A stretch of 64,000 bases of DNA from Clavibacter californiensis (GTDB lineage: Bacteria; Actinomycetota; Actinomycetes; Actinomycetales; Microbacteriaceae), in the NCBI RefSeq assembly GCF_021952865.1, contig NZ_CP040792.1:2914001-2978000 (forward strand), in the 5' to 3' direction. Below the pieces are notes generated by a model. The model saw nothing but the letters and a program-made list of their open reading frames with translations. It was not told the DNA's origin and ran no database searches. The stretch's first letter is position 1. Every line of letters begins with the position of its first letter. Of this stretch, positions 1-64,000 are shown piece by piece. The position numbers were made by a program, and so were the translations under genes.

Positions 1-246
1 TGGACTGGGGATCCGCCCGGTTCCCCGGGCGACACAGGGACTTCGGCGCGGTCGCGGAACGGGTTGGGGCCGGTTCCCCTTTCCCAGGCGAACGCCAGCT
101 TCACGCGGCGTTCCCCCGGGATCACGGGGATCGGCGGCGGGGCCCCTCGAGTTCGAGGCTTGACATCCGACTGTCGCCGATATATCGTCGCTACATCGCG
201 ACAGCACGCCGCGATCCACGACATCACCTGACCGGAAGGAGCGCTC
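1..246 (+). promoter_or_regulatory. Upstream region and promoter of the PadR gene
   Basis: No gene is seen here. A promoter reads TTGACA at 160-165, a 17-base spacer and TATCGT at 183-188. The inverted repeat TGTCGC (172-177) / GCGACA (198-203) brackets the -10 box and also encloses the palindrome CGATATATCG, so it is a plausible operator for the PadR protein encoded just downstream. The ribosome site GGAAGGAG lies 5-12 bases before the ATG at 247. Autoregulation is inferred from position only. Confidence 0.6.
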
Positions 247-930
247 ATGCGCACCCACGACCACGACGACCACCTGTCGTCCCCCTCATCCGCCGAGGTC
301 CCCACCGACCGCCACGAGCCCCGCATGCAGCACCACCGCGGCGGGCGCCCGCGCATCATGCCGGGTCACCCCCTCGCCCGCGGCTTCCGCCCGGGCGACG
401 GCCCCGGCTTCCCCGGGTTCCCGGGCTTCCCGGGGATGGGCGGCTTCGGCGGCCCCGGCTTCGGCCCGGGCCGCGGACGCGGCGGACGGGGTCGCGCCCG
501 CCGCGGCGACGTCCGCCTCGCGATCCTCTCCCTGCTCGCCGACGCCCCCTCGAACGGCTACGGCCTCATCACCGGCATCGCCGCGAAGACCGAGGGCGCC
601 TGGCGGCCGAGCCCCGGATCCGTCTACCCCACGCTCCAGCAGCTCGTCGACGAGGACCTGATCGTCGCCGACGAGACAGGCGCCAAGAGCGTCTACTCCC
701 TCACCGACCAGGGCCGCGCCCACGTCGAGGAGCACAAGGAGGAGATCGACGCCGCCTGGGCCGCGACCACCGACAAGTCCGAGGGCGAGGACGCGTTCCA
801 GACCAGCCTCATGAAGCTCATGGGCGTGGTGAAGCCCCTCATGCACGACGCGACCGACGCCCAGCGCCAGGCCGCGGCGGCGAAGCTCGACGAGACGCGG
901 CGCGCGCTGTACGCGATCCTCGCCGACTGA
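247..930 (+). CDS. PadR-family transcriptional regulator with Gly/Pro-rich N-terminus
   Basis: A 227-residue DNA-binding regulator. The PadR winged-helix domain covers roughly residues 88-165 (start GDVRLAILSLL, then NGYGLI and a wing ending in VYSLTDQG), followed by a helical C-terminal dimerisation region. The first 85 residues are unusual: His-rich, then a low-complexity stretch of repeated GFP triplets and an RGG-like basic patch just before the domain. PadR proteins usually repress a transporter or detoxification gene; no obvious target is adjacent because the next genes run the other way beyond a strong terminator. The ATG has a good ribosome site. The class is secure, the ligand and targets are unknown. 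Confidence 0.93.
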   Translation: MRTHDHDDHLSSPSSAEVPTDRHEPRMQHHRGGRPRIMPGHPLARGFRPGDGPGFPGFPGFPGMGGFGGPGFGPGRGRGGRGRARRGDVRLAILSLLADAPSNGYGLITGIAAKTEGAWRPSPGSVYPTLQQLVDEDLIVADETGAKSVYSLTDQGRAHVEEHKEEIDAAWAATTDKSEGEDAFQTSLMKLMGVVKPLMHDATDAQRQAAAAKLDETRRALYAILAD

Positions 931-953
931 TCCCCGCCGGCCTCCGGGCCCGG

Positions 954-993
954 CACGACGACGGCCCCCGCTGATGCGGGGGCCGTCGTCGTG
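954..993. terminator. Bidirectional hairpin terminator
   Basis: A perfect 18-base-pair stem (954-971 with 976-993) with a TGAT loop sits between the PadR gene and the convergent small acidic-protein gene. It lacks a long T tract, as is common in high-GC actinobacteria, and can serve both directions. Confidence 0.8.
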
Positions 994-1006
994 CGTGCGG
1001 GGCGGA

Positions 1007-1261
1007 TCAGCGGATCGCCGCTCCCGTGTCGAGGTCGTCGCCGGCCTCGAGGTCCGGACCGTCGGACTCGGTGATGTCGATGCCCAGCCCGCCGCCCGGG
1101 TGGTCGTCCGCGACCCCGTCGTCGTCGAGCGGCACGATGCGCTCGGCGTCGACGGCCTCCTGCGCCTCGCGGGCGTCGGCTCCGGCGAGCTCCTCCTCGT
1201 CGACGCCGGTGTCGTCCAGGTCGCGGTCGGCGGGGTCGCGCGGGTTCTCGATGTCGCTCAC
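1007..1261 (-). CDS. Small, very acidic hypothetical protein
   Basis: An 84-residue protein starting with GTG at 1261 behind the ribosome site AAGGAGAG. About a third of the residues are Asp or Glu, there is no hydrophobic segment and no cysteine, so it is probably soluble and perhaps largely disordered. It lies downstream of the molybdopterin oxidoreductase gene on the same strand, separated by about 115 bases. I do not recognise a family. The Shine-Dalgarno sequence and the terminator after its end support expression. Confidence 0.7.
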   Translation of the reverse strand: MSDIENPRDPADRDLDDTGVDEEELAGADAREAQEAVDAERIVPLDDDGVADDHPGGGLGIDITESDGPDLEAGDDLDTGAAIR

Positions 1262-1377
1262 GGTGCTCTCCTTCGCTCGTCGGTGCGGCGCGGACGCGCC
1301 GTGCATCGACGGTACGCGCCCCGGCTCCGTGCCCGCTGGCCCGATGCGTCCGGCGAGCGACGGGAGGGCGGCTCGGC

Positions 1378-2997
1378 TCAGGAGACGCCGACGGTGATCC
1401 GGTGCCAGCCCGTCGCGCCGTCGGGGGCGGGCGGCGCCTCGTCGGAGGTCTGCGTCGCGCCCGTGGTGTCGGTGGCGCGCACCTCGACGCTGTGGGATCC
1501 GCTCGCCGCGTCCCACGCGTACGACCACTGCCGCCACGTGTCGGTGCCGACGCCGTCGCCCAGCGTCGCCTCGACCCAGTCGCCCTCGTCGACGCGCACC
1601 TCCACCTTGGCGATGCCGGTGTGCTGCGCCCAGGCCATGCCGGCGATCGCGGTGCGTCCCGCGTCCACGCGCGCGCCGGAGCGCGGGGTGTCGATGCGGG
1701 ACCCCGTCTTGATGGGACCGCGCTCGGTCCACCCGCGGGTCGACCAGTAGGCGACGTCCTCGGCGAAGGTCGTGACCTTGAGCTCGGTGACCCACTTCGT
1801 CGCGGAGACGTAGCCGTAGAGGCCGGGCACGACCATCCGCACGGGGAAGCCGTGCTGCTGCGGCAGGGGCTCGCCGTTCATGCCCACCGCGAGGATCGAC
1901 GCGCGGTCCGGATCCGTGAGCGCCTCGAGCGGCGTGCTCGCGGTCCAGCCGTCCTGGCTCGTGGAGAGCACCATGTCGGCACCCGCGGTCGGCTTCGCGC
2001 GCTCGAGCAGGAGGCGGATCGGGTAGCCGAGCCAGAGCGCGTTGCCGATCAGGTTCCCGCCGACCTCGTTGGACACGCACGTGAGGGTGGTCACGTGCTC
2101 CGCGAGCGGGAGGGCGAGCAGCTCGGCGAACGTGATCTCGACCTCCTGCTCGACCATGCCCGTGATGCGGAGCTTCCAGGAGGCCGCGTCGACCGACGGC
2201 ACCTGCAGCGCGGTGTCGATGCGGTAGAAGTCGCTCGCGGGCGTGAGGAAGGGCGCGAGGCCGGGGACCCCGAGCTCGGCTGTCGCGGGGATCGCGGCGG
2301 CCGGCGTCGCGGCGCGCGGGAGCACGAGCGTGCGGCGGAAGTCATCCACGCGGGCAGCGGCGGCGTTGAGGCCGCGGGCCACGGATCCGGCGACGACGGA
2401 GGCGACGCCCGCGACCACCGTCATGATCAGGAAGGTGCGGCGCTCGACGCGCCCACCCGCGCCGGGTGTGAGCGGGGCGCGCGCGGCCGGGCGGGCGATG
2501 CCGCGCACGGGCCCGGCCACCGCCGCGGATGCGGATGCCGCGCGGTCCGCCGCGTCCCGCCAGTCGCGGAGGCGCTCGGCGCCGCGGTGGAGGATGAAGA
2601 CGCCGGCGATCATGCCGACGATGGTGGGGATCGCCGCGGCACCCGTCGCCCCGGCGCGCGTGGTGGCCGCGAGCACGGCGACGCCGGCGAAGAGCGCGAG
2701 CACCACCACGCCGAGCGGCGGGCGGCGCACCTGGAGGATCCCGGCCAGCCCGGCCGCGGCGAGCACCACGAGGCCGAGCACGACGATCAGGGCGACCTTG
2801 TCGCCCGTGCCGAACAGGGCGATCACCGTGTCCTTGACGCCCGCGGGCACGAGGTCGATGACGAGCGCGCCGACCGCGAGCACCGGGCTCGCCGCGGGTG
2901 CGACGAACGCCGCGGCGATCTCGGCGACGGCCAGCACGGCGAGCGCCGCCACCGCCCCGAGGAACGCGGACCACCAGCGGAGGGCCGCGCGGGTCAC
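1378..2997 (-). CDS. Membrane-anchored molybdopterin-dependent oxidoreductase (sulfite oxidase family)
   Basis: A 539-residue protein. Residues 1-200 form several hydrophobic helices; a further membrane segment near residue 200 is followed by an external sulfite-oxidase-type molybdopterin domain. The Mo-ligating cysteine is Cys307 in TLTCVSNEVGG, with the family motifs WLGYPIRLLL, GFPVRMVVPG and KWVTELKV, and a C-terminal Mo-co dimerisation (Ig-like) domain from about residue 440. It would transfer oxygen atoms or reduce sulfoxides outside the membrane; the substrate cannot be read. The GTG start overlaps the histidine kinase stop as GTGA, so it is the third gene of a response regulator-kinase-enzyme operon, suggesting that it is controlled by that pair. 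Confidence 0.9.
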   Translation of the reverse strand: MTRAALRWWSAFLGAVAALAVLAVAEIAAAFVAPAASPVLAVGALVIDLVPAGVKDTVIALFGTGDKVALIVVLGLVVLAAAGLAGILQVRRPPLGVVVLALFAGVAVLAATTRAGATGAAAIPTIVGMIAGVFILHRGAERLRDWRDAADRAASASAAVAGPVRGIARPAARAPLTPGAGGRVERRTFLIMTVVAGVASVVAGSVARGLNAAAARVDDFRRTLVLPRAATPAAAIPATAELGVPGLAPFLTPASDFYRIDTALQVPSVDAASWKLRITGMVEQEVEITFAELLALPLAEHVTTLTCVSNEVGGNLIGNALWLGYPIRLLLERAKPTAGADMVLSTSQDGWTASTPLEALTDPDRASILAVGMNGEPLPQQHGFPVRMVVPGLYGYVSATKWVTELKVTTFAEDVAYWSTRGWTERGPIKTGSRIDTPRSGARVDAGRTAIAGMAWAQHTGIAKVEVRVDEGDWVEATLGDGVGTDTWRQWSYAWDAASGSHSVEVRATDTTGATQTSDEAPPAPDGATGWHRITVGVS

Positions 2998-4256
2998 GAG
3001 GCGACCGGCTTGCTGTACGGGAGGATCACGTCGAAGCGGCAGCCGCCCTCGACGTTCTGGACGGTGACGTCGCCGTCGTGCGCGCGCACGATGCCGCGGA
3101 CGATCGCGAGGCCGAGGCCCGCCCCGCCGCCGCCCGACGCGTAGCCGCCGTCGTGCGTGCCCTCTGCCTGCACCGCGGGATCCGGCGGCGTGGCCTCGAC
3201 GGGCGCGGCCGGGAAGTCGGGGCCGAGCGCGGTCTTCTCGGCGGCGCTCTTCCCGTAGGCGCGCGGCGTGCGGGATCCGGTCGACCGCCAGCCGGCGTCG
3301 AACACGCGCGGGAGGTCGGCCTCGGGGATGCCGCCCGCGGTGTCCTCGACGGAGAGGACGGCGAGGTTGCCGGAGTCGCGGTGCGCGGAGATGACGATGC
3401 GGCCGCCGGGCAGCGACTGCTGGATGGCGTTCATCACCAGGTTGCCGACGACGCGGGAGAGCTCGCGCGGGTCGCCCTGCACCACGAGGTCGTCGTGCGC
3501 GGTCTCTCCGCGGAGGTCGACCTTGCGGGCCTGGGCGACCGGTCCGAGCTCGGCGACGGTGTCGCTGACGACGTCGTAGAGGGAGACGCGCTCGACGGCC
3601 AGCTCGAGGCTCCCCGAGTTGATGCGGGACAGCTCGAACAGGTCGTCGACCATGCCGTTGAGGCGGTTCGCCTGCACGCGGATCTGCCGGAAGTAGCGGT
3701 GCTCGTCGTCGACCATGCCGTCCTCCAGGGACTCGGCCATGGCGCGGATGCCGGCGAGCGGCGTGCGCAGGTCGTGCGACATCCACGCGATGAGCTCGCG
3801 ACGGCTGCGCTCCTGCGCCTCCATCTTGTCGCGCGCGTCGGCGAGGCGGCGGTTGGCGGCGCTGAGCTCGCGGGCGAGCTGCGCGAACTCGGTGCTGGTG
3901 GGGCGGCCCGGCTCGACGGCGGCCTCCTCGCCCATGGACGCGGCGTAGCGGCCGAGCTCGCGGCTGCCGCGCACGAGGGTCATGCCGAGCATCGCGGCCA
4001 TGACGAGCGAGACGAGCGCGGAGACGGCGGCGACGGAGAGGAACGCGGTGAGGCCGGCGTCGTCGACGAGCATGCTCGCGGTGACGGCGACCATGCCGCC
4101 GACGACCGAGAGCACCGCGGCGAGCGCGACCACGCATATCTGGAGCACGAGGGAGCGTCGGCGGAGGGCGCGCAGCAGGACGCTGGCGCCGAGGCCGACG
4201 ACCGCGGCGCAGACGAGCGCGGTCAGGACGACGACGAGGAAGGAGTCGGCGGTCAC
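2994..4256 (-). CDS. Two-component sensor histidine kinase
   Basis: A 420-residue membrane kinase. Two N-terminal transmembrane segments (about residues 5-28 and 36-100, with little extracellular loop), a HAMP-like linker and coiled coil, then the phospho-acceptor region IAWMSHDLRTPLAG with His161. The ATPase domain shows NLVMNAIQQSL (N box), VEDTAGGIPE (G1), and GLGLAIVRGIVRAHDG (G2). About 40 residues inserted between the F-box-like RVFDAGWRSTG and the G2 motif make the lid long. The GTG start at 4256 overlaps the response regulator stop by four bases, so the two are translationally coupled. With so little sensing domain exposed it may sense membrane state or a partner protein; this is inference. 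Confidence 0.92.
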   Translation of the reverse strand: MTADSFLVVVLTALVCAAVVGLGASVLLRALRRRSLVLQICVVALAAVLSVVGGMVAVTASMLVDDAGLTAFLSVAAVSALVSLVMAAMLGMTLVRGSRELGRYAASMGEEAAVEPGRPTSTEFAQLARELSAANRRLADARDKMEAQERSRRELIAWMSHDLRTPLAGIRAMAESLEDGMVDDEHRYFRQIRVQANRLNGMVDDLFELSRINSGSLELAVERVSLYDVVSDTVAELGPVAQARKVDLRGETAHDDLVVQGDPRELSRVVGNLVMNAIQQSLPGGRIVISAHRDSGNLAVLSVEDTAGGIPEADLPRVFDAGWRSTGSRTPRAYGKSAAEKTALGPDFPAAPVEATPPDPAVQAEGTHDGGYASGGGGAGLGLAIVRGIVRAHDGDVTVQNVEGGCRFDVILPYSKPVAS

Positions 4257-5089
4257 GCGTCGGCCTCGGCGGGCGTCGCGGGCGCGGCAGGCGGGGAGGG
4301 TGCAGCGGGCGCGGCGGCGTCCGGGTCGAAGCGGTAGCCCACGCCCCAGACGGTGCCGAGGAGCACGGGGTGCGCGGGATCCGCCTCGATCTTCTCCCGC
4401 AGGCGCCGCACGTGCACGGTGACGGTGGAGAGGTCGCCGATCTCCCATCCCCACACCTGGCGCAGCAGGTCGTCGCGCCCGAAGACGCGGCGCGGGTTCC
4501 GCAGCAGGAAGGCCAGCAGGTCGAACTCGCGGGAGGTGAGCGACAGCATGACGCCGGCCTGGTGGATCTCGCGCGCGCCGAGGTCGAGCACGAACGGCCC
4601 CGCGACGAACGGCGGCTCGGGCACGGCCTCGGGCACCGTGCGGCGGAGCACGGCGCGGACCCGCAGCACGAGCTCGCGGGGGGAGAAGGGCTTGGCGAGG
4701 TAGTCGTCGGCGCCGGCGTCGAGGCCGTTGACGCGGTCCTCGCCCTGGCCGAGCGCGGTGAGCATCACGACGGGGACGGGCGACTCGGGGTGGTGGGCGC
4801 GGATCCGGCGGCAGACCTCGAGGCCGTCGAGGCCGGGGAGCATGCGGTCGAGCACGACGAGGTCGGGCATGCGCTCCGTGGCGACGCGCACGGCCTCGAG
4901 GCCGTCGGCGACGGTCTCCACCTGGAAGCCCGAGGCCTTGAGGTAGCGGCAGACGACCTCGTTCACCGTGGGGTCGTCCTCGACCACGAGGATGCGGCGG
5001 CCGCGCAGCGGATCCGGCCGCGAGGGATCGGGCCGCGCGGGGTCGGGGCGCCCGGCGTCGGCGCGCGCGGGATCGTAGGTGGGACTCAC
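4253..5089 (-). CDS. OmpR/PhoB-family response regulator
   Basis: A 278-residue DNA-binding response regulator. After a 30-residue N-terminal extension made of repeated RPDP units comes the receiver domain (acidic pocket VEDD at 37-39, phospho-acceptor Asp81 in LDRMLPG, Lys in LAKPF), then an OmpR winged helix (LTSREFDLLAFLLRNP, VTVHVRRLREKIE, VGYRFDP) and an Ala/Pro-rich tail. A -10-like TAGTCT (5101-5096) sits six bases before the GTG, so the mRNA is probably leaderless and this start is favoured. First gene of the operon with the kinase and the molybdopterin oxidoreductase. Confidence 0.93.
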   Translation of the reverse strand: MSPTYDPARADAGRPDPARPDPSRPDPLRGRRILVVEDDPTVNEVVCRYLKASGFQVETVADGLEAVRVATERMPDLVVLDRMLPGLDGLEVCRRIRAHHPESPVPVVMLTALGQGEDRVNGLDAGADDYLAKPFSPRELVLRVRAVLRRTVPEAVPEPPFVAGPFVLDLGAREIHQAGVMLSLTSREFDLLAFLLRNPRRVFGRDDLLRQVWGWEIGDLSTVTVHVRRLREKIEADPAHPVLLGTVWGVGYRFDPDAAAPAAPSPPAAPATPAEADA

Positions 5090-5237
5090 CCGGTCAGACT
5101 ATGCGCGGTCCCTGGGCCCGACCCCGCGGGTGTCCTGCTTGCGAGCGAGCCGTCACCCCTCGGGTCGCGGCGGCGCGGCGGCGCGGCGATCGGGCGCGTG
5201 GCGGGCGGGCGCAGGCGCGGCCTCCTAGGCTCGACGG

Positions 5238-5945
5238 ATGACGCCAGCGCTCGTGGACGTGGTCCTCCCCTGCCTCGACGAGGAGGAGGCCCTGCCCTGG
5301 GTCCTCTCCCGCCTGCCCGAGGGGTACCGCGCGATCGTCGTCGACAACGGATCCACCGACCGCTCCGCCGAGGTCGCGCGCGCGCACGGCGCCCTCGTGG
5401 TGGCGGAGTCGCGCCGCGGGTTCGGCGCCGCCGCGCACGCGGGGCTCGAGGCCGCGACCGCGCCGCTCGTGGCGTTCTGCGACGCCGACGCGTCGATGGA
5501 TCCCGCGCTCCTCCCCCGCGTGGTCGACCCGGTCCGCGACGGCGAGCGCGACCTGGTGCTCGGCCGGCGGGTCCCGTCGGCGCGCGGGGCGTGGCCGCTG
5601 CACGCGCGGATCGCGAACCTCGAGCTGGCCAGGCGGCTGCGGCGGATCACGGGCGTCCCGCTGCACGACCTCGGCCCCATGCGCTGCGGGCGGCGCACCG
5701 AGCTGCTCGATCTCGGGATCCTCGACCGCCGCAGCGGCTATCCGCTGGAGATGCTGCTGCGGGCATCCGCCGCCGAGTGGCGCATCCTGGAGGTGGACAT
5801 GCCGTACGCGCCGCGCGTGGGGCGGTCCAAGGTGACCGGCACCGTGCGCGGGACCGTCACGGCCGTGCGCGACATGTCGCGTGTGCTGGCCGAGGCGCGA
5901 GCGGCGGCAGCGGGAGCCGACCGCACCCCGGGAGGATCCGCGTGA
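5238..5945 (+). CDS. Family 2 glycosyltransferase
   Basis: A 235-residue GT-A fold enzyme: nucleotide-sugar binding start VDVVLPCLDEEEALP, VVDNGSTDRS near residues 35-44, and the metal-binding DxD region CDADASMDP. Length and motifs resemble dolichyl- or polyprenyl-phosphate mannosyl/glucosyltransferases, but no C-terminal membrane helices are present, so it probably works at the inner membrane face. TAGGCT at 5226-5231, six bases before the ATG, suggests a leaderless message. First of three overlapping genes, with a DUF2064 protein and a methyltransferase. The product made by the trio is unknown. Confidence 0.88.
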   Translation: MTPALVDVVLPCLDEEEALPWVLSRLPEGYRAIVVDNGSTDRSAEVARAHGALVVAESRRGFGAAAHAGLEAATAPLVAFCDADASMDPALLPRVVDPVRDGERDLVLGRRVPSARGAWPLHARIANLELARRLRRITGVPLHDLGPMRCGRRTELLDLGILDRRSGYPLEMLLRASAAEWRILEVDMPYAPRVGRSKVTGTVRGTVTAVRDMSRVLAEARAAAAGADRTPGGSA

Positions 5946-6625
5946 CCGCCGTCGTCGTCATCGCCAAGGAGTGCATCCCCGGCCGCGTGAAGACGCGCCT
6001 GCACCCGCCGTTCACGCTCGAGGAGGCGGCCGAGCTCGCGTCCGCCGCCCTCGCCGACACGCTCGCCGCCGTCGACGACGCCGCGCCCGAGCGCCGCGTG
6101 CTCCTGTTCGACGGCGGGAACCCGCCCGCGGAGGCCGCCGGCTACGACGTGATCCCGCAGGTGACGGGCGACCTCGACGAGCGGCTCGCCGCGATGTTCG
6201 ACGCGCTCGACGGCCCTGTCCTCCTCGTCGGCATGGACACCCCGCAGCTCACCGCGGCCCTCCTCCGACCCGTGCTCGACTCCTGGGCCGACGGCGCGCG
6301 CGGCCCCGACGCCTGGTTCGGCCCCGCCAACGACGGCGGCTTCTGGGCGCTGGGCCTCCGGGATCCGGACGGCGCGCTCGTGCGCGGCGTGCCCATGTCG
6401 CGCGACGACACCGGCGCCGTGCAGCTGTCGCGCCTCATCGACGCCGGGCTCGACGTGGCGATGCTGCCCGAGCTCACCGACGTGGACACGGTCGACGACG
6501 CGCGGGAGGCCGCCGAGGCCGCGCCCGCCCATCGCTTCGCCCACGTGCTCCGAACCCTGGAGACCGGCGCGAGCACCCGCGCCGCCACCACCGCACCCGC
6601 GACATCGCAGAGGGACCCCGCATGA
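5942..6625 (+). CDS. DUF2064 / TIGR04282-type nucleotidyl- or glycosyltransferase
   Basis: A 227-residue protein of the DUF2064 family (GT-A-like fold, related to CofC and MobA nucleotidyltransferases). Diagnostic motifs are VIAKECIPGRVKTRL at the start, LVGMDTPQL in the middle and GPANDGGFWALGL, then MSRDDTGAVQ and DVDTVDD. It probably moves a nucleotide or sugar-phosphate in the same pathway as its neighbours. The GTG start overlaps the preceding glycosyltransferase stop as GTGA, and its own stop overlaps the methyltransferase ATG, so all three are coupled. Family assignment is firm, the reaction is not known. Confidence 0.88.
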   Translation: MTAVVVIAKECIPGRVKTRLHPPFTLEEAAELASAALADTLAAVDDAAPERRVLLFDGGNPPAEAAGYDVIPQVTGDLDERLAAMFDALDGPVLLVGMDTPQLTAALLRPVLDSWADGARGPDAWFGPANDGGFWALGLRDPDGALVRGVPMSRDDTGAVQLSRLIDAGLDVAMLPELTDVDTVDDAREAAEAAPAHRFAHVLRTLETGASTRAATTAPATSQRDPA

Positions 6626-7323
6626 GCCTGGCCGTCGACCACCCCGAGGACCGCGCCTCCGCGCGCGTCCGCACCTTCGGATCCGGTGGCGGCGAGCCCT
6701 ACGCCCGGGCCCTCCGCGACTCCGGCGAGGTCCTCTTCCTGTCCCTCGCGTCCTCCGACGACGACAGCGCCGAGGTCATGGACCTGGGCCGCTGGAGCGC
6801 GGACGCCGACGCGGTGGACGCGAGCCTCCTCGCCGACGCCGCCGGCCCCGTGCTCGACATCGGCTGCGGCCCGGGCCGCATGGTCCGCGCGGCCATGGAC
6901 GCCGGGCTCGGCGCGCTCGGCATCGACGTCTCCCCCACCGTGGTCGAGATGGCCGCGGGCCTCGGCCTGCCCGTCCTCCACCGCTCGGTCTTCGAGCGCC
7001 TGCCCCGCGAGGGCGGCTGGGGCACGCTCCTCCTCCTCGACGGCAACATCGGCATCGGCGGCGACGCGGCCGCGCTCCTCGCGCGCTGCGGCGAGCTGCT
7101 CGACGACGACGGCTCCCTCGTGGTGGAGACCCACCCGGATCCCGCCCGCGACCGCACGTTCGAGTGCACGGTCGAGGACGGTCAGGGCCGCGCGAGCGAC
7201 CCGTTCCCGTGGGCGCAGGTCGGCCGCGACGCCGTCGCGCGCATGGCGGGCGACGCGGGCCTCGACCTCGTTCAGTGCTGGGAGACCGAGGGCCGGTCCT
7301 TCTGCCGCCTCGTCCGCGCGTAG
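6622..7323 (+). CDS. SAM-dependent methyltransferase
   Basis: A 233-residue class I methyltransferase. Motif I is PVLDIGCGPGRMV (about residues 75-87), the acidic residue after strand 2 is in GIDVSPTVVEMA, and LLLLDGNIGIGG corresponds to motif II/III. Ends with CRLVRA. Third gene of the glycosyltransferase / DUF2064 operon, with an ATGA overlap, so it probably modifies the same small molecule or lipid. Its 3' end overlaps the convergent membrane-protein gene by about 52 bases. Confidence 0.88.
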   Translation: MSLAVDHPEDRASARVRTFGSGGGEPYARALRDSGEVLFLSLASSDDDSAEVMDLGRWSADADAVDASLLADAAGPVLDIGCGPGRMVRAAMDAGLGALGIDVSPTVVEMAAGLGLPVLHRSVFERLPREGGWGTLLLLDGNIGIGGDAAALLARCGELLDDDGSLVVETHPDPARDRTFECTVEDGQGRASDPFPWAQVGRDAVARMAGDAGLDLVQCWETEGRSFCRLVRA

Positions 7324-7751
7324 AGCGCCGCGACGACGGCCGTCGCCACCGCGGTGGCGACCCACATGAGCGCGAGGCGCGGCGCGTAGTCCGCGATGAG
7401 GATCGTCGGGTTGTCGTTGCCGAGGGCGCGTGCCCGGATCTCGGGGACGACCACCAGGGTCATCACCGCCATCACGACCACGCCCGCTTGCACGATCACG
7501 AGCGACCCCGGCGGCAGGCGCCGGCCGGCCCTGCGGATCAGCAGGCCCGCGACGAAGACGACGGGCGACAGGATCGCGTCGTGCACCAGGATCGCCAGCA
7601 GCAGGAACACGGAGACGCCCACGACCTGGTCGGTGCGCTGCGAGTCGAGCAGCACGAGCGCGCCGACGACGAGGCCGACGACCCCCACCGCGATGAGCGC
7701 GATGCGGGCGGCGAGGACGCCGCGCGTCGCGGGGATGCGGGTGCCGGTCAT
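7272..7751 (-). CDS. Hypothetical four-helix membrane protein
   Basis: A 159-residue protein with about four transmembrane helices (roughly residues 15-35, 45-70, 80-105, 125-150) and a basic tail with repeated Arg. The ATG at 7751 shares one base with the TGA of the molybdopterin oxidoreductase gene upstream (TGATG), so the two are translationally coupled and it may be a membrane partner of that enzyme. An earlier GTG at 7754 is possible. No family recognised. The 3' end runs into the convergent methyltransferase gene, which is overlap rather than evidence of error. Confidence 0.75.
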   Translation of the reverse strand: MTGTRIPATRGVLAARIALIAVGVVGLVVGALVLLDSQRTDQVVGVSVFLLLAILVHDAILSPVVFVAGLLIRRAGRRLPPGSLVIVQAGVVVMAVMTLVVVPEIRARALGNDNPTILIADYAPRLALMWVATAVATAVVAALYARTRRQKDRPSVSQH

Positions 7752-8998
7752 CACATGACCTCCAGGGTCGAGAGCCACTTGGTCTGCAGCACGCCGGGAC
7801 GCCCGGGCGCGATCATGCGCGCCGGGTAGCCGTGCTGGATGTCGAGGGGCGCGCCGTCGAGTTCAAGCGCGACGAGGGTGAGCGGGTCGCGCACGTACTC
7901 CGGGCCCATCTCGGTGCGCCGGAAGCCGCCGCTCTTCTCGAGGCTCGTGACGCGGAGCCGAGCTCCGGGGTCGGCGCCGACCTGGTCCATGAGGTCCATG
8001 AGGCGGACGCCGCGCCAGGTCGCCGACTGGCTCCAGCCCTCGACGCAGGAGATGGGGAGCGTCGCGGTGACGAGCCCCATGCCGCGGAGGTCGTCCATCG
8101 TGAAGGCGCGGGAGGAGGATCCGTTCGAGACGGTGAGCGTCCACCCGGCGTCCATGGCCATCTCGGTCACGCCGGCGGCCTCAGCCGTGCGGTTGACGGG
8201 AAGCGCCTGCGGGCCGGTGCCCATGACGCGCGGGCCGAAGGCGTTGAACGGGGCGAGGATCCGGAACGACTGGCCCGCGGTGAGGCCCACGACCGCGGCG
8301 ACGGACGCGCCGACCGCCACGAGGAAGCCGCGGCGGGCGACGGGGGTGGGCGTGACGGGGGTGTCGTCGATCCAGGCGAGCACGCGGCCGGTGATGCCGC
8401 GGGGCGCGCGGGCCGGAGTGCCGTCGAGAGCATCGGCGGGCGCGTCCTCCGCCTCGTCCCCGACGATGGGCGACTCGTCCGCCTGCCCGCGCCGCCAGTG
8501 CCCGGCGATGGCGGGCAGCTTGACGCCGATGTGGATCGCCAGCGACCCGATCACGACGAAGGCCAGCGCGAAGTGCGTCTGCCGGAAGTAGAACGGGAAC
8601 GGCACCCACTGGAAGGTGTTGAGGAGGCCCATCGTCACCTCGAGCAGCGACGCCCCGACGAACACGGCGATGGACGTGCGCTCCAGGAAAGACACGACCC
8701 CGGTGACCGGCGGGTACGTGAGCAGCTCGGGGAAGACGATCCAGAGCTTGGCGAGCAGCAGCGGCACGCAGGCGATGCCGGCCGTGATGTGGATCCCCTG
8801 CGTCAGCCGGTAGAGCGACACGGGCGCGGTCGGGAAGCGCATCCACGGCAGCGGGTCCTGGAGGAAGTGGCTGTAGAGACCCGTCGTGAAGCACACGAGG
8901 AAGGCGATGCCGAGGAGGCGGCCGATCACGACCGCCAGCCGGGTCGTGCGCGCGGGCGAGGCCAGGCGGCGCCTGGCCTCGTGCATCAGCGTCCGCAT
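7751..8998 (-). CDS. Membrane molybdopterin-dependent oxidoreductase with cytochrome-b-like domain
   Basis: A 415-residue protein with two parts. The N-terminal half has four or five membrane helices carrying spaced histidines (HITAGI, QTHFALAF, AIHIGVKLP), like a cytochrome b561-type haem domain. After a linker and another membrane segment near residue 235 comes a sulfite-oxidase-fold molybdopterin domain with Mo-ligating Cys318 in LPISCVEGWS, WRGVRLMDL and GYPARMIAPG. The Ig-like Mo-co dimerisation domain of the enzyme at 1378-2997 is absent. It probably exchanges electrons with the quinone pool at the membrane; the substrate is not evident. Start MRTLMHEARRR chosen from the ATG at 8998. 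Confidence 0.88.
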   Translation of the reverse strand: MRTLMHEARRRLASPARTTRLAVVIGRLLGIAFLVCFTTGLYSHFLQDPLPWMRFPTAPVSLYRLTQGIHITAGIACVPLLLAKLWIVFPELLTYPPVTGVVSFLERTSIAVFVGASLLEVTMGLLNTFQWVPFPFYFRQTHFALAFVVIGSLAIHIGVKLPAIAGHWRRGQADESPIVGDEAEDAPADALDGTPARAPRGITGRVLAWIDDTPVTPTPVARRGFLVAVGASVAAVVGLTAGQSFRILAPFNAFGPRVMGTGPQALPVNRTAEAAGVTEMAMDAGWTLTVSNGSSSRAFTMDDLRGMGLVTATLPISCVEGWSQSATWRGVRLMDLMDQVGADPGARLRVTSLEKSGGFRRTEMGPEYVRDPLTLVALELDGAPLDIQHGYPARMIAPGRPGVLQTKWLSTLEVM

Positions 8999-9076
8999 GG
9001 GGGTCGTCCTTCGTCCGGGGAGCGGCGGGTCGGGGCCGGTCGGCGATCGCCCGGCCGCGCGCCGCCATGATGGAGT

Positions 9077-10525
9077 GTGCGCACCGCCCTCACCGCCCTC
9101 GTCCTCGCCGTCATGGCCGCGCTCACCGGGTGGTCGGTGGTCGCGTTCGATCTGTTCGGCGATGCCGACGACGAGGCGTTCTTCCGTCGCGAGGGTGCCG
9201 CGCCGCTGTTCTGGCTCGTGGTCGTCATCTGGGTGGTCTTCGGAGCGGCGGTCCTCCTGGTGCGGAAGCTGCCGGCCCGATCCGCCGCTGCGCTCATCAT
9301 CCTCGGATCGGTGGGCCTCGGCGCGGTCGCCATGGCCGGACCGCCGAACACCAGCACCGACTCCGCGCGATACGCGTGGGACGGCATCGTGCAGAACGCG
9401 GGCGAGTCGCCCTACCGGTACACGCCGGCCGACCCGGAGCTGCGGGACCTCCGGCCCGACTGGCTCTATCCGAAGACCGTCGTCGGGTCGGACGGCGCCG
9501 CCACCTGCGAGGGGAAGCGGATCATGGGCGTCCGCGAGGAGGAGACGCACGAGCCGATGTGCACGGCGCTGAACCGCCCCAAGGTGCCCACCATCTACCC
9601 GCCGATGGCCGAGCTGTTCTTCGCGGGCGTGCGCGCGGTCGTCCCGGTGACGGCCGAGTACTGGGCGTTCCAGGCCGCCGGGCTCCTGATGATGACGGCC
9701 GTGACGCTGCTCCTCCTCCGCGCGCTGCGGAAGCGCGGCAGGCCCGTGTGGTGGGCCGCGCTCTGGGCGTGGTGCCCGCTCGTGGCGAGCGAGGTGGTCA
9801 CGAACTCGCACGTCGACGCGCTGGGGGCGCTGCTCGCGCTCGCGGCGTCGCTGCTCGTCGCCGGGGGGATGCGGTGGCGCGGCGGCATCGCGCTCGGAGC
9901 GGCCATCGCGACCAAGCTCATCCCGGTGATAGCGGCGCCGGCGCTGCTCCGGAAGCAGCCGTGGAAGGTGATCACCGCGGCCGTCGTCACGTTCGCCCTG
10001 CTCTACGTGCCGTACGTGCTCAGCACCGGGATCGCCGTGCTCGGCTACCTGCCCGGCTACCTGCAGGAGGAGGGCTACGACGACGGCGGGCGCTTCCCCC
10101 TCATCGAGCTCGTCGTGCCCGGGCAGTACGGGCTCATCGCGGTCGCGCTGATCCTCGCGGTCACCGCCGGCCTCGTCTGGTGGAAGACGGACCCGGCGGA
10201 TCCGTGGCTCGGCCAGCTCGTGATGATCGGCGTCACGCTCCTCGCGGTCAGCCCGCGCTACCCCTGGTACGCGCTGCTGCTCATCCCGTTCATCGCGATG
10301 ACCGGCCGCGGCGAATGGTTCGCGGTCGTGGCTGCGCTCGCGCTGCGTCTGTTCGCGCCGGACGCCTGGGCGTGGCAGATCGCGCTCGCGACGGCGCTCG
10401 TGATCGTCGTGGCCGGCTCGCTCGTGCGGCTCGGACCGGACGGGCGCGCACGCCTCGCGCCGGCTCGGCTGCGGCGGCGGCTCCACCGGGAGCGCGTGCC
10501 GGCGGACGGGCCCGACGCGGGCTGA
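9077..10525 (+). CDS. Polytopic membrane glycosyltransferase (GT-C, DUF2029/GT87-like)
   Basis: A 482-residue integral membrane protein with about ten hydrophobic helices. An early loop has YAWDGIVQNAGESPY, and the segments NSHVDALGALLALAAS and ATKLIPVIAAPALL are typical of GT87-like polyprenyl-phosphate-mannose-dependent transferases. It would add a mannose-type sugar to a lipid or glycan on the outer membrane face. The GTG at 9077 follows CATGAT by five bases, suggesting a leaderless start. Its TGA directly abuts the convergent modC stop (TGATCA at 10523-10528), leaving no intergenic space. Confidence 0.82.
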   Translation: MRTALTALVLAVMAALTGWSVVAFDLFGDADDEAFFRREGAAPLFWLVVVIWVVFGAAVLLVRKLPARSAAALIILGSVGLGAVAMAGPPNTSTDSARYAWDGIVQNAGESPYRYTPADPELRDLRPDWLYPKTVVGSDGAATCEGKRIMGVREEETHEPMCTALNRPKVPTIYPPMAELFFAGVRAVVPVTAEYWAFQAAGLLMMTAVTLLLLRALRKRGRPVWWAALWAWCPLVASEVVTNSHVDALGALLALAASLLVAGGMRWRGGIALGAAIATKLIPVIAAPALLRKQPWKVITAAVVTFALLYVPYVLSTGIAVLGYLPGYLQEEGYDDGGRFPLIELVVPGQYGLIAVALILAVTAGLVWWKTDPADPWLGQLVMIGVTLLAVSPRYPWYALLLIPFIAMTGRGEWFAVVAALALRLFAPDAWAWQIALATALVIVVAGSLVRLGPDGRARLAPARLRRRLHRERVPADGPDAG

Positions 10526-11593
10526 TCAGACCCCGCGCGGGATCCGCACGGACAGGCGCTCGCCCGCGACCGGGCGGAGGACGGCGAAGGACGCGGCGTC
10601 GAGCTCGGCGGTGACGTCGCCCGCGAGCGCCGACGGGCCGTGGGGCGCGAGGCGGAGCGTGACGAGGATCCGGCCGGCGACGCCCTCGATGCGCCGGACC
10701 ACGCCGGTCGCGACGTGGCCGGCGGCGGCCGGCGCAGGCTCGGATGCGCGGTCGCGGTCGCGATCACGGTCGCGGAACAGCCGCACGTCCGCCGGCGCGG
10801 CGATCAGCACGGTCGGCCGCCCGTCGGGATCCCGACCCGTCAGCCGGTTCATCCCCACGAGCCGGGCCACGTAGTCCGTCGCGGGCCGGGCGGCGACCTC
10901 GGCGGGAGCACCCTCCTGCACCTGGCGTCCGTCCTCGAGCACGTGGATCCGGTCGGCCAGCGCGAGCGCGTCCACCGGATCGTGCGTCACGAGCACCGCC
11001 GCGCCGCCGAACCGCAGCAGCTCGTCCGCGAGGAGATCGCGCACGTCGAGCCGCGTGCCCGCGTCGAGGGCCGCCATCGGCTCGTCGAGGAGGAGGAGCG
11101 GCGGTTCGAGCACGAGGGCGCGGGCGAGCGCGACCCGCTGCGACTGGCCGCCCGACAGCGCGGCGGGCCGGCGGTCGGCGAGGTGCGCGATCCCGAGCCG
11201 GTCGAGGAGCGCGCGCGCCCGGTCGTCGGCGACCGCGCGCGCGACGCCCCGCGCGCGCGGGCCGAACGCGACGTTCTGGAGCGCGGACAGGTGCGGGAAG
11301 AGGAGGTGGTCCTGGAAGACGACGCCGATGCCGCGGTGCTCGGCGGGGATCCGCACGGCGCTCTCGCCCGCATCCTCCAGCACCCGCCCGTCCAGTGCGA
11401 CGCGGCCTTCGGTGAGCGGAGCGAGCCCGGCGAGCGCCCGGAGCAGCGTGGACTTGCCCGCGCCGTTGGGACCGACGACCGCGGTCGTGGATCCGGCCGG
11501 CACCGCGAGCGCGACGTCGAGCCGGAACGCGGCGCGCTCCACGACGACGCGCGCGTCCAGCCCGTCGGACGCCGGCCGTGCATCGGCCCTCAC
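10526..11593 (-). CDS. modC: Molybdate ABC transporter ATP-binding protein
   Basis: A 355-residue ABC ATPase: Walker A GPNGAGKST, Q-loop VVFQDHLLF, signature LSGGQSQRVALARAL, Walker B LLLLDEPMAALD and switch VTHDP. A C-terminal TOBE-like domain (about residues 285-355), usual for ModC, follows an odd linker of alternating Asp-Arg (DRDRDRDR) encoded by a short tandem repeat near 10750-10775. It hydrolyses ATP to drive molybdate import with ModB and ModA. The GTG start overlaps the modB stop as GTGA. Last gene of the operon. Confidence 0.93.
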   Translation of the reverse strand: MRADARPASDGLDARVVVERAAFRLDVALAVPAGSTTAVVGPNGAGKSTLLRALAGLAPLTEGRVALDGRVLEDAGESAVRIPAEHRGIGVVFQDHLLFPHLSALQNVAFGPRARGVARAVADDRARALLDRLGIAHLADRRPAALSGGQSQRVALARALVLEPPLLLLDEPMAALDAGTRLDVRDLLADELLRFGGAAVLVTHDPVDALALADRIHVLEDGRQVQEGAPAEVAARPATDYVARLVGMNRLTGRDPDGRPTVLIAAPADVRLFRDRDRDRDRASEPAPAAAGHVATGVVRRIEGVAGRILVTLRLAPHGPSALAGDVTAELDAASFAVLRPVAGERLSVRIPRGV

Positions 11594-12447
11594 GCATGCA
11601 CCCCCGACGCCCACCGGTCGCGCAGGCTCACCAGCACGACGACCGACACCGCGAGGAGCACGAGGCTCAGCACGACGGCGGCGTCCGGATCCGTCTGCAG
11701 CGCCAGGTAGGCCGACAGCGGCACCGTCTGCGTCACGCCGGGGAAGCTGCCCGCGAACGTGAGCGTGGCGCCGAACTCGCCGAGCGCGCGGGCGAAGCAC
11801 AGCACCGCGCCCGCGCCGATCCCGGGCGCGACGAGCGGCAGCGTCACGCGCCGGAGCACGGTCCAGCGGCTCGCGCCGAGCGTCGCGGCGGCGTCCTCGA
11901 ATCGGCGGTCGGCCCCGCGGAGGGCCCCCTCCACCGCGAGCACGAGGAACGGCATCGCCACGAAGGTCTCGGCGATCACCACGGCCGGCGTCGTGAACGG
12001 GATGGTGATCCCCGTCAGCGCCTCGAGCGGCCCGCCGATCAGCCCGCGGCGCCCGAGCAGGAGCAGGAGCGCCACGCCGCCGATCACGGGCGGCAGCACG
12101 AGCGGCACGGTCACGAGCGCACGGAGGATCCGCTGCACCACGGCCGGCCGGCCCGCCGAGCGGGAGAGCACGAACGCGAGCGGCACCCCGAGCACGAGGC
12201 TGAGCGCGGTCGCGGCGAGCGCGCTGCCGAGCGAGAGGCCGAGGGCGCGCGCGACGCCGGGATCCGCCAGCCGCTCCCCCAGCGTCGCCCACGGCGCGCG
12301 CACCACGAGGGCCGCGAGCGGCAGCACGAGGAACGCGAGAGCGACGCCGGCGGGGATCCAGAGGAGCGCCGGGACGCGGTCGGCGCGCTCGCCCGAGCGG
12401 ACGCGAGACCGGACGCCGGTGCCGCTGCCCGCGCGCTCAGGGCGCAC
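11590..12447 (-). CDS. modB: Molybdate ABC transporter permease
   Basis: A 285-residue permease with about six membrane helices. The ModB signature EFGATLTFAGSFPGVTQT is present, as is the cytoplasmic EAA-type loop around DAAATLGASRWTVLRRVTLP. It forms the molybdate channel with ModC at the inner face and ModA at the outer face. The GTG at 12447 lies 11 bases inside the end of modA; a slightly later start is possible because the first 20 residues are Arg-rich and poorly conserved-looking. Confidence 0.92.
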   Translation of the reverse strand: MRPERAGSGTGVRSRVRSGERADRVPALLWIPAGVALAFLVLPLAALVVRAPWATLGERLADPGVARALGLSLGSALAATALSLVLGVPLAFVLSRSAGRPAVVQRILRALVTVPLVLPPVIGGVALLLLLGRRGLIGGPLEALTGITIPFTTPAVVIAETFVAMPFLVLAVEGALRGADRRFEDAAATLGASRWTVLRRVTLPLVAPGIGAGAVLCFARALGEFGATLTFAGSFPGVTQTVPLSAYLALQTDPDAAVVLSLVLLAVSVVVLVSLRDRWASGVHA

Positions 12448-13243
12448 GGAATCCCGCGGCCTGGAACACGGCGCGGGCGTCGTCGCCGGCCATGTACTCG
12501 GCGAACGCGGCGGCGAGCGCGGGCGACGCGGATCCGGCGAGCGGCGCCACGACGCAGTCGGTCGTGGCGTCCACCTCGTCCGGCAGCGGCACGCCCTCGA
12601 CCTCGTCGCCCGCGGCGCGCACGTCCGTCTCGTAGACGACCGCCGCGTCCACCTCGCCGAGCTCGACGCGGGTGAGGGCGGCGCGCACGTCCTGCTCGAG
12701 CGAGTCCGGCTGCGGCGTGATGCCCGCCGCGGCGAACGCCTGCGCCGCCGCGGCCCCGCACGGCACCTCAGGCGCGCAGAGGGCGAGCGTCCGGGCGGGG
12801 TCGGCGAAGTCCGCGAGGCCCGCGATGCGGCCGGGATTCCCGGGCGGCACCGCGATCTCGAGCGCGTTTCGGGCGAACACGCGCGGATCAGCGGCCGTCT
12901 CCCCCGCATCCACCACCGTCGTCATCGTCGCGTCCGAGGCGGACGCGAACACGTCCGCGGGCGCGCCCTGCACGATCTGCTGCGCGAGCGTCGAGCTGCC
13001 GCCGTACGAGACCGTGACGGTCACGCCCGGGTGCACGCTCTCGAAGTCACGGGCGACCTCGTCCATGCTGCCGGTGAGCGACGCCGCGGCCTGCACGACG
13101 AGCGTCCCGGCGAGGGAGTCGGGGGCGGGATCGGGGACGCCGGCGGGCGCGGATCCGGCCGCCGCGCACCCGGCGAGCAGCCCGGCCGCGAGCGCACCGA
13201 CGACTGCCGCGCGCGCGACGGTCGCCCGACGTCGCCGGCGCAT
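12437..13243 (-). CDS. modA: Molybdate-binding lipoprotein
   Basis: A 268-residue solute-binding protein. An Arg-rich start and hydrophobic helix end in the lipobox LLAGC (Cys about residue 26), so it is a lipoprotein at the outer membrane face. Family motifs follow: VVQAAASLTGSMDEVA, TVSYGGSSTLAQQI, GAPADVFASA and DAAVVYETD. It captures molybdate or tungstate for ModBC. ATG at 13243 is used; a GTG at 13246 adds one residue and would overlap the regulator stop as GTGA. Confidence 0.93.
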   Translation of the reverse strand: MRRRRRATVARAAVVGALAAGLLAGCAAAGSAPAGVPDPAPDSLAGTLVVQAAASLTGSMDEVARDFESVHPGVTVTVSYGGSSTLAQQIVQGAPADVFASASDATMTTVVDAGETAADPRVFARNALEIAVPPGNPGRIAGLADFADPARTLALCAPEVPCGAAAAQAFAAAGITPQPDSLEQDVRAALTRVELGEVDAAVVYETDVRAAGDEVEGVPLPDEVDATTDCVVAPLAGSASPALAAAFAEYMAGDDARAVFQAAGFRAP

Positions 13244-13755
13244 CACGCCCGCCCACCCGTCAGCGTCTCGGGCGCGAGCCGCTCGACGCCCACGTTCGTG
13301 GCCTTCACGGTCGCGGCGGCGGGAGCACCCACCTCGAGCCCGAGCTCGTCGGCGGCCTCGCGGCTGATGAGCGACACCATCCGGAACGGCCCCGCCTGGA
13401 TCTCGACCTGCGCCATGACCCCGTCGCGCACGACGCGCGTGACTATGCCCGGCATGCGGTTCCGCGCCGAGGTCGGCGGGCGATCGGCGCCGGATGCGGC
13501 CAGCGACCCGTCCGCGGCGAGCTCGATCGCGAGGTGCGCGAGCTGCACGCCGTCGACCTGGATCAGCCGCCCCTCGCCGCGCACGAGGTCGAGCCGGCCG
13601 GCGTCGGCCCAGCGGCGGAGCGTGTCGTCGCTCACGCCGATGAGGGCGGCGGCCTCGCTCACGCGGTAGCGGAAGGGTCCGGATGCGGATCCCGCGGCGA
13701 CGGGCGGCTCGGCATCCGCGGCGCGTTCGGGCGTGCGGTCCCTCTTCTGCGTCAT
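13243..13755 (-). CDS. Molybdate-responsive HTH/TOBE regulator
   Basis: A 170-residue protein. Residues 30-75 form a MerR/excisionase-type helix-turn-helix (YRVSEAAALIGVSDDTLRRW); residues 100-165 form a TOBE (Mop) domain (RNRMPGIVTRVV, AQVEIQAG, VSLISREAADEL, ATVKATNV), which binds molybdate or tungstate. It is first in the modABC operon and probably represses it when molybdate is plentiful. TAGGAT (13767-13762) lies six bases before the ATG, pointing to a leaderless message. This HTH/TOBE architecture replaces the classic ModE in many actinobacteria. Confidence 0.88.
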   Translation of the reverse strand: MTQKRDRTPERAADAEPPVAAGSASGPFRYRVSEAAALIGVSDDTLRRWADAGRLDLVRGEGRLIQVDGVQLAHLAIELAADGSLAASGADRPPTSARNRMPGIVTRVVRDGVMAQVEIQAGPFRMVSLISREAADELGLEVGAPAAATVKATNVGVERLAPETLTGGRA

Positions 13756-13848
13756 GCGACGATCCTAAGCACCGCAGACGCGGCGCGCGCCCGTCGCCCT
13801 CAGCCGCTCCGCGTCGGCCCCGCTCCGGCGCGCGCGTAGCCTGGACGC
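13756..13848. promoter_or_regulatory. Divergent leaderless promoters for the mod operon and moaA
   Basis: This 93-base gap contains two outward -10 boxes, TAGGAT on the minus strand (13767-13762) and TAGCCT on the plus strand (13837-13842), each exactly six bases from an ATG. Shared control of molybdate uptake and cofactor synthesis by the HTH/TOBE protein is a reasonable inference; no clear operator palindrome was found. Confidence 0.6.
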
Positions 13849-14934
13849 ATGAGCACCTCGCTGGGGATGCCGGCGATGCCGCGTCCCGCCGCCGCTCCGG
13901 GCCCCGCCCGGCCCGACGATCCGGCGCTCCTCGACCCCTTCGGCCGGCGCGCGACCGACCTCCGCATCTCGCTCACCGACCGCTGCAACCTGCGCTGCAC
14001 CTACTGCATGCCGGCCGAGGGACTCCCGTTCACGCCCGACCGGCAGGCGCTGCAGCTCGCCGAGATCGAGCGGCTCGTGCGCATCGGCACGCGCGACCTC
14101 GGCGTCCGCCAGGTGCGCTTCACGGGCGGCGAGCCCCTGCTCCGCCGCGACCTCATCGAGATCATCGCCGCGTGCGCCGCGATCCCCGACCGACCCGAGA
14201 TCTCCCTCACCACCAACGCGATCGGCCTCTCGTCGCGCGCGCAGGCCCTCAAGGACGCGGGGCTCGACCGGATCAACGTGTCGCTCGACTCCGTGCACGC
14301 CGAGACGTTCCGGCTCATCACGCGCCGCCCGTTCCTCGACCGCGTGCTCGACGGGATCGACGCCGCAGCTGCTGCGGGGCTCGCGCCCATCAAGATCAAC
14401 GCGGTGCTCGTGCGCGGCGTCAACGACGACCAGGCGGCGGATCTCCTCGAGTGGGCGGTCGCGGGCGGACACCAGCTGCGCTTCATCGAGCAGATGCCGC
14501 TCGACGCCGACCACGCGTGGGACCGCGACGAGATGATCACGGCCGCCGAGATCCGCGCGCGCCTGTCGGAGCGCTTCACGCTCGTGCCCGACGAGGAGCC
14601 GCGCGACGGATCCCCCGCCGAGCTCTGGCGCGTGCACTCGCGCGAGGGCGGGGCGGGCACGGCGATGCTCGGCCGCGTGGGCGTCATCGCGAGCGTCACC
14701 GAGCCGTTCTGCGCCGACTGCCGCCGCACGCGCCTCACCGCGACGGGCGGCGTGCGCAGCTGCCTCTTCTCGCACACCGAGACCGACCTGCTCGCTCCTC
14801 TCCGCTCCGGCGCGTCCGACCAGGAGATCGCCGACCTCTGGCGCGGCGCGATGTGGGCGAAGCCGAAGGGCCACGGCATGGACGACGCCGACTTCATCCA
14901 GCCCGCCCGCTCCATGAGCGCGATCGGGGGCTGA
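13849..14934 (+). CDS. moaA: GTP 3',8-cyclase (molybdenum cofactor biosynthesis)
   Basis: A 361-residue radical SAM enzyme that converts GTP to 3',8-cyclo-7,8-dihydro-GTP, the first step of molybdopterin synthesis. The SAM cluster cysteines are Cys46, Cys50 and Cys53 (CNLRCTYC); the second cluster is held by Cys288, Cys291 and Cys305 (FCADCRRTRL, GGVRSCLF). FTGGEPLLR is the SAM-binding glycine motif. The usual C-terminal Gly-Gly is present (SAIGG). Leaderless start supported by TAGCCT six bases upstream. moaD follows after one base. The moaC, moaE, moeA and mobA partners are not in the window. Confidence 0.96.
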   Translation: MSTSLGMPAMPRPAAAPGPARPDDPALLDPFGRRATDLRISLTDRCNLRCTYCMPAEGLPFTPDRQALQLAEIERLVRIGTRDLGVRQVRFTGGEPLLRRDLIEIIAACAAIPDRPEISLTTNAIGLSSRAQALKDAGLDRINVSLDSVHAETFRLITRRPFLDRVLDGIDAAAAAGLAPIKINAVLVRGVNDDQAADLLEWAVAGGHQLRFIEQMPLDADHAWDRDEMITAAEIRARLSERFTLVPDEEPRDGSPAELWRVHSREGGAGTAMLGRVGVIASVTEPFCADCRRTRLTATGGVRSCLFSHTETDLLAPLRSGASDQEIADLWRGAMWAKPKGHGMDDADFIQPARSMSAIGG

Positions 14935-14935
14935 C

Positions 14936-15202
14936 GTGATCCTCTCCGTGGAGCTCTTCGCCGCAGCTGCCGCCGCGCTCGGCCGCACGACCGACGAGCT
15001 GGAACTGCCGTCCGCAGCTGTGCTCGGCGACCTCATGGACGCGCTCGGCGCCCGTGCCGCCGCGAGCTCGGATCCGGCGAACGCGTCCGCCGTCCTCGCC
15101 CGCTGCACCTACCTCGTCGAGGGCGTCGCGACCACGGACCGGGACGCACCCCTCACCGCCGGTAGCGCCGTGGACGTGCTGCCGCCGTTCTCGGGCGGCT
15201 GA
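14936..15202 (+). CDS. moaD: Molybdopterin synthase small subunit (sulfur carrier)
   Basis: An 88-residue ubiquitin-fold sulfur carrier ending in the essential Gly-Gly (VLPPFSGG). The C-terminal glycine is adenylated and thiocarboxylated by a MoeB/MoeZ-type enzyme, such as the one at 26.8-28.0 kb, and delivers sulfur to the pterin within MoaDE. GTG start one base after the moaA stop, so the genes are co-transcribed. Confidence 0.92.
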   Translation: MILSVELFAAAAAALGRTTDELELPSAAVLGDLMDALGARAAASSDPANASAVLARCTYLVEGVATTDRDAPLTAGSAVDVLPPFSGG

Positions 15203-15256
15203 ATCCGACGCGCTCGCACCCGTTGGCAGGGACGCGTCGCAGCGGGAGGGTGGGGC

Positions 15257-15586
15257 ATGCCCGGCGAACCCGACCCCGATCCCACCCGCGTCCGCGACCA
15301 GCCCGCGATCCGCATCGGGCGCCGCCGGCAGTGGCTCGTCCCCGCGGGGCTGATGGCGGGGATCACCGTCGGACTGCTCGTCGCGGCGCTCGGGCTGGAG
15401 ACGGTGATCCCGCTGGCGGGGATCACCGCGACGGCCCTCCTCTACCTCGCCATGCTCGTCGTCGCAGCGGCGGTGAGCACAGCGCGCATCCGGAACCTCG
15501 CCTTCGCCTGGCTCATGGGCATCATCGCCGTCGTCGCGCTCGGGTCGCTGCTCCTCCTGCTGCTGTCGGAGCGCACGGGCGCCTGA
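15257..15586 (+). CDS. Small hypothetical membrane protein
   Basis: A 109-residue protein with a charged N-terminus (about 25 residues) and three hydrophobic helices (about 30-52, 57-75, 82-103). The ATG follows a GGGAGGGTGGGG ribosome site. It lies 54 bases after moaD on the same strand and may be read from the same transcript, but nothing links it to molybdenum. No family recognised. Confidence 0.7.
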   Translation: MPGEPDPDPTRVRDQPAIRIGRRRQWLVPAGLMAGITVGLLVAALGLETVIPLAGITATALLYLAMLVVAAAVSTARIRNLAFAWLMGIIAVVALGSLLLLLLSERTGA

Positions 15587-15730
15587 CGGCGGGGCGCCGC
15601 TCCCGCCGCTCCCCTGTGCGCGGAGGTCCAGCTCGGCGACGACCGCGGCGACGCGCCGACGGGCAGCGGCATCCAGCCCCGTCGTCGTCCGTGGGCGGGT
15701 GCGGGGATCACCGCATCCTGACGCGCGTGG

Positions 15731-15761
15731 GCGTCAGACGCCGGGCCCGGCGCGCTGACGC
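15731..15761. terminator. Hairpin between convergent genes
   Basis: GCGTCAG (15731-15737) pairs with CTGACGC (15755-15761), enclosing the palindrome CGCCGGGCCCGGCG. It lies between a plus-strand membrane-protein gene ending at 15586 and a minus-strand VOC gene ending at 15774 and can act as a bidirectional terminator. The rest of the 187-base gap shows no gene. Confidence 0.5.
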
Positions 15762-15773
15762 GCGCCCGCTCCG

Positions 15774-16253
15774 TCAGCGCCCGTCGTACGCCGCCTGCAG
15801 CTCGGCCACGACGAGCCGGCCCATGCCCATCATCGCGGCCATGGCGCGCGCGGCGCCCTCGGGGTCGGGCCCGCCGATCGTGGACGCCATCGCCTCCGGG
15901 ACGACCTGCCACCAGAAGCCCCAGCGGTCGCGCACCCAGCCGCAGCGGCCCTCGGTCCCGCCGTCGGCGAAGGCGTCCCAGTAGCGGTCGACCTCCTCCT
16001 GGTCCGCGGCCGAGATCGACAGGGACACCGCCTCGGTCGCCTGCATGCCCGGGCCGCCGTTCAGCAGGCGGATCCCCTGGCCGTCGAGCTCGACGTCGAT
16101 CACGAGGGCGGTGCCGCGGAGGGCCGGGTCGGGGAAGTCGTCGGGGTAGCGCGAGGTGTCGGTGATCCGCGAGTCGGGGAACAGGTCGACGTAGAACCGG
16201 GCCGCCTCCTCGATCTCCTCGCCGAACCAGAGGGTGGGGGTGATGCGCGGCAT
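15774..16253 (-). CDS. VOC-superfamily protein (PhnB-like)
   Basis: A 159-residue protein of the PhnB / 3-demethylubiquinone methyltransferase-like VOC family: PTLWFGEEIEEAARFYVDLFPDS at the start with conserved TLWF and FY, internal EAVSLSI, VDRYWDAF and CGWVRDRWGFWWQVVP. Such proteins bind a metal or small molecule; most are of unknown function despite the methyltransferase label in databases. Ribosome site AGGAG nine bases before the ATG. Monocistronic. Confidence 0.88.
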   Translation of the reverse strand: MPRITPTLWFGEEIEEAARFYVDLFPDSRITDTSRYPDDFPDPALRGTALVIDVELDGQGIRLLNGGPGMQATEAVSLSISAADQEEVDRYWDAFADGGTEGRCGWVRDRWGFWWQVVPEAMASTIGGPDPEGAARAMAAMMGMGRLVVAELQAAYDGR

Positions 16254-16362
16254 GGCTGCTCCTCGTGTCGGACGGCGGCATCGACGCGCGCCGGCGTCGC
16301 CACGCTAGCCACCGGAGAGCCTGCCGGCCAGAGCCCGACCGACAGCGGATGCGGCGGGCGAC

Positions 16363-17328
16363 TCAGGACGTGCGGCGCCCCGCGAGGACTGCCTCGAGGA
16401 CGGCAGCGCCGCGATCCGCGTCCGCCACGGTGACCAGCCGCGCTCGACCGCCGCTGAGCCGCACGACGAGGCCGGGCCCGGATCGGGTGACGTACGCCAG
16501 CCCACGACCTGAGAGGCGCAGGCCCCAGCCGCCCCACTGCCCCGGCGAGACGTCCTCCCACCCGGCCGACTCGATGCGGGCGAGCGGGACGCGCATGATC
16601 GGGATCCGCGTCCACGCCGACACGACGCGGAACCCGCGCCGGTCGACCGTGACGTCGACGCGGGCGAGAGCGAGCACGGCGACGCCGGCCACGACCAGCG
16701 GGATGCCGGTGAGCGCGGCGGTGCCGGCGTCCCCCGCCGACGCGCTGGCCGCGGCGACGAACCCGAGCACCACGACGGCCGCGCCGATGCCCGCGAACCA
16801 TCCGCTGCCGGTGCGCCCGCGCCAGGCCACGCGGGCCGTGGCGGGGATCTCGAGCGGCGCCACGTCGTGCGCGGGGACGGGTCCGGCGGCGCGGACCAGG
16901 ACGGCCACGGGGATCCCGGCCGCCACTGCTCCCACCCCGAGGAGCACGACGCTCCACGCGACGGGGAAGGTGCCGTCGCCGACGGCGGCGGACGCCGCGA
17001 TCGCGATCCATCCCGCGGAGAGGATGCCCGTCACGAGGTTCGCGACGAGGAGCACCGTGGCCGCCGTGCGCCGGTCCCGTGCCCGCAGGGCGGCGACGGC
17101 CAGCGCCACGGACACGACCGCGAGGCCCAGCGCGACCGCGAGCATCACCCAGGGCGAGCCCCATCCGTCGGGCGTCCCGTCGGCGGCGAAGTGGACGGCT
17201 ATGCGGGCGGGCAGCTCCGGCGCGAGCAGGACGGCCGCGACGCCGAGCGCAAGGGCGATGACCGCCGCCGGGGCGACCACCGCCACGCGCGCGCCGGTCG
17301 GCAGGGGCGAGGGTGCTGTGGTGGTCAT
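16363..17328 (-). CDS. DUF1648-type membrane protein
   Basis: A 321-residue protein. The first helix and the loop LPARIAVHFAADGTPDGWGS match the DUF1648 domain, followed by four more membrane helices and a soluble C-terminal region (VDRRGFRVVSAWTRIPIMRVPL, EDVSPGQWGGWGLR) resembling a PH-like domain. The ATG overlaps the stop of the GntR/YtrA regulator gene by four bases, a common pairing in Gram-positives in which the regulator controls a cell-envelope stress operon. The role is unknown. Confidence 0.85.
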   Translation of the reverse strand: MTTTAPSPLPTGARVAVVAPAAVIALALGVAAVLLAPELPARIAVHFAADGTPDGWGSPWVMLAVALGLAVVSVALAVAALRARDRRTAATVLLVANLVTGILSAGWIAIAASAAVGDGTFPVAWSVVLLGVGAVAAGIPVAVLVRAAGPVPAHDVAPLEIPATARVAWRGRTGSGWFAGIGAAVVVLGFVAAASASAGDAGTAALTGIPLVVAGVAVLALARVDVTVDRRGFRVVSAWTRIPIMRVPLARIESAGWEDVSPGQWGGWGLRLSGRGLAYVTRSGPGLVVRLSGGRARLVTVADADRGAAVLEAVLAGRRTS

Positions 17329-17675
17329 CGTGCTCCCTTGATCATGGTGAGGAGGTCGTCGAGCGGCACCTCGAGGGTGTCCGCCTGGTCGCGCAGCTCC
17401 TCGACGAGCGTCCGCAGGCGGTCGAAGGACGCGTTGCCCGAGCGGATCACCGTCGCGCCGCGGCCTCGACGCAGCTCGATCAGCCCGTCCGCCTTGAGGC
17501 TCGCGTACGCGCGGAGCACCGTGTGCATGTTCACCTCGACGGAGGCGGCGAGGTCGCGCGCCGACGGCAGCCGCTCCCCGCTCGCGAGCTCGCCGCGCGC
17601 TATCGCGTAGCGGATCTGCGTGGCCACCTGCTCGGCGAGCGAGGCCTTCGCCGCAGGATCCACCGTGATGAGCAT
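17325..17675 (-). CDS. GntR-family (YtrA-type) transcriptional regulator
   Basis: A 116-residue short GntR regulator: winged helix at residues 10-75 (LAEQVATQIRYAIARGELASG, LPSARDLAASVEVNMHTVLRAY, GLIELRRGRG), then a short helical dimerisation tail rather than a large ligand domain, as in the YtrA subfamily. It is coupled by a four-base overlap to the DUF1648 membrane gene. A perfect palindrome overlaps its start codon, implying autorepression. Confidence 0.92.
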   Translation of the reverse strand: MLITVDPAAKASLAEQVATQIRYAIARGELASGERLPSARDLAASVEVNMHTVLRAYASLKADGLIELRRGRGATVIRSGNASFDRLRTLVEELRDQADTLEVPLDDLLTMIKGAR

Positions 17676-17695
17676 GTTCGCATTCTATGCGAACA
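17675..17695 (-). promoter_or_regulatory. Palindromic operator and leaderless promoter of the GntR gene
   Basis: A perfect 9-3-9 inverted repeat, TGTTCGCAT / ATGCGAACA, touches the first base of the ATG (17675). Its centre holds TAGAAT on the minus strand (17687-17682), six bases before the ATG, so promoter -10, transcription start and operator coincide. Binding here would block RNA polymerase directly. Confidence 0.8.
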
Positions 17696-17719
17696 ATCTC
17701 CCTCAGAGCGAGGGGCGGG

Positions 17720-18751
17720 TCACGCCGACTCGCGCACCACCAGCTGGTGCCGCACCGTGCGGATCACCTCGGGGCCGGAGCGCGGCAGGTCGCCCGCGAT
17801 CATCGCGACCGCGAGGTCGAGCGCGTGGCGGGCGAGCTCGTCGAGGTCGACCGCGAGCGTCGTGAGGGTCGGCGCGAGCAGGCGGCCGAGCGAGAGGCCG
17901 TCGATGCCGACCACGCGCACGTCGCCCGGCACGTCGACGCCCGCGCGACGGCAGGCGGAGAGCACGCCGAGGGCGCACACGTCGTTGAAGGCGACGATCG
18001 CGTCGGCCGTGCGCGGGCGGGCGACGACGCGCTCGGTCGCGACGGCGGCGGCCTCCGCCGTGGGCGCGGATGCGCGGACGACGGACACCTCCATCGACCG
18101 CGCCTCGAACGCGCGCACGAGCAGGGCGGCGCGGGGGCTGGGGCCCGCAGCGACCGCGGCGTCGAGCACGACCGGGTGCCGCACGCCGACCGCGTCGAGG
18201 TGGTCGGCGAGGGCGTCGATCGCCTCCGAGGGATCCAGCTGCACGGCGGCGCGCAGGGGGTCGCCGCGCGGATCCAGCTCGACGACCGGCACCGAGCCGA
18301 GCCGCGCGATCCACTCGGCGGCGCGCGATCCGAGGGTCCCGATCACGGCGTCGGTCTGCGCGCCGAGGGCTTCGACCATGCGGTCGGAGTCGGCGGCGAG
18401 GCCCACGTCGGCGAGCGACACGTTCCAGCCTCGTGCCGCCGCGATGCGCACGACCGCGGCCGCGAGCTCGGGCGACCACGGGTTCCGCAGGTCGTCGACC
18501 ACGAGGCCGAGCTGGTGGTCCCCGCCCGTCACGAGCCCGCGCCCGAACCGCGACGGGCGGTACGCGAGCTGATCCGCGGCGTCGAGCACGCGCCGCTTCG
18601 TCTCCTCGCTGATGCCCGGCATGCCGTTCATCGCGCGCGTCACGGTCTGGCGGGAGACCCCGGCGGCGGCCGCGACGTCGTGGATCGTGGCGCGGCCGGC
18701 CGCCTCCCGGCCGGCCGCGCCCGACCCGCTCAGCCGCGCAGGTCCAGCCAC
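17720..18751 (-). CDS. LacI-family transcriptional regulator
   Basis: A 343-residue repressor: helix-turn-helix ATIHDVAAAAGVSRQTVTRAMNG split over residues 22-45, hinge helix, then a periplasmic-binding-like ligand domain (LGLVVDDLRNPW, IVAFNDVCALGVL, VVGIDGLSLGRLL, TTLAVDLDELARHAL). The start is the first in-frame start codon, a GTG at 18751 that lies 22 bases inside the preceding gene; no ATG is available near it, so the first 20 residues are uncertain. It follows the sugar-type fusion enzyme on the same strand and very likely binds the two CGTGAACGTTCACG sites in front of that gene. Confidence 0.9.
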   Translation of the reverse strand: MAGPARLSGSGAAGREAAGRATIHDVAAAAGVSRQTVTRAMNGMPGISEETKRRVLDAADQLAYRPSRFGRGLVTGGDHQLGLVVDDLRNPWSPELAAAVVRIAAARGWNVSLADVGLAADSDRMVEALGAQTDAVIGTLGSRAAEWIARLGSVPVVELDPRGDPLRAAVQLDPSEAIDALADHLDAVGVRHPVVLDAAVAAGPSPRAALLVRAFEARSMEVSVVRASAPTAEAAAVATERVVARPRTADAIVAFNDVCALGVLSACRRAGVDVPGDVRVVGIDGLSLGRLLAPTLTTLAVDLDELARHALDLAVAMIAGDLPRSGPEVIRTVRHQLVVRESA

Positions 18752-20763
18752 GCCACCTGCTCCGGGGTGAGCTCGATCGACAGGCCGCGCATCGAGGAGC
18801 GGACCTCCGTGATGGTGCGCGGGCCGAACAGCGGGAAGGTCGGGAACGGCTGCGCGAGCACGTAGGCGAGCGCGATCGCCGTGGCCTGCACGCCGTGCTG
18901 GGCGGCGAGCTCCTCGGCGCGGCGGAGGCGCTCGAAGTTGTCGTCGCCGTAGTAGCAGCGCACGAGCTCCGGGTCGCTCAGGTCGTCGGGACGGGCGCGG
19001 CCCGTGAAGAAGCCGCGGGCCTGCGACGACCACGGCAGCAGCGGGATCTGCCGCTCCTCGAGCCAGGCCTTGGAGGCCGGATCCGTGACGTGCACGCATC
19101 CCGCCCACGGCACGTCGTACGCCTCGGCCAGGCCGAAGTGGTCGCTCAGCGCCTGGAACCCGGCCCGGCCGTTCGCCTTCGCGTAGGCCTGCGCCTCGTC
19201 GAAGCGCTCGGGCGTCCAGTTGGAGACGCCGTAGGAGCGGATCCGCCCGGCGCGCTGGTGCTCGTCCATCACGTCGACGAACTCCCCCACCGGCACCTCG
19301 AGGTTGTCGCGGTGCATGAGGTAGATGTCGGCGTAGTCGGTGCCCTGGCGCTCGAGGCTCTCCAGCAGCTGGCTCGTGAGCGACTCGGGATCGCAGTGCG
19401 GGGTGTGGGCGCCCTTGGTGATCACGACGACGTCCTCGCGGATGCCGCGGTTCCGGATCCACGTGCCCAGGCGGCCCTCGAGCACGCCGCCGCCGTAGAT
19501 GTAGCCGGTGTCGAAGGCGTTGCCGCCCTGCTCGACGAAGTGGTCGAAGATCGCGGAGGCGTGCGCGAGGTCGGGCTGGTTGTCGACGCCCATGACGAGA
19601 CGCGACATGCGCTTGCCGACTCCGGGGATCTCGCCGTAGAGCATCGGGCTGTCGTCGCGGACCGCGAGGGGCCGGCCGGAGACGGTGGGGATGTCCGCGT
19701 CCTCCGACTCGAACGGGTAGCGGAGCTGGAGCGCGGCGCGCCACCGGTCGAGCGTGCGGGCCGTGGCGAGCGTCTCGTCGAGCGTCATCTGGGCGGCCTC
19801 GCCGAGACCCGCCGCGAGCGCGTCGGTCGTGGCGTCGGCCTCGATCGCGTACGGCTTCGCGCCCGCGAAGGTGAGCGTGCGCGGCTCCTCGCCGACGACG
19901 GAGACCTCGATGGTGGGCGTGTCGCCGAGGGTCCACGGGTCGCTGAGGTGGATGCGGCCCTTCGAGCCGTGGATAGTGAGCGCCTGCGGCTCGTCGAGCG
20001 CGACGCCCGTGCGGAGGGTCGCGGTGATGCCCTGCTGCCCGGCGCCGCCGCGGTAGGTCGCGCGCGCGACGGACCACTCGTCGACGCCGGTCGGGCCGAC
20101 CGTTCCGTCCACCTCCAGGGTGAGCGGCTCGGCGACGGCGATCCCGGTCGCGGCCTGCACCACGGCGGCCGCGGCGGTGACCGTGTAGCCGCCGACGTCG
20201 AGGATCCCGCCGCCCGCGGTCGCGGTGTCGTAGAGGCGCCCGGTGCGGGATCCGGTGCGGAAGGAGAAGGACGCGTCGACGTGGGCGACGTCGCCGATCA
20301 CGCCCTCGCGCAGCAGGTCGAGGAGCGCCGCGGTCTGCGGGTGGAAGCGGTACATGTACGCCTCGACGAGCGGGACGCCCGCCGTGCGGGCCGCGTCGAC
20401 GAGCGCCATCGCGGTGCCGTGGTTGACGGCGAGCGGCTTCTCGCAGAGGACGGCCTTGCCGGCCTCGAGCGCGCGGATGACGAGGTCGGCGTGGCCGGTG
20501 TGCACGGTGGAGATGTAGACGGCGTCGACGGCCGGATCCGCGAGGACGGCGTCGTAGTCGGCGCCCGTGACGTCGGCGAAGCCGTGGTCGGCCGCCTCCG
20601 CCGCGAAGGCGCCGGCGCGCTCGACGCTCGAGCTGCCGGCGGCGACGAGGCGGGCGGCGCGCTCGCTCGCGGGGAGCTGGGAGAGGAAGCGGCGGGCGAT
20701 GCTGCCCGGGCCGAGGACCGCCCAGCCGGGTGCGGTCGTGGTGGTCGGGGTGGGATCGGTCAT
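18730..20763 (-). CDS. Gfo/Idh/MocA oxidoreductase fused to aldo/keto reductase
   Basis: A 677-residue two-domain enzyme. Residues about 10-330 are a Gfo/Idh/MocA dehydrogenase: Rossmann start WAVLGPGSIARRFL, the family EKPLAVN motif with its lysine, and the substrate-domain GGGILDVGGYTV. Residues about 345-677 are an aldo/keto reductase: RLVMGVDNQPD, NAFDTGYIYGGG (catalytic Asp/Tyr), VVITKGAHTP (Lys), YLMHRDN (His) and YGVSNW. Both act on sugars or polyols with NAD(P), so the fusion could run an oxidation and a reduction in sequence. Start MTDPTP chosen; an upstream ATG would lie within an operator. Regulated by the LacI protein encoded downstream. Confidence 0.9.
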   Translation of the reverse strand: MTDPTPTTTTAPGWAVLGPGSIARRFLSQLPASERAARLVAAGSSSVERAGAFAAEAADHGFADVTGADYDAVLADPAVDAVYISTVHTGHADLVIRALEAGKAVLCEKPLAVNHGTAMALVDAARTAGVPLVEAYMYRFHPQTAALLDLLREGVIGDVAHVDASFSFRTGSRTGRLYDTATAGGGILDVGGYTVTAAAAVVQAATGIAVAEPLTLEVDGTVGPTGVDEWSVARATYRGGAGQQGITATLRTGVALDEPQALTIHGSKGRIHLSDPWTLGDTPTIEVSVVGEEPRTLTFAGAKPYAIEADATTDALAAGLGEAAQMTLDETLATARTLDRWRAALQLRYPFESEDADIPTVSGRPLAVRDDSPMLYGEIPGVGKRMSRLVMGVDNQPDLAHASAIFDHFVEQGGNAFDTGYIYGGGVLEGRLGTWIRNRGIREDVVVITKGAHTPHCDPESLTSQLLESLERQGTDYADIYLMHRDNLEVPVGEFVDVMDEHQRAGRIRSYGVSNWTPERFDEAQAYAKANGRAGFQALSDHFGLAEAYDVPWAGCVHVTDPASKAWLEERQIPLLPWSSQARGFFTGRARPDDLSDPELVRCYYGDDNFERLRRAEELAAQHGVQATAIALAYVLAQPFPTFPLFGPRTITEVRSSMRGLSIELTPEQVAWLDLRG

Positions 20764-20789
20764 GGTGGAGCCCTTCGCGGCGTCATCGG

Positions 20790-20803
20790 CGTGAACGTTC
20801 ACG
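20790..20803. promoter_or_regulatory. LacI-type operator (proximal)
   Basis: A perfect 14-base palindrome CGTGAACGTTCACG just downstream of the -10 box, at the expected transcription start of the fusion gene. Its central CG and overall form are typical LacI-family operators. Confidence 0.85.
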
Positions 20804-20806
20804 ACG

Positions 20807-20836
20807 ACGCTACGGGCGGGGATCCGGTCACGTCAA
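20807..20836 (-). promoter_or_regulatory. Promoter of the fused oxidoreductase gene
   Basis: On the minus strand TTGACG (20836-20831), an 18-base spacer and TAGCGT (20812-20807). It sits exactly between the two operators, so occupancy of either site, or a loop between them, would silence it. Confidence 0.7.
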
Positions 20837-20856
20837 GAGCGGCCGACCATCGGGCA

Positions 20857-20870
20857 CGTGAACGTTCACG
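20857..20870. promoter_or_regulatory. LacI-type operator (distal)
   Basis: A second identical CGTGAACGTTCACG, 67 bases centre to centre from the first and upstream of the -35 box. It also lies about 150 bases before the divergent OsmC gene. Confidence 0.85.
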
Positions 20871-21017
20871 GTCACCTCATCGACCGTTCCCGCCGGAGAT
20901 GCCGCCGCCGTCGCGTCACGTTCCGTCACGCGGGCCCCGGATCGCAGCCGGGCTGCCTATCGTCGAGCACACCACGGCCCGCCGGCCGACCCGACCCGCA
21001 CGACGAAGGAGCGCACC

Positions 21018-21494
21018 ATGCCGCAGCACCCCAAGGGATCCGTCCTCGAGTTCGACCTCCTCGGGACGGGATCCGGCGTCCTCCAGGAGGTGTCCATCGC
21101 GGGAAGCGAGCACACCGTCCGCGCCGAGGGCCACCCCGCGTTCGGCGGCACGGACAGCGCGCCCAGCCCGCTCGACCTCGTGCTCTCCGCGTACGTCTCG
21201 TGCAACCAGGTGACGGCGACGATCATCGCGCTCGGCCAGGGCATCACCCTCGGCGCCTTCGAGGGCCGCGTGCAGGCCGAGCTCGACAACTCCGTCCTCG
21301 TCTTCGGCGCCGAGGGCGACGGCACGTTCCAGCGCCTGACCCTCACGGTCGACCTCGAGACCGAGCTCGACGACGCCGCCTTCGACGCGTTCGTCGCCGA
21401 GGTCGCGCGCCGCTGCCCGCTCACGCAGCTCTTCGAGCGGGCCGGGGTGCAGATCACGAACGCCTGGACGAACCGGGCGCTCGCGCGGGTCTGA
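21018..21494 (+). CDS. OsmC-family peroxiredoxin-like protein
   Basis: A 158-residue OsmC/YhfA-type protein with the two cysteines expected for hydroperoxide reduction, one in LSAYVSCNQVTATIIA (about residue 60) and one in EVARRCPLTQLF (about residue 135). It lies in the cytosol and reduces organic hydroperoxides or binds lipids. The ribosome site GAAGGAG is seven bases before the ATG. The convergent MarR gene ends 55 bases downstream; MarR-family regulators of the OhrR type often control OsmC proteins, but this regulator lacks a clear redox cysteine at its N-terminus. Confidence 0.9.
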   Translation: MPQHPKGSVLEFDLLGTGSGVLQEVSIAGSEHTVRAEGHPAFGGTDSAPSPLDLVLSAYVSCNQVTATIIALGQGITLGAFEGRVQAELDNSVLVFGAEGDGTFQRLTLTVDLETELDDAAFDAFVAEVARRCPLTQLFERAGVQITNAWTNRALARV

Positions 21495-21548
21495 TCACCC
21501 CACCGGAGACGGCCTGCGGCGGAGGCGTCCGCCGCCGGACCGCGCTGC

Positions 21549-22055
21549 TCACCGGGCGGCGCGGTCCGCGGCATCGGCCGTACGACCTCCGCCCGCCTCC
21601 TCGATCTCGTCGACGAGCCGCCCGAGCAGCCGGGTCAGCTCGGTGCGCTCCCGGGCCGTCCACTCCCCCACGAGCTCGCCGAGGAGCGCGCGGGCCGTGG
21701 CGGAGTTCCGGTCGAGCACCCGCTCGGCCTCGGGCGTCGCGCGCACGAGGACGGCGCGACGGTCATCGGGGTCGGGCTCGCGGATCACGAGGCCCCGCTC
21801 CTCGAGGCGCCGCACGTGCGCGGTCATCGTCGACTTGTCGACGCCCTGCCAGTCGGCGAGCACGCGCATCCGGGTCGCGCCGCACTCGGCGAGGTGGGCG
21901 AGGAGCCACGTGTCGGTGGACGAGAACGCCCCGCCCTCGTCCGCGAGCATCCCGCGGCGCACGTCGGGCCGCGAGGCCCAGCGGGTGATCGCGAGGACCG
22001 CCCGCTCCATCGCCGCACCGACGGATGCGCCGTCCTCGCCTGGGAGCTCGCTCAC
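21549..22055 (-). CDS. MarR-family transcriptional regulator
   Basis: A 168-residue winged-helix regulator: STDTWLLAHLAECGATRMRVLAD, then the recognition helix region GVDKSTMTAHVRRLEERGLV and the wing REPDPDDRRAVLVRATPEAE. Long helices at both ends form the dimer. GTG at 22055 is the most likely start; the reading frame stays open further upstream, but that sequence is promoter-like. Divergent from the stress-protein-like gene at 22164, which is a likely target. Confidence 0.9.
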   Translation of the reverse strand: MSELPGEDGASVGAAMERAVLAITRWASRPDVRRGMLADEGGAFSSTDTWLLAHLAECGATRMRVLADWQGVDKSTMTAHVRRLEERGLVIREPDPDDRRAVLVRATPEAERVLDRNSATARALLGELVGEWTARERTELTRLLGRLVDEIEEAGGGRTADAADRAAR

Positions 22056-22110
22056 CGTTGGATCCCCGTCCCCTCCGTGCTCGCCGATCGTTGGTATCCT
22101 CAAACCATAT

Positions 22111-22126
22111 CGTCCGTACCCGGACG
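22111..22126. promoter_or_regulatory. Inverted repeat between the MarR and stress-protein genes
   Basis: CGTCCG-TACC-CGGACG, six-base arms. A looser TGGT/ACCA repeat lies beside it at 22092-22107. Either could be the MarR operator in this 108-base divergent gap. Confidence 0.5.
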
Positions 22127-22163
22127 GAACGCACGCCCCGCACGATCCGAGAGGAAGCACCCC

Positions 22164-22661
22164 ATGTCCACCCCGAGCACCGACCCCCGCGCGCACGCCG
22201 TCCCGGCCACGCCCCGCGAGGTGATCGCGAGCTACACCGAGTACGCCGACGCGCAGGCCGCCGTCGACACGCTGTCCGACAAGGAGTTCCCGGTCGCCTC
22301 GACGCAGATCGTGGGCCACGACGTCCGCACCGTCGAGACCGTCACCGGCCGGGTCACAAACGGCAGCGCCGCTGTGCGCGGAGCCGCGGGCGGCGCCTGG
22401 TTCGGACTCATGCTCGGCGTGCTGTTCGGGATCTTCACCCCCGGCGTCGCGTTCCTCGGCGTCCTCCTCGTAGCCGTCGGCATCGGCGCGCTCTGGGGCG
22501 CGCTGTTCGGCTTCGTCGGCCACTACGCCACGCGTGGCAAGCGCGACTTCGCCTCGATCCAGACGCTGACCGCCGGCCGCTACGACGTGCTGGTCGACAG
22601 CGCGCGGGCCGCCGAGGCGTCGCGGATCCTGTTCGACACGACGGGCGCGCCGCGCGCCTGA
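22164..22661 (+). CDS. YflT-like general stress protein with glycine-rich membrane segment
   Basis: A 165-residue protein. The start PREVIASYTEYADAQAAVDTL resembles the general stress protein 17M / YflT domain; the middle (residues about 75-122) is a hydrophobic Gly/Ala-rich hairpin (GAAGGAWFGLMLGVLFGIF, LGVLLVAVGIGALWG), followed by a short soluble end (YDVLVDSARAAEASRIL). Such proteins are abundant in actinobacteria and their biochemical role is unknown. ATG follows GAGAGGAAG. It reads into a strong terminator. Confidence 0.82.
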   Translation: MSTPSTDPRAHAVPATPREVIASYTEYADAQAAVDTLSDKEFPVASTQIVGHDVRTVETVTGRVTNGSAAVRGAAGGAWFGLMLGVLFGIFTPGVAFLGVLLVAVGIGALWGALFGFVGHYATRGKRDFASIQTLTAGRYDVLVDSARAAEASRILFDTTGAPRA

Positions 22662-22676
22662 CCCGACGCATCACCC

Positions 22677-22713
22677 CGACGCGGACGGGCGGCCCAGCCG
22701 CCCGTCCGCGTCG
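22677..22713. terminator. Strong bidirectional hairpin terminator
   Basis: Stem 22677-22693 with 22697-22713, about 17 pairs, three-base loop, between two convergent genes (22661 and 22714). Almost all G-C. Confidence 0.85.
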
Positions 22714-23325
22714 TCATGTCCGGGGTGCGACCTGCGGGGCCTCGAGCGTGAGCCACTCCTCGTCGATGCGGTAGCCGAGCGCCGCGCCGGCCGCGATGAT
22801 GGCCGCGTTCTCGCTCGATCCGCCGGTGCGGAACGACGTCACGCCCGCCCCGAGGAGCGCCAGCACGCAGGCCGCCTTCACGGCCGCGCCGAGGCCGCGA
22901 CCGCGGTGGGCGGCCTCGACGACCGTCACGTCGGTCTCCGCGGCGCGGCCCGTGGGATCCAGGTCGACGAACGTCATCGCGAGGAGCGCACCCGCGACGT
23001 CGAAGGCGCCGTAGCCGCGGCGGCCGGGCGCCGGGACGCGGGCCGAGACCGGCGTGAGACCAGCGTGCCGCGTGGCGGGGCCGCCCGGGTAGTCGTCGAG
23101 CGTGGCGGCGTCGAGCGCGAGGATCCGCGGGACGTCCTCCGGGGCGAGCTCCCGGAGCACCGCGTCCGGGCCGACGCGGTCGATGAGCGCCCGCAACCTG
23201 GCCGGATCCGCGTCGGCCGCGTCGAGCTGCGCGCCCCACGACCGGGCGTTCACGATCCAGCCCTCCTCCCGGAGGCGGGCGACCCGCGGGTCGTCGGATC
23301 GGGCGATGACGGGCTCAGCGCTCAT
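22714..23325 (-). CDS. GNAT-family acetyltransferase
   Basis: A 203-residue N-acetyltransferase-like protein. The acetyl-CoA loop is VVEAAHRGRGLGAAVKAACVLAL (R-G-x-G-x-A form) in the C-terminal half, followed by FRTGGSSENAAIIAAGAALGY, which resembles the mycothiol-synthase-like GNAT domain. The N-terminal half (DDPRVARLREEGW, LELAPEDVPRI-like region) may be a degenerate second GNAT. Start MSAEPVIAR at 23325 is used; the frame opens further upstream without a ribosome site. Substrate unknown. Confidence 0.83.
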   Translation of the reverse strand: MSAEPVIARSDDPRVARLREEGWIVNARSWGAQLDAADADPARLRALIDRVGPDAVLRELAPEDVPRILALDAATLDDYPGGPATRHAGLTPVSARVPAPGRRGYGAFDVAGALLAMTFVDLDPTGRAAETDVTVVEAAHRGRGLGAAVKAACVLALLGAGVTSFRTGGSSENAAIIAAGAALGYRIDEEWLTLEAPQVAPRT

Positions 23326-23465
23326 CCCGCGAGCCTGGCATGGCACGGCCGCCCAGGACAGGCAGCCGACCCGCGCCGCCGACCGCAGCACGGAGAGCCA
23401 CGGGATGCTGCGGCTGTTCGCGGTGGTCGGGCGCGGCGGCGGAGTGAGGTGCCCCGCGGTCCTCG

Positions 23466-24926
23466 TCAGCCGAGGAAGTAGTCGCGGACCTTCTCGTCGG
23501 AGTCCAGGATCCGCTCCGTCTCCACCCCGACCGAGCGCGCGAGGTCGACCGACCCCAGGAGGGCCGCCTCGACGTCCGGCGAGAAGGCCCTCTCGAGCAC
23601 CTCGAGGCAGGTGGCCATGCTCGCGTCGAGCTCGTCGATCAGCGCCTGGTCCTCGGCGGCGAGCTGCTCGTCCAGCTCGCGCTGGTCGCGCAGGTAGCCC
23701 TCGACGAGGGCTGCCTCCCGCCGGGAGAGCGCGTCCGAGACGGCCGAGTGCATGATCATGCCCACCGTGTTCCCGATGACCGCCCCGAGCACCGGTACCG
23801 GGATGAGCGCCTGGCCCACGAAGGACGACAGCGCGCCGACGGCCGCCTCCAGGCAGACCAGCTCGGCGTTCTCGAGGAACTCCGCCTCGGCGATCTCGCC
23901 CGTCCGGAGCCGGTGCGCCTGCTCAGCGACGCCGAACGCCGCGGTCACCATGGCGCTTGCCACGGCTGCGGACGTGGCGGTGAAGTTGGTGAGCGCGTAG
24001 ATGCTGAGGCCGCGGATCCCGCCCGTCAGGAAGCCTCGGCCGGAGTCGCCCGCGATCTCGGTCCAGTCCTCCTCGGTGAAGTCCTGGAGCCGCGTGCCGG
24101 CACGGCGCTTCCGCACCACGGCGAGCACGAATGCCGTCGCCCCCTCGACCCCCGCGGCGACCAGGGTCGCCTTCGCGCCCTCCCGGGCCGTCGGCCTGCT
24201 CGCGCGGTGGGCATCGTCCCGGCGGCCCTGGTCGGTCGCGCGCAGCGAGTCCTTCTCCCCCTCCAGCGTCGCCTCGTACACGCCGCGCTGCACCTCGTCG
24301 TAGCGGAGGTGCGAGGCCTCGAGCGACTCGATCCCCAGGTCGCGGGTCGCGAAGAAGGTCTGGACGGCCTTCCAGTCGCGGAAGGACGGGCCATCGCCCC
24401 CGCGGGTGAGCAGGCGGCCCGCCTCCTCGCGACTCATGCCGTGCAGCGCCTGGATCACCTCGAAGTGGTCGCTCGGGATCTGGTACCTGCCGCCGCCGCT
24501 CACGAAGTCCGGGTACCTCTCGAGGTGCTCGGCGATGGCACCGAGCCCGAATCGACCGCCCGCCGCTACGAACTTCTGCTGGATCTCGACGCCGCCGCGC
24601 ATCAGGTCGACCGGTCCGTTGTCGTTCACCCACTCGTAGACCCGCCCCGCGCCCAGGATCTGGCTCCGCGCGTCCCCGATCCCGCTCTCGGCCGCCTCGG
24701 CGATGAAGCCGTGCATCCCCTTCGTCCCGCCCCGGTTGCGCCCGACCACCTCGAGGTCGATGGTGCGGATGGCCGCGTCGACCCGTGCCAATGCGTCGCG
24801 GAGGTTCCCGTCCTGGCGCCGGAGCGCGGCGAGCAGCCCGTCGAGGCGCACCTGGTTGAGGTGGTTCACCCATGCCGCGACCGCCTGCTCCTGGTTGCGC
24901 GCGGCGAGCTCCGGCACGTCAACCAC
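23466..24926 (-). CDS. Unknown protein with C-terminal glycine-zipper membrane hairpin
   Basis: A 486-residue protein I do not recognise. Residues 1-240 are helical and charged (long amphipathic helices, FEVIQALHGMSREEAGRLL); residues about 255-415 hold hydrophobic segments (ATLVAAGVEGATAFVLAVV, FTATSAAVASAMVTAAFGV, ALIPVPVLGAVIGNTVGMI), and the last 70 residues form a coiled coil. The PVLGAVIGNTVG stretch is a glycine-zipper-like helix found in several proteins that insert into membranes. The GTG overlaps the upstream partner gene by eight bases, so the two form one unit. It could be a membrane-active stress or defence effector; that is inference. Confidence 0.75.
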   Translation of the reverse strand: MVDVPELAARNQEQAVAAWVNHLNQVRLDGLLAALRRQDGNLRDALARVDAAIRTIDLEVVGRNRGGTKGMHGFIAEAAESGIGDARSQILGAGRVYEWVNDNGPVDLMRGGVEIQQKFVAAGGRFGLGAIAEHLERYPDFVSGGGRYQIPSDHFEVIQALHGMSREEAGRLLTRGGDGPSFRDWKAVQTFFATRDLGIESLEASHLRYDEVQRGVYEATLEGEKDSLRATDQGRRDDAHRASRPTAREGAKATLVAAGVEGATAFVLAVVRKRRAGTRLQDFTEEDWTEIAGDSGRGFLTGGIRGLSIYALTNFTATSAAVASAMVTAAFGVAEQAHRLRTGEIAEAEFLENAELVCLEAAVGALSSFVGQALIPVPVLGAVIGNTVGMIMHSAVSDALSRREAALVEGYLRDQRELDEQLAAEDQALIDELDASMATCLEVLERAFSPDVEAALLGSVDLARSVGVETERILDSDEKVRDYFLG

Positions 24927-25911
24927 GGTCGGCGTCCCCCTCGACCCGCTCGCTCAGCAGCGCCGCGCAGGCTTGCGTGCTGTTGACCAGAGCGGCCAGG
25001 CGCGACCGGTCGCTCGCAGGGAGAGCCGCGAAGTCGGCGCCGAAGGAGCGCATCGCCTCGCGGTAGCTCGTCGTGAGCGATATCCGGAGCTCGTCAGTGC
25101 GTCGGAGGAGGGCGTCGACCCTGGTGGCCAGCTCCTCCACGCGGGCGGTGTTGCGCATGACCGCGCCGAGAGCCTCCTGCTTCTCCTCGCGGGTCTCGCC
25201 CTTCTTCCACGCGAACAGGGCGACCGAGGTGAGGATCGCCGCTCCCGCGACGCTCCAGCCCACCGGACCGGACAGGGCGAGGATGGCCCCGCCCATGGCC
25301 GTCCCGCCGCCGCCGGCCGCCAGAGCGCCGCCGCCGAGCCAGGCGAGGGCCGCGTTCGTGGCCGCAGCGCCGGACAGGGCGGAGATCGCCGTGCCGGTCG
25401 ACGCGGCGCCGAAGGTGGTCGCGACCCACATGGCCGCGCTCGGCGCCACGCTCGCGACCGCGGCCCCGGCGGCGAACCCGGCACCGCCTCCGGCCGCGGA
25501 CCGCCGGACGGCCTCGAGGTCCCGCCGGGCGAACTCCTCGACGTCCAGGAACTCCGCCTTGTCGACGTCGATCCGGCCGATGGCCGCGTCGAAGGACTTC
25601 GGGGTGTTGGCGATGCTGTTGACCAGCGCCTCCACGTGCTCGATCAGGTCGGTCGACCGCTCGCGCTGGCGCAGGAGCGCGAGTCCCGCGTCGTTCATCC
25701 TCGTGTACGCGATGTTGTACGCGGCGACGGCGTCCTCGTAGGGATCCGGCTTCCTGGCAGCGAGCTTCTCGACGGTCTCCTTCGTCGTGTCCCGGAGATC
25801 CCCCACGCGCTCGCCCACCTGCGTGGACGCGGCGCGCGCCATCCGGGCAGCCTCGTCCATCGCCTTCGCGATGCCGTCCCTGGCTTTGCCCAACCCGCGC
25901 TGCTCGTCCAT
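24919..25911 (-). CDS. Unknown partner protein with Gly/Ala-rich hydrophobic core
   Basis: A 330-residue protein. Residues 1-150 and 235-330 are predicted long charged helices; residues about 155-230 are a Gly/Ala-rich hydrophobic block (GGGAGFAAGAAVASVAPSA, GGGALAAGGGGTAMGGAI, SGPVGWSVAGAAILTSVAL) of two or three membrane-length helices. This helix-pore-helix plan resembles pore-forming or membrane-remodelling helical proteins, but there is no GTPase or ATPase motif. First gene of a two-gene operon with the 486-residue protein; the ATG at 25911 has only a weak ribosome site. Function unknown. Confidence 0.78.
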   Translation of the reverse strand: MDEQRGLGKARDGIAKAMDEAARMARAASTQVGERVGDLRDTTKETVEKLAARKPDPYEDAVAAYNIAYTRMNDAGLALLRQRERSTDLIEHVEALVNSIANTPKSFDAAIGRIDVDKAEFLDVEEFARRDLEAVRRSAAGGGAGFAAGAAVASVAPSAAMWVATTFGAASTGTAISALSGAAATNAALAWLGGGALAAGGGGTAMGGAILALSGPVGWSVAGAAILTSVALFAWKKGETREEKQEALGAVMRNTARVEELATRVDALLRRTDELRISLTTSYREAMRSFGADFAALPASDRSRLAALVNSTQACAALLSERVEGDADRG

Positions 25912-26003
25912 CGCACGCCACCGATCCCCGTCGAAGTCATTTCCTCACTGGAGGATATAGACGACCGGCGACGTCGTCGCGGGAGGCGGATGCACCACCG
26001 CGG
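25912..26003. promoter_or_regulatory. AT-rich promoter region before the unknown two-gene operon
   Basis: Contains TATATC on the minus strand (near 25960-25955), about 45 bases before the ATG at 25911 and unusual in this GC-rich DNA. It is the likely -10 box of the operon. The nucleotidyltransferase gene ends on the other side of the gap. Confidence 0.45.
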
Positions 26004-26813
26004 TCACACCCCGCCCGCGACCCCCTCCCGCCGCATCGCCTCGACGAGAAGGACCTCGACCGCGTCGACCGCGCGCACCAGCTCCGCGGGCTCGGCACCC
26101 ATGCGCCCCACGACCGCGTCGACCCCGCGGAGCCCCGCGCGCGTCAGGAGCTGCTTCTCGTTCGTGATCCACTCGCCGCGGTGGGCGAGGATCGCGTGCG
26201 CCGCGGAGCACGCGGCCTCGGAGAGGAGCCCGGCGCACTGCGCGACCCGGCCGTGGCGGGCGTGGCCCTCGCGGGCGTAGTGCAGCGTCAGCTCGGCGCG
26301 CTGCCACCAGATCCCGGGCGCGGACTCACGGAGGGCCGGCGGGTACGCGAACTCCGGCACCTCGCCGCGGAGGGTGCGATTCACGCCCACCTCGGCCAGC
26401 AGGATCGTGCTCGGCAGGCCCGCCTGATGGAAGAGGAGCGTCTCGATGGTGAAGCGGCCGGCGAGCGCCTCCTCGTGGACGGCCTCGATCGCGTCGAGGT
26501 CGCGGTAGTGGACGTCGACCGTGCGGCCGTCGACGTGGAGCGCACCGCCGCCGTCGAAGACCGGGCCCCAGCCGCCGCGCGGGCTGAGCCCGCCGGGCCA
26601 GCCGAGCGCGCGCAGGTCGTCGGGTTCGAATGCCCCGCGGTAGTAGACGGCCACGTCCCAGTCGCTGTCGGGCCGGGCGACACCCTGGGCGCGGGATCCG
26701 CCGAGCGCGACGCCGCGCACGCCGGGCACGGACGCCAGCGCGTCGGCGGCCAACTCGAGGAACGCGTCGTCGTCGAGCCCGAGGATCGGACCCGCGTCGA
26801 CGCCGCCCGTCAC
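26004..26813 (-). CDS. Nucleotidyltransferase-domain protein
   Basis: A 269-residue protein with a minimal polymerase-beta nucleotidyltransferase fold: GVALGGSRAQGVARPDSDWD (glycine-serine motif, then the metal-binding D-x-D), and a third acidic residue in VDVHYRDL. The C-terminal half is helical (WWQRAELTLHYAREG, GLLSEAACSAAHAILA), like DUF4037 or HEPN-type partners. It could nucleotidylate a small molecule such as an aminoglycoside, or a protein. The GTG overlaps the moeZ-like stop as GTGA, so the genes are co-transcribed. Confidence 0.85.
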   Translation of the reverse strand: MTGGVDAGPILGLDDDAFLELAADALASVPGVRGVALGGSRAQGVARPDSDWDVAVYYRGAFEPDDLRALGWPGGLSPRGGWGPVFDGGGALHVDGRTVDVHYRDLDAIEAVHEEALAGRFTIETLLFHQAGLPSTILLAEVGVNRTLRGEVPEFAYPPALRESAPGIWWQRAELTLHYAREGHARHGRVAQCAGLLSEAACSAAHAILAHRGEWITNEKQLLTRAGLRGVDAVVGRMGAEPAELVRAVDAVEVLLVEAMRREGVAGGV

Positions 26814-27997
26814 GCCCGCCCCGCCACGCTCCGCCACGACTGGATCCCGCCGCGGAGGCTCACCGCATCCCGGCCCGCCTCGCGCAGGGCCGCCGCGGCA
26901 GCCCGCGAGCGCACGCCCGAGGCGCAGTAGACGATCACGCGGTCGGTGATCTCGCCGGGCACCGCGCCCGGATCCACCGTGACGATGCGCACGGGCACCG
27001 CGACGTGGCCGGGGATGGAGTCGGCCAGGCGCTCGTCGGGCTCGCGCACGTCGAGGAGCACGACGGACTCGTCCGAGGCGAGGATCCGCTCCACGGCCTC
27101 CGCGTCGAGCTCGGTGCCGTCGCTGGCCGCGCCCACGCCGCAGAACAGGTCGTAGTCGGCGAGCGCCGTGACCCGCTGGCGGCCCTTCGCGCGCTTCACG
27201 CCGATGGTGCGGCTGGTGCCGGCGAGCGCGTCGAGCACGACGACCCGGCCGATCAGCGGCGTCCCCGCGCCCGTCACGAGCTTGATGACCTCGGTCGCCA
27301 TGAGCGCACCGACCGTGCCGCACACCGCGCCGAACACGCCCGCCTCCTCGCAGGAGAGGACGGCGCCGTCGGCGGGCGGCTCGGGGAACACGTCGCGGTA
27401 GTCGATGCCGCGGCCGTCGGGCGCCGCGTCCCAGAAGACGGTGACCTGCGCGTCCCACCGGTACACGGATCCCCACACGCACGGCACGCCGACCAGGGCC
27501 GCCGCGTCGCTGATGAGGTAGCGGGTGGCGAAGTTGTCGGTGGCGTCGACGACCACGTCGTATCCGCTGAGGATCCGGATGGCGTTGTCGTCCGTCAGCC
27601 GCTCGGCGTGCTCCACGACCTCGACGCCGGGGTCGGTGCGGTGCACGGAATCCGCCGCTGACGTGGTCTTCGGCCGGCCGACGTCCGGCGTGCCGTGGAT
27701 GGTCTGGCGCTGGAGGTTGGAGAGGTCCACAGCATCGTCGTCTACGATTCCGAGGGTCCCGATCCCCGCCGCGGCCAGGTACTGCAGCACGGGGGAACCG
27801 AGGCCGCCCGCGCCGATCACGAGCACGCGCGCCTGGTCGATGCGGGACTGACCCCCCATCCCGATGCCGGGAAGGGCGAGGTGCCGGGAGTGGCGTTCGC
27901 GCCTCTCGTGCGCATCCTGCCCGGAGCCATGACCACCGAGGCCCCGCCCCCCGGGGTGCGTGCCGTCCAGATCGACGAGCGGCAGAGACGACCCCAT
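26810..27997 (-). CDS. moeZ: MoeZ/MoeB-type adenylyltransferase-sulfurtransferase with rhodanese domain
   Basis: A 395-residue enzyme: E1-like ThiF/MoeB domain (RHLALPGIGMGGQ, VLVIGAGGLGSPVLQYLAAA, LQRQTIHG, DATDNFATRYLI, and GVFGAVCGTVGA with a cysteine) and a C-terminal rhodanese domain (about residues 295-395) with the persulfide cysteine in VIVYCASGVRSRAA. It adenylates the C-terminal glycine of sulfur carriers such as MoaD and loads sulfur. The zinc-binding Cys pairs of E. coli MoeB are absent, as in other actinobacterial MoeZ. A good GGAGG precedes the ATG, which overlaps the start codon of the divergent glycosyltransferase. Confidence 0.9.
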   Translation of the reverse strand: MGSSLPLVDLDGTHPGGRGLGGHGSGQDAHERRERHSRHLALPGIGMGGQSRIDQARVLVIGAGGLGSPVLQYLAAAGIGTLGIVDDDAVDLSNLQRQTIHGTPDVGRPKTTSAADSVHRTDPGVEVVEHAERLTDDNAIRILSGYDVVVDATDNFATRYLISDAAALVGVPCVWGSVYRWDAQVTVFWDAAPDGRGIDYRDVFPEPPADGAVLSCEEAGVFGAVCGTVGALMATEVIKLVTGAGTPLIGRVVVLDALAGTSRTIGVKRAKGRQRVTALADYDLFCGVGAASDGTELDAEAVERILASDESVVLLDVREPDERLADSIPGHVAVPVRIVTVDPGAVPGEITDRVIVYCASGVRSRAAAAALREAGRDAVSLRGGIQSWRSVAGRA

Positions 27998-29702
27998 GAC
28001 AGACCTCCGTACGGACGGCGGACGCGGACGCGCGTCGACCGGACCCAGCGTACGACGGCCCGCCGACGGTCCCCGCGGCGGCCGCCCGTCCGGTCCCCTC
28101 GGCCGGTTCCACCACCGTCGCTGGGGCGACGCCTGGCTCATCGGCCTCCTCGGCTTCCTGCTCGCGCTCCCCCTCGCGGGCGCCCCGTCGGTCTGGTACG
28201 ACGAGGCCGCCACCGTGATCTCGGCCACGCGCGGCTGGGACGATCTCCTCCGCGAGCTCAGCACGGTCGACGCCGTCCACGGCCTCTACTACGCGGGCAT
28301 GAAGGTGTGGTTCGAGCTGGTCGGCTACTCCCCCACGTCGCTGCGCTTCCCGAGCGCGGTGTTCATCGGCCTGGCCGCCGCGGGCGTCGTGCTGCTCACC
28401 CGCACGATCTCCACGCGCGCGACCGGCATCGTCGCGGGGCTGGTCTTCGTCGTGATCCCCCGCTCGGCGTGGATGGGCACGGAAGGACGCTCGTTCGCGC
28501 TCGGCACCCTCATCGCGGTCGCGCTCACCGTCGCGTTCGTGCTCGCAGCCCGCCGCGCCGGAACCCGCTGGCAGGTGCAGGCCAGGTGGTGGGCGCTGTA
28601 CGGGCTGCTCGCGTGGCTCGGCGCATCCACCTTCGTGTACCTCGCGTTGCTCGTGGGTGCGCACGGGGTCGTGATCCTGTGGGCCATCGCGTCCGCGCGC
28701 GTCGGCCGCCGCAGCCGCCGGCCCATGGTCGTGTCGCTGCTCGGCTGGGCCCTCGCCTCCATCACGGCGGGGCTCCTGTCCCTGCCGCTCGTGCGCGTGG
28801 TGACGGAGCAGTCGGGCCAGGTCGGCTGGATCAAGCCCATCGGCCCGAACACGATCACGCAGGTGATCTCGACGCAGCTCTTCTACCAGAACGACGTCTT
28901 CGGCTTCCTCGCCTGGGCGCTCGCGCTCGTGGGCCTCGCGCTGCTGGTGCGCCGCGGGATCCGCCTGGTGCGCGCCCGCCGCGCGTCACGCCTCGAGCCC
29001 GAGGGCGCCCTCGCCGAGTTCGAGTCGGCGTACCTGCACGCCGGGTGGTCGCCGACGATCCTGCAGCTCGCGGTCGTGTGGTTCGCCGTGCCGACGCTGC
29101 TGCTCATCGGCGCGTCCACCCTCATGTCGCCGCTCTACTCGCCGCGCTACATGGCGTACACGGCGCCCGCGTTCGCGATGCTCATGGCGGTCGGGATCCT
29201 CGCGCTGAAGTGGAAGCCGCTCGTCGCCGCGGTGACGGCCGTGCTGGTGGCGCTGTCGCTCATGCAGCTCGTGCACGACCGCACGACCACCGTGAAGGCC
29301 GACTCCGACTGGGCCGCCATCGCGCGCATCGTCTCCGAGGAGCGCGCGCAGGAGACCCCCGGCACGAGCGAGGCCGTGATCTTCGGCCCGGTCCGGCGCC
29401 ACCCGAAGGCGACCTCGCGCATCGTCGCGTACTCGTACCCGGACGCCTTCCGCGGCATGGACGACATCCTGCTGCGCACCCCGCCGGGCGACACCGACGG
29501 CCTCTGGGAGGAGACCTACCCGCTCGCCGACCGGGTCGACGAGGTCGACGGCGCCGACGTCGTGTGGCTGGTCACGAGCGACAAGCAGGACATCCGCGAC
29601 GACGTGGCCGAGGCGCTCACCCCGCGCGGCTTCGCCAAGACCGACGACTGGCACGTGATGAACGCGAACGTCGAGCGCTACGAGCGGGTCGCGGCAGGCT
29701 GA
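27996..29702 (+). CDS. GT-C family membrane glycosyltransferase (family 39-like)
   Basis: A 568-residue polytopic protein with about eleven membrane helices and a C-terminal external domain of roughly 130 residues. The first luminal loop has the acidic pair WYDEAATVISA, characteristic of GT39/ArnT-type transferases that use polyprenyl-phosphate sugars; LYSPRYMAYTAPAFAML is the usual late-helix motif. It would transfer a sugar to a cell-wall polymer, lipid or protein on the outer face. The ATG at 27996 has only a weak ribosome site, and the first 45 residues are disordered and basic. Its start codon overlaps that of the divergent moeZ gene. Confidence 0.87.
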   Translation: MTDLRTDGGRGRASTGPSVRRPADGPRGGRPSGPLGRFHHRRWGDAWLIGLLGFLLALPLAGAPSVWYDEAATVISATRGWDDLLRELSTVDAVHGLYYAGMKVWFELVGYSPTSLRFPSAVFIGLAAAGVVLLTRTISTRATGIVAGLVFVVIPRSAWMGTEGRSFALGTLIAVALTVAFVLAARRAGTRWQVQARWWALYGLLAWLGASTFVYLALLVGAHGVVILWAIASARVGRRSRRPMVVSLLGWALASITAGLLSLPLVRVVTEQSGQVGWIKPIGPNTITQVISTQLFYQNDVFGFLAWALALVGLALLVRRGIRLVRARRASRLEPEGALAEFESAYLHAGWSPTILQLAVVWFAVPTLLLIGASTLMSPLYSPRYMAYTAPAFAMLMAVGILALKWKPLVAAVTAVLVALSLMQLVHDRTTTVKADSDWAAIARIVSEERAQETPGTSEAVIFGPVRRHPKATSRIVAYSYPDAFRGMDDILLRTPPGDTDGLWEETYPLADRVDEVDGADVVWLVTSDKQDIRDDVAEALTPRGFAKTDDWHVMNANVERYERVAAG

Positions 29703-29714
29703 TCCCGCGGCACC

Positions 29715-30608
29715 TCACGCGACGGGGTGCCACTCCCCGATCGCCGCCACGACGCGGTCGAGGTGCGACTCGAGCAGGAAGTGCCCGCCGTCGACGAGCT
29801 CGATCCGCGCATGCGGGGCGTCGCGGCGGAAGGCCTCGGCACCGGCCGCCGCGAAGATCTCGTCGTTCCCTCCCCAGATCGCGAGCACCGGCACGCGGGA
29901 CTCGCGGAGCCAGGCGTGCACCGCCGGGTACAGCTCGCGGTTGGTGGCGTAGTCGCGGAAGAGCGCGAGCTGCACGTCGTCCTGGCCGGGGCGAGCGAGG
30001 AGCGCGAGGTCGTGCTCCCAGGCGTCCGGATCTACGACCGACGGATCCGCCACGCCGTGCGTGTACTGCCACTCCACGGCCTCGCGACCGAGGGCCGGGC
30101 GGAGGGCGTCGCGCGTGGCGGCGGTGCGTTCGGCGGCGTCGGCCCAGATCGGATCCCAGAACGACGGCACGAACCCCTCCTCGTAGGCGTTGCCGTTCTG
30201 CGTGATGACGCCCGTGACCGCGGACGGGTCGGCGAGCGCCAGGCGCCATCCGACGGGTGCGCCGTAGTCCTGCACGTAGATCGCGTAGCGCTCGACCCCG
30301 ATCGCGGCGAGGAAGCGGGCGGTCACCTCGGCGAGCGCGGCGAACGTGTAGTCGAACTCGTCGACCGACGGCGCGGACGACCGGCCGAAGCCGACGAGGT
30401 CCGGCGCGATGACGCGGAAGCGGCCCGCGAGCGCGGGGATCAGGTGCCGGAACATGTGCGAGCTCGACGGGTACCCGTGGAGCAGCAGGAGCACGGGGGC
30501 GTCGGCGGGCCCGGCCTCGCGCCAGAAGACGTCGAGGCCGTCGAGGCCGTCGAGCCCGTCGAGCCCGTCGATGGAGACCGAGACGGTGCGGTGATGGACG
30601 GTGACCAT
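29715..30608 (-). CDS. Alpha/beta hydrolase (epoxide hydrolase / haloalkane dehalogenase-like)
   Basis: A 297-residue hydrolase. HGYPSSSHMFRHLIP is the oxyanion loop, DLVGFGRSS follows, and the nucleophile elbow YVQDYGAPVG carries Asp114 rather than Ser, placing it with epoxide hydrolases and dehalogenases; the catalytic His is in VDGGHFLLESH near residue 276. Near the N-terminus a 9-base tandem repeat encodes Gly-Leu-Asp four times (DGLDGLDGLDGLD). Divergent from a CGNR-type regulator, with a GCTAACC/GGTTAGC repeat in between, suggesting local control. Confidence 0.9.
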   Translation of the reverse strand: MVTVHHRTVSVSIDGLDGLDGLDGLDVFWREAGPADAPVLLLLHGYPSSSHMFRHLIPALAGRFRVIAPDLVGFGRSSAPSVDEFDYTFAALAEVTARFLAAIGVERYAIYVQDYGAPVGWRLALADPSAVTGVITQNGNAYEEGFVPSFWDPIWADAAERTAATRDALRPALGREAVEWQYTHGVADPSVVDPDAWEHDLALLARPGQDDVQLALFRDYATNRELYPAVHAWLRESRVPVLAIWGGNDEIFAAAGAEAFRRDAPHARIELVDGGHFLLESHLDRVVAAIGEWHPVA

Positions 30609-30609
30609 G

Positions 30610-30641
30610 GCTAACCCCTTTGAGTTGTCTTACCGGTTAGC
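30610..30641. promoter_or_regulatory. Inverted repeat in the hydrolase / CGNR divergent promoter
   Basis: GCTAACC (30610-30616) and GGTTAGC (30635-30641) are separated by 18 bases in the gap between the hydrolase start and the CGNR gene. A plus-strand -10-like TAGCAT lies at 30649-30654. A likely operator for the CGNR protein or an outside regulator. Confidence 0.55.
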
Positions 30642-30695
30642 AGGACGGTAGCATGGATCCATCGCGCCACCCGAGCGCGCAGGAGGCGAGGACCC

Positions 30696-31199
30696 ATGGA
30701 CCCGGACGAGGAGCTGCTGCTGGCACTGCTGAACAGCGCGCCCGTGGTCGACGGCCGTCGGGACGACCGGCTCGCCGGCGCATCCGGCCGCCAGCTCGCC
30801 CGCACGTGGGGCGGCACCGGCACCACGGCCGAGCTCGAGCGCCTCCGCCGCACCCGCGACGCCCTGCACACCGTGATCCGCGGCGATGCCGCAGCGCCCG
30901 CCGCCGTCGCGGAGCTCGCGGCCGTGGTCGACGGCGCGGTGCGCACGCCGCGCGTCACCGCCGACGGCATCGTGTGGGAGCTGCGCGTGCCGCGCGACGA
31001 CCGTCTCCCGGTGGACGCCGTGCTCGCCTGGTCGACCGTCTCGGCGCGGCTCCCCGGCCGCCTCCGCCCGTGCGCCAACGCCGAGTGCGAGCTCTTCCTC
31101 GTCGACCACAGCCGCCCGGGCACCGCCAAGTGGTGCTCCATGGCGACCTGCGGCAACCGGATGAAGGCCCGCGCCCACGCGCAGCGGGTGCGCGACTGA
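30696..31199 (+). CDS. CGNR zinc-finger (ABATE domain) transcription factor
   Basis: A 167-residue stress-responsive regulator. The N-terminal ABATE-type domain contains LLNSAPVVDGRRDD and ELERLRRTRDALH; the C-terminal CGNR zinc finger runs from LRPCANAECELFLVD to KWCSMATCGNRMKARAH, with the expected four cysteines. Such proteins bind DNA and often regulate a divergent gene, here the alpha/beta hydrolase. ATG after a GGAGG-type site. Paralogue of the protein at 57787-58347. Confidence 0.88.
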   Translation: MDPDEELLLALLNSAPVVDGRRDDRLAGASGRQLARTWGGTGTTAELERLRRTRDALHTVIRGDAAAPAAVAELAAVVDGAVRTPRVTADGIVWELRVPRDDRLPVDAVLAWSTVSARLPGRLRPCANAECELFLVDHSRPGTAKWCSMATCGNRMKARAHAQRVRD

Positions 31200-31249
31200 G
31201 GCGACCCCGAGGACCTGATCCGCCACCTCCGCGCGACGGGAGCTGTGCG

Positions 31250-32137
31250 CTAGACGGGCTCCCGCGCCGGCCGCGGCCTCAGCTCGCTGACGAGCGTGCC
31301 CGCGACGATGAGCGCCGCGCCGAGGATCGCGAGCGCCGGCAGCCGCTCCCCCGCCACGCGCCCGACGACGCCCGCCCACACCGGCTCGCCCGCGTAGATG
31401 ATGGTGGCGCGCGTCGGTGAGACGGAACGCTGCGCCCAGTTCATCGTGAGCTGGATGAGGCAGCTGCTCGCCCCGAGCGCCACCGCTGCCACGAGCCACA
31501 CCCACGAGAACGCGGGGATCGCCTCCCCGGCCAGCGGCATGCACGCGAGCGAGAGCGCCCCGGCGACGAGCAGCTGCACGACGGTCACCCGGCCGACGTC
31601 CACGCGCCCGGCGAACAGCCCGATCAGGATGATCTCGGCGGCGATCGGCAGAGTGCTCACGAGCGTCGCCAGCTCCCCCGCGCCGAGCGCCACGCCCTCC
31701 TGGGGGCCGGCGACGAGCAGCAGCCCGACGAACGCGAGCGCGACCCCGACCAGGGCGAGCGCGCTCGGCCGCCTCCGGAACGCGGCCCACTGGAGGAGCG
31801 GCACCAGCGGCACGTAGAGCGCGGTGATGAAGGCGGACGTGCTGCTCGGGATGGTCTGCAGCCCGTACGTCTGGAGGCCGTAGCCGAGGAAGATCATGAC
31901 GCCGATCGCCGACCCGGCCGCGAGGTCGATCCGGCGCATCCCGCGCAGGGCCCGGCGGAACAGGACCGCGCTGATCAGCCCCGCCGCGAGGAATCGGAGC
32001 CCGACGAAGAAGAGCGGCCCGCTGTGCTCCATCGCCACGTGCACCGCGAGGAACGTGCCGCCCCAGATCGCCGTGATGCCGATGAGCGCCCACTCCGGGC
32101 GGGACGGCCGGATGGCGCGGGGCAGCATCGTTCGCAT
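31250..32137 (-). CDS. EamA-family (DMT) transporter
   Basis: A 295-residue membrane protein with ten helices arranged as two EamA repeats (WALIGITAIWGGTFLAVHVA; LPIAAEIILIGLF), and the second-repeat signature TRATIIYAGEPVWAGVVG. It exports metabolites or amino-acid-like compounds. The ATG at 32137 is 18 bases after the ispE stop on the same strand, so it is probably transcribed with the metG-tatD-rsmA-ispE group. Substrate unknown. Confidence 0.88.
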   Translation of the reverse strand: MRTMLPRAIRPSRPEWALIGITAIWGGTFLAVHVAMEHSGPLFFVGLRFLAAGLISAVLFRRALRGMRRIDLAAGSAIGVMIFLGYGLQTYGLQTIPSSTSAFITALYVPLVPLLQWAAFRRRPSALALVGVALAFVGLLLVAGPQEGVALGAGELATLVSTLPIAAEIILIGLFAGRVDVGRVTVVQLLVAGALSLACMPLAGEAIPAFSWVWLVAAVALGASSCLIQLTMNWAQRSVSPTRATIIYAGEPVWAGVVGRVAGERLPALAILGAALIVAGTLVSELRPRPAREPV

Positions 32138-32155
32138 GGTGCGGAGCGGCCCGCG

Positions 32156-33094
32156 TCAGCCCGTGATGATGCGGGCGCCGTGCACGGGCCCGGTCGCCCG
32201 GATGACCGTGAGGCGAGCGGCGCTCAGCGCGATCTGCAGCTCGAGCGCGCTGTCGAGGTCCGCCGCGAGGAACGCGACAGTGGGGCCGGATCCGGAGACG
32301 ATGCCCGCGAGCGCGCCGTTCTCCTCGCCGAGCTGCAGCACCTCGCCGAGGCCGGGCGCGAGGTGGAGCGCCGGCGCCTGCAGGTCGTTGTGGAGGACCT
32401 CGGCGAGCATGTGCGGATCCCCCGCCCGCAGCGCCTGCAGCACGCCCGAGTCGACCTGCGGGATCTGCTGCGCCGGGAAGATGTCCTGCGCGTGGCGCTC
32501 GCGGTGCTTGTCGAGCTCGCCGTAGACGTCGGGCGTGGAGACGCCGAACTCGGCGATGGCGAGCACCCACTGGAACGTGCCCTTGGCGAGCGCGGGGCTG
32601 AGGCGGTCGCCGCGGCCGGTGCCGATGGCGGTGCCGCCGGCGAGCGCGAACGGCACGTCGGCGCCGAGCTCCGCGCCGAGGGCGAGCAGCTGGTCGCGTG
32701 TGCGCTCGGTGCCCCACAGGGTGTCGCAGGCGAGGAGGGTGGCCGCGGCGTCCGCGGATCCGCCGCCCATGCCGCCCGCGATCGGCACGTTCTTCTCGAT
32801 GCGCAGGTGCACGCCGCCGCGGTAGCCGGTGCTCCGGGCGAGGAGCCGCGCCGCGCGCACGGCGAGGTTGTCGGCGCCGGTGGTGAGGTGCGACGTGTCG
32901 ATCGATCCGCCGAACTCGACCGAGAACCCGTCGGCCTTCGTGGCCCACACGTCCTCGTAGAGGCCCACGGCCTGGTAGGCGGTGGCGACGTCGTGGTAGC
33001 CGTCCTCCTGGAGGGCGCCCACCGTGAGCGAGACGTTGATCTTGCCCGGGGCCCGCGCGTGCACCACATCTGAGGTGGTGGCCGCGGAGGTCAT
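32156..33094 (-). CDS. ispE: 4-diphosphocytidyl-2-C-methyl-D-erythritol kinase
   Basis: A 312-residue GHMP kinase of the MEP isoprenoid pathway, which phosphorylates CDP-methylerythritol. [14 protein letters not shown] is the substrate motif, [14 protein letters not shown] the ATP-binding glycine loop, and [14 protein letters not shown] the third GHMP motif. TAGGTT (33107-33102) lies seven bases before the ATG, hinting at an own leaderless promoter in addition to read-through from rsmA. Conserved position behind rsmA in actinobacteria. Confidence 0.95.
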
Positions 33095-33104
33095 GTGATC
33101 CAAC

Positions 33105-34019
33105 CTAGCGGAGGCTGGGAGGCACTCCGTCCGCCTCGCGATCCGCCCAGGCATGGGCTACGCGGAGGTAGTCGTGGACGCTCAGCTCCTCGCCCCGCGA
33201 AGTGGGGGCGACGCCTCCGGCCTCGAGGAGCGCCGATGCGGCCTCGCTCCCGCCGAGCAGCTCGGCGAGCGCCTGGCGGAGCATCTTGCGGCGCTGCTGG
33301 AAGGCCGCGTCGACGATCGTGAACGTGCGCTTCCGCAGCTCCTCCGAGGCGAAGGGCTCCGAGTGCCGCTCGAACGCGACGAGCACGGAGTCGACGTTCG
33401 GCACCGGCCAGAACACCTGGCGGCTGACCTGGCCGGCCGTCCGCCACGCGCCGTACCAGGCGGCCTTGACGCTCGGGGATCCGTACACCTTGGATCCCGG
33501 CGCCGCGGCGATGCGGTGCCCCACCTCGGCCTGCACCATGACGACGCCCGTGCGGATCGCCGGGAAGTGCTCGAGCAGGTGCAGCAGCACGGGGACGGAG
33601 ACGTTGTAGGGCAGGTTGGCGACGAGCGCGGTCGGATCCCCGGGCAGCTCGGCGACGCGGAGCGCGTCCTCGTGCACGACGGTGAGCGCGGCGTCGGGCT
33701 GGTAGAGCGCGACCGTGATCGGCAGCTGCTCGGCGAGCCGGCCGTCGATCTCCACCGCGACGACGCTCGCGCCCGTCTCGAGGAGGCCGAGGGTGAGGGA
33801 TCCGAGGCCCGGCCCGACCTCCACGACGTGGGTGCCGGACTCGACGCGCGCGACGCGGACGATGCGGCGAACGGTGTTCGCGTCGATGACGAAGTTCTGA
33901 CCGAGCTTCTTGGTGGGCGCGACGCCGAGAAGCTCCGCGAGGTCGCGGATCTCCGCGGGGCCGAGGAGCGTCGGAGCGGCGGCGGGCGCGGGCGCGGCGG
34001 GTGCCGTCTCGTCGCTCAC
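33105..34019 (-). CDS. rsmA: 16S rRNA (adenine1518-N6/adenine1519-N6)-dimethyltransferase
   Basis: A 304-residue KsgA/RsmA enzyme that dimethylates two adjacent adenosines near the 3' end of 16S rRNA. Motifs: [35 protein letters not shown] (SAM loop), [14 protein letters not shown] and the catalytic [11 protein letters not shown]. An Ala/Pro-rich N-terminal extension precedes the domain. GTG start overlapping the tatD stop as GTGA; ispE begins ten bases after its end. Confidence 0.95.
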
Positions 34020-34966
34020 GCGCGGCCCGCCGGGTCGATCTCGGCGGGGTCCTTGGCCGGCGACGTCACGGGCTCGTCATCCCAGTGCCCGTAGACGAGC
34101 TCGGTGTTGGAGGAGATCTGCGCGGCGAGCATCGACACGTCGGTGCCGAGGTGCGCGGCCATGGCGCGCAGCGTGTGCGGGATGAGGTACGGCGCGTTCG
34201 GCCGGCCGCGGAACGGCACGGGCGTGAGGAACGGCGCGTCCGTCTCCACCAGGAGCAGCGAGCGCGGGGCGAAGGCGAGCGCCTCGCGGAGGTCGCCCGC
34301 GTTCTTGAAGGTGACCGTGCCGGAGAACGACATGTACCAGCCGTTCTCGGCGCAGATCCGGGCGAGGTCCTCGTCGCCGGAGAAGCAGTGGAAGACGGTG
34401 CGCTCGGGGGCGCCGACGCGCAGGAGGGTCGCGACGACCTCGTCGTGCGCGTCGCGGTCGTGGATCTGGAGGGCGATGCCGCGCTCCTTGGCGATGCGGA
34501 TGTGCTCCTCGAACGAGCGCTGCTGGGCGGCACGCCCTTCCTCGCCCGTGCGGAAGAAGTCGAGGCCGGTCTCGCCGACGGCGCGCACGCGCGGGCGTCC
34601 GGCGAGCTCGTGGATCTCGGCGAGCGCGTCGTCGAGCGTGCCCGCCTCCTCGTAGGCCGGGGCCTCGTTCGGGTGGATCGCGACGGCCGCGAGCATGCGC
34701 GGCTCGTGCGCCGCGGTCTCCGCCGACCAGCGGGAGGTCTCGAGGTCGCCGCCGACCTGGATCACGCCGCGGACGCCGACGGAGCTCGCCCGGTCGAGGT
34801 GCTCGGTGAAGTCGATGGGCGACTCGCCGTCCGCGATCTCGAGGTGCGTGTGGTTGTCGTAGACGGGGACCGTGAGCGCCTCGGGCAGCGGCGGGTACGT
34901 GAGGTCGCGCGTCTGGCCGTGGGCCGAGGAGGTGTCGCGCTGGCGCACGTAGTTGGAGTCGGACAT
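34016..34966 (-). CDS. TatD-family metal-dependent hydrolase
   Basis: A 316-residue TIM-barrel deoxyribonuclease-type hydrolase: metal ligands in [43 protein letters not shown] and LVETDAPFL. It probably acts on DNA or RNA 3' ends or other phosphoesters. TAGAGT (34979-34974) lies seven bases before the ATG, favouring the ATG over the GTG at 34975. An N-terminal extension of about 35 residues precedes the fold. Sits between metG and rsmA in the conserved actinobacterial order. Confidence 0.92.
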
Positions 34967-35010
34967 CGCGCTCACTCTACCGACGGGCTGGTGCTGCGCC
35001 CGGCGGGGCG

Positions 35011-35054
35011 CGGCGTCCGCGCCGGGTGGGTGCGGCGTCCGCGCCGGGTGGGTG
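35011..35054. repeat. Perfect 22-base tandem duplication
   Basis: Units 35011-35032 and 35033-35054 are identical (CGGCGTCCGCGCCGGGTGGG, then TG). They lie between the metG stop (35059) and the tatD promoter, outside any coding sequence. Confidence 0.9.
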
Positions 35055-35058
35055 CGGA

Positions 35059-36636
35059 TCAGGCGACGGGCGTCGCCGGCTCCTGCTCGATGCGCGGGAA
35101 CAGCGGCGCCTCGAGCGGGGTGACGGTGCCGGATCCGGTCCACTCGTCGGCGAGGTCGATGCGCTGCTGGCCGACCGTGCCGGTGCCGCCGAGCGCGGTC
35201 CAGAGCTTGGCGGTGGCGCCGGGCAGCACGGGCGCGAGCAGAACGGCGAGCGTGCCGAGGCCGCGCACCGCGGTGTGCAGCACGGTCTCGAGGCGCGCGC
35301 GGCCGTCCTCCTTCTTCGCGAGGGCCCACGGCTCCTGGCTCGTGATGTAGCCGTTGAGCTCGTCGACCAGGGTCCACACGGCGGCGAGCGCCTCGTGGAT
35401 CGCGAGCCGCTCGATGGCCTCGTCCGCGGTGGACGCCGCGGCGCGCGCGACGGACAGCACCCGCTCGTCGGCCTCGGTGCGCTCGTTCGCCTCGGGGACC
35501 CGGCCGTCGAAGTAGCGGCCGACCATGGCGATCACGCGGGAGGAGAGGTTGCCGAAGCCGTTCGCGAGCTCGGCCTGGTAGCGCGCGCTGAGGTCCTCCC
35601 AGCTGAACGAGCCGTCCTGCCCGAAGGCGAAGGCGCGCATGAAGTGGTAGCGGAACGCGTCGATGCCGAAGGTGTCGGTGATGGTCTGCGGCACGATGCC
35701 GGTGAGCTTCGACTTCGACATCTTCTCGCCGCCGACGAGCAGCCAGCCGTGGCCGAAGACGCGGCGGGGCGGCTCCTCGCCGAGCGCCATGAGCATGGCG
35801 GGCCAGATGACGGCGTGGAAGCGGAGGATGTCCTTGCCCACGAGGTGCGTGGCGGGCCAGCGGCGGCGGAACTGCTCGTCGTCGACGCCGTAGCCGATGG
35901 CGGTGACGTAGTTCATCAGCGCCTCGAACCACACGTAGACGACGTGGCTCTCGTCCCACGGGATGGGGATGCCCCAGTCGAAGCTGGAGCGCGAGATCGA
36001 CAGGTCCTCCAGGCCCCGGCGGACGAACGACAGGATCTCGTTGCGCGCGCTCTCGGGCTGGATGAAGTCGGGGCGCTCCTCGTAGAACGCGAGGAGCCGC
36101 TCGCCGAAGTCGCTCATGCGGAAGAAGTAGTTCTTCTCCTCGAGCAGCTCGACGGGCTTCGAGTGGATGGCGCACACGAGCTGGCCCTCGAACGGACCCG
36201 TGCCCTCGAGGAGGTCGGAGGGCTGCTTGTACTCCTCACAGCCGACGCAGTAGTAGCCCTTGTACTCGCCGGTGTAGATGTACCCGGCGTCGTGGAGGCG
36301 CTGGAGGAAGACCTTGACGGACTCCTCGTGGCGGGCGTCTGTGGTGCGGATGAAGTCGTCGTTGGAGATGTCGACGGCCTCGAGCAGCGGCTGCCAGCTC
36401 TCGGTGACGAGGCGGTCGGCCCAGGCCTGCGGGGTGGTGTCGTGCGCCGTCGCCGTGCGGAGGATCTTCTGCCCGTGCTCGTCGGTGCCCGTGAGGAACC
36501 AGGTGTCGTCGCCGCGCTGGCGGTGCCAGCGGGCGAGCACGTCGGCGGCGACCTCGGTGTACGCGTGCCCGATGTGCGGGACGTCGTTCACGTAGAAGAT
36601 CGGCGTGGTGATGTAGAAGGGCTCGCCGCGGGACAT
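35059..36636 (-). CDS. metG: Methionyl-tRNA synthetase
   Basis: A 525-residue class I synthetase that charges tRNA-Met. Signature PHIGHAY at residues 20-26 and KMSKS at 305-309; YYCVGCEEY and LVCAIHSKP provide the zinc-knuckle ligands of the short, single-knob form. No C-terminal tRNA-binding (EMAP-like) domain. TAGGAT (36649-36644) is seven bases before the ATG at 36636, supporting this start over the ATG at 36645. First gene of the metG-tatD-rsmA-ispE group. Confidence 0.96.
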   Translation of the reverse strand: MSRGEPFYITTPIFYVNDVPHIGHAYTEVAADVLARWHRQRGDDTWFLTGTDEHGQKILRTATAHDTTPQAWADRLVTESWQPLLEAVDISNDDFIRTTDARHEESVKVFLQRLHDAGYIYTGEYKGYYCVGCEEYKQPSDLLEGTGPFEGQLVCAIHSKPVELLEEKNYFFRMSDFGERLLAFYEERPDFIQPESARNEILSFVRRGLEDLSISRSSFDWGIPIPWDESHVVYVWFEALMNYVTAIGYGVDDEQFRRRWPATHLVGKDILRFHAVIWPAMLMALGEEPPRRVFGHGWLLVGGEKMSKSKLTGIVPQTITDTFGIDAFRYHFMRAFAFGQDGSFSWEDLSARYQAELANGFGNLSSRVIAMVGRYFDGRVPEANERTEADERVLSVARAAASTADEAIERLAIHEALAAVWTLVDELNGYITSQEPWALAKKEDGRARLETVLHTAVRGLGTLAVLLAPVLPGATAKLWTALGGTGTVGQQRIDLADEWTGSGTVTPLEAPLFPRIEQEPATPVA

Positions 36637-36698
36637 GGGCTCCATCCTAACGATCGGCGGGAGCGCTCCCGGCCGTGTGACCGGGGCTCCGGAGGCGG

Positions 36699-37832
36699 TC
36701 AGGACAGGTGGCGCTCGGCGGGTCCGTCGTACTCGGAGAGCGGCCGGATGAGCGAGTTGGACGCCCGCTGCTCCACGATGTGCGCGGTCCAGCCGACCAC
36801 GCGCGCGGCGACGAACAGCGGGGTGAAGGCACGGGTCTCGAAGCCGAGGAGCGCGTAGGCCGGGCCGGAGGGGTAGTCGAGGTTCGGGAGGATCCCCGTG
36901 CGGTCGGCCATGCCGCGCTCGAGCGCGGCATACAGGTCCATGGTGCGCCGGGCGGACTCCCCCGCCTCGCCGCCCGACTCGGCCCGCACCGCGACGAGGT
37001 CGTCGAGCGCGTGCTTCATGGTGGGCACGCGCGAGTCGCCCGCGCGGTAGACGCGGTGGCCGAAGCCCATGACCTTGCGCTTCGCGGCGAGAGCCTCGTC
37101 GAGCCAGGCCTCCACCCGCGATGCGTCGCCGATCTCGTGGAGGGTCTCGAGCACGGCCTCGTTGGCGCCGCCGTGCAGCGGGCCCTTGAGCGCGCCGATG
37201 GCTCCCGTGACCGCGGAGTGCAGGTCGGCGAGGGTCGAGGTGATGACGCGGGCCGTGAACGTGGAGGCGTTGAAGGAGTGCTCGGCGTAGAGGATCAGCG
37301 ACACCTCCATGGCCTTCGCGTCGGCCTCGGTGGGGCGCGCGCCGTGGACCATGAGGAGCAGGTTCTCGGCGAGGCCGAGGTCGTCGCGCGGCTCGACGGG
37401 GGCGAGGCCCTGGCGGCGGCGCTGGTCGTAGGCGATGAGCACCGGGATCTGCGCGAGCAGCCGCACGGACCGCTCGAGGTCGGCGTCGGCCGAGTGGTCG
37501 TCGGGCGCGGGATCCGCGGCGCCGATCGCGCTCACCGCGGTACGCAGGACGTCCATCGGGTGGGCGTCGACGGGCAGCGCGTCGATGATGCCGAGCACGG
37601 CCGCGGACGGCTGCCGCTCCGCGCGCTCCTGGTTCTCGAAGTGCGCGAGCTCCTCGTCGTTCGGCAGCTCGCCGTGCCAGAGGAGGTACGCGACCTGCTC
37701 GAAGGAGCAGTGCGCCGCGAGCTCCTGCACGGGGTACCCGCGGTAGAGGAGGGAGTTGGTGGCCGGCTCGACCTTGCTGATGCGGGTCGTGTCGACGACG
37801 ACCCCGGCGAGGCCCTTGCGGATGTCGGCCAT
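36699..37832 (-). CDS. prpC: Citrate synthase family, likely 2-methylcitrate synthase
   Basis: A 377-residue short citrate synthase. Catalytic residues are in GPLHGGANEAVLE (His), MGFGHRVYR (His) and PNLDYPSGPAYALLG (Asp). The length and the YPSG form match 2-methylcitrate / type-2 citrate synthases, which condense propionyl-CoA or acetyl-CoA with oxaloacetate. prpD and prpB are present 11 kb away, so a role in propionate use is likely but a housekeeping citrate synthase role cannot be excluded. AAGGAG precedes the ATG at 37832. Monocistronic. Confidence 0.88.
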   Translation of the reverse strand: MADIRKGLAGVVVDTTRISKVEPATNSLLYRGYPVQELAAHCSFEQVAYLLWHGELPNDEELAHFENQERAERQPSAAVLGIIDALPVDAHPMDVLRTAVSAIGAADPAPDDHSADADLERSVRLLAQIPVLIAYDQRRRQGLAPVEPRDDLGLAENLLLMVHGARPTEADAKAMEVSLILYAEHSFNASTFTARVITSTLADLHSAVTGAIGALKGPLHGGANEAVLETLHEIGDASRVEAWLDEALAAKRKVMGFGHRVYRAGDSRVPTMKHALDDLVAVRAESGGEAGESARRTMDLYAALERGMADRTGILPNLDYPSGPAYALLGFETRAFTPLFVAARVVGWTAHIVEQRASNSLIRPLSEYDGPAERHLS

Positions 37833-38105
37833 GGTGCTCCTTCGCGTCATGCCGCACCCGCGTGGTCGGGCGGATCGGGTCGCCTCCGGGTGCGTTCGTC
37901 ACTGTATCGGGGCGCGTGGCGCGGCGGCGAGGTCCGCGGACGTCGATGCGGTGGACGCACGGCGGCGGGCTGGGGAGGAGGCCCGCGACGCCCGCACGAT
38001 GACGGGCGGCTCCGCACCCGGGCCGCCGGTGGATCCGCTCGGTAGCCTCACGAGCAGGCGCACCCGAGGCGCCGCCCGCGCAGCCGCGCCGACCCGGAGG
38101 ACGCC

Positions 38106-39569
38106 ATGCCCGAGAGCACCGACCACGCCGATCCCACCGCTGACGCCCCGAGCGACGCCGCGACCGGGCCCGAGCGCTACGACGTCGCCGTCATCGGCGC
38201 CGGACCGGCCGGCACCGCCGCAGCCCTCCGCGCCGCCGAGCTCGGCGCGTCCGTCGTCGTGCTGGAGGCCGGCCGCGTCGGCGGCACGTGCGTCAACACC
38301 GGGTGCGTGCCCACGCGCGTGCTCGCGAAGACCGCTCGGCTCGTGCGCGAGGTGCGCTCCGCGGGCGAGAACGGGATCGGCGTGGGCGAGCCCGCGCCGC
38401 ACTGGCCGTCGATCGTCGCGCGCGTGCATGCGCAGGTCGACCGGGTGCGCTCCCTCAAGGACGAGGCCGCCCGGTTCGAGGCGGCGGGCGTGACGCTGAT
38501 CCACGAGGGCCGCGCGCGGTTCGTCGACGACCGCACGCTCCAGCTCGACAGCGGCAGGCGCATCACCGCGGGCTCGATCATCGTGTGCGTCGGCGGCCAC
38601 TCGCGGCGCCTGCCCGTGCCCGGCGCAGAGCTCGCGACCGTGCCCGAGGACGTGCTCGCGCTGCCGGGGATCCCCCGCCGACTCGCCGTCATCGGGGCCG
38701 GGAACACGGGCGCGCAGCTCGTCACGGTCTTCCGCTCGTTCGGCTCCGAGGTCACGCTGCTCGACGTCGCGCCGCGCGTGCTCACGGCATCCGACGAGGC
38801 GATCTCCGAGGCCGTCGCCGACGCGTTCACCGCGCAGGGCGTGCGCGTGCGCACCGGCATCGACACCGTGACGGGCCTCACGAAGACGGGTGACGGATCC
38901 ATCACCCTGCTCTGGCGCGCGGGCGACCGCCCGCAGTCCTCCAGCTTCGACGCGGTGATCATGGCCACCGGCTGGCCCGCCGATGTCGACGACCTGGGGC
39001 TCGAGGACGCGGGCGTCGAGGTGGCGCGCTCGGCGATCCCCGTCGACCGGTACCTCCGCACGCGCGTGCCGCACATCCTCGCGGTGGGCGACGCCAACGG
39101 GAAGGACATGCTCGTGCAGGCGGCCCAGTCCGAGGGCGAGGCCGCGGCCGAGAACGCGGTGCTGGGGGTCAACCGGCGGATCCCGCTGCAGCTCCTCCCG
39201 GCCGGCGGCTTCACCGACCCCGACTACGCGGGCGTCGGCCTCACGCAGGCGGAGGCCCGCGAGCGCGACAGCGCGTGCGTGGTCGCGCGGGTCCCGTTCG
39301 CCGAGGTCGACCGCGCCGTGATCGACGACCGCGAGGCCGGCTTCCTGCTGCTCATCGCCGACCGCCGCCGCGAGCTGATCCTCGGGGCGCATGCCGTGGG
39401 CGAGAACGCGGTCGAGGTGATCCAGTCGGTCACCACCGCGATGGCCGCGGGCGTCGACGTCGCGACCCTCGCACACGTGCGATTCGCGTACCCGACGTAC
39501 AGCGCGATCATCGGGATCGCGGCGCGGCGGCTGCTGCAGGAGGACGAGCGGGCGGGCGAGCTGGACTGA
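38106..39569 (+). CDS. FAD-dependent pyridine nucleotide-disulfide oxidoreductase
   Basis: A 487-residue flavoprotein of the glutathione-reductase / mercuric-reductase class. FAD-binding YDVAVIGAGPAGTAAALRAA, redox-active disulfide GGTCVNTGCVPT, NAD(P)-binding RRLAVIGAGNTGAQL, second FAD motif ILAVGDANG, and a C-terminal dimerisation domain from about residue 360. The conserved C-terminal HP/HxxP dyad of lipoamide dehydrogenase is replaced by HVRFAYPTYS, so the electron acceptor is not lipoamide and remains unknown. ATG after GGAGGACGCC; TAGCCT at 38042-38047 may be its -10 box. The AT-rich PIN island begins right after its stop. Confidence 0.9.
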   Translation: MPESTDHADPTADAPSDAATGPERYDVAVIGAGPAGTAAALRAAELGASVVVLEAGRVGGTCVNTGCVPTRVLAKTARLVREVRSAGENGIGVGEPAPHWPSIVARVHAQVDRVRSLKDEAARFEAAGVTLIHEGRARFVDDRTLQLDSGRRITAGSIIVCVGGHSRRLPVPGAELATVPEDVLALPGIPRRLAVIGAGNTGAQLVTVFRSFGSEVTLLDVAPRVLTASDEAISEAVADAFTAQGVRVRTGIDTVTGLTKTGDGSITLLWRAGDRPQSSSFDAVIMATGWPADVDDLGLEDAGVEVARSAIPVDRYLRTRVPHILAVGDANGKDMLVQAAQSEGEAAAENAVLGVNRRIPLQLLPAGGFTDPDYAGVGLTQAEARERDSACVVARVPFAEVDRAVIDDREAGFLLLIADRRRELILGAHAVGENAVEVIQSVTTAMAAGVDVATLAHVRFAYPTYSAIIGIAARRLLQEDERAGELD

Positions 39570-40964
39570 GAGCCGGGAAAGCAACGGCAGGCATCTAAAT
39601 AAACGGCGTGAGACAAGCGAAGGAATGCGATTCATCCACTCCGAGGGCTCGATCACTTTGACCCCAATTAAAACACGTCGTCCGTAAAGCACAGCTCGCG
39701 AGAAGTGATATGGAATCATGATTATCCATTTATATCCAGATTCGAACGCGTTTTACTCCGACCGCTTTCTAAAGCGCGAATACAGCACACACTTTATCGC
39801 GTTACTGGACGCCGAAGCAATCCAAGTCACTATCTCACCGATTGTAGTTCTTGAAAGCAAAAGACATGCCCTTGAGGAAGCGCAAGAAGCTATCAGGGCT
39901 ATGAATCGCGCGATACGAACACTCGAGCATGAGACACAGATTGACGGCTCAATACTAAGGCACTCCATCGACGGCCTAGCATCGTCCATCGAGGACCACG
40001 CCGAGACGGCCCTGAACCCAGTCCTGGCCCACAACTCAACGCACGCCTTGCCCATGCCTGTTATATCAGTAGGAGATTTGGCACATAGAGAACTCGATAG
40101 GAAGCGTCCGTTTCTAGATAAGCCCGTCGGTACTATAGGGCTTCGAGACATGCTCATCTGGCAGAATCTTCTTGAGGCCGTCGATCCCGACTCCGACGAC
40201 GTCTTCCTCTTTATTACAAAAGACAAAGGATTTCTCGACGAAAGTCAGACTCGCCTCCACGACGATCTTATTGCGGACTTGGACGAAATTGGAGTCCAAT
40301 CAAATAAGGTCCGCGTGATTCCTGATATTGCACGAGCGACGGTGGAGGCGCGCCGCCTGGCGGACCTCGTGTCAGAACGAAACGCGCAACTAGAAGAGTG
40401 GATGATCTCCTATGCAGGCGAGCTGCACCAGTATCAATGGGGAACACACTTCGATGCTCAAGACGGCGGTCTAGTTGAAGGTGAAACTCAGCCCGCGACG
40501 CTTCCCCAGTACCTCGAAGATCCCCTTGTGGCGTCCGCAGAGTATCTACAGACCATTAGCATTGGAGAGGGAACGGTAGCTGAGTGCGTCGCCCTTTATG
40601 TAATCGAGTTTGATGCCCAAATGTCGACTCAAGAGTACTTTTCTGGTAGCTACCCTGACATTGAATGGTGGCACGGAGATGTAGATGATCACTATATTGG
40701 TGTCCACACCACGCGGAAGGTCCTAATTACACTACATATCGAGTACGACACAGAAGCGCAAATAGGAAGTGTTGAGGACATGCAATTTGAGTGGGCTCAA
40801 ACCGACGCCCCGGAAGGCCTGAACTAAATTGTTCATCTATCCGCAGAAATTGATTCAAGCCATCTTGCATAGTTCTCATCACTAGCCTGTCGCAGCATGA
40901 CTAATCACATAGCTACTCATCACCAAAATGAGCAGACGCACTCTGACGCTAAGGCCGGCAACGC
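39570..40964. other. Low-GC acquired segment (PIN nuclease island)
   Basis: Between the stop of the flavoprotein gene and the ATG of the NAD(P)H oxidoreductase gene the base composition drops abruptly to about 45-53% G+C in the lines counted, against about 73% around it. It holds one gene (39718-40827) with non-coding flanks of 148 and 137 bases. GGATCC, very frequent elsewhere, is absent. No transposase, integrase, tRNA or clear flanking repeat was seen. It looks like a recent single-gene acquisition into an intergenic site. Confidence 0.88.
39718..40827 (+). CDS. PIN-domain (DUF4935-like) ribonuclease-type protein
   Basis: A 369-residue protein. Residues 1-200 form a PIN nuclease fold with the acidic residues in order: Asp8 (YPDSN), Glu46 (VVLESKR), Asp144 (GLRDML) and Asp169 (FITKDKGF), so it is expected to be an active metal-dependent RNase. 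Residues 215-369 are a separate, acidic, beta-rich region of unknown type (YQWGTHFDAQ, EWWHGDVDDHYIGVH). Codon use (AGA, ATA, TTA, AAA) differs sharply from all neighbours. It has no adjacent antitoxin gene, so it may be a stand-alone defence nuclease or self-inhibiting toxin. The fold is well supported; the biological role is inference. Confidence 0.85.
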   Translation: MIIHLYPDSNAFYSDRFLKREYSTHFIALLDAEAIQVTISPIVVLESKRHALEEAQEAIRAMNRAIRTLEHETQIDGSILRHSIDGLASSIEDHAETALNPVLAHNSTHALPMPVISVGDLAHRELDRKRPFLDKPVGTIGLRDMLIWQNLLEAVDPDSDDVFLFITKDKGFLDESQTRLHDDLIADLDEIGVQSNKVRVIPDIARATVEARRLADLVSERNAQLEEWMISYAGELHQYQWGTHFDAQDGGLVEGETQPATLPQYLEDPLVASAEYLQTISIGEGTVAECVALYVIEFDAQMSTQEYFSGSYPDIEWWHGDVDDHYIGVHTTRKVLITLHIEYDTEAQIGSVEDMQFEWAQTDAPEGLN

Positions 40965-41573
40965 ATGACCGCGCTCATCGTCACGGCCCATCCCGATCCC
41001 GACTCCCTGACCCACGAGGTCGCCCGCCGGCTCGAGGCCGCGCTCGGCGCGTCCGACGGCCCCGGCGCGTCCCGTGTCACGACCGCGCACCTCGCGCAGG
41101 AGGGCTTCGACCCGGTGTTCGGCATGGCCGACCGCGGCGCGTACGCCGGCGACGCCTCCGCGCCCGCGGACGTCGTGGCCGAGCAGGCGCGCCTCGACGC
41201 CGTGGACCACGTCGTGCTCGTCTTCCCCGTGTGGTGGTGGTCGATGCCCGCGCTGCTCAAGGGCTGGATCGACCGCACCTTCATCGGCGGCTGGGCGTTC
41301 GACATCGACGATGACGGCCGCGTCCACACGCACCTGGAGCGCCTCACCGTGCACCTCCTGCCCGTGGCCGGCTTCGGTCGCGCGTCCTTCGCCCGGCACG
41401 GCTACCTCGCGTCGTTCCAGACGCAGATCGGCCACGGGATCCTGGACTACTGCGGCGCGCGCCGCGGCGTCCTGGCGTTCGTGCACGACTCCGAGTCGGG
41501 AGACCGCGACGCCGTGGGCGCCGAGGTCGAGCGGGCCGTGGCCGAGGTCGTCGCGGCGGTCGGCACCGCCTGA
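40965..41573 (+). CDS. NAD(P)H oxidoreductase of the flavodoxin fold
   Basis: A 202-residue FMN enzyme of the modulator-of-drug-activity / quinone reductase family. TALIVTAHPDPDSLTH forms the phosphate loop; VVLVFPVWWWSMPALLKGWIDR is the diagnostic motif that binds FMN and shapes the active site, followed by FIGGWAFD. It reduces quinones or related electrophiles with NAD(P)H. Its GC content is back to the genome level, so the low-GC island stops at its start codon. Convergent with the alcohol dehydrogenase gene. Confidence 0.9.
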   Translation: MTALIVTAHPDPDSLTHEVARRLEAALGASDGPGASRVTTAHLAQEGFDPVFGMADRGAYAGDASAPADVVAEQARLDAVDHVVLVFPVWWWSMPALLKGWIDRTFIGGWAFDIDDDGRVHTHLERLTVHLLPVAGFGRASFARHGYLASFQTQIGHGILDYCGARRGVLAFVHDSESGDRDAVGAEVERAVAEVVAAVGTA

Positions 41574-41593
41574 CCGGGCCCCCGCCGCGGGGA

Positions 41594-42637
41594 TCAGACG
41601 CCGTCGTCGATCCCCGTCATGTCGATCACGAAGCGGTACCGCACGTCGTTGCGGCGGAGCCGGTCGATCGCGGTCGCGACCTCGGCCGCGGGCAGCACCT
41701 CCACCTCCGCTGTGATGTCGTGCTCGCCGCAGAAGTCGAGCAGGTCCTGCGTCGCGGGTCGTCCGGCACTGCCCGAGGAGGCGAGCCGACGCCGGCCGCC
41801 GAGCAGGTCCATCGCCTGGACCCCGAGCGGGCCGAGGAAGCCGAGGACGCACAGCGTGCCGTCGAGGTCGAGCACGCGCAGGTAGGGACCGAGGTCGTGG
41901 GTGGCCGAGACGGTGTCGAGCACGAGGTCGAGGCTCGAGGCGGCGGCCGCCATCGCGGCGGGGTCGGTGGAGACGACCACGCGGCTCGCGCCGAGCCGCT
42001 CGGCGTCCGCCGCCTTGGCCGCGCTCGTGGTGAACACCGTCACCTCCGCGCCGAGGGCGCTCCCCAACCGCACCGCGAGGTGGCCGAGGCCGCCGAGGCC
42101 GACGACCCCGAGGCGCGCGCCCGGGCCGACGCCCGCGGCCCGCAGCGGCTCCCATACCGTGACGCCCGCGCACATGAGCGGGGCGACGGCGGCGGGATCC
42201 AGCGACGCCGGCCGGCGGTAGACGAAGGACTCGCGGACCACGTAGCGGCCGGACCAGCCGCCGCGGGTCGTGGATCCGTCGACGCGGTCGCGGCCGCCGT
42301 AGGTGAGCGTCGGGAACTCGACGCACATGTTCTCGTGGCCGCCGCGGCACATCGCGCAGACGCCGCACGAGTCGACGATGTTGCCGACCGCGACCGGGTC
42401 GCCGGGCGCGAAGGCCGTGACGGCGGATCCGACGGCCACCACCTCCCCGACGAACTCGTGGCCGGGGACGAGCGCGTCCTCCCGGCCGTGCTGGTCGAGC
42501 GCGTGCAGGTCGGAGAAGCAGACGCCGCAGTGGGTGACGCGGACGTCGACGTCGTCGGGACGGAGGTCGCGGCGCGCGATCTCGGTGGGGCGGAGCGGCA
42601 GGCCGGCCGCGGGAGACAGGAGGGCTGTGGTTCTCAT
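41594..42637 (-). CDS. Zinc-dependent alcohol dehydrogenase (CAD-like)
   Basis: A 347-residue medium-chain dehydrogenase. Catalytic zinc ligands in VTHCGVCFSDLHALD and VPGHEFVG, structural zinc CGVCAMCRGGHENMC, catalytic-domain Cys in APLMCAGVTVW, and Rossmann motif LGVVGLGGLGHLAV. This resembles cinnamyl-alcohol dehydrogenase-type NADP enzymes that reduce aldehydes. It is divergent from a TetR regulator with a near-perfect palindrome between them, so the pair probably forms an aldehyde or alcohol response unit. Confidence 0.92.
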   Translation of the reverse strand: MRTTALLSPAAGLPLRPTEIARRDLRPDDVDVRVTHCGVCFSDLHALDQHGREDALVPGHEFVGEVVAVGSAVTAFAPGDPVAVGNIVDSCGVCAMCRGGHENMCVEFPTLTYGGRDRVDGSTTRGGWSGRYVVRESFVYRRPASLDPAAVAPLMCAGVTVWEPLRAAGVGPGARLGVVGLGGLGHLAVRLGSALGAEVTVFTTSAAKAADAERLGASRVVVSTDPAAMAAAASSLDLVLDTVSATHDLGPYLRVLDLDGTLCVLGFLGPLGVQAMDLLGGRRRLASSGSAGRPATQDLLDFCGEHDITAEVEVLPAAEVATAIDRLRRNDVRYRFVIDMTGIDDGV

Positions 42638-42646
42638 GCCCTCACT

Positions 42647-42664
42647 CTACCTACTAGTTGGTAG
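42647..42664. promoter_or_regulatory. TetR operator candidate
   Basis: An 18-base palindrome (CTACCTACTAGTTGGTAG) with only one mismatched pair, between the ADH start (42637) and the TetR leaderless -10 box TATGCT (42670-42675). Placement lets one dimer block both promoters. Confidence 0.8.
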
Positions 42665-42681
42665 CTCCCTATGCTCGACGG

Positions 42682-43272
42682 ATGACCTCGAACGCCGACC
42701 GCACGCGCCAGCGCATCCTCGACGCCGCGACGGAGGAGTTCGCCGCCCGCGGCATCGCCGGGGCGCGCGTCGACCGGATAGCCCAGGCGTCCGGCATGAG
42801 CAAGCCGATGCTGTACTCGCACTTCGGCGGCAAGGACCGGCTGTTCGACGCGGTGTTCGCCGAGCACGTGATCGCGAACGGCGACCGCGTCCCCTTCACG
42901 GCCGACGACCTGCCCGGCTACGCGGGCCGCCTCTACGACGACTACCTCGCCGATCCCGCGCTCGCCCGCCTCGTGATGTGGAAGCGGCTCGAACGCGACG
43001 GCGCCGGGTACCTCTACCCGGGCCTCGAGGGGCACGACGCGGAGCACCGGCGCGACATCGTCGCGGCCCAGGCCTCCGGCCGGATCCGCGCGGACCTCGA
43101 TCCCGACGACGTCTGGACCCTGCTCATCGCGACGGCGGCGAGCTGGGCACAGGTCTCCATCACGACGGTCGCGACGGCGGACGACCCGGCGGCCCTCCAC
43201 GCCCGGCGTCGCGCGGCCCTCGCGGCGCACGTGCGCGACGGGCTCTGCGCGGGCGGAGCGACGACGGGCTGA
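42682..43272 (+). CDS. TetR-family transcriptional regulator
   Basis: A 196-residue regulator: N-terminal helix-turn-helix NADRTRQRILDAATEEFAARG, GVDRIAQASGMSKPMLYSHF (AGARVDRIA form) and the helix FGGKDRLFDAVF; the rest is an all-helical ligand domain (TetR_C-like). TATGCT at 42670-42675, six bases before the ATG, suggests a leaderless message and favours this start over an in-frame ATG at 42658. Likely represses itself and the divergent alcohol dehydrogenase. Confidence 0.93.
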   Translation: MTSNADRTRQRILDAATEEFAARGIAGARVDRIAQASGMSKPMLYSHFGGKDRLFDAVFAEHVIANGDRVPFTADDLPGYAGRLYDDYLADPALARLVMWKRLERDGAGYLYPGLEGHDAEHRRDIVAAQASGRIRADLDPDDVWTLLIATAASWAQVSITTVATADDPAALHARRRAALAAHVRDGLCAGGATTG

Positions 43273-43295
43273 TCCGGTCCCGCGGATCCGCGCTG

Positions 43296-43763
43296 CTACG
43301 GGCCGGCGACCGATCGCCGCGCGCGACCCCGCTCGACCGCCGTCATCACAAAGAAGAGCGTCGTCCAGAGCACGAGGCCGGCGGCGAGGAAGATCCCGAC
43401 GACCGCGAGCACGCCGCCCGCGGTGTCCGTCGGGAACCAGCCGCTGAGGAGGAGCGCGGGCAGGACGGTCACGAGCATGAGCGCGAAGTGGGCGACGGAC
43501 TGCCGCGGGAGGCTCCAGCCGGGCACCTGGTAGAGGAGCGAGCCGGCGGCGGTCGCGGCGACGATGACGCCCACCGCGAGTGTCGAGCGGCCATTCGCGA
43601 CCTGCCCGGAGGCGAGCAGGTGCGCGCCGATCGCCGACATGGCGACGAGCGGGATCCCGCCGAGGAGCGCGGCGCGCAGGAGCAGGCGGGGGCGGGGTGC
43701 GGCCGATGGATCCGCGGGATCGAGCATCGGCGGCGCGACCTCTCGTGCTCGTGCTCGTCGCAT
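43296..43763 (-). CDS. Hypothetical four-helix membrane protein (DUF3021-like)
   Basis: A 155-residue protein with a basic, Pro-rich N-terminus and four hydrophobic helices (about 28-50, 60-80, 92-110, 120-142). Spacing and the loop WFPTDT resemble DUF3021-type proteins, but the match is weak. GGAGGGCCC precedes the ATG. It is divergent from the Hen1-Pnkp operon and convergent with the TetR gene. Role unknown. Confidence 0.72.
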   Translation of the reverse strand: MRRARAREVAPPMLDPADPSAAPRPRLLLRAALLGGIPLVAMSAIGAHLLASGQVANGRSTLAVGVIVAATAAGSLLYQVPGWSLPRQSVAHFALMLVTVLPALLLSGWFPTDTAGGVLAVVGIFLAAGLVLWTTLFFVMTAVERGRARRSVAGP

Positions 43764-43915
43764 GGGCCCTCCGAGGACCAGTCGACCACGGGCCGCGCAC
43801 GGGACGGAACTCCCGGTGAGGGGGCCGTGTCACGCAGCCCTGCGGGGATCGCCCGATCGCTACGGTGGGCATCGGCCTCCGCACCGGGTCGCATCCGCCC
43901 ACCAGGGAGTCCGCC

Positions 43916-45313
43916 GTGCTCATCACCCTCACCTCGACCGCGCCCTCGGCGTCGGACCTCAGCCACCTGCTCCGCAAGCACCCGGCCAAGGCGCAGTCCT
44001 TCGACCTCGCGGTCGGCACCGCGCACGTCCTCTACCCGGAGGCGACCGACGATAGGTGCACGGTGGCGCTGCTGCTGGAGGTGGATCCGATCGCGCTCGT
44101 CCGCTCCACGCGCTTCCGGAGCTCGGGCGCGTCGAGCATCGCGCACTACGTGAACGACCGGCCGTACGCGTCGTCGTCGATGCTCGCGGTGGCGCTCGGG
44201 CACGTGTTCCGCACGGCGATGGGCGGCCGCAGCGAGACCTTCCCCGAGCTGGCGGCGGGCACCCTGCCGCTCCGCATCACGGTCGCCGCCCTGCCCGCGC
44301 AGGGCGGCGCCGACCTCGTGCGCGAGCTGTTCGCGCCGCTCGGCTGGCGGGTGGAGGCGACGCCCGTGCCGCTGGATCCCGCCTTCCCCGCCTGGGGCGA
44401 CTCCCGCTACGTCGACCTCGTGCTCACGGGCGAGGTCCGCCTCGCCGACGCGCTCCGCCACCTCTATGTGCTGCTGCCCGTGCTCGACGACGGGAAGCAC
44501 TACTGGGTGTCCGACGACGAGGTCGGCAAGCTGATGCGCGCCGGCGACGGCTGGCTCGCCGAGCACCCGTCGCGCGACCTCATCACCAGCCGCTACCTCG
44601 CGCACCAGCGTGACCTCGTGGGCGAGGCGGACGAGCTGCTCGATGCGGGGTCCGATGCGCCCACGGACGCCGCTCCCGCCACGGATCCCCCCGCGCCGCG
44701 CTCCCCCTCGCTCGCCCGCCTGCGCGCCGAGGCGGTCCATGCCGTGCTCACGGAGCTCGATGCCCGCACGGTCGCGGACGTGGGCTGCGGGTCCGGCGCG
44801 CTGCTGCGGCACCTGGTGGCCGATCCCGCGTTCACGACGATCATCGGCACCGACGTCTCCGCGTCCGACCTCGAGGCCGCGGCCCGCCGGCTCGACCTCC
44901 GCGAGGCGAGCGACCGGGTGCGCGAGCGGATCCGGCTGCTGCAGTCGTCCGCGACCTACGAGGATCCGCGCATCGCCGGCCTCGACGCGATCGTGCTCAT
45001 GGAGGTCATCGAGCACGTGGATCCCGACCGCCACGCGGCCCTCGAGGCGAGCGTGTTCGGATCCGCGTCGCCCGCCGCCGTGATCGTCACGACCCCGAAC
45101 GCGGAGCACAACGCGCTCTACCCGGGCCTCGCCGCCGGTGCCCTCCGCCACCCCGACCACCGCTTCGAGTGGACCCGCGCGGAGTTCGCCGCGTGGGCGG
45201 ACCGCGTCGCCGGCCGCCACGGCTACCGCGTGGAGATCCGGCCCGTCGGCGACGCGGATCCCGTCCACGGCTCCCCCACCCAGCTCGCCCTGTTCCGGAA
45301 GGCCACGCGATGA
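43916..45313 (+). CDS. hen1: RNA 3'-terminal ribose 2'-O-methyltransferase Hen1
   Basis: A 465-residue protein of the bacterial Hen1 family. Residues 1-240 are the Hen1-specific N-terminal domain (LLITLTS-type start, GHVFRTAMGGRS, LFAPLGWRVEATPVPLD, HYWVSDDEVGKLMRAG), and residues about 270-465 the methyltransferase: VADVGCGSGALLRHL, GTDVSASDLEAAA and the metal-binding motif Glu363-x-x-Glu366-His367. It 2'-O-methylates the 3' end at a repair junction so the RNA resists re-cutting by the same ribotoxin. GTG start with AGGGAG; its stop overlaps the Pnkp start as ATGA. Confidence 0.93.
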   Translation: MLITLTSTAPSASDLSHLLRKHPAKAQSFDLAVGTAHVLYPEATDDRCTVALLLEVDPIALVRSTRFRSSGASSIAHYVNDRPYASSSMLAVALGHVFRTAMGGRSETFPELAAGTLPLRITVAALPAQGGADLVRELFAPLGWRVEATPVPLDPAFPAWGDSRYVDLVLTGEVRLADALRHLYVLLPVLDDGKHYWVSDDEVGKLMRAGDGWLAEHPSRDLITSRYLAHQRDLVGEADELLDAGSDAPTDAAPATDPPAPRSPSLARLRAEAVHAVLTELDARTVADVGCGSGALLRHLVADPAFTTIIGTDVSASDLEAAARRLDLREASDRVRERIRLLQSSATYEDPRIAGLDAIVLMEVIEHVDPDRHAALEASVFGSASPAAVIVTTPNAEHNALYPGLAAGALRHPDHRFEWTRAEFAAWADRVAGRHGYRVEIRPVGDADPVHGSPTQLALFRKATR

Positions 45314-47904
45314 CCGACTCGACCGCCCCGGATCCGCTCCCCATCCCGCGCATGTCGCTCGTGCTGCTCGTCGGCGCGAGCGGATCCGGCAAGTCCACCT
45401 TCGCCCGCACCCACTTCGGCCCCTACGAGGTGCTGTCGAGCGACGTGTTCCGCGGCCTCGTCTCGAACGACGAGAACGACCAGAGCGCGACGTCGGCCGC
45501 CTTCGAGGCGCTCCGGCACGTCGCCGCGCACCGCCTCCGCCGCGGGCTGATGACCGTGATCGACGCCACGAACGTGCAGCCCGAGTCGCGGCGGTCCCTC
45601 GTGCAGCTCGCCCGCGACCACGACGTGCTGCCCGTCGCGATCGTGCTCGACGTGCCGGTCGGCGTGTGCGTGGAGCGGAACGCCGCCCGCACGGATCGCT
45701 CGTTCGGCGCCTCCGTCGTGAAGCGGCAGCACGACCAGCTCCAGCGGTCGCTGAAGGGCCTCGGCCGCGAGGGCTTCCGGAAGGTGCACGTGCTCCGCGG
45801 CGTGGACGAGATCGCCGCGGCGCGCTTCACGGTCGCTCCGCTCCTCAACGACCTCCGCCACGAGCGCGGTCCCTTCGACGCCATCGGCGACGTGCACGGC
45901 TGCCGCGCGGAGCTCGAGACGCTGCTCGGGGAGCTGGGCTACGAGATCCAGCGCGACGAGCGGGGCCGACCCGTCGACGCCGCGCACCCCGAGGGCCGGC
46001 GGGCGGTGTTCCTCGGCGACCTCGTGGATCGCGGACCCGACACCCCCGGGGTGCTCCGCCTCGCGATGGGCATGGTGCGCGCCGGCCACGCGTTCGCGGT
46101 GCCCGGCAACCACGAGGACAAGCTCGTGAAGGCGCTGCAGGGGAAGAAGGTGCAGGTCGCGCACGGCCTGGCCGAATCGCTGGCGCAGCTCGCCGAGGAG
46201 GACGAGGCGTTCCGCACGGACGTCGAGCGCTTCTGCCGCGAGCTCGTCTCGCACCTGGTGCTCGACGGCGGCGACCTCGTCGTCGCGCACGCCGGCCTCA
46301 TCGTGGCGTACCAGGGCCGCGCGTCCGGTCGCGTGCGCGCGTTCGCGCTCTGGGGCGATGCCACGATCGGCGAGACCGACGAGCACGGCCTGCCCGTGCG
46401 CCGCGACTGGGCGCTCGACTACCGCGGATCCGCGACCGTGCTCTACGGGCACGTCGCGGGGGTCGGCACCGAGTGGGTCAACGGCACCATGTGCCTCGAC
46501 ACCGGATGCGTCTTCGGCGGCGAGCTCAGCGCCCTCCGCTGGCCCGAGCGCGAGGTCGTCGCCGTGCCCGCCGAGCGCGTCTGGTCGGAGCCGACCGTGC
46601 CGCTCGGCCGCCGGTACGCCTCGCCCTCCGCCGCCGCATCCGGTTCGGGATCCGCCGCGGCCGACGCGCGCGCCCCCGGCCTGCTCCGCATCGACGACGT
46701 GCTCGGGAAGCAGGTGGTGGAGACGCGCGCCTTCGGCCGGGTCGGGATCCGCGAGGACGCCGCCGCCGGCGCCCTCGAGACCATGAGCCGCTTCGCCGTC
46801 GACCCGCGGCACCTCCTGTACCTGCCGCCGACGATGAGCCCGCCCGCGACCTCGTCCCGCGACGACGTGCTCGAGCACCCGGCCGAGGCGTTCGAGGCGT
46901 ACCGCCGCGACGGCCTGGAGCGGGTGATCTGCGAGGAGAAGCACATGGGATCCCGCGCGGTCGTGCTCCTCACCCGCGACCCCGCCCGCTTCGGCGCACC
47001 CGCGGGCTGGCGCGGCGTCGTGCACACGCGCACGGGCCGCCCGTTCTTCGACGCAGACGACACGGACGCCCTGCTCGCCCGGCTCGACGCCGCCGTGGAG
47101 ACCGCCGGCCTCTGGGCGGAGCTCGACACGTCGTGGCTGCTCCTCGACGCGGAGCTGCTGCCGTGGTCGGTGAAGGCGGGGCCGCTGATCCGCGACCAGT
47201 ACGCGTCCGTCGGCGCCGCCGCGACGGCCGCGCTGCCCGCGGCCGTCCGCACGCTCGAGCAGGCAGCCGCCGCCGGGATCGACGTGGCCGACCTCCTCGA
47301 CCGCACGCGCGCACGCGCCGCAGACGCGGAGGCGTACGTCGCCGCGTACCGGCGGCACGCCGCGCCCTCGGCCGGCCTCGACGACGTGCGCCTCGCGCCG
47401 TTCCAGCTCCTCGCCACCGAGGGCGCGACCCACATCGCTCGCGAGCACGCGTGGCACCTGGCTCTCGCGCGGCGGCTGGCGGACGCGGATCCGGGCCTCG
47501 TCATCCCCACGCGGTCCGTCGAGGTCGACCTCGCCGACCCGGAATCGGAGGCGGCCGCGACCCGCTGGTGGCAGGAGCTGACGGACGCCGGCGGCGAGGG
47601 CATGGTCGTCAAGCCCGTCGCCGGGCTCGTCCGCGGGCGGAAGGCGCTCGCCCAGCCGGGCATCAAGGTCCGCGGGCGCGAGTACCTCCGCATCGTCTAC
47701 GGCCCCGACTACACGGAGCCCGCGAACCTCCTCCGCCTCCGCGACCGCGACGTCGGCCACAAGCGGTCGATGGCGCTCCGCGAGTACGCGCTCGGCGTCG
47801 AGGCGGTCGAGCGCTTCGTCGCGGGCGAGCCGACGTGGCGCGTGCACCAGGCGGTCTTCGGCGTGCTCGCGATGGAGTCCGAGGCGGTGGATCCACGGCT
47901 GTGA
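45310..47904 (+). CDS. pnkp: Polynucleotide kinase-phosphatase-ligase of the RNA repair system
   Basis: An 864-residue three-domain RNA repair enzyme. Kinase: P-loop GASGSGKST at residues 22-30, with DATNVQPESRR. Phosphatase (about 185-430, metallophosphoesterase): FDAIGDVHG, FLGDLVDRGPD, VPGNHEDKL and the late YGHVAG. Ligase/adenylyltransferase (about 490-864): nucleotidyl lysine Lys544 in EEKHMGSRAV, later EGMVVKP. It heals the 5' and 3' ends of broken RNA and, with Hen1, seals them. Four-base overlap with hen1, so the two are made in fixed proportion. Targets are likely tRNAs cut by anticodon nucleases. Confidence 0.95.
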   Translation: MTDSTAPDPLPIPRMSLVLLVGASGSGKSTFARTHFGPYEVLSSDVFRGLVSNDENDQSATSAAFEALRHVAAHRLRRGLMTVIDATNVQPESRRSLVQLARDHDVLPVAIVLDVPVGVCVERNAARTDRSFGASVVKRQHDQLQRSLKGLGREGFRKVHVLRGVDEIAAARFTVAPLLNDLRHERGPFDAIGDVHGCRAELETLLGELGYEIQRDERGRPVDAAHPEGRRAVFLGDLVDRGPDTPGVLRLAMGMVRAGHAFAVPGNHEDKLVKALQGKKVQVAHGLAESLAQLAEEDEAFRTDVERFCRELVSHLVLDGGDLVVAHAGLIVAYQGRASGRVRAFALWGDATIGETDEHGLPVRRDWALDYRGSATVLYGHVAGVGTEWVNGTMCLDTGCVFGGELSALRWPEREVVAVPAERVWSEPTVPLGRRYASPSAAASGSGSAAADARAPGLLRIDDVLGKQVVETRAFGRVGIREDAAAGALETMSRFAVDPRHLLYLPPTMSPPATSSRDDVLEHPAEAFEAYRRDGLERVICEEKHMGSRAVVLLTRDPARFGAPAGWRGVVHTRTGRPFFDADDTDALLARLDAAVETAGLWAELDTSWLLLDAELLPWSVKAGPLIRDQYASVGAAATAALPAAVRTLEQAAAAGIDVADLLDRTRARAADAEAYVAAYRRHAAPSAGLDDVRLAPFQLLATEGATHIAREHAWHLALARRLADADPGLVIPTRSVEVDLADPESEAAATRWWQELTDAGGEGMVVKPVAGLVRGRKALAQPGIKVRGREYLRIVYGPDYTEPANLLRLRDRDVGHKRSMALREYALGVEAVERFVAGEPTWRVHQAVFGVLAMESEAVDPRL

Positions 47905-47963
47905 TCCCCGCTGCGTGTGGATGCTCCGGCGCCGGGCGGGACGCCCGCCGCTAGCCTCGCCGG

Positions 47964-48185
47964 GTGCCCGCCCCTGCCGCCGCCCGATCCGGCGCGGGGC
48001 GGGCTTTCACGCGCGCGGGCCACGTGCTCTCGTCGATCGCGATGGGGCTCCTGCTGGCCGTCCTCGCCCTCGGCCTCGCGCTCGACGGGTCGCTCCGCCG
48101 CCTCGACGAGCACGGCGGGCATCACGCCCCGCCGCGGTTCCCCTCCAGCGTGAAGGTGAAGACGTCCTCGTCGAACGCGCTGTAG
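47964..48185 (+). CDS. Possible small membrane protein, overlapping prpB end
   Basis: A 73-residue open frame: a short basic N-terminus, one hydrophobic helix (about residues 22-41, SSIAMGLLLAVLALGLALDG) and a soluble end that is read antisense to the last 64 bases of prpB. The GTG is preceded by TAGCCT exactly six bases upstream, the same leaderless arrangement as in well-supported genes nearby, which is the main reason to keep it. It could also be a truncated remnant of a longer membrane protein. Confidence 0.45.
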   Translation: MPAPAAARSGAGRAFTRAGHVLSSIAMGLLLAVLALGLALDGSLRRLDEHGGHHAPPRFPSSVKVKTSSSNAL

Positions 48186-49036
48186 CCCGCGTAGTCGAGC
48201 AGCTCGTAGAGGCGGGCGCGCGTCTGCATCTCGGGCACCTGGCCGGCGAGCGTGCCCTCCTCGAGGATCGCGTCGAGGCCGCGCTCAGCGGCGCCCATCG
48301 CGAGGCGCAGGAGCGACACCGGGTAGATGACGATGTTCACGCCCACGTCCGCGAGCTGCTGCGTCGTGAACAGCTCGCTCTTCCCGAACTCGGTCATGTT
48401 GGCGAGGATCGGCACGTCCACCGCCTGGCGCATCGCCTCGAACTCGGCGAGGTCCGCCATCGCCTCGGGGAAGATCGCATCGGCGCCCGCGTCCACGAGC
48501 GCGCGCGCCCGGTCGACCGCCGCGGCCATGCCGTCCACTCCGCGCACGTCGGTGCGGGCCATGACCAGCAGGTCGGGGTCGCGGCGGGCGTCGACGGCCG
48601 CGCGGATCCGCTTCAGCGCCGTCGACTCGTCCACCACCTGCTTGCCGTCGAGGTGGCCGCAGCGCTTGGGGTTCACCTGGTCCTCGATGTGGAGGCCCGC
48701 GACGCCGGCGTCCTCCAGCATCTGCACGGTGCGCGCGACGTTCATCGGCTCGCCGAAGCCCGTGTCCGCGTCGACGAGGCACGGCAGGTCGGTGACGCGC
48801 GCGATCTGCTGCGAGCGCCCGGCCACCTCGGTGAGCGTCGTGAGGCCGATGTCCGGGAGGCCGAGGTCCGCCGAGAGCACGGCGCCGGAGATGTAGACGC
48901 CGTCCATGCCCTTGTCCTGGATGAGGCGGGCCGAGAGCGGGTTGAACGCACCGGGCATCCGGAGCAGCTCACCTGACGCGAGCCGCTCGCGGAACGCGCG
49001 GCGCTTGGCGGCCGAGGTGAGGGTGGAATGCAGCAC
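48122..49036 (-). CDS. prpB: Methylisocitrate lyase
   Basis: A 304-residue phosphoenolpyruvate-mutase-fold lyase that splits 2-methylisocitrate into pyruvate and succinate. Motifs: MPGAFNPLSARLIQ, PCLVDADTGFGEPMNV (metal and substrate), the active-site loop HIEDQVNPKRCGHLDGK with the catalytic Cys, and VMARTDVRG. The GTG shares a base with the prpD TAG stop, so they are co-translated. The usual neighbour prpC is not next to it; the candidate is at 36699-37832. Confidence 0.95.
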   Translation of the reverse strand: MLHSTLTSAAKRRAFRERLASGELLRMPGAFNPLSARLIQDKGMDGVYISGAVLSADLGLPDIGLTTLTEVAGRSQQIARVTDLPCLVDADTGFGEPMNVARTVQMLEDAGVAGLHIEDQVNPKRCGHLDGKQVVDESTALKRIRAAVDARRDPDLLVMARTDVRGVDGMAAAVDRARALVDAGADAIFPEAMADLAEFEAMRQAVDVPILANMTEFGKSELFTTQQLADVGVNIVIYPVSLLRLAMGAAERGLDAILEEGTLAGQVPEMQTRARLYELLDYAGYSAFDEDVFTFTLEGNRGGA

Positions 49037-50586
49037 TAGAGGAGTCCCTTCGGGGAGCCGGCGCCGTCGAGGAGGCCGGGTCGTGCAGTCACGGTGAGGC
49101 CGGCGAGCTCGTCGGCGGTGAGCTCGGGCAGGCGCTCGACGAGCGCGAGGAACCGGTCGACCTCGGTCTCCTCGAGCACGCCGTCGGCGAGCGTGCGGAG
49201 CTTGGCGACGTAGTCGGCGCGCGCGAACGGCCGGGCGCCGAGCGGGTGCGCGTCGGCGACGGCGATCTCGTCGACGATGGTCGAGCCGTCCGTCAGGCGG
49301 ATCTCCACGCGGCCGCCGAACGCCTTCTCCGCCGGATCCATGGAGTGGTACCTACGGGTCCACTCCGGGTCCTCGGTGGTCGTGACGCGGCGCCACAGGT
49401 CCACCGTGTCGGGGCGGCCGGCGCGCTCCGGCGCGTACGAGTCGACGTGGTGCCACGCGCCGTCCTGCAGCGCGACGGTGAAGATATACGGGATCGAGTG
49501 GTCGAGCGTCTCGCGGCTGGCGCGCGGGTCGTACTTCTGCGGGTCGTTCGCGCCGGATCCGATGACGACGTGCGTGTGGTGCGACGAGTGGATGAGGACC
49601 CGGTCGATCGCATCCGCGTCGGCGAGCACCGGGTGCGCGTGGTGCAGGCGACGCGCCAGGTCGATCCACGCCTGCGCCTGGTACTCGGCCGAGTGCTCCT
49701 TCGTGTACGTGTCCAGGATCGCCCGCTTGGCCTCGCCGCGCGCGGGCAGCGGGACGTCGTAGGAGGCGTCGGGGCCGTCGAGCAGCCACGCGATCACGCC
49801 GTCCTCGCCCTCGTAGATGGGGGTGGGGCTCGTCTGGCCGCGCATCGCCCGGTCGATCGCCTCGACGGCCATCTTCCCGGCGAAGGCCGGCGCGTGCGCC
49901 TTCCACGTGCTGATGGCGCCCTTGCGCGATTGGCGCGTCGCGGTCGTGGTGTGCAGGGCCTGGCCGATCGCCTGGAACACGGTGCCCTCGTCGAGGCCGA
50001 GGAGCGTGCCGATGCCGGCGGCGGCCGACGGGCCGAGGTGCGCGACGTGGTCGATCTTGTGCGCGTGCAGGCTGATGGCCTTCACGAGGTCCACCTGGAT
50101 CTCGTAGCCGGTCGCGATGCCGCGGATCACGTCGGCGCCGGTGAGCGCGCGGCCGTCGGGGCGTCCGGCCGCGGCGGCGTGCTGCGCGGCGGCGAGGATC
50201 GGCGGGATGTTGTCGCCCGGGTGCGAGTACTCGGCGGCGAGGAACGTGTCGTGGTAGTCGAGCTCGCGCACGGCCACGCCGTTCGCCCAGGCCGCCCACT
50301 CGGCGCTGACGCGGGTGGCGGGATCCGCACCCACGACGGTCGCGCCAGCGCCGCCCGTGGACGGCCCGTGCGCGAGGGCCTGCGCGCGCGCCGCGACGAC
50401 GGGCGCGCGGGTGAGCGATGCGGTCGCGACGGCCGCGTTGTCGATGATGCGGTTGACGATCATCTCGGTGACCTCGGCGTCGACCTCGACCGGGTCCGCG
50501 GCGACGGCGGCGATGCGCCCCGCCAGCTGCTCCCCGGGAGGCAGGGCCTCGTCGCTGCGGTGGACGCGGACGCGGTGGATCTGCAT
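49036..50586 (-). CDS. prpD: 2-Methylcitrate dehydratase
   Basis: A 516-residue MmgE/PrpD-family enzyme that dehydrates 2-methylcitrate to 2-methylaconitate in propionate catabolism. Recognised by its length, [15 protein letters not shown] near residues 50-65, [19 protein letters not shown], and [25 protein letters not shown], split here for reading. ATG at 50586 has the ribosome site GTGAGGAAGAGC; the open frame starts slightly earlier. First gene of prpD-prpB; divergent from a GNAT gene, with no Prp-type regulator adjacent. Confidence 0.95.
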
Positions 50587-50687
50587 GCTCTTCCTCACGG
50601 TCGGGGCACCGGCGCGGAGGGCTCGGGGCCTCGTCCGCGTGGCACCGGTCCAGCGTATCCATCGCCGGGCCCGTCCTAACCTGGGGC

Positions 50688-51596
50688 GTGCTCACCGTCG
50701 CCCCGGAGTCCCCCCGCCAGGACGACGTGCTGCCGCTGCTGCGGCAGGCCGACGAGTTCGCCCTCGCCCTCTACCCGGCCGAGAACTACCACGCGCTCGA
50801 CGTGGCCGACCTCGAGCGGCCGGACGTCACGTTCCTCGTGGCACGCGACGCGGGCCGCGCGCTCGGCACGGCGGCCGTCGTCGACGGCGGCGATGGATCC
50901 GCGGAGCTGAAGCGCGTGTTCGTCACGGATGCGGCGCGCGGCCTCGGCGTGGGGCGCGCGCTGCTGGCCGCCGCCGAGGAACGCGCACGCGCGATCGGCG
51001 CCACCCTCATGCGCCTCGAGACCGGACTGCCGCAGACCGCCGCCATCGCACTGTACGAGCGCGGCGGCTACCGGCACGTGCCGCGGTTCGGGCCGTACGC
51101 GGCGGATCCCACGAGCGTCTGCATGCAGCGCGACCTGCGGACCGCGCCCGGGCCGCTCCCCCGCTGGATCCTCCGCCCCGCCCTCGCCGACGACGCGACG
51201 TGGATGGCCGAGCTGCGCGCCGTCGCGCTCCGGCCCGACCTCGAGCGCCTCGGCCGGTGGGATCCGGTGCGGGTCCGCCGCCGCTTCCTCGACGGCTGGG
51301 CACCCGAGCGCTCCTCGGTCATCCGCGTCGGCGGCCGCGACGTCGGCCTCATCGCCTGCCGCGAGGAGCCCGACGCGCGCTGGATCGAGCACTTCTACCT
51401 GGATCCCGCGGTGCAGGGCCGCTGCATCGGCGGCGAGGTGCTGCGCGATCTGATGCAGCGCCACGACGACGGGCGACCGTTCCGGCTCGACGTCCTGCAG
51501 GGCAGCCCCGCGCGGCGCCTCTGCGAGCGGGCCGGCTTCCGGGTCGAGCGCGAGGACGCGGTGGACGCGTGGCTGGTGGCGATGCGCGGCCGGTGA
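50688..51596 (+). CDS. Double GNAT-domain acetyltransferase
   Basis: A 302-residue protein with two GNAT domains in tandem. Domain 1 (1-145) has the acetyl-CoA loop [20 protein letters not shown] and ends [16 protein letters not shown]; domain 2 (about 160-302) has [19 protein letters not shown] and ENAxxLCERAGF-like [17 protein letters not shown]. Both acetyl-CoA loops look intact. TAACCT five bases before the GTG at 50688 suggests a leaderless start. Substrates unknown; possibly amino-group protection or detoxification. Confidence 0.88.
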
Positions 51597-51604
51597 TGCA
51601 CGGA

Positions 51605-52060
51605 CTACGGGAGCTGTGGGGGCGCGATCAGTTCGAGGAACCCGCCGAGGGCACCTTCGAGGTAGATGATGCGCGTGCCGGCTCGGGCGCCACTAGCCAT
51701 GCGGTGAGGTGTCCCGACTGGTCTCCAGCCGTGTCCAGCGCAGAGCTCGATCACCCGATCGAGGTCGGAGACCGTGAGCGCGATGTGCACCACGCCGACC
51801 TGTGCGGGCGAGGCTGCGGACTCGAGCAGTCGCGGCGGGTCGTACTGCAGCAGCTCCACCCGGTGGGGGCCGAGTGCCACCGTCGCTGCGCGGATCACCG
51901 CTCCACGGACGCCGGTGGTCGCCGCCGTGACCTCCGCGTCGAGCGTGAAGGTGCGCTCGAGCACGAACCCCAGACCGGAGCACCACAGCACCAGCGCGTC
52001 GTCGAGGTCGGCCACGCTGAGGCCGGAGTGGGCGACGTCGGACACGAGCGGTGATGCCAT
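51605..52060 (-). CDS. VOC-superfamily (glyoxalase-like) protein
   Basis: A 151-residue VOC protein. VAHSGLSVADLDDALVLWCSGLGF is the first betaalphabetabetabeta half with the metal-binding His, VELLQYDPPR the Glu strand, and VVHIALTVSDLDRVIELCAGHGW the second half, with FLELIAPP at the end carrying the last Glu ligand. It resembles methylmalonyl-CoA epimerase-type VOC enzymes. ATG at 52060 is chosen; the frame remains open upstream through repeats that are not protein-like. Convergent with the GNAT gene, eight bases apart. Confidence 0.85.
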   Translation of the reverse strand: MASPLVSDVAHSGLSVADLDDALVLWCSGLGFVLERTFTLDAEVTAATTGVRGAVIRAATVALGPHRVELLQYDPPRLLESAASPAQVGVVHIALTVSDLDRVIELCAGHGWRPVGTPHRMASGARAGTRIIYLEGALGGFLELIAPPQLP

Positions 52061-52453
52061 GACATCAGTATCGAGCTCCGACGCGGCTGCCTGAGGGAAG
52101 AGGGTCCCCGCGCCCGATCCCCGATCCCCTATCCCCGATCCCCGATCGGAGACGCCAGTGCCCCGGGTCCGGGTCGCCTCCGGGCGGGACGAGGGCGACG
52201 GCCGACGCGATCCCCTGCCGGAGCTGACGACGTTCGACCCGTCCGTCGGGCGGCTCCACCGCACGCTCAGCGACATCGTCGACCCGGCCGTCCGATCACG
52301 GGCAGGGACCCGCGCGGAGGAGTTCACCGAAGCAGAACATCCCGTTCATGCACGGGGTCGCGCCGCACCCCATGCTCCTGATGCCGAGCTCACGCGCGCC
52401 TGCGCGGCCGGCCTGCGCGACCCCGCGCGCATCCCCACCACAGAAGGACGAAC
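52061..52453. other. 393-base gap with short tandem repeats
   Basis: No convincing gene. At 52115-52142 four heptamer units (CGATCCC three times and CTATCCC once) are arrayed. The remainder has open frames on both strands with codon patterns unlike real genes here. The end (52430-52453) provides the ribosome site AGAAGGACGAAC of the phosphatase gene. It may be a decayed gene. Confidence 0.6.
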
Positions 52454-53986
52454 GTGAAGATCCCCCCTGCCCGCCGTGCCGCCCCCGCGCGCATCGGCGC
52501 CCTCACCGCGGCAGCCGCCGCGGTGGTGCTCTCCGTCGGCATCGGCGCGCCCGCCGCGCACGCCGCCGCCGACCCCGCGCTCCAGCCCGCGCCCACCGCG
52601 AGCGACCACCTCATCACCGACGTGCCCGGCCTCGTCAACGGCCGCGAGCTCGGTGCGTTCACGGGCCTCGACGGGCGCACGGTCGCCGCGAGCCGGCTGA
52701 TCCGCACGGAGTCGCTCGACAAGATCACCGCGGCCGGCGCCGCGACGCTCGCGACCGCGCACCACGTCGACCTCGTGATCGACCTGCGCACGCCCGGCCA
52801 GATCCAGGCGAAGCCCGACGTGCCGATCCCCGGCGCGAAGAACGTCGCGATCTCGCTGTTCGGCGCCGACGGCGACTACCCGGACGACACGGTCATGTAC
52901 CGCGACCTCGTCGACAAGGGCCACGTCGACGCCGCCCACCCGGGCGTCATGATCAGCGCGTACCGCCAGGTGCTGCGGGCCATCGCGTCGCACACCGGGG
53001 ACGGGACGATCCTCATCCACTGCTCGCACGGCATGGACCGCACGGGCACCGTCATCGACCTGCTCGACCGGATCCTCGGCGTCGGCAGCTCCGACATCCT
53101 CCACGACTACCTGCTCTCCAACACGCAGCTCGGCGTCGACTGGGCGAAGCCCGCGCTCCTCCAGGGCACCTTCGAGGCGGGCATCGCGTCGCGCTACGCG
53201 GGGATGGACTCCTACATCCGCACCACGCTCGGCGTCGACGACCAGGAGATCAGCGCCCTCCGCGCGCAGCTCCTCGTCTCGGACGACGCGGCAGCCGCCT
53301 CCATCACCGTGGGCGGCGTCACCGTGCCGCTCGGCGACGCGGCCGGATCCGCCGGTGCCGCCCTTCCCGTCGGCCTCCCCGCCCTCACGGCCGCCGACGT
53401 CCGGGTCACCACCGGGGACGGCGCCGCCACGTCATCCGTCGCGGTCGACGGCCGAACGGTCACCGTCACGGTCACCGCGGCGGACGGGCGCACGACGCGC
53501 ACGTACCGGATCACGGCCGGGCTCGCGGAGATCGCGCTGCCGACGGGATCCGCGCCGACCGCGGGCGGCACCGTCGCGTTCCGCGCCGCCGGCCTCACCC
53601 CGGGCGCGACGTACCGCGTGGTCCTGCACTCCACGCCGACCGACGTCGGATCCGTCACCGCGGCCGCCGACGGAACCGCGGCCGGCACCGTCACGATCCC
53701 GGCGGGCACCGACCCCGGCACGCACACGCTGACCCTCGTGGACGCGCAGGGGCAGGCGGTCTCGGATCCCGCGACCATCACCGTGAGCGCGGCATCGGTC
53801 TCCGCCATCACGGCGACCGCGACCGGCGCGCACCACGCGGGCCCCGCGGTCGCGACCGGCGGCACGTCCGTCGGCGCCGACCCGTGGCCGGGCCTCGCCC
53901 TCGCCGTCCTCGGCCTCGCGGGCCTCGCCGCGATCGCGGGCCGCACGGTCGGCGCGCGACGTCGCGCCGCTCCGCGCCGGCCGTGA
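52454..53986 (+). CDS. Secreted tyrosine-phosphatase-like protein with sortase signal
   Basis: A 510-residue exported protein: signal peptide (residues 1-36, AAHA cleavage site), a tyrosine/serine phosphatase domain of the Y_phosphatase3 type (GRELGAFTGLDGRTVAASRL, VIDLRTPGQIQ, and the P-loop HCSHGMDRTG with Cys190), then beta-rich domains of about 240 residues, and a C-terminal cell-wall sorting-like signal: AVATGG at 465-470, hydrophobic helix (GLALAVLGLAGLAAIAG) and an Arg-rich tail. GTG start with a good ribosome site. The next gene is a sortase overlapping by four bases, so the product is likely anchored to the wall by it. Confidence 0.88.
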   Translation: MKIPPARRAAPARIGALTAAAAAVVLSVGIGAPAAHAAADPALQPAPTASDHLITDVPGLVNGRELGAFTGLDGRTVAASRLIRTESLDKITAAGAATLATAHHVDLVIDLRTPGQIQAKPDVPIPGAKNVAISLFGADGDYPDDTVMYRDLVDKGHVDAAHPGVMISAYRQVLRAIASHTGDGTILIHCSHGMDRTGTVIDLLDRILGVGSSDILHDYLLSNTQLGVDWAKPALLQGTFEAGIASRYAGMDSYIRTTLGVDDQEISALRAQLLVSDDAAAASITVGGVTVPLGDAAGSAGAALPVGLPALTAADVRVTTGDGAATSSVAVDGRTVTVTVTAADGRTTRTYRITAGLAEIALPTGSAPTAGGTVAFRAAGLTPGATYRVVLHSTPTDVGSVTAAADGTAAGTVTIPAGTDPGTHTLTLVDAQGQAVSDPATITVSAASVSAITATATGAHHAGPAVATGGTSVGADPWPGLALAVLGLAGLAAIAGRTVGARRRAAPRRP

Positions 53987-54630
53987 CGACCGATCCCCAG
54001 GCGACCCGGCGGCGGATCCTCACCGCCGCCGGGGTGGTCGCCGCCTCCGCGGCCGTCGTCGCGGGTGCGCTGTCCGCGGTCGGGGCGTGGCCGGTCGCGT
54101 CCGACCTCCCCCGCGACCTCGCGGGCGCCCCGGTGCAGGCCGACGTCCCGGCGCCCGCGGCGGGAGCCGACGCGACCACGTCGGTCGACTCCGGCCTCGG
54201 CCGGTTCCGCGCCCCCTCCGTCGGGCTCGACGTGCCGCTCGGCGCGGTCGACATGATCGGCGGCGTCGTGGATCCCCCGGGCTTCTCCTCCGCGTACCGC
54301 GTGCGCGACCTCGGCGTCGCGCCCGAGGACGCGGGCGCCGGCACGGTCTTCGTCGTGATGCACTCCGTGCGCGGCGGCGGTACCGGCCCCGGCGACCTGC
54401 TGATCGACGACCGGACGGGGAGCGCGCGCATCGCCCCCGGCGCGGTGATCGAGGTCGCGGGCGTCGACTACGCGGTCGGATCCCGCCGCGCCGTGCCCAA
54501 GGGCGACCTCCCCGACGACGCGGAGGTCTGGGCGGACACCCCCGGCCGGCTCGTCATCATCACGTGCCTCCAGCGGCCGGACGGCAGCCCGTCGCGCGAC
54601 GACATGGTCATCGAGGCCACCCGCGCCTGA
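53983..54630 (+). CDS. Sortase family transpeptidase
   Basis: A 215-residue class E/F-like sortase: one N-terminal membrane helix (about residues 14-34), then the sortase barrel with catalytic His127 in VVMHSVRGG and Cys195 in LVIITCLQRPDG, and an Arg a few residues later. The GTG start overlaps the phosphatase stop as GTGA, so the enzyme and its probable substrate form a two-gene module. It would cleave after Thr of a TG-type signal and attach the protein to peptidoglycan precursors. Which class it belongs to needs a phylogeny; the catalytic residues are clear. Confidence 0.87.
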   Translation: MTTDPQATRRRILTAAGVVAASAAVVAGALSAVGAWPVASDLPRDLAGAPVQADVPAPAAGADATTSVDSGLGRFRAPSVGLDVPLGAVDMIGGVVDPPGFSSAYRVRDLGVAPEDAGAGTVFVVMHSVRGGGTGPGDLLIDDRTGSARIAPGAVIEVAGVDYAVGSRRAVPKGDLPDDAEVWADTPGRLVIITCLQRPDGSPSRDDMVIEATRA

Positions 54631-54693
54631 TCCCGGCGGGAGCGCGCGACGGCCGCCGCGGTCGCGCGCTCCCCGCCTCGCTAGCCTCGGATC

Positions 54694-55797
54694 ATGGGGA
54701 TGGACAGCGCACGGCACGAGGTGGCGCGCGCCTGGCACGCGGCCGTCTCCCCCGCCCGGCTCCTCCTCGCCGCGAAGACCGCGCTCGCGGTCGGCATCGC
54801 GTGGGCCGTCGCGCCGTTCGTGCCGGGCGTCGCCAACGAGTACCCCTACTACGCGCCGCTCGGGGCGCTCGTGAGCATGTACCCGACCCTCATGGGATCC
54901 GCGCGCACCGGCCTCCAGACCCTCCTCGGCCTCGCGGCGGGCATCGCCCTCGCGACCGCCGTGATCCTCACGACCGGCCCGTCGTGGTGGTCGATCCCCG
55001 TGATCGTCGGCATCGGCGTGATCCTCTCCGGCTCCGGCTGGTTCGGCGCGGGACGCGAGTACGTGCCCATGGCGGCGCTGTTCGTGCTCATCATCGGCGG
55101 GCAGGACGCCGACCAGTACTCGCTCGGCTACCTCGTGCAGATGGCGGTCGGCGTGGTGACGGGCCTCCTCATCAACGTGCTCGTCGCGCCGCAGCTGTCG
55201 AGCGGGGCCGCGGGCGCGCGGATCAGCGCGTTCCAGCGCGAGGTGGCCGACCGGCTGCGGGACGTCGGCGACGCGGTCGAGGCCGACTCCCCGCCCGCGC
55301 ACGCCGAATGGATCCGCGCGAGCGAGGACCTCGCGGGGACGGCACGTGCCGTGCGGGCCGAGCTCGCGGAGGCCGACGAGAGCCGCAAGGGCAACCCCCG
55401 CGCGCTCGTCGACAAGCGGGACGTGCGCATCGACCACGCCCGGCTCGAGGCGATGGACCAGATCGTGTTCCACGTCCGCGACGTGTCCGCGGCGCTCGCG
55501 GACACCATCTGGCAGGAGCGGGGCGCCCTCGGCCTCGACCACGAGGTCACGGGCCCCATCCGCGACGCGTGCCACGCCGTCGCGGGCGTGCTCGACCTCG
55601 ACGACCCCGACTCCCCCGAGCGCCACCGCGCGATGGGACACGCCGCGCGGCAGGTGCGCCTGCTCGTGGAGGCGGTCGACCGGCGGTCCCAGGAGCTCGG
55701 CCGGGCGATGGGCCCTGGCGTCCTCACGGCCATGCACCTCAGGCGCGTGCTGCACCACCTCGAGCCGGTGGACGCGGCGGAGTCACCGGCGCCGTAG
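54694..55797 (+). CDS. FUSC-family (aromatic acid exporter-like) membrane protein
   Basis: A 367-residue protein with about six N-terminal membrane helices (residues 20-165) containing the FUSC motif YYAPLGALVSMYPTLMGSAR, then a long cytosolic helical domain (residues 175-360). This is half the size of two-module FUSC proteins and would need to dimerise to form a pore. TAGCCT six bases before the ATG at 54694 supports this start. Substrate unknown; relatives export aromatic acids or fusaric acid. Confidence 0.85.
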   Translation: MGMDSARHEVARAWHAAVSPARLLLAAKTALAVGIAWAVAPFVPGVANEYPYYAPLGALVSMYPTLMGSARTGLQTLLGLAAGIALATAVILTTGPSWWSIPVIVGIGVILSGSGWFGAGREYVPMAALFVLIIGGQDADQYSLGYLVQMAVGVVTGLLINVLVAPQLSSGAAGARISAFQREVADRLRDVGDAVEADSPPAHAEWIRASEDLAGTARAVRAELAEADESRKGNPRALVDKRDVRIDHARLEAMDQIVFHVRDVSAALADTIWQERGALGLDHEVTGPIRDACHAVAGVLDLDDPDSPERHRAMGHAARQVRLLVEAVDRRSQELGRAMGPGVLTAMHLRRVLHHLEPVDAAESPAP

Positions 55798-55859
55798 CGC
55801 GGGCTCCGACGCGGACGCGGACGCGGCGCGCGTCTCCCCCGCGCCGGCGTCGCCGCCCG

Positions 55860-56612
55860 TCATGCCGGCGTCAGGTGGACGGTGAACTCCTCCCCGGACG
55901 CGCTCCCGGCGGATCCGGACGGCAGCTCGACCTCCTGGACGGCGAGTCCCGCTCGCGCCGCGGCCGAGGTGATGGACTCGAGGGTCTGCCAGTGGATGAC
56001 CCAGGTCCGCTCGATGCTCTGCACCGGGCCCGTCCGGGGCACCCGCTCGTACCGGACGGTGGTCGCCCGGGTGCGCGTTGCGGGATCGTGCACCTCGGAC
56101 AGCGGGGTGTAGCGGAGCATGTCCCCCGCCGCGTCCACCGACTCGCGAGCCGTCCCCAGCTGCTCCGCCGGGGTCGGCGGCGCGATCCAGAGGGGGATCA
56201 TCACCGTCCCGCCCGGCGCGAGGTGACGCCGGAAGGCCGCCAGGGCACGGACGGCGACCGCGTCGTCGGGCAGGAGCTCGAACGACGGGCCGGCCAGGTA
56301 GATCGCCCCGTAGCGGCGCCCGAGGCTCATGTCCTCCATGCGCCCGACGTGGAGCGACACGCGCAGCCCGCGCCGACGTGCCTCCTGCCGCGCGCGGTCG
56401 ACCATGTCGGCGGACGAGTCGATCCCGTCGACCTCGAGGCCGTCCGCCACGAGATCCAGCAGGGGTTCGCCCGCACCGCAGGCCACCTCGAGCGCGGGTG
56501 CCGCGTGCGCCCGGACGAAGGCGGCGTACCTCGCGGGGTCGAACTCCTCGGACCTCAGCGCCGAGTAGGCCTCGGCGACGAGGCCGGTGTAGAAGTCGGC
56601 GGGATCGGTCAT
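55860..56612 (-). CDS. SAM-dependent methyltransferase
   Basis: A 250-residue class I methyltransferase: ALEVACGAGEPLLDLV (motif I), VDGIDSSADMVDRARQ (acidic residue), YGAIYLAGPSFELLPD, and FRRHLAPGGTVMIPLW. The core resembles small-molecule (ubiquinone/menaquinone type) methyltransferases. Monocistronic; ATG at 56612, with an AGGCAC-type weak ribosome site. Substrate unknown. Confidence 0.87.
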   Translation of the reverse strand: MTDPADFYTGLVAEAYSALRSEEFDPARYAAFVRAHAAPALEVACGAGEPLLDLVADGLEVDGIDSSADMVDRARQEARRRGLRVSLHVGRMEDMSLGRRYGAIYLAGPSFELLPDDAVAVRALAAFRRHLAPGGTVMIPLWIAPPTPAEQLGTARESVDAAGDMLRYTPLSEVHDPATRTRATTVRYERVPRTGPVQSIERTWVIHWQTLESITSAAARAGLAVQEVELPSGSAGSASGEEFTVHLTPA

Positions 56613-56747
56613 GCGCCTGTGCCTCTCGGGCTCGGGGTAAAGAACTCCAGGAGACCACGGCGCCTCCGGATCCGCGACCCCGGATGCGCCGCGGTCCTCA
56701 CCCGTGCGGCCCGCGCCTCCCCGGCCGGAGGACGGCGCGGTCCGAGG

Positions 56748-57713
56748 TCAGCTGGCGCCGGCGCCGACGCAGGTGCCGCGTGGAGCGACCGCGCCGGGCA
56801 CGAGCTCCGCCCGCGCGTCGAACCGCACCGCGACGATGCCCGCGACGATCAGCACCCCGCCCACCAGCTGCAGCGCAGTCAGCTCCTCGCCGAGCAGCAG
56901 CCACGCCCAGGCGCCGGCCGCCGCGACCTCGAGCAGACCCGTGAACGACGCGAGGCGGGATCCGAGCATGCCGCCCGCGGTGATCCCCGCCCCGTACGCG
57001 AGCGCCGTCGCGACGACGCCGACCACGAGCATCGGCACCCACCACGGCACGACGCTGCCCAGCATCACCACGTCGGCGACGGATCCGGTGAACGGCAGGA
57101 TCCCCGTCATGCCCACGAGCGCCAGCAGCACCGCCGCGACGAGCAGCCCCGCGGCCGCGAGCGCCACCGGCGGCAGGCCGTCGGCGCCGCGGGCCGCGAT
57201 CGCGAAGTAGCCGGCGCAGCCGACCATCGCTCCGAGCGCGAACAGGAGGCCGAGGGGATCCAGCGCCCCGCCGCCCGACGGCGACACCACGAGCGCGAGC
57301 CCGCCCGCCGCCGCGACGGATCCGACGAGCACCGGCACCGCGGGCCGTCGGCGGCTCATCGCCCACGCCACCGCCACGAGCAGCAGCGGCGCCATGAACT
57401 CGATGAGGATCGCCGTGCCGACGGGGATCCTCTCGATGGCGGCGAAGTACATGACCTGCGCGCCCGCGACGCCCACGAGGGCCATGCCGAGCACGCGCCG
57501 CCATGCCCGCAGCACGGGTCGCAGATCGCCGCGCAGCTGCACGAGCGCGACGGGCGCGAGGACCAGCCCGCCGACGAGCGCCCGCAGCGCGACCGCGGCG
57601 ACCGGGCTCCACCCGGCCTCGAGCAGCGGCTTCACGAACGCGCCCGAAAGGCCGAATGAGCAGGCGGCCACGACCGCGAGGACGAGTCCGGTGGTCAGGT
57701 GGCGTCGTTCCAT
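56748..57713 (-). CDS. EamA-family (DMT) transporter
   Basis: A 321-residue transporter with ten helices in two EamA halves (GLVLAVVAACSFGLSGAFVK; LLFALGAMVGCAGYFAIAA) and the late motif GSRLASFTGLLEVAAAGAW. It likely exports an amino acid, threonine/homoserine or a similar metabolite. Divergent from the CGNR regulator at 57787, with 73 bases between them, so it is a plausible target. The C-terminal tail is soluble and contains a single Cys. Confidence 0.88.
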   Translation of the reverse strand: MERRHLTTGLVLAVVAACSFGLSGAFVKPLLEAGWSPVAAVALRALVGGLVLAPVALVQLRGDLRPVLRAWRRVLGMALVGVAGAQVMYFAAIERIPVGTAILIEFMAPLLLVAVAWAMSRRRPAVPVLVGSVAAAGGLALVVSPSGGGALDPLGLLFALGAMVGCAGYFAIAARGADGLPPVALAAAGLLVAAVLLALVGMTGILPFTGSVADVVMLGSVVPWWVPMLVVGVVATALAYGAGITAGGMLGSRLASFTGLLEVAAAGAWAWLLLGEELTALQLVGGVLIVAGIVAVRFDARAELVPGAVAPRGTCVGAGAS

Positions 57714-57786
57714 GGTGCGCTCGTCTCGTCAGGGGCCATGCGGCCTACGGTCCTGACGTTAGACTCGTCGCGGATAAGGAGTCAAC

Positions 57787-58347
57787 TTGCTTTTCACCCC
57801 TGACACCGAGGACGTGCTGACGTTCGACGCCGTGATCCTCAACACGGCCCCGCGTGCCACCCGCTCCGGCGACGACCTGCTGGCGACCCCCGAGCAGCTC
57901 GCCGACCTGATGACCCGCAGCGGCTTCTCCGGCCGCTTCGACCGCGACGAGCGCGAGCTGCGCGAGGTGCACCGCGCCCGTGCGCGCCTCCGGGAGCTCT
58001 GGGGCCTCGACCGCGACGCCATGGTGGATCCCGTCAACGAGCTGCTCGCCCGTCACCACGCGGCACCGCGGCTCGTCCGGCACGACGCCCTTGACTGGCA
58101 CCTGCACGCGACGCCGGAGGACGCGCCGCTCGCCGACCGGATCCTCGTGGAGGCCGCCATGGCCCTCGTCGACGTCGTGCGATCCGATGCCACCGACCGC
58201 CTGCGCGCGTGCGCCGCCGACGACTGCGACGGCGTGCTCGTCGACCTCTCCCGCAACGGCTCGAAGCGGTTCTGCAGCGTGCGCTGCGGCAACCGGATGA
58301 ACATGGTCGCGTTCCGGGAGCGCCGCGCGGCGGATCCCGTCGGCTAG
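57787..58347 (+). CDS. CGNR zinc-finger (ABATE domain) transcription factor
   Basis: A 186-residue regulator: N-terminal ABATE domain ([15 protein letters not shown]-like region, [18 protein letters not shown]) and CGNR finger from [15 protein letters not shown] to [19 protein letters not shown]. It starts with a rare TTG at 57787 with the ribosome site AAGGAG eight bases upstream and TTAGACT near 57760-57766 as its -10 box. Likely controls the divergent EamA transporter. Paralogue of 30696-31199. Confidence 0.88.
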
Positions 58348-58366
58348 GCGCGGGCCCGGGCCTGCG

Positions 58367-59182
58367 TCACCTCGCCTGCAGCGCCGCCTGGTACAGGTCG
58401 CGCTTGCCGAGGCCGGTCGCCTCGGCGATGGTGCCGGCCGCGTCCTTCAGGCGCGCGCCGTCGTCCACGAGCTCGAGCACCTGGGTCACGCCGGTCGCGA
58501 GGTCGACCTCGAGCGCCGCGGCGCCCTCCGCGACCACGACGATCTCGCCGCGCACTCCCTCGGCGGCCCAGGCGGCGAGCTCGGCGGCGGATCCGCGGCG
58601 CACCTCCTCGTACAGCTTCGTGAGCTCCCGGCACACGACGAGCCGGCGATCCGGGCCCCACTCGGCGACGACGTCCTCGAGCGACGCCTGCAGCCGGTTC
58701 GGCGACTCGAAGAAGACCATGGTGCGGCGCTCGCGCACGAGCTCGCGGAGCACGCGGCGCCGGTCGCCGCCCTTGCGCGGCAGGAACCCCTCGAACGTGA
58801 AGCGGTCGGTGGGGAGGCCGGACACGGCGAGCGCGCTGAGCACGGCGCTCGGGCCGGGGATCACGGTGACGCGGACGCCCGCCGCGGCCGCCGCCTCCAC
58901 CAGGTGGAAGCCGGGGTCGGAGATCGCCGGCATGCCGGCGTCGGAGAGCACGAGCACGTCGGTCTCGCGCGCGAGCTCGACGAGGTCGGCGGAGCGCTCC
59001 TGCTCGTTGTGGTCGTGCAGCGCGATGAGCCGCGGCCGGTTCTCGACGCCGAGCGCCGTGAGCAGGCGGATGGTGGTGCGGGTGTCCTCGGCGGCGACGA
59101 CCGTGGCGGAGGACAGCGCCTCCACGAGCCGCCGCGACGCGTCGCCCAGGTTGCCGATGGGGGTCGCGCCGAGGATGATCAC
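58367..59182 (-). CDS. rsmI: 16S rRNA (cytidine1402-2'-O)-methyltransferase
   Basis: A 271-residue tetrapyrrole-methylase-fold enzyme that 2'-O-methylates C1402 of 16S rRNA. Motifs: [48 protein letters not shown] and [15 protein letters not shown] at 59182 overlaps the stop of the small membrane gene as GTGA; GATGAT lies six bases upstream. In many actinobacteria it is divergent from the mannosyltransferase gene pmt; here four extra genes separate them. Confidence 0.96.
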
Positions 59183-59505
59183 CGGTCGATCATCCCATCC
59201 GGGGCGGAGCGGTCCGGGCCGCTCCCGTCCGGGTCAGGCAGGCCGGAGCGGTCTCCGACGTGGGGAGGATCGTCGACCTCGGCATCGCCCGGGTCGCTCC
59301 AGCCGCGGATGGCGTTCGCGATCCCCATGCCGATCACGACGAGGCCGATGGGCACGCCCAGGAGGACGATCGTCGAACCGCGCCCGGCTGCGCTGATCTC
59401 GCCGAAGGCGCCCGTGAGGCCGAGCACCGAGACGACGCACAGGCCGACCCCCAGGATCACGAGCCCGAAGGTCTCGCGCCCGCGCGATCTGCTCCGCAGG
59501 AACAT
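59179..59505 (-). CDS. Small membrane protein preceding rsmI
   Basis: A 108-residue protein with two hydrophobic helices (about residues 12-35 and 42-65) and an acidic, Pro/Gly/Asp-rich C-terminal tail. It overlaps the rsmI start by four bases. No family recognised. ATG at 59505 preceded by TCGGATG without a clear ribosome site, so the start is uncertain. Confidence 0.68.
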
Positions 59506-59710
59506 CCGACCTCCCCATGACGGCGGGGCAGCGCGACCGCGCCGACCACTCCCCCGAGTCAACCGCATCGCGACACTCCCGACGCGCGCCCGGCGCCCGC
59601 GGCGGTGGCCGCACGGCGCACCCGCATCCTGCGTACGCTCGTCACAGCGGCCCGGCGGGCCGACGCTGCCCGGATCGGGCACGACGCACCACCATCCCCG
59701 AGGAGCACCA

Positions 59711-61957
59711 GTGGACGACGCCATCGAGACGAACGCGATCCCCGAGCCGGAGCCCACGGAGATCACCTACGACGAGGAGCGCTTCCCGGCCCGCCCCGCC
59801 CGTCTCCGCGCCCGTCCGCAGCTGCGCGCGAGCGGGATCCGCCGCTCGTCGAACGACCCGCGCGCAGCGGACGCGTCGAACCCCTCCTACGTCGAGTGGC
59901 TCCGCCGCCAGTCGATGCTCGGCGACGCCGACGTGCTGAGCCGCGGCCTCTCCGGATCGCCCAGCATGTGGTCGAACCCGTACGCCCGGCCGGACGCGCG
60001 ACGCGCCATCGACACCGCGTCCGTCTGGTTCACCGCCTACCCGATCTCGCTCATCACGAAGGAGGGCGAGTCGTACCTCGGCGCGCTCGGCGACCCGCAG
60101 CTGTGGGAGATCTTCCAGTCGATCGGCATCGAGGCAGTCCACACCGGCCCCGTGAAGCTCGCCGGCGGCATCACCGAGTGGTCGCAGACCGCGAGCGTCG
60201 ACGGCCACTTCGACCGCATCAGCACCCAGATCGACGCCGCCTTCGGCACGGAGGACGAGTTCCGCCGCCTCACCGAGGTCGCCGACCAGCACGGCGGCAG
60301 CGTCATCGACGACATCGTGCCCGGCCACACCGGCAAGGGCGCCGACTTCCGCCTCGCGGAGATGGGCTACAAGGACTTCCCCGGGATCTACCACATGGTC
60401 GAGATCCCGGAGGAGGACTGGGGCCTCCTGCCCGACGTGCTCCCGGGGCGCGACGCCGTGAACCTCGACGTGGTCGCCGAGCAGGCGCTCGCCGACCAGG
60501 GCTACATCATCGGCCGCCTGCAGCGCGTGATCTTCTACGCGCCCGGCGTCAAGGAGACCAACTGGAGCGCGACCGCGCCCGTGCTCGGCGTCGACGGCCG
60601 CACCCGTCGCTGGGTCTACCTGCACTACTTCAAGCAGGGCCAGCCCTCCATCAACTGGCTCGACCCCACGTTCGCCGGCATGCGCATGGTCATCGGCGAC
60701 GCGCTGCACTCGCTCGGCGACCTCGGCGCGAGCGCGCTGCGGCTCGACGCGAACGGCTTCCTCGGCGTGGAGAAGAGCGTCGAGGGTCCGGCCTGGTCCG
60801 AGGGCCACCCGCTCTCGGAGGCCGCGAACCACCTCATCGCGAGCATGGTGCGGAAGGTCGGCGGGTTCTCCTTCCAGGAGCTGAACCTCACGATGGAGGA
60901 CATCCGCGACACCGGCCGCGTCGGCGCCGACCTCTCCTACGACTTCATCAACCGGCCCGCGTACCAGCACGCGCTCGCCACCGGCGACACCGAGTTCCTG
61001 CGCCTCACGCTCCGCACCTCGCTCGAGGTCGGCGTCGAGCCCGTGACCCTCGTGCACGCGCTGCAGAACCACGACGAGCTCACCTACGAGCTCGTGCACT
61101 GGGCGACCGAGCACTGCGCGGACGTGTTCCCGTTCCGCGGCGACGAGATGACCGGGGCGGACCTCGCGGAGACGATCCGCGGCGATCTGCTCGAGGAGCT
61201 CACGGGCGAGAGCGCCGACTACAACCACGTGTTCACGACGAACGGCATCGCCTGCACCACGGCGTCCGTCATCGCGGCCGCGCAGGGCTTCACCACGCTC
61301 GACGCGATCGGGGACGACGACGTGGCCGGCATCCGGGCCGCGCACCTCCTGCTCGCGAAGTTCAACGCGTGGCAGCCGGGCGTCTTCGCGCTCTCCGCGT
61401 GGGACCTGCTCGGCGTGCTGCCGCTGCAGGCGTCGCAGGTGGCCGACCTCATCGAGGGCGGCGACACCCGCTGGGTCCACCGCGGCGGGCACGACCTGCT
61501 CGACGCGGCGCCCGAGGCGACCGGATCCGGATCCGGCATGCCCCGCGGCCGCTCGCTCTACGGATCGCTGCCCGCGCAGGTCGGCGACCCGTCGTCGTTC
61601 GTCTCCGGGCTCCGCAGCGTGCTCGAGGTGCGCGAGCGCTTCGACGTCGCGCTCGGCACGCAGGTCGACGTCCCGGACGTGGGCCACCCCGGCATGCTCG
61701 TGATGGTGCACCGGCTCGACAACGGCGACCCGGAGGCCGACGCCCGCCTGCAGCTCACGGTGCTGAACTTCACGGGCGAGGCGATCCTCGCGACCGTCCG
61801 CTCCGAGGAGCTCCCCGCCCGCCGCGTCGTCCGCGACGCGACGACGGGCGAGGAGGTCGGCACGGTCGACGACCTGTCGAGCTTCCCCGTTCAGCTCGAG
61901 CCCTACGCGGGCCTGTTCCTGCTGCTCGACGAGGAGCAGGAGGCCGAGGAGGCCTAG
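59711..61957 (+). CDS. GH13 alpha-glucan enzyme, trehalose synthase-like
   Basis: A 748-residue glycoside hydrolase family 13 protein. Catalytic residues sit in the expected order: nucleophile Asp346 (ALRLDANGF), acid/base Glu390 (FSFQELNLT) and Asp455 ([10 protein letters not shown]). Domain B contains [14 protein letters not shown]. Residues 620-748 form the C-terminal beta domain. The overall layout matches the maltose-glucosyltransferase / trehalose synthase branch, but region II reads RLDAN rather than RLDAV, and about 100 N-terminal residues are extra. Substrate (maltose, trehalose or a glucan) is inferred. GTG with CGAGGAGCACCA as ribosome site; monocistronic. Confidence 0.88.
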
Positions 61958-61997
61958 GCCGCCCCGCCTCCGGGCCGCGCGACCGGCGGCCGGCGGA

Positions 61998-62534
61998 TCA
62001 GCACCACGCTTCGAGGGCGACGTCGCGGATCCGCCGGTCGCGGATGTCCGCCCACTCCACGGCGATCCGCGGCGCCGCGATCGGGTGTCGCACGAGGTCG
62101 ACGACGCGGTTCGTGAGGAGCCGCGGCGTCACGCAGCCGGACGCGAGGATCCCCGTCACGGCGACGTCCACGCCCCGCGTGCGCTCGAGCCCCGCGTGCG
62201 TGCGCACCACCCAGGCGTCGAGCGCACGGAGGTCGGGCCGGATCGCCCCGACGCGCCCGCCGACCACGACCACCAGGTGCCGCAGCTCCGGCAGGTGATC
62301 CGGCACCCTCACGGCACGCAGGCACCGGGCGGCGGCGTGGACCCCGCGGATCCCGCCGGCCTGGGCATCGACGCCCACGACGATCGCGCGGACGGGACGC
62401 GGATCCTCCTCGTCCCGGCCGTCGAGCGCGGCGCGCAGGTCGGCGAGCGCCGGGATGGCGTCGCCCGCGAATGCGATGCGCGGCGTCCGCGCCCGGCTGC
62501 CGCCGGCGGACGGGTCGACGAGCGGCGCGCGCAT
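61998..62534 (-). CDS. Hypothetical protein (second gene of an unknown pair)
   Basis: A 178-residue protein I do not recognise. A middle strand-rich portion (RAIVVGVDAQAGG, LRHLVVVVGGRVG, VDVAVTGILASGC) suggests an alpha/beta fold, with two cysteines near the end. It starts one base after the stop of the 63.0-kb gene (gap of one base), so they form an operon. It has no signal peptide or membrane helix. Confidence 0.65.
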   Translation of the reverse strand: MRAPLVDPSAGGSRARTPRIAFAGDAIPALADLRAALDGRDEEDPRPVRAIVVGVDAQAGGIRGVHAAARCLRAVRVPDHLPELRHLVVVVGGRVGAIRPDLRALDAWVVRTHAGLERTRGVDVAVTGILASGCVTPRLLTNRVVDLVRHPIAAPRIAVEWADIRDRRIRDVALEAWC

Positions 62535-62535
62535 C

Positions 62536-63087
62536 TCAGTGCCTCCTCCGGCGACGCGGCGGCACGCGGCGCTCCCCCGCGCCGCGGCCGCCTCGGACGA
62601 GCCCCGTCCCCACGGGGCGCCCGCTCAGCCGCACGTCGTGCAGGGCGGGCGATCCCCCGCACGGCACGACGACGAGGTCCCCCGCGGCCAGGTCGTCGGG
62701 CAGCGCGACCGCGGCCGTCCCCGACGTCGGCGCGGCCGCGACGATCCGGGCCAGCGACCGGCCGCCGTCCGCCCGGCCGAGGACGCGCGTCTCCGCCCAG
62801 CGCGCGTCCACGCCGTCGAGGTGCCCGTCGACGCACACGACGCGCTCCCCGACGGGGCCCGCGAGGACGGCCGTCACCGCCACGACGACGAGCGCGCCGC
62901 AGCCGTCCCCGTCGCCACGGATCCCCACGGCATCGCCGGAGTGGACGCACGGGGTCCCGCACACCTCCACGAGCCGCCGCATCGAGACCCCGGCGACCAC
63001 GACGTCGTCGAGCGCGGCGGGCGCGGCCGGCGCGGTCGCGGCCGGTGCATCCGCGCGCGGCGGCGCGACCGCCTCGAGGAGGCTCAT
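62536..63087 (-). CDS. Hypothetical protein (first gene of an unknown pair)
   Basis: A 183-residue protein starting MSLLEAVAPPRA with GTG-free ATG at 63087; an alternative ATG at 63210 would add 41 basic residues rich in Arg/Pro that look non-native. Three cysteines (GTPCVHSG, GDGCGALV, VVCVDG) and a hydrophobic strand LVVVAVTAVLAGP are visible; the C-terminus is Arg-rich (RRVPPRRRRRH). No family recognised. Operon with the following 178-residue protein; divergent from the mannosyltransferase gene. Confidence 0.6.
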   Translation of the reverse strand: MSLLEAVAPPRADAPAATAPAAPAALDDVVVAGVSMRRLVEVCGTPCVHSGDAVGIRGDGDGCGALVVVAVTAVLAGPVGERVVCVDGHLDGVDARWAETRVLGRADGGRSLARIVAAAPTSGTAAVALPDDLAAGDLVVVPCGGSPALHDVRLSGRPVGTGLVRGGRGAGERRVPPRRRRRH

Positions 63088-63317
63088 CGCCGCACCCCCG
63101 CCGGGCGAGCGAGCACGGGAGGGACGGGGACGGGGACGGGAGGCACGCGGCACGGGAAGGGCATGCGCCCAGTCCACCGCCGCGCGGATCCCGGCCGCGA
63201 GCCCGCTCACGACACCCCTACGGCTCCCGCCGGGAACCTCACGGGGTCCCGACGCGACCGGGATCCCCGGAGCGTCCGCGGCCCGGGCGTCCGCGCACGT
63301 GCATGCGATGATGAGCC

Positions 63318-64000
63318 GTGCCCCACTCGCCCCACCGCCCCGCCGAGCACGTGGACGACGGCACGCAGGCGACCGGCACCCCGGCGACCGGCACCCCGGC
63401 TCCCCTGACCGCGGACACCGCCGTCGACTCGGACGCGACGCCGACCCGGGCGTCCCAGCGCGCCGGCGAGCGCGCGGTCACGGCCCGCGGATCCCGCCTC
63501 GACGACCTCTGGGCGCGCCTCGTCTCCACCCCCGCCCGCCGCCGCGCGCGGCACTGGGGCGGCCCGATAGCCATCACGCTGCTCGCCGCGATCCTCCGGA
63601 TCCAGAGCCTCGGCCACCCGGCGACGCTCGTGTTCGACGAGACCTTCTACGTGAAGGACGCGTGGACCCTCCTCCACCTCGGCTACGAGGGCTCATGGCC
63701 CGACGATCCGAACCCCGACTTCATCGCGGGCCAGACCGACGGCTACCTGCAGGCGCCCGCGTTCGTGGCGCATCCGCCGCTCGGCAAGTGGATCATCGCG
63801 CTCGGCCTCGCGGTGTTCGGGGCGGCGGATCCGGTCGGCTGGCGCATCGCGACGGCCGTCGTCGGCACGCTCGCGGTCGTCCTCCTCATGCTCATCGCCC
63901 GCCGGCTCACGGGCTCCGCGGTCGTCGCGACGATGGCCGGGTTCCTCTTCGCGATCGACGGTCACGCCATCGTCATGAGCCGCATCGCCCTCCTCGACAC
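63318..64000 (+). CDS. Protein O-mannosyltransferase, 5' part (cut by window end)
   Basis: The first 227 residues of a GT39 (PMT) protein that transfers mannose from polyprenyl-phosphate mannose to secreted proteins. A long soluble N-terminal tail (about 75 residues with TGTPATGTPAP repeats) precedes the first helices; the family loop VFDETFYVKDAW carries the essential Asp-Glu, followed by AHPPLGKWIIAL and GWRIATAVVGTL. GTG at 63318 follows GATGAT by five bases, suggesting a leaderless start. Reading frame is open to the last base. Confidence 0.88.
   Translation, partial: MPHSPHRPAEHVDDGTQATGTPATGTPAPLTADTAVDSDATPTRASQRAGERAVTARGSRLDDLWARLVSTPARRRARHWGGPIAITLLAAILRIQSLGHPATLVFDETFYVKDAWTLLHLGYEGSWPDDPNPDFIAGQTDGYLQAPAFVAHPPLGKWIIALGLAVFGAADPVGWRIATAVVGTLAVVLLMLIARRLTGSAVVATMAGFLFAIDGHAIVMSRIALLD

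What the first reader, a model, noticed from the sequence alone, without database searches (positions are those of the whole stretch)
39570..40964. Single-gene AT-rich island carrying a PIN nuclease
In about 73% GC DNA, a segment of about 1.4 kb drops to about 45-53% G+C (two lines counted directly) and holds just one gene, a 369-residue PIN-domain protein with all four catalytic acids (Asp8, Glu46, Asp144, Asp169) plus an unknown 150-residue beta-rich C-terminal domain. It fills an intergenic space neatly and has no antitoxin, integrase or transposase. PIN-domain proteins alone can be defence nucleases; the C-terminal domain could be the sensor or self-inhibitor. This is the best candidate in the window for an undescribed system.
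Basis: partly seen in the sequence, partly recalled or inferred. Interest (0 to 1): 0.82.

Follow-up and report, generated by a model that had tools for sequence, protein, structure and literature searches.

The report
Lone PIN nuclease at defence hotspot
A single foreign-looking gene for a probable RNA-cutting enzyme has slotted between two housekeeping genes of a plant-associated bacterium, at a spot where two sister species carry other probable virus-defence genes, so it is best read as a one-gene defence against viruses that nobody has yet tested.

Summary
Window 39570-40964 is 50.7% G+C against 74.6% for other windows of that size (z -13.7) and holds one gene, 39718-40827 (+), 369 aa, with a PIN_12 domain (E 7.8e-14). 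Of 18 genomes of the genus (Clavibacter) only this one has it; 11 of 18 have a 34-43-bp gap there. Two sister species carry other low-GC inserts in the gap, one with a PD-T4-10_A-like gene (E 2.5e-5), one with a GajA/OLD-like ATPase, each beside a duplicated end of the upstream gene. The two-domain family recurs in actinobacteria, mostly as a single-gene unit. In 349 family genomes the C-terminal domain was found only with this PIN type, one remnant apart. In a model (pLDDT 82) the N-terminal part matches PIN proteins such as VapC; the C-terminal part weakly resembles NTF2/cystatin-like folds. Best reading: an antitoxin-free PIN ribonuclease against phage, gated by its C-terminal domain; defence and gating are inferred. 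Nearest tested kind: DS-3 (PMC13092281).

The parts
39570..40964 (.). AT-rich island filling the whole gap between two conserved genes
   Evidence: GC 0.507 vs 0.746, z -13.7; best AT-rich segment 39578-40952; gap is 34-43 bp in 11 of 18 genus genomes
39718..40827 (+). PIN_12 + C-terminal domain protein, 369 aa
   Evidence: ORF; PF16289 E 7.8e-14; AlphaFold2 model mean pLDDT 82.2, pTM 0.68
39739..40233 (+). PIN_12 domain, residues 8-172; acids at D8 (39739-39741), E46 (39853-39855), D144 (40147-40149), D169 (40222-40224)
40363..40797 (+). C-terminal domain, about residues 216-360: end of a long helix, then a mostly antiparallel beta part, NTF2/cystatin-like
38106..39569 (+). Flank: pyridine nucleotide-disulphide oxidoreductase (FAD gene), conserved; its 3' end is the insertion point
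   Evidence: Pfam; present in 18 of 18 genus genomes
40965..41573 (+). Flank: flavodoxin-fold oxidoreductase, conserved
   Evidence: Flavodoxin_2 E 7.7e-40; strong DNA match (E <= 7.2e-180) in 16 of 18 genus genomes including this one, only short weak matches in G005 and G009

Best explanation
A horizontally acquired, single-gene anti-phage module. The N-terminal PIN_12 domain is a metal-dependent ribonuclease; the C-terminal NTF2/cystatin-like domain holds it inactive, or oligomerises it, until an infection signal releases it; cleavage of host or phage RNA then stops phage growth (abortive infection without a separate antitoxin). The gene entered at a defence-gene hotspot at the 3' end of a conserved FAD oxidoreductase gene and is probably expressed by read-through, since it lies in the same direction as both flanking genes. 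Shown: foreign composition, restricted presence, a variable insertion site, a PIN fold with conserved acids, a recurring two-domain build, single-gene mobility, purifying selection among relatives. Inferred: RNA as substrate, phage as trigger, gating by the C-terminal domain, read-through expression.
For: Insertion: the gene is in 1 of 18 genus genomes, the FAD flank in 18 of 18, gap 34-43 bp in 11 of 18. Hotspot cargo in sister species: a PD-T4-10_A-like gene overlapping a 417-aa gene in G002 (PD-T4-10 has two overlapping ORFs, antitoxin and toxin, PMC9519451, passages), and a GajA/OLD-like ATPase in G004. Single-gene unit: 93% DNA identity over 1.9 kb between G330 and G362, 97% over 0.94 kb between G330 and G313, three different genera, with little beyond the PIN gene (about 0.46 kb after it and 0.13 kb before it for G330/G362); L083/L084 and L086/L087 align over the gene alone. 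Selection: dN below dS in 4 of 4 pairs and for both domains, dN/dS 0.17-0.52. Neighbours: Avs2 (3e-268), PDC-S46, PDC-S25, type I restriction; at E <= 1e-100 five PADLOC names among 98 neighbour proteins and none among 109 control proteins. Fold. Precedent: DS-3, a one-protein PIN defence system with no antitoxin whose catalytic mutants lose protection (PMC13092281, passages).
Against: I found no activity reported for any member. At E <= 1e-20 the neighbour excess is modest (14 PADLOC names among 98 proteins against 7 among 109 controls). P0001 itself has no convincing PADLOC, NCBIfam or PHROGs match. In the window the gene has no defence neighbour of its own in the flanking genes tested. Two of the three cross-genus copies look broken: G362 has a stop inside the frame and G313 is a remnant, so the gene is not always kept. 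Residue 169 is Asn in 4 of 13 sequences. One neighbour, a 340-aa gene facing the PIN gene, does recur in two relatives (L091, L092). No promoter-like site was found, 0 against 1.0 expected. The island's own borders show no duplicated flank, unlike the G002 and G004 inserts. Those two cargo identifications are weak (22 bits) or partial (residues 315-417 of 605, among 121 matching models). Foldseek gave no PDB match at E <= 0.001.
Confidence: 0.55

Rival explanations
1. A stand-alone PIN toxin of toxin-antitoxin type whose antitoxin was lost or is encoded elsewhere, kept as a selfish or decaying gene.
For: PIN fold close to VapC toxins; relatives on Rhodococcus plasmids between annotated recombinases and beside integrase- or transposase-like genes (judged by eye); two broken copies.
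Against: No small partner gene was seen to recur: the pairs compared share only the PIN gene (the 340-aa gene facing it in L091 and L092 is an exception); both domains are under purifying selection in 4 of 4 pairs; the VapC chains matched are about 130-145 residues, without this C-terminal domain (target lengths).
Confidence: 0.18
2. A host-RNA processing or stress-response nuclease unrelated to phage, carried by chance on mobile DNA.
For: PIN domains also act in RNA processing (SMG6, Utp24 and protein-only RNase P matches).
Against: Rare and patchy, own genome counted each time: 7 of 398 family genomes, 3 of 396 in the phylum sample, 7 of 394 by profile in the class sample; near-identical DNA in different genera; defence genes near relatives.
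Confidence: 0.15
3. A DNA nuclease against incoming plasmid or phage DNA rather than an RNase.
For: Restriction genes lie near some relatives; some PIN-like folds cut DNA (established knowledge, not tested).
Against: The PIN structures matched best include VapC and RNA-decay proteins.
Confidence: 0.1

Closest known systems
DS-3 of DefensePredictor (PMC13092281; passages seen)
   Same: One-protein PIN defence system, no antitoxin, auto-inhibition suggested by its authors
   Different: DS-3's PIN domain is split between the N and C terminus; here PIN is N-terminal, followed by a separate beta-rich domain.
PIN_12 / DUF4935 (PF16289)
   Same: Residues 8-172 match above the curated cut-off
   Different: Pfam covers only the PIN part; the C-terminal domain has no convincing Pfam match
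VapC toxins
   Different: No VapB seen, 369 aa, extra C-terminal domain, long helical stretch inside the PIN part (residues 41-104)
A0A8S5M7Q9, PIN-like protein of a siphovirus (BFVD)
   Same: Match over 406 alignment columns, E 2.6e-14, 366 aa
   Different: 15% identity; rigid superposition poor (TM 0.46, rmsd 27), so the domains may be oriented differently
Plasmid PIN_12 gene of Clavibacter michiganensis and C. capsici, next to a HIRAN or hypothetical gene
   Same: PIN_12 domain (C. capsici copy E 7.6e-16), same genus
   Different: C. capsici copy has no significant BLASTP similarity to P0001 (best E 0.57); followed by another gene

Membership tests
PIN_12 (PF16289) domain family | Match above the curated score | tested here: met
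   52.9 bits against 32; 8 of 8 other proteins scanned also pass (seven relatives or plasmid relatives and the C. capsici plasmid protein)
PIN-fold nucleases | Conserved acidic metal site | tested here: met
   D8, E46, D144 in 13 of 13 sequences; residue 169 D in 9 and N in 4 of 13
PIN-fold nucleases | Acids superpose on a PIN active site in three dimensions | not testable with these tools
VapBC toxin-antitoxin | Adjacent antitoxin gene | tested here: not met
   One gene in the island; no small partner shared by the pairs compared
Lone-PIN defence systems (DS-3 type) | One-protein PIN system without antitoxin | tested here: met
   One gene in the island; pairs share the gene alone; exception: a 340-aa gene facing it in L091 and L092
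Lone-PIN defence systems (DS-3 type) | Protection against phage lost on catalytic mutation | not testable with these tools
   Needs an experiment
Lone-PIN defence systems (DS-3 type) | Sequence homology to DS-3 | not tested
   DS-3 sequence not held
NTF2-like / cystatin-like fold (C-terminal domain) | Helix packed on a curved antiparallel sheet | tested here: inconclusive
Defence hotspot | Same site holds different probable defence cargo in relatives | tested here: met
   G000, G002, G004; the cargo calls in G002 and G004 rest on weak or partial profile matches, and G003 and G014 hold native-GC ORFs of no shown defence role

The most novel reading that the evidence does not exclude
An undescribed family of one-protein immune nucleases in actinobacteria: an N-terminal PIN_12 RNase locked by an NTF2/cystatin-like C-terminal sensor that releases it on a phage signal, spread as a bare single gene into a chromosomal defence hotspot at the 3' end of a conserved FAD oxidoreductase gene, where incoming defence cargo can arrive together with a duplicate of the gene end.
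Probability: 0.35. Interest if true: 0.68.

Novelty: new variant of a known kind. Interest (0 to 1): 0.5.

Why it matters
If right, it adds a compact family in which sensor and effector sit in one chain, so the question of how a lone PIN nuclease is kept silent without an antitoxin (raised for DS-3) could be tested on a small protein. It also points to a chromosomal defence hotspot in a genus whose defence survey (PMC11856565, passages seen) does not use the words hotspot or defense island, with an unusual mark: a variable-length duplication of the neighbouring gene's end beside the cargo.

Tried and rejected
Direct or inverted repeats at this island's own borders: longest exact match 9 nt between the two flanking 500-bp stretches, which I take as chance. 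tRNA or structured RNA at the site: one tRNA in the window, far away at 29360, no Rfam hit at gathering scores in 38000-43000. Promoters and terminators: none found, 1.0 and 1.4 expected. Drt4 similarity of P0001 (PADLOC 0.017, NCBIfam 0.081): taken as chance. Sequence search of the PDB with the whole-protein profile: none at E <= 1; with the C-terminal profile: two hits, E 1.2 and 4.2, taken as chance. Viral contigs: one PIN-part relative with profile A2, none with single proteins. Phage records: none. Genome-wide GC ranking was not possible, so GC statistics are for the window alone. A second structure job for the C-terminal domain alone was not run (the first took); so I do not claim a new fold. 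Papers: DUF4935 in 1 paper, where the passages name it in one sentence and two gene lists; PF16289 had 0 occurrences in the 12 listed of 48 papers for 'pin12 or pf16289'; 'PIN domain + single-gene + anti-phage + defense systems + catalytic' in 0 papers from 2022 on; broader PIN and defence searches listed 3 and 8 papers, of which I looked at passages of three. The PIN classification paper, doi 10.1093/nar/gkx494, is not held.

Rows dropped and control weakness: of the 14 loci, L093 (cut by the contig end) and L094 (frame in pieces) were left out of alignment A3; L095 and L096 were further left out of the C-terminal alignment A6 because I saw no clear likeness there. The gene caller was crude. 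Neighbours: 98 called proteins (180 aa or longer, with a codon-position GC filter) in 14 loci. Control: 109 of 150 called proteins, from 9 of 13 fetched loci (L104-L112; L101-L103 and L113 dropped for the residue limit), from five genomes of the family that carry the gene, two of which (G121, G185) also supplied neighbour loci; one control locus (L105) lies on the same contig as a PIN relative. Counts are of PADLOC names, not of proteins; ShosA and PsyrA are the same protein.

Full report
1. The observation. The island at 39570-40964 is real and sharp. Its G+C is 0.507; the other 1395-bp windows of the 64-kb window have mean 0.746 and sd 0.017, so z is -13.7, and the best AT-rich segment by itself comes out as 39578-40952. 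It fills exactly the gap between a pyridine nucleotide-disulphide oxidoreductase gene (38106-39569) and a flavodoxin-fold oxidoreductase gene (40965-41573). GC at third codon positions is 0.54 in the PIN gene and 0.97 in both neighbours. The one gene, 39718-40827, encodes 369 aa.

2. Where it is. The genome has a 3.17-Mb chromosome and a 78-kb second contig. A contig of a genus member (G001) is identical over the 3 kb compared, and equal in length, to a Clavibacter capsici plasmid, so the genus is Clavibacter; the species of the window was not determined.

3. An insertion. The PIN gene is in 1 of 18 genomes of the genus. The FAD gene is in 18 of 18. The right flank has a strong match in 16 of 18 including this genome. 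The gap between the two genes is 34-43 bp in 11 of 18 genomes and 432 bp or more in 5 (G000, G002, G003, G004, G014); in G005 and G009 the right gene is not there. In 15 of 15 relatives printed, the spacer carries CGTGRTCGGATG just before the right gene's ATG; here that stretch is gone and the island runs up to the start codon. I found no repeat between this island's borders beyond 9 nt.

4. A hotspot. In G002 the gap holds a low-GC insert with two genes on the other strand, 134 and 417 aa, overlapping by one base; the first matches PD-T4-10_A (E 2.5e-5, 22 bits, residues 7-113 against model positions 23-129 of 148), the second has no PADLOC match at 0.01 and only a below-cut-off Pfam one (DUF6575, E 0.0087). 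PD-T4-10 was described as two overlapping ORFs forming a toxin-antitoxin defence system (PMC9519451, passages). In G004 the gap holds a 605-aa ATPase, AAA_15 E 9.7e-18, with GajA the best of 121 matching PADLOC models, E 9.5e-20 over residues 315-417. Both inserts end, next to the right gene, in an extra copy of the 3' end of the FAD gene, of 87 bp and 206 bp; in G004 the two copies differ at 4 of 209 aligned positions. Such marks would be left by integration of DNA that brought its own copy of the gene end; whether by a recombinase or by homologous recombination is open. G003 has a 339-aa gene of native G+C in this gap and a separate low-GC insert with a 365-aa gene in the next gap upstream; G014 has a short ORF of native G+C. 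So the defence reading of the site rests on G002, G004 and the window itself.

5. The family. By single-protein search 7 of 398 genomes of the family and 3 of 396 of a phylum sample have a match, by profile 7 of 394 of a class sample, own genome included each time and some matches to the PIN part only. A profile scan of genome contigs gave 14 loci: Microbacterium, Tessaracoccus (two), Cryobacterium, Curtobacterium (two), Rathayibacter, Myceligenerans, Kocuria, Pseudonocardia and four metagenome bins, one of them labelled Deltaproteobacteria. Identity to P0001 in the 13-row alignment is 15-25%; I judged the C-terminal domain to be kept in 11 of the 13 rows. The C-terminal domain searched by itself was found in 7 of 349 family genomes; six of these also have the PIN match, and the seventh (G313) is a remnant next to ORFs that look like transposases by eye. 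PF16289 as such is in 5 of 18 genus genomes, four besides this one; three of the four lie on contigs of 65-146 kb, and the one of these compared shows no significant likeness to P0001; the fourth (G012) was not examined.

6. Mobility and selection. Three genera (G330, G362, G313) share this gene or its remnant at 93-97% DNA identity with little else around it, though the G362 copy has a stop inside the frame and the G313 copy is a remnant. L083/L084 and L086/L087 align over the gene alone. In four pairs dN is 0.14-0.38 and dS 0.69-1.22 for the whole gene; dN/dS is 0.17-0.22 for the PIN part and 0.21-0.52 for the C-terminal part, so both are constrained, the second somewhat less.

7. Company. 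Near relatives lie Avs2 and a GIY-YIG gene (L087), a PDC-S46 ATPase and a ShosA/DprA-like gene (L086), a SIR2 protein of PDC-S25 (L088), and type I restriction genes with recombinases (L070). Over the 98 neighbour proteins PADLOC gives 14 names at E <= 1e-20, five of them at E <= 1e-100; over 109 control proteins 7 names, none at 1e-100, best 5.4e-69. So the link is clear for strong hits and only modest for weaker ones. P0001's own flanking genes in the window, four tested, are metabolic or regulatory.

9. How it most likely works. A PIN ribonuclease that is safe to carry without an antitoxin must be held back by itself, by low expression or by needing a cofactor. The recurring, constrained C-terminal domain is the natural candidate for restraint or sensing. 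I infer release on infection and RNA cutting that stops phage growth. The insertion in the same direction between two housekeeping genes, with no promoter-like site, suggests read-through expression. None of this is shown by experiment.

10. Against the known. DS-3 (PMC13092281, passages) already shows that a lone PIN protein without antitoxin can defend and that its catalytic residues matter; its PIN domain is split, this one is not. So the kind is known and the variant is new as far as my searches go. A defence survey of Clavibacter (PMC11856565, passages) names Gabija, Abi, Hachiman and PD-lambda systems and has no occurrence of PIN domain, hotspot or defense island in its main text.

Noticed in passing
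L051:2195-4208 (G002; stored strand): Low-GC insert with a PD-T4-10_A-like 134-aa gene overlapping a 417-aa gene of unknown family, beside an 87-bp duplicate of the FAD gene's 3' end.
   Followed up: partly
L053:3665-5902 (G004): Low-GC insert with a GajA/OLD-like ATPase gene and a 206-bp duplicate of the FAD gene's 3' end; the copies differ at 4 of 209 aligned positions.
   Followed up: partly
L052:1149-2617 (G003): Second low-GC insert one gap upstream (citrate synthase / FAD gene) with a 365-aa protein, membrane helices at the N terminus by eye, no Pfam match above cut-off and no PADLOC match.
   Followed up: partly
L091:9102-10124 and L092:9147-10169: A 340-aa protein, in L091 with a near-cut-off DUF559 nuclease match, faces the PIN gene in both Tessaracoccus and Kocuria; the one neighbour I saw recur.
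   Followed up: partly
L087:7235-9930: Curtobacterium: the PIN gene lies between a 240-aa gene without a family and a GIY-YIG gene that overlaps its 3' end by 14 nt, all in one direction, near Avs2; may be a three-gene version.
   Followed up: partly
L099:5489-7394 and L100:6038-7943: Clavibacter plasmids carry another PIN_12 gene (331 aa) followed by a HIRAN-domain or hypothetical gene; the C. capsici copy shows no significant likeness to the window's protein.
   Followed up: partly
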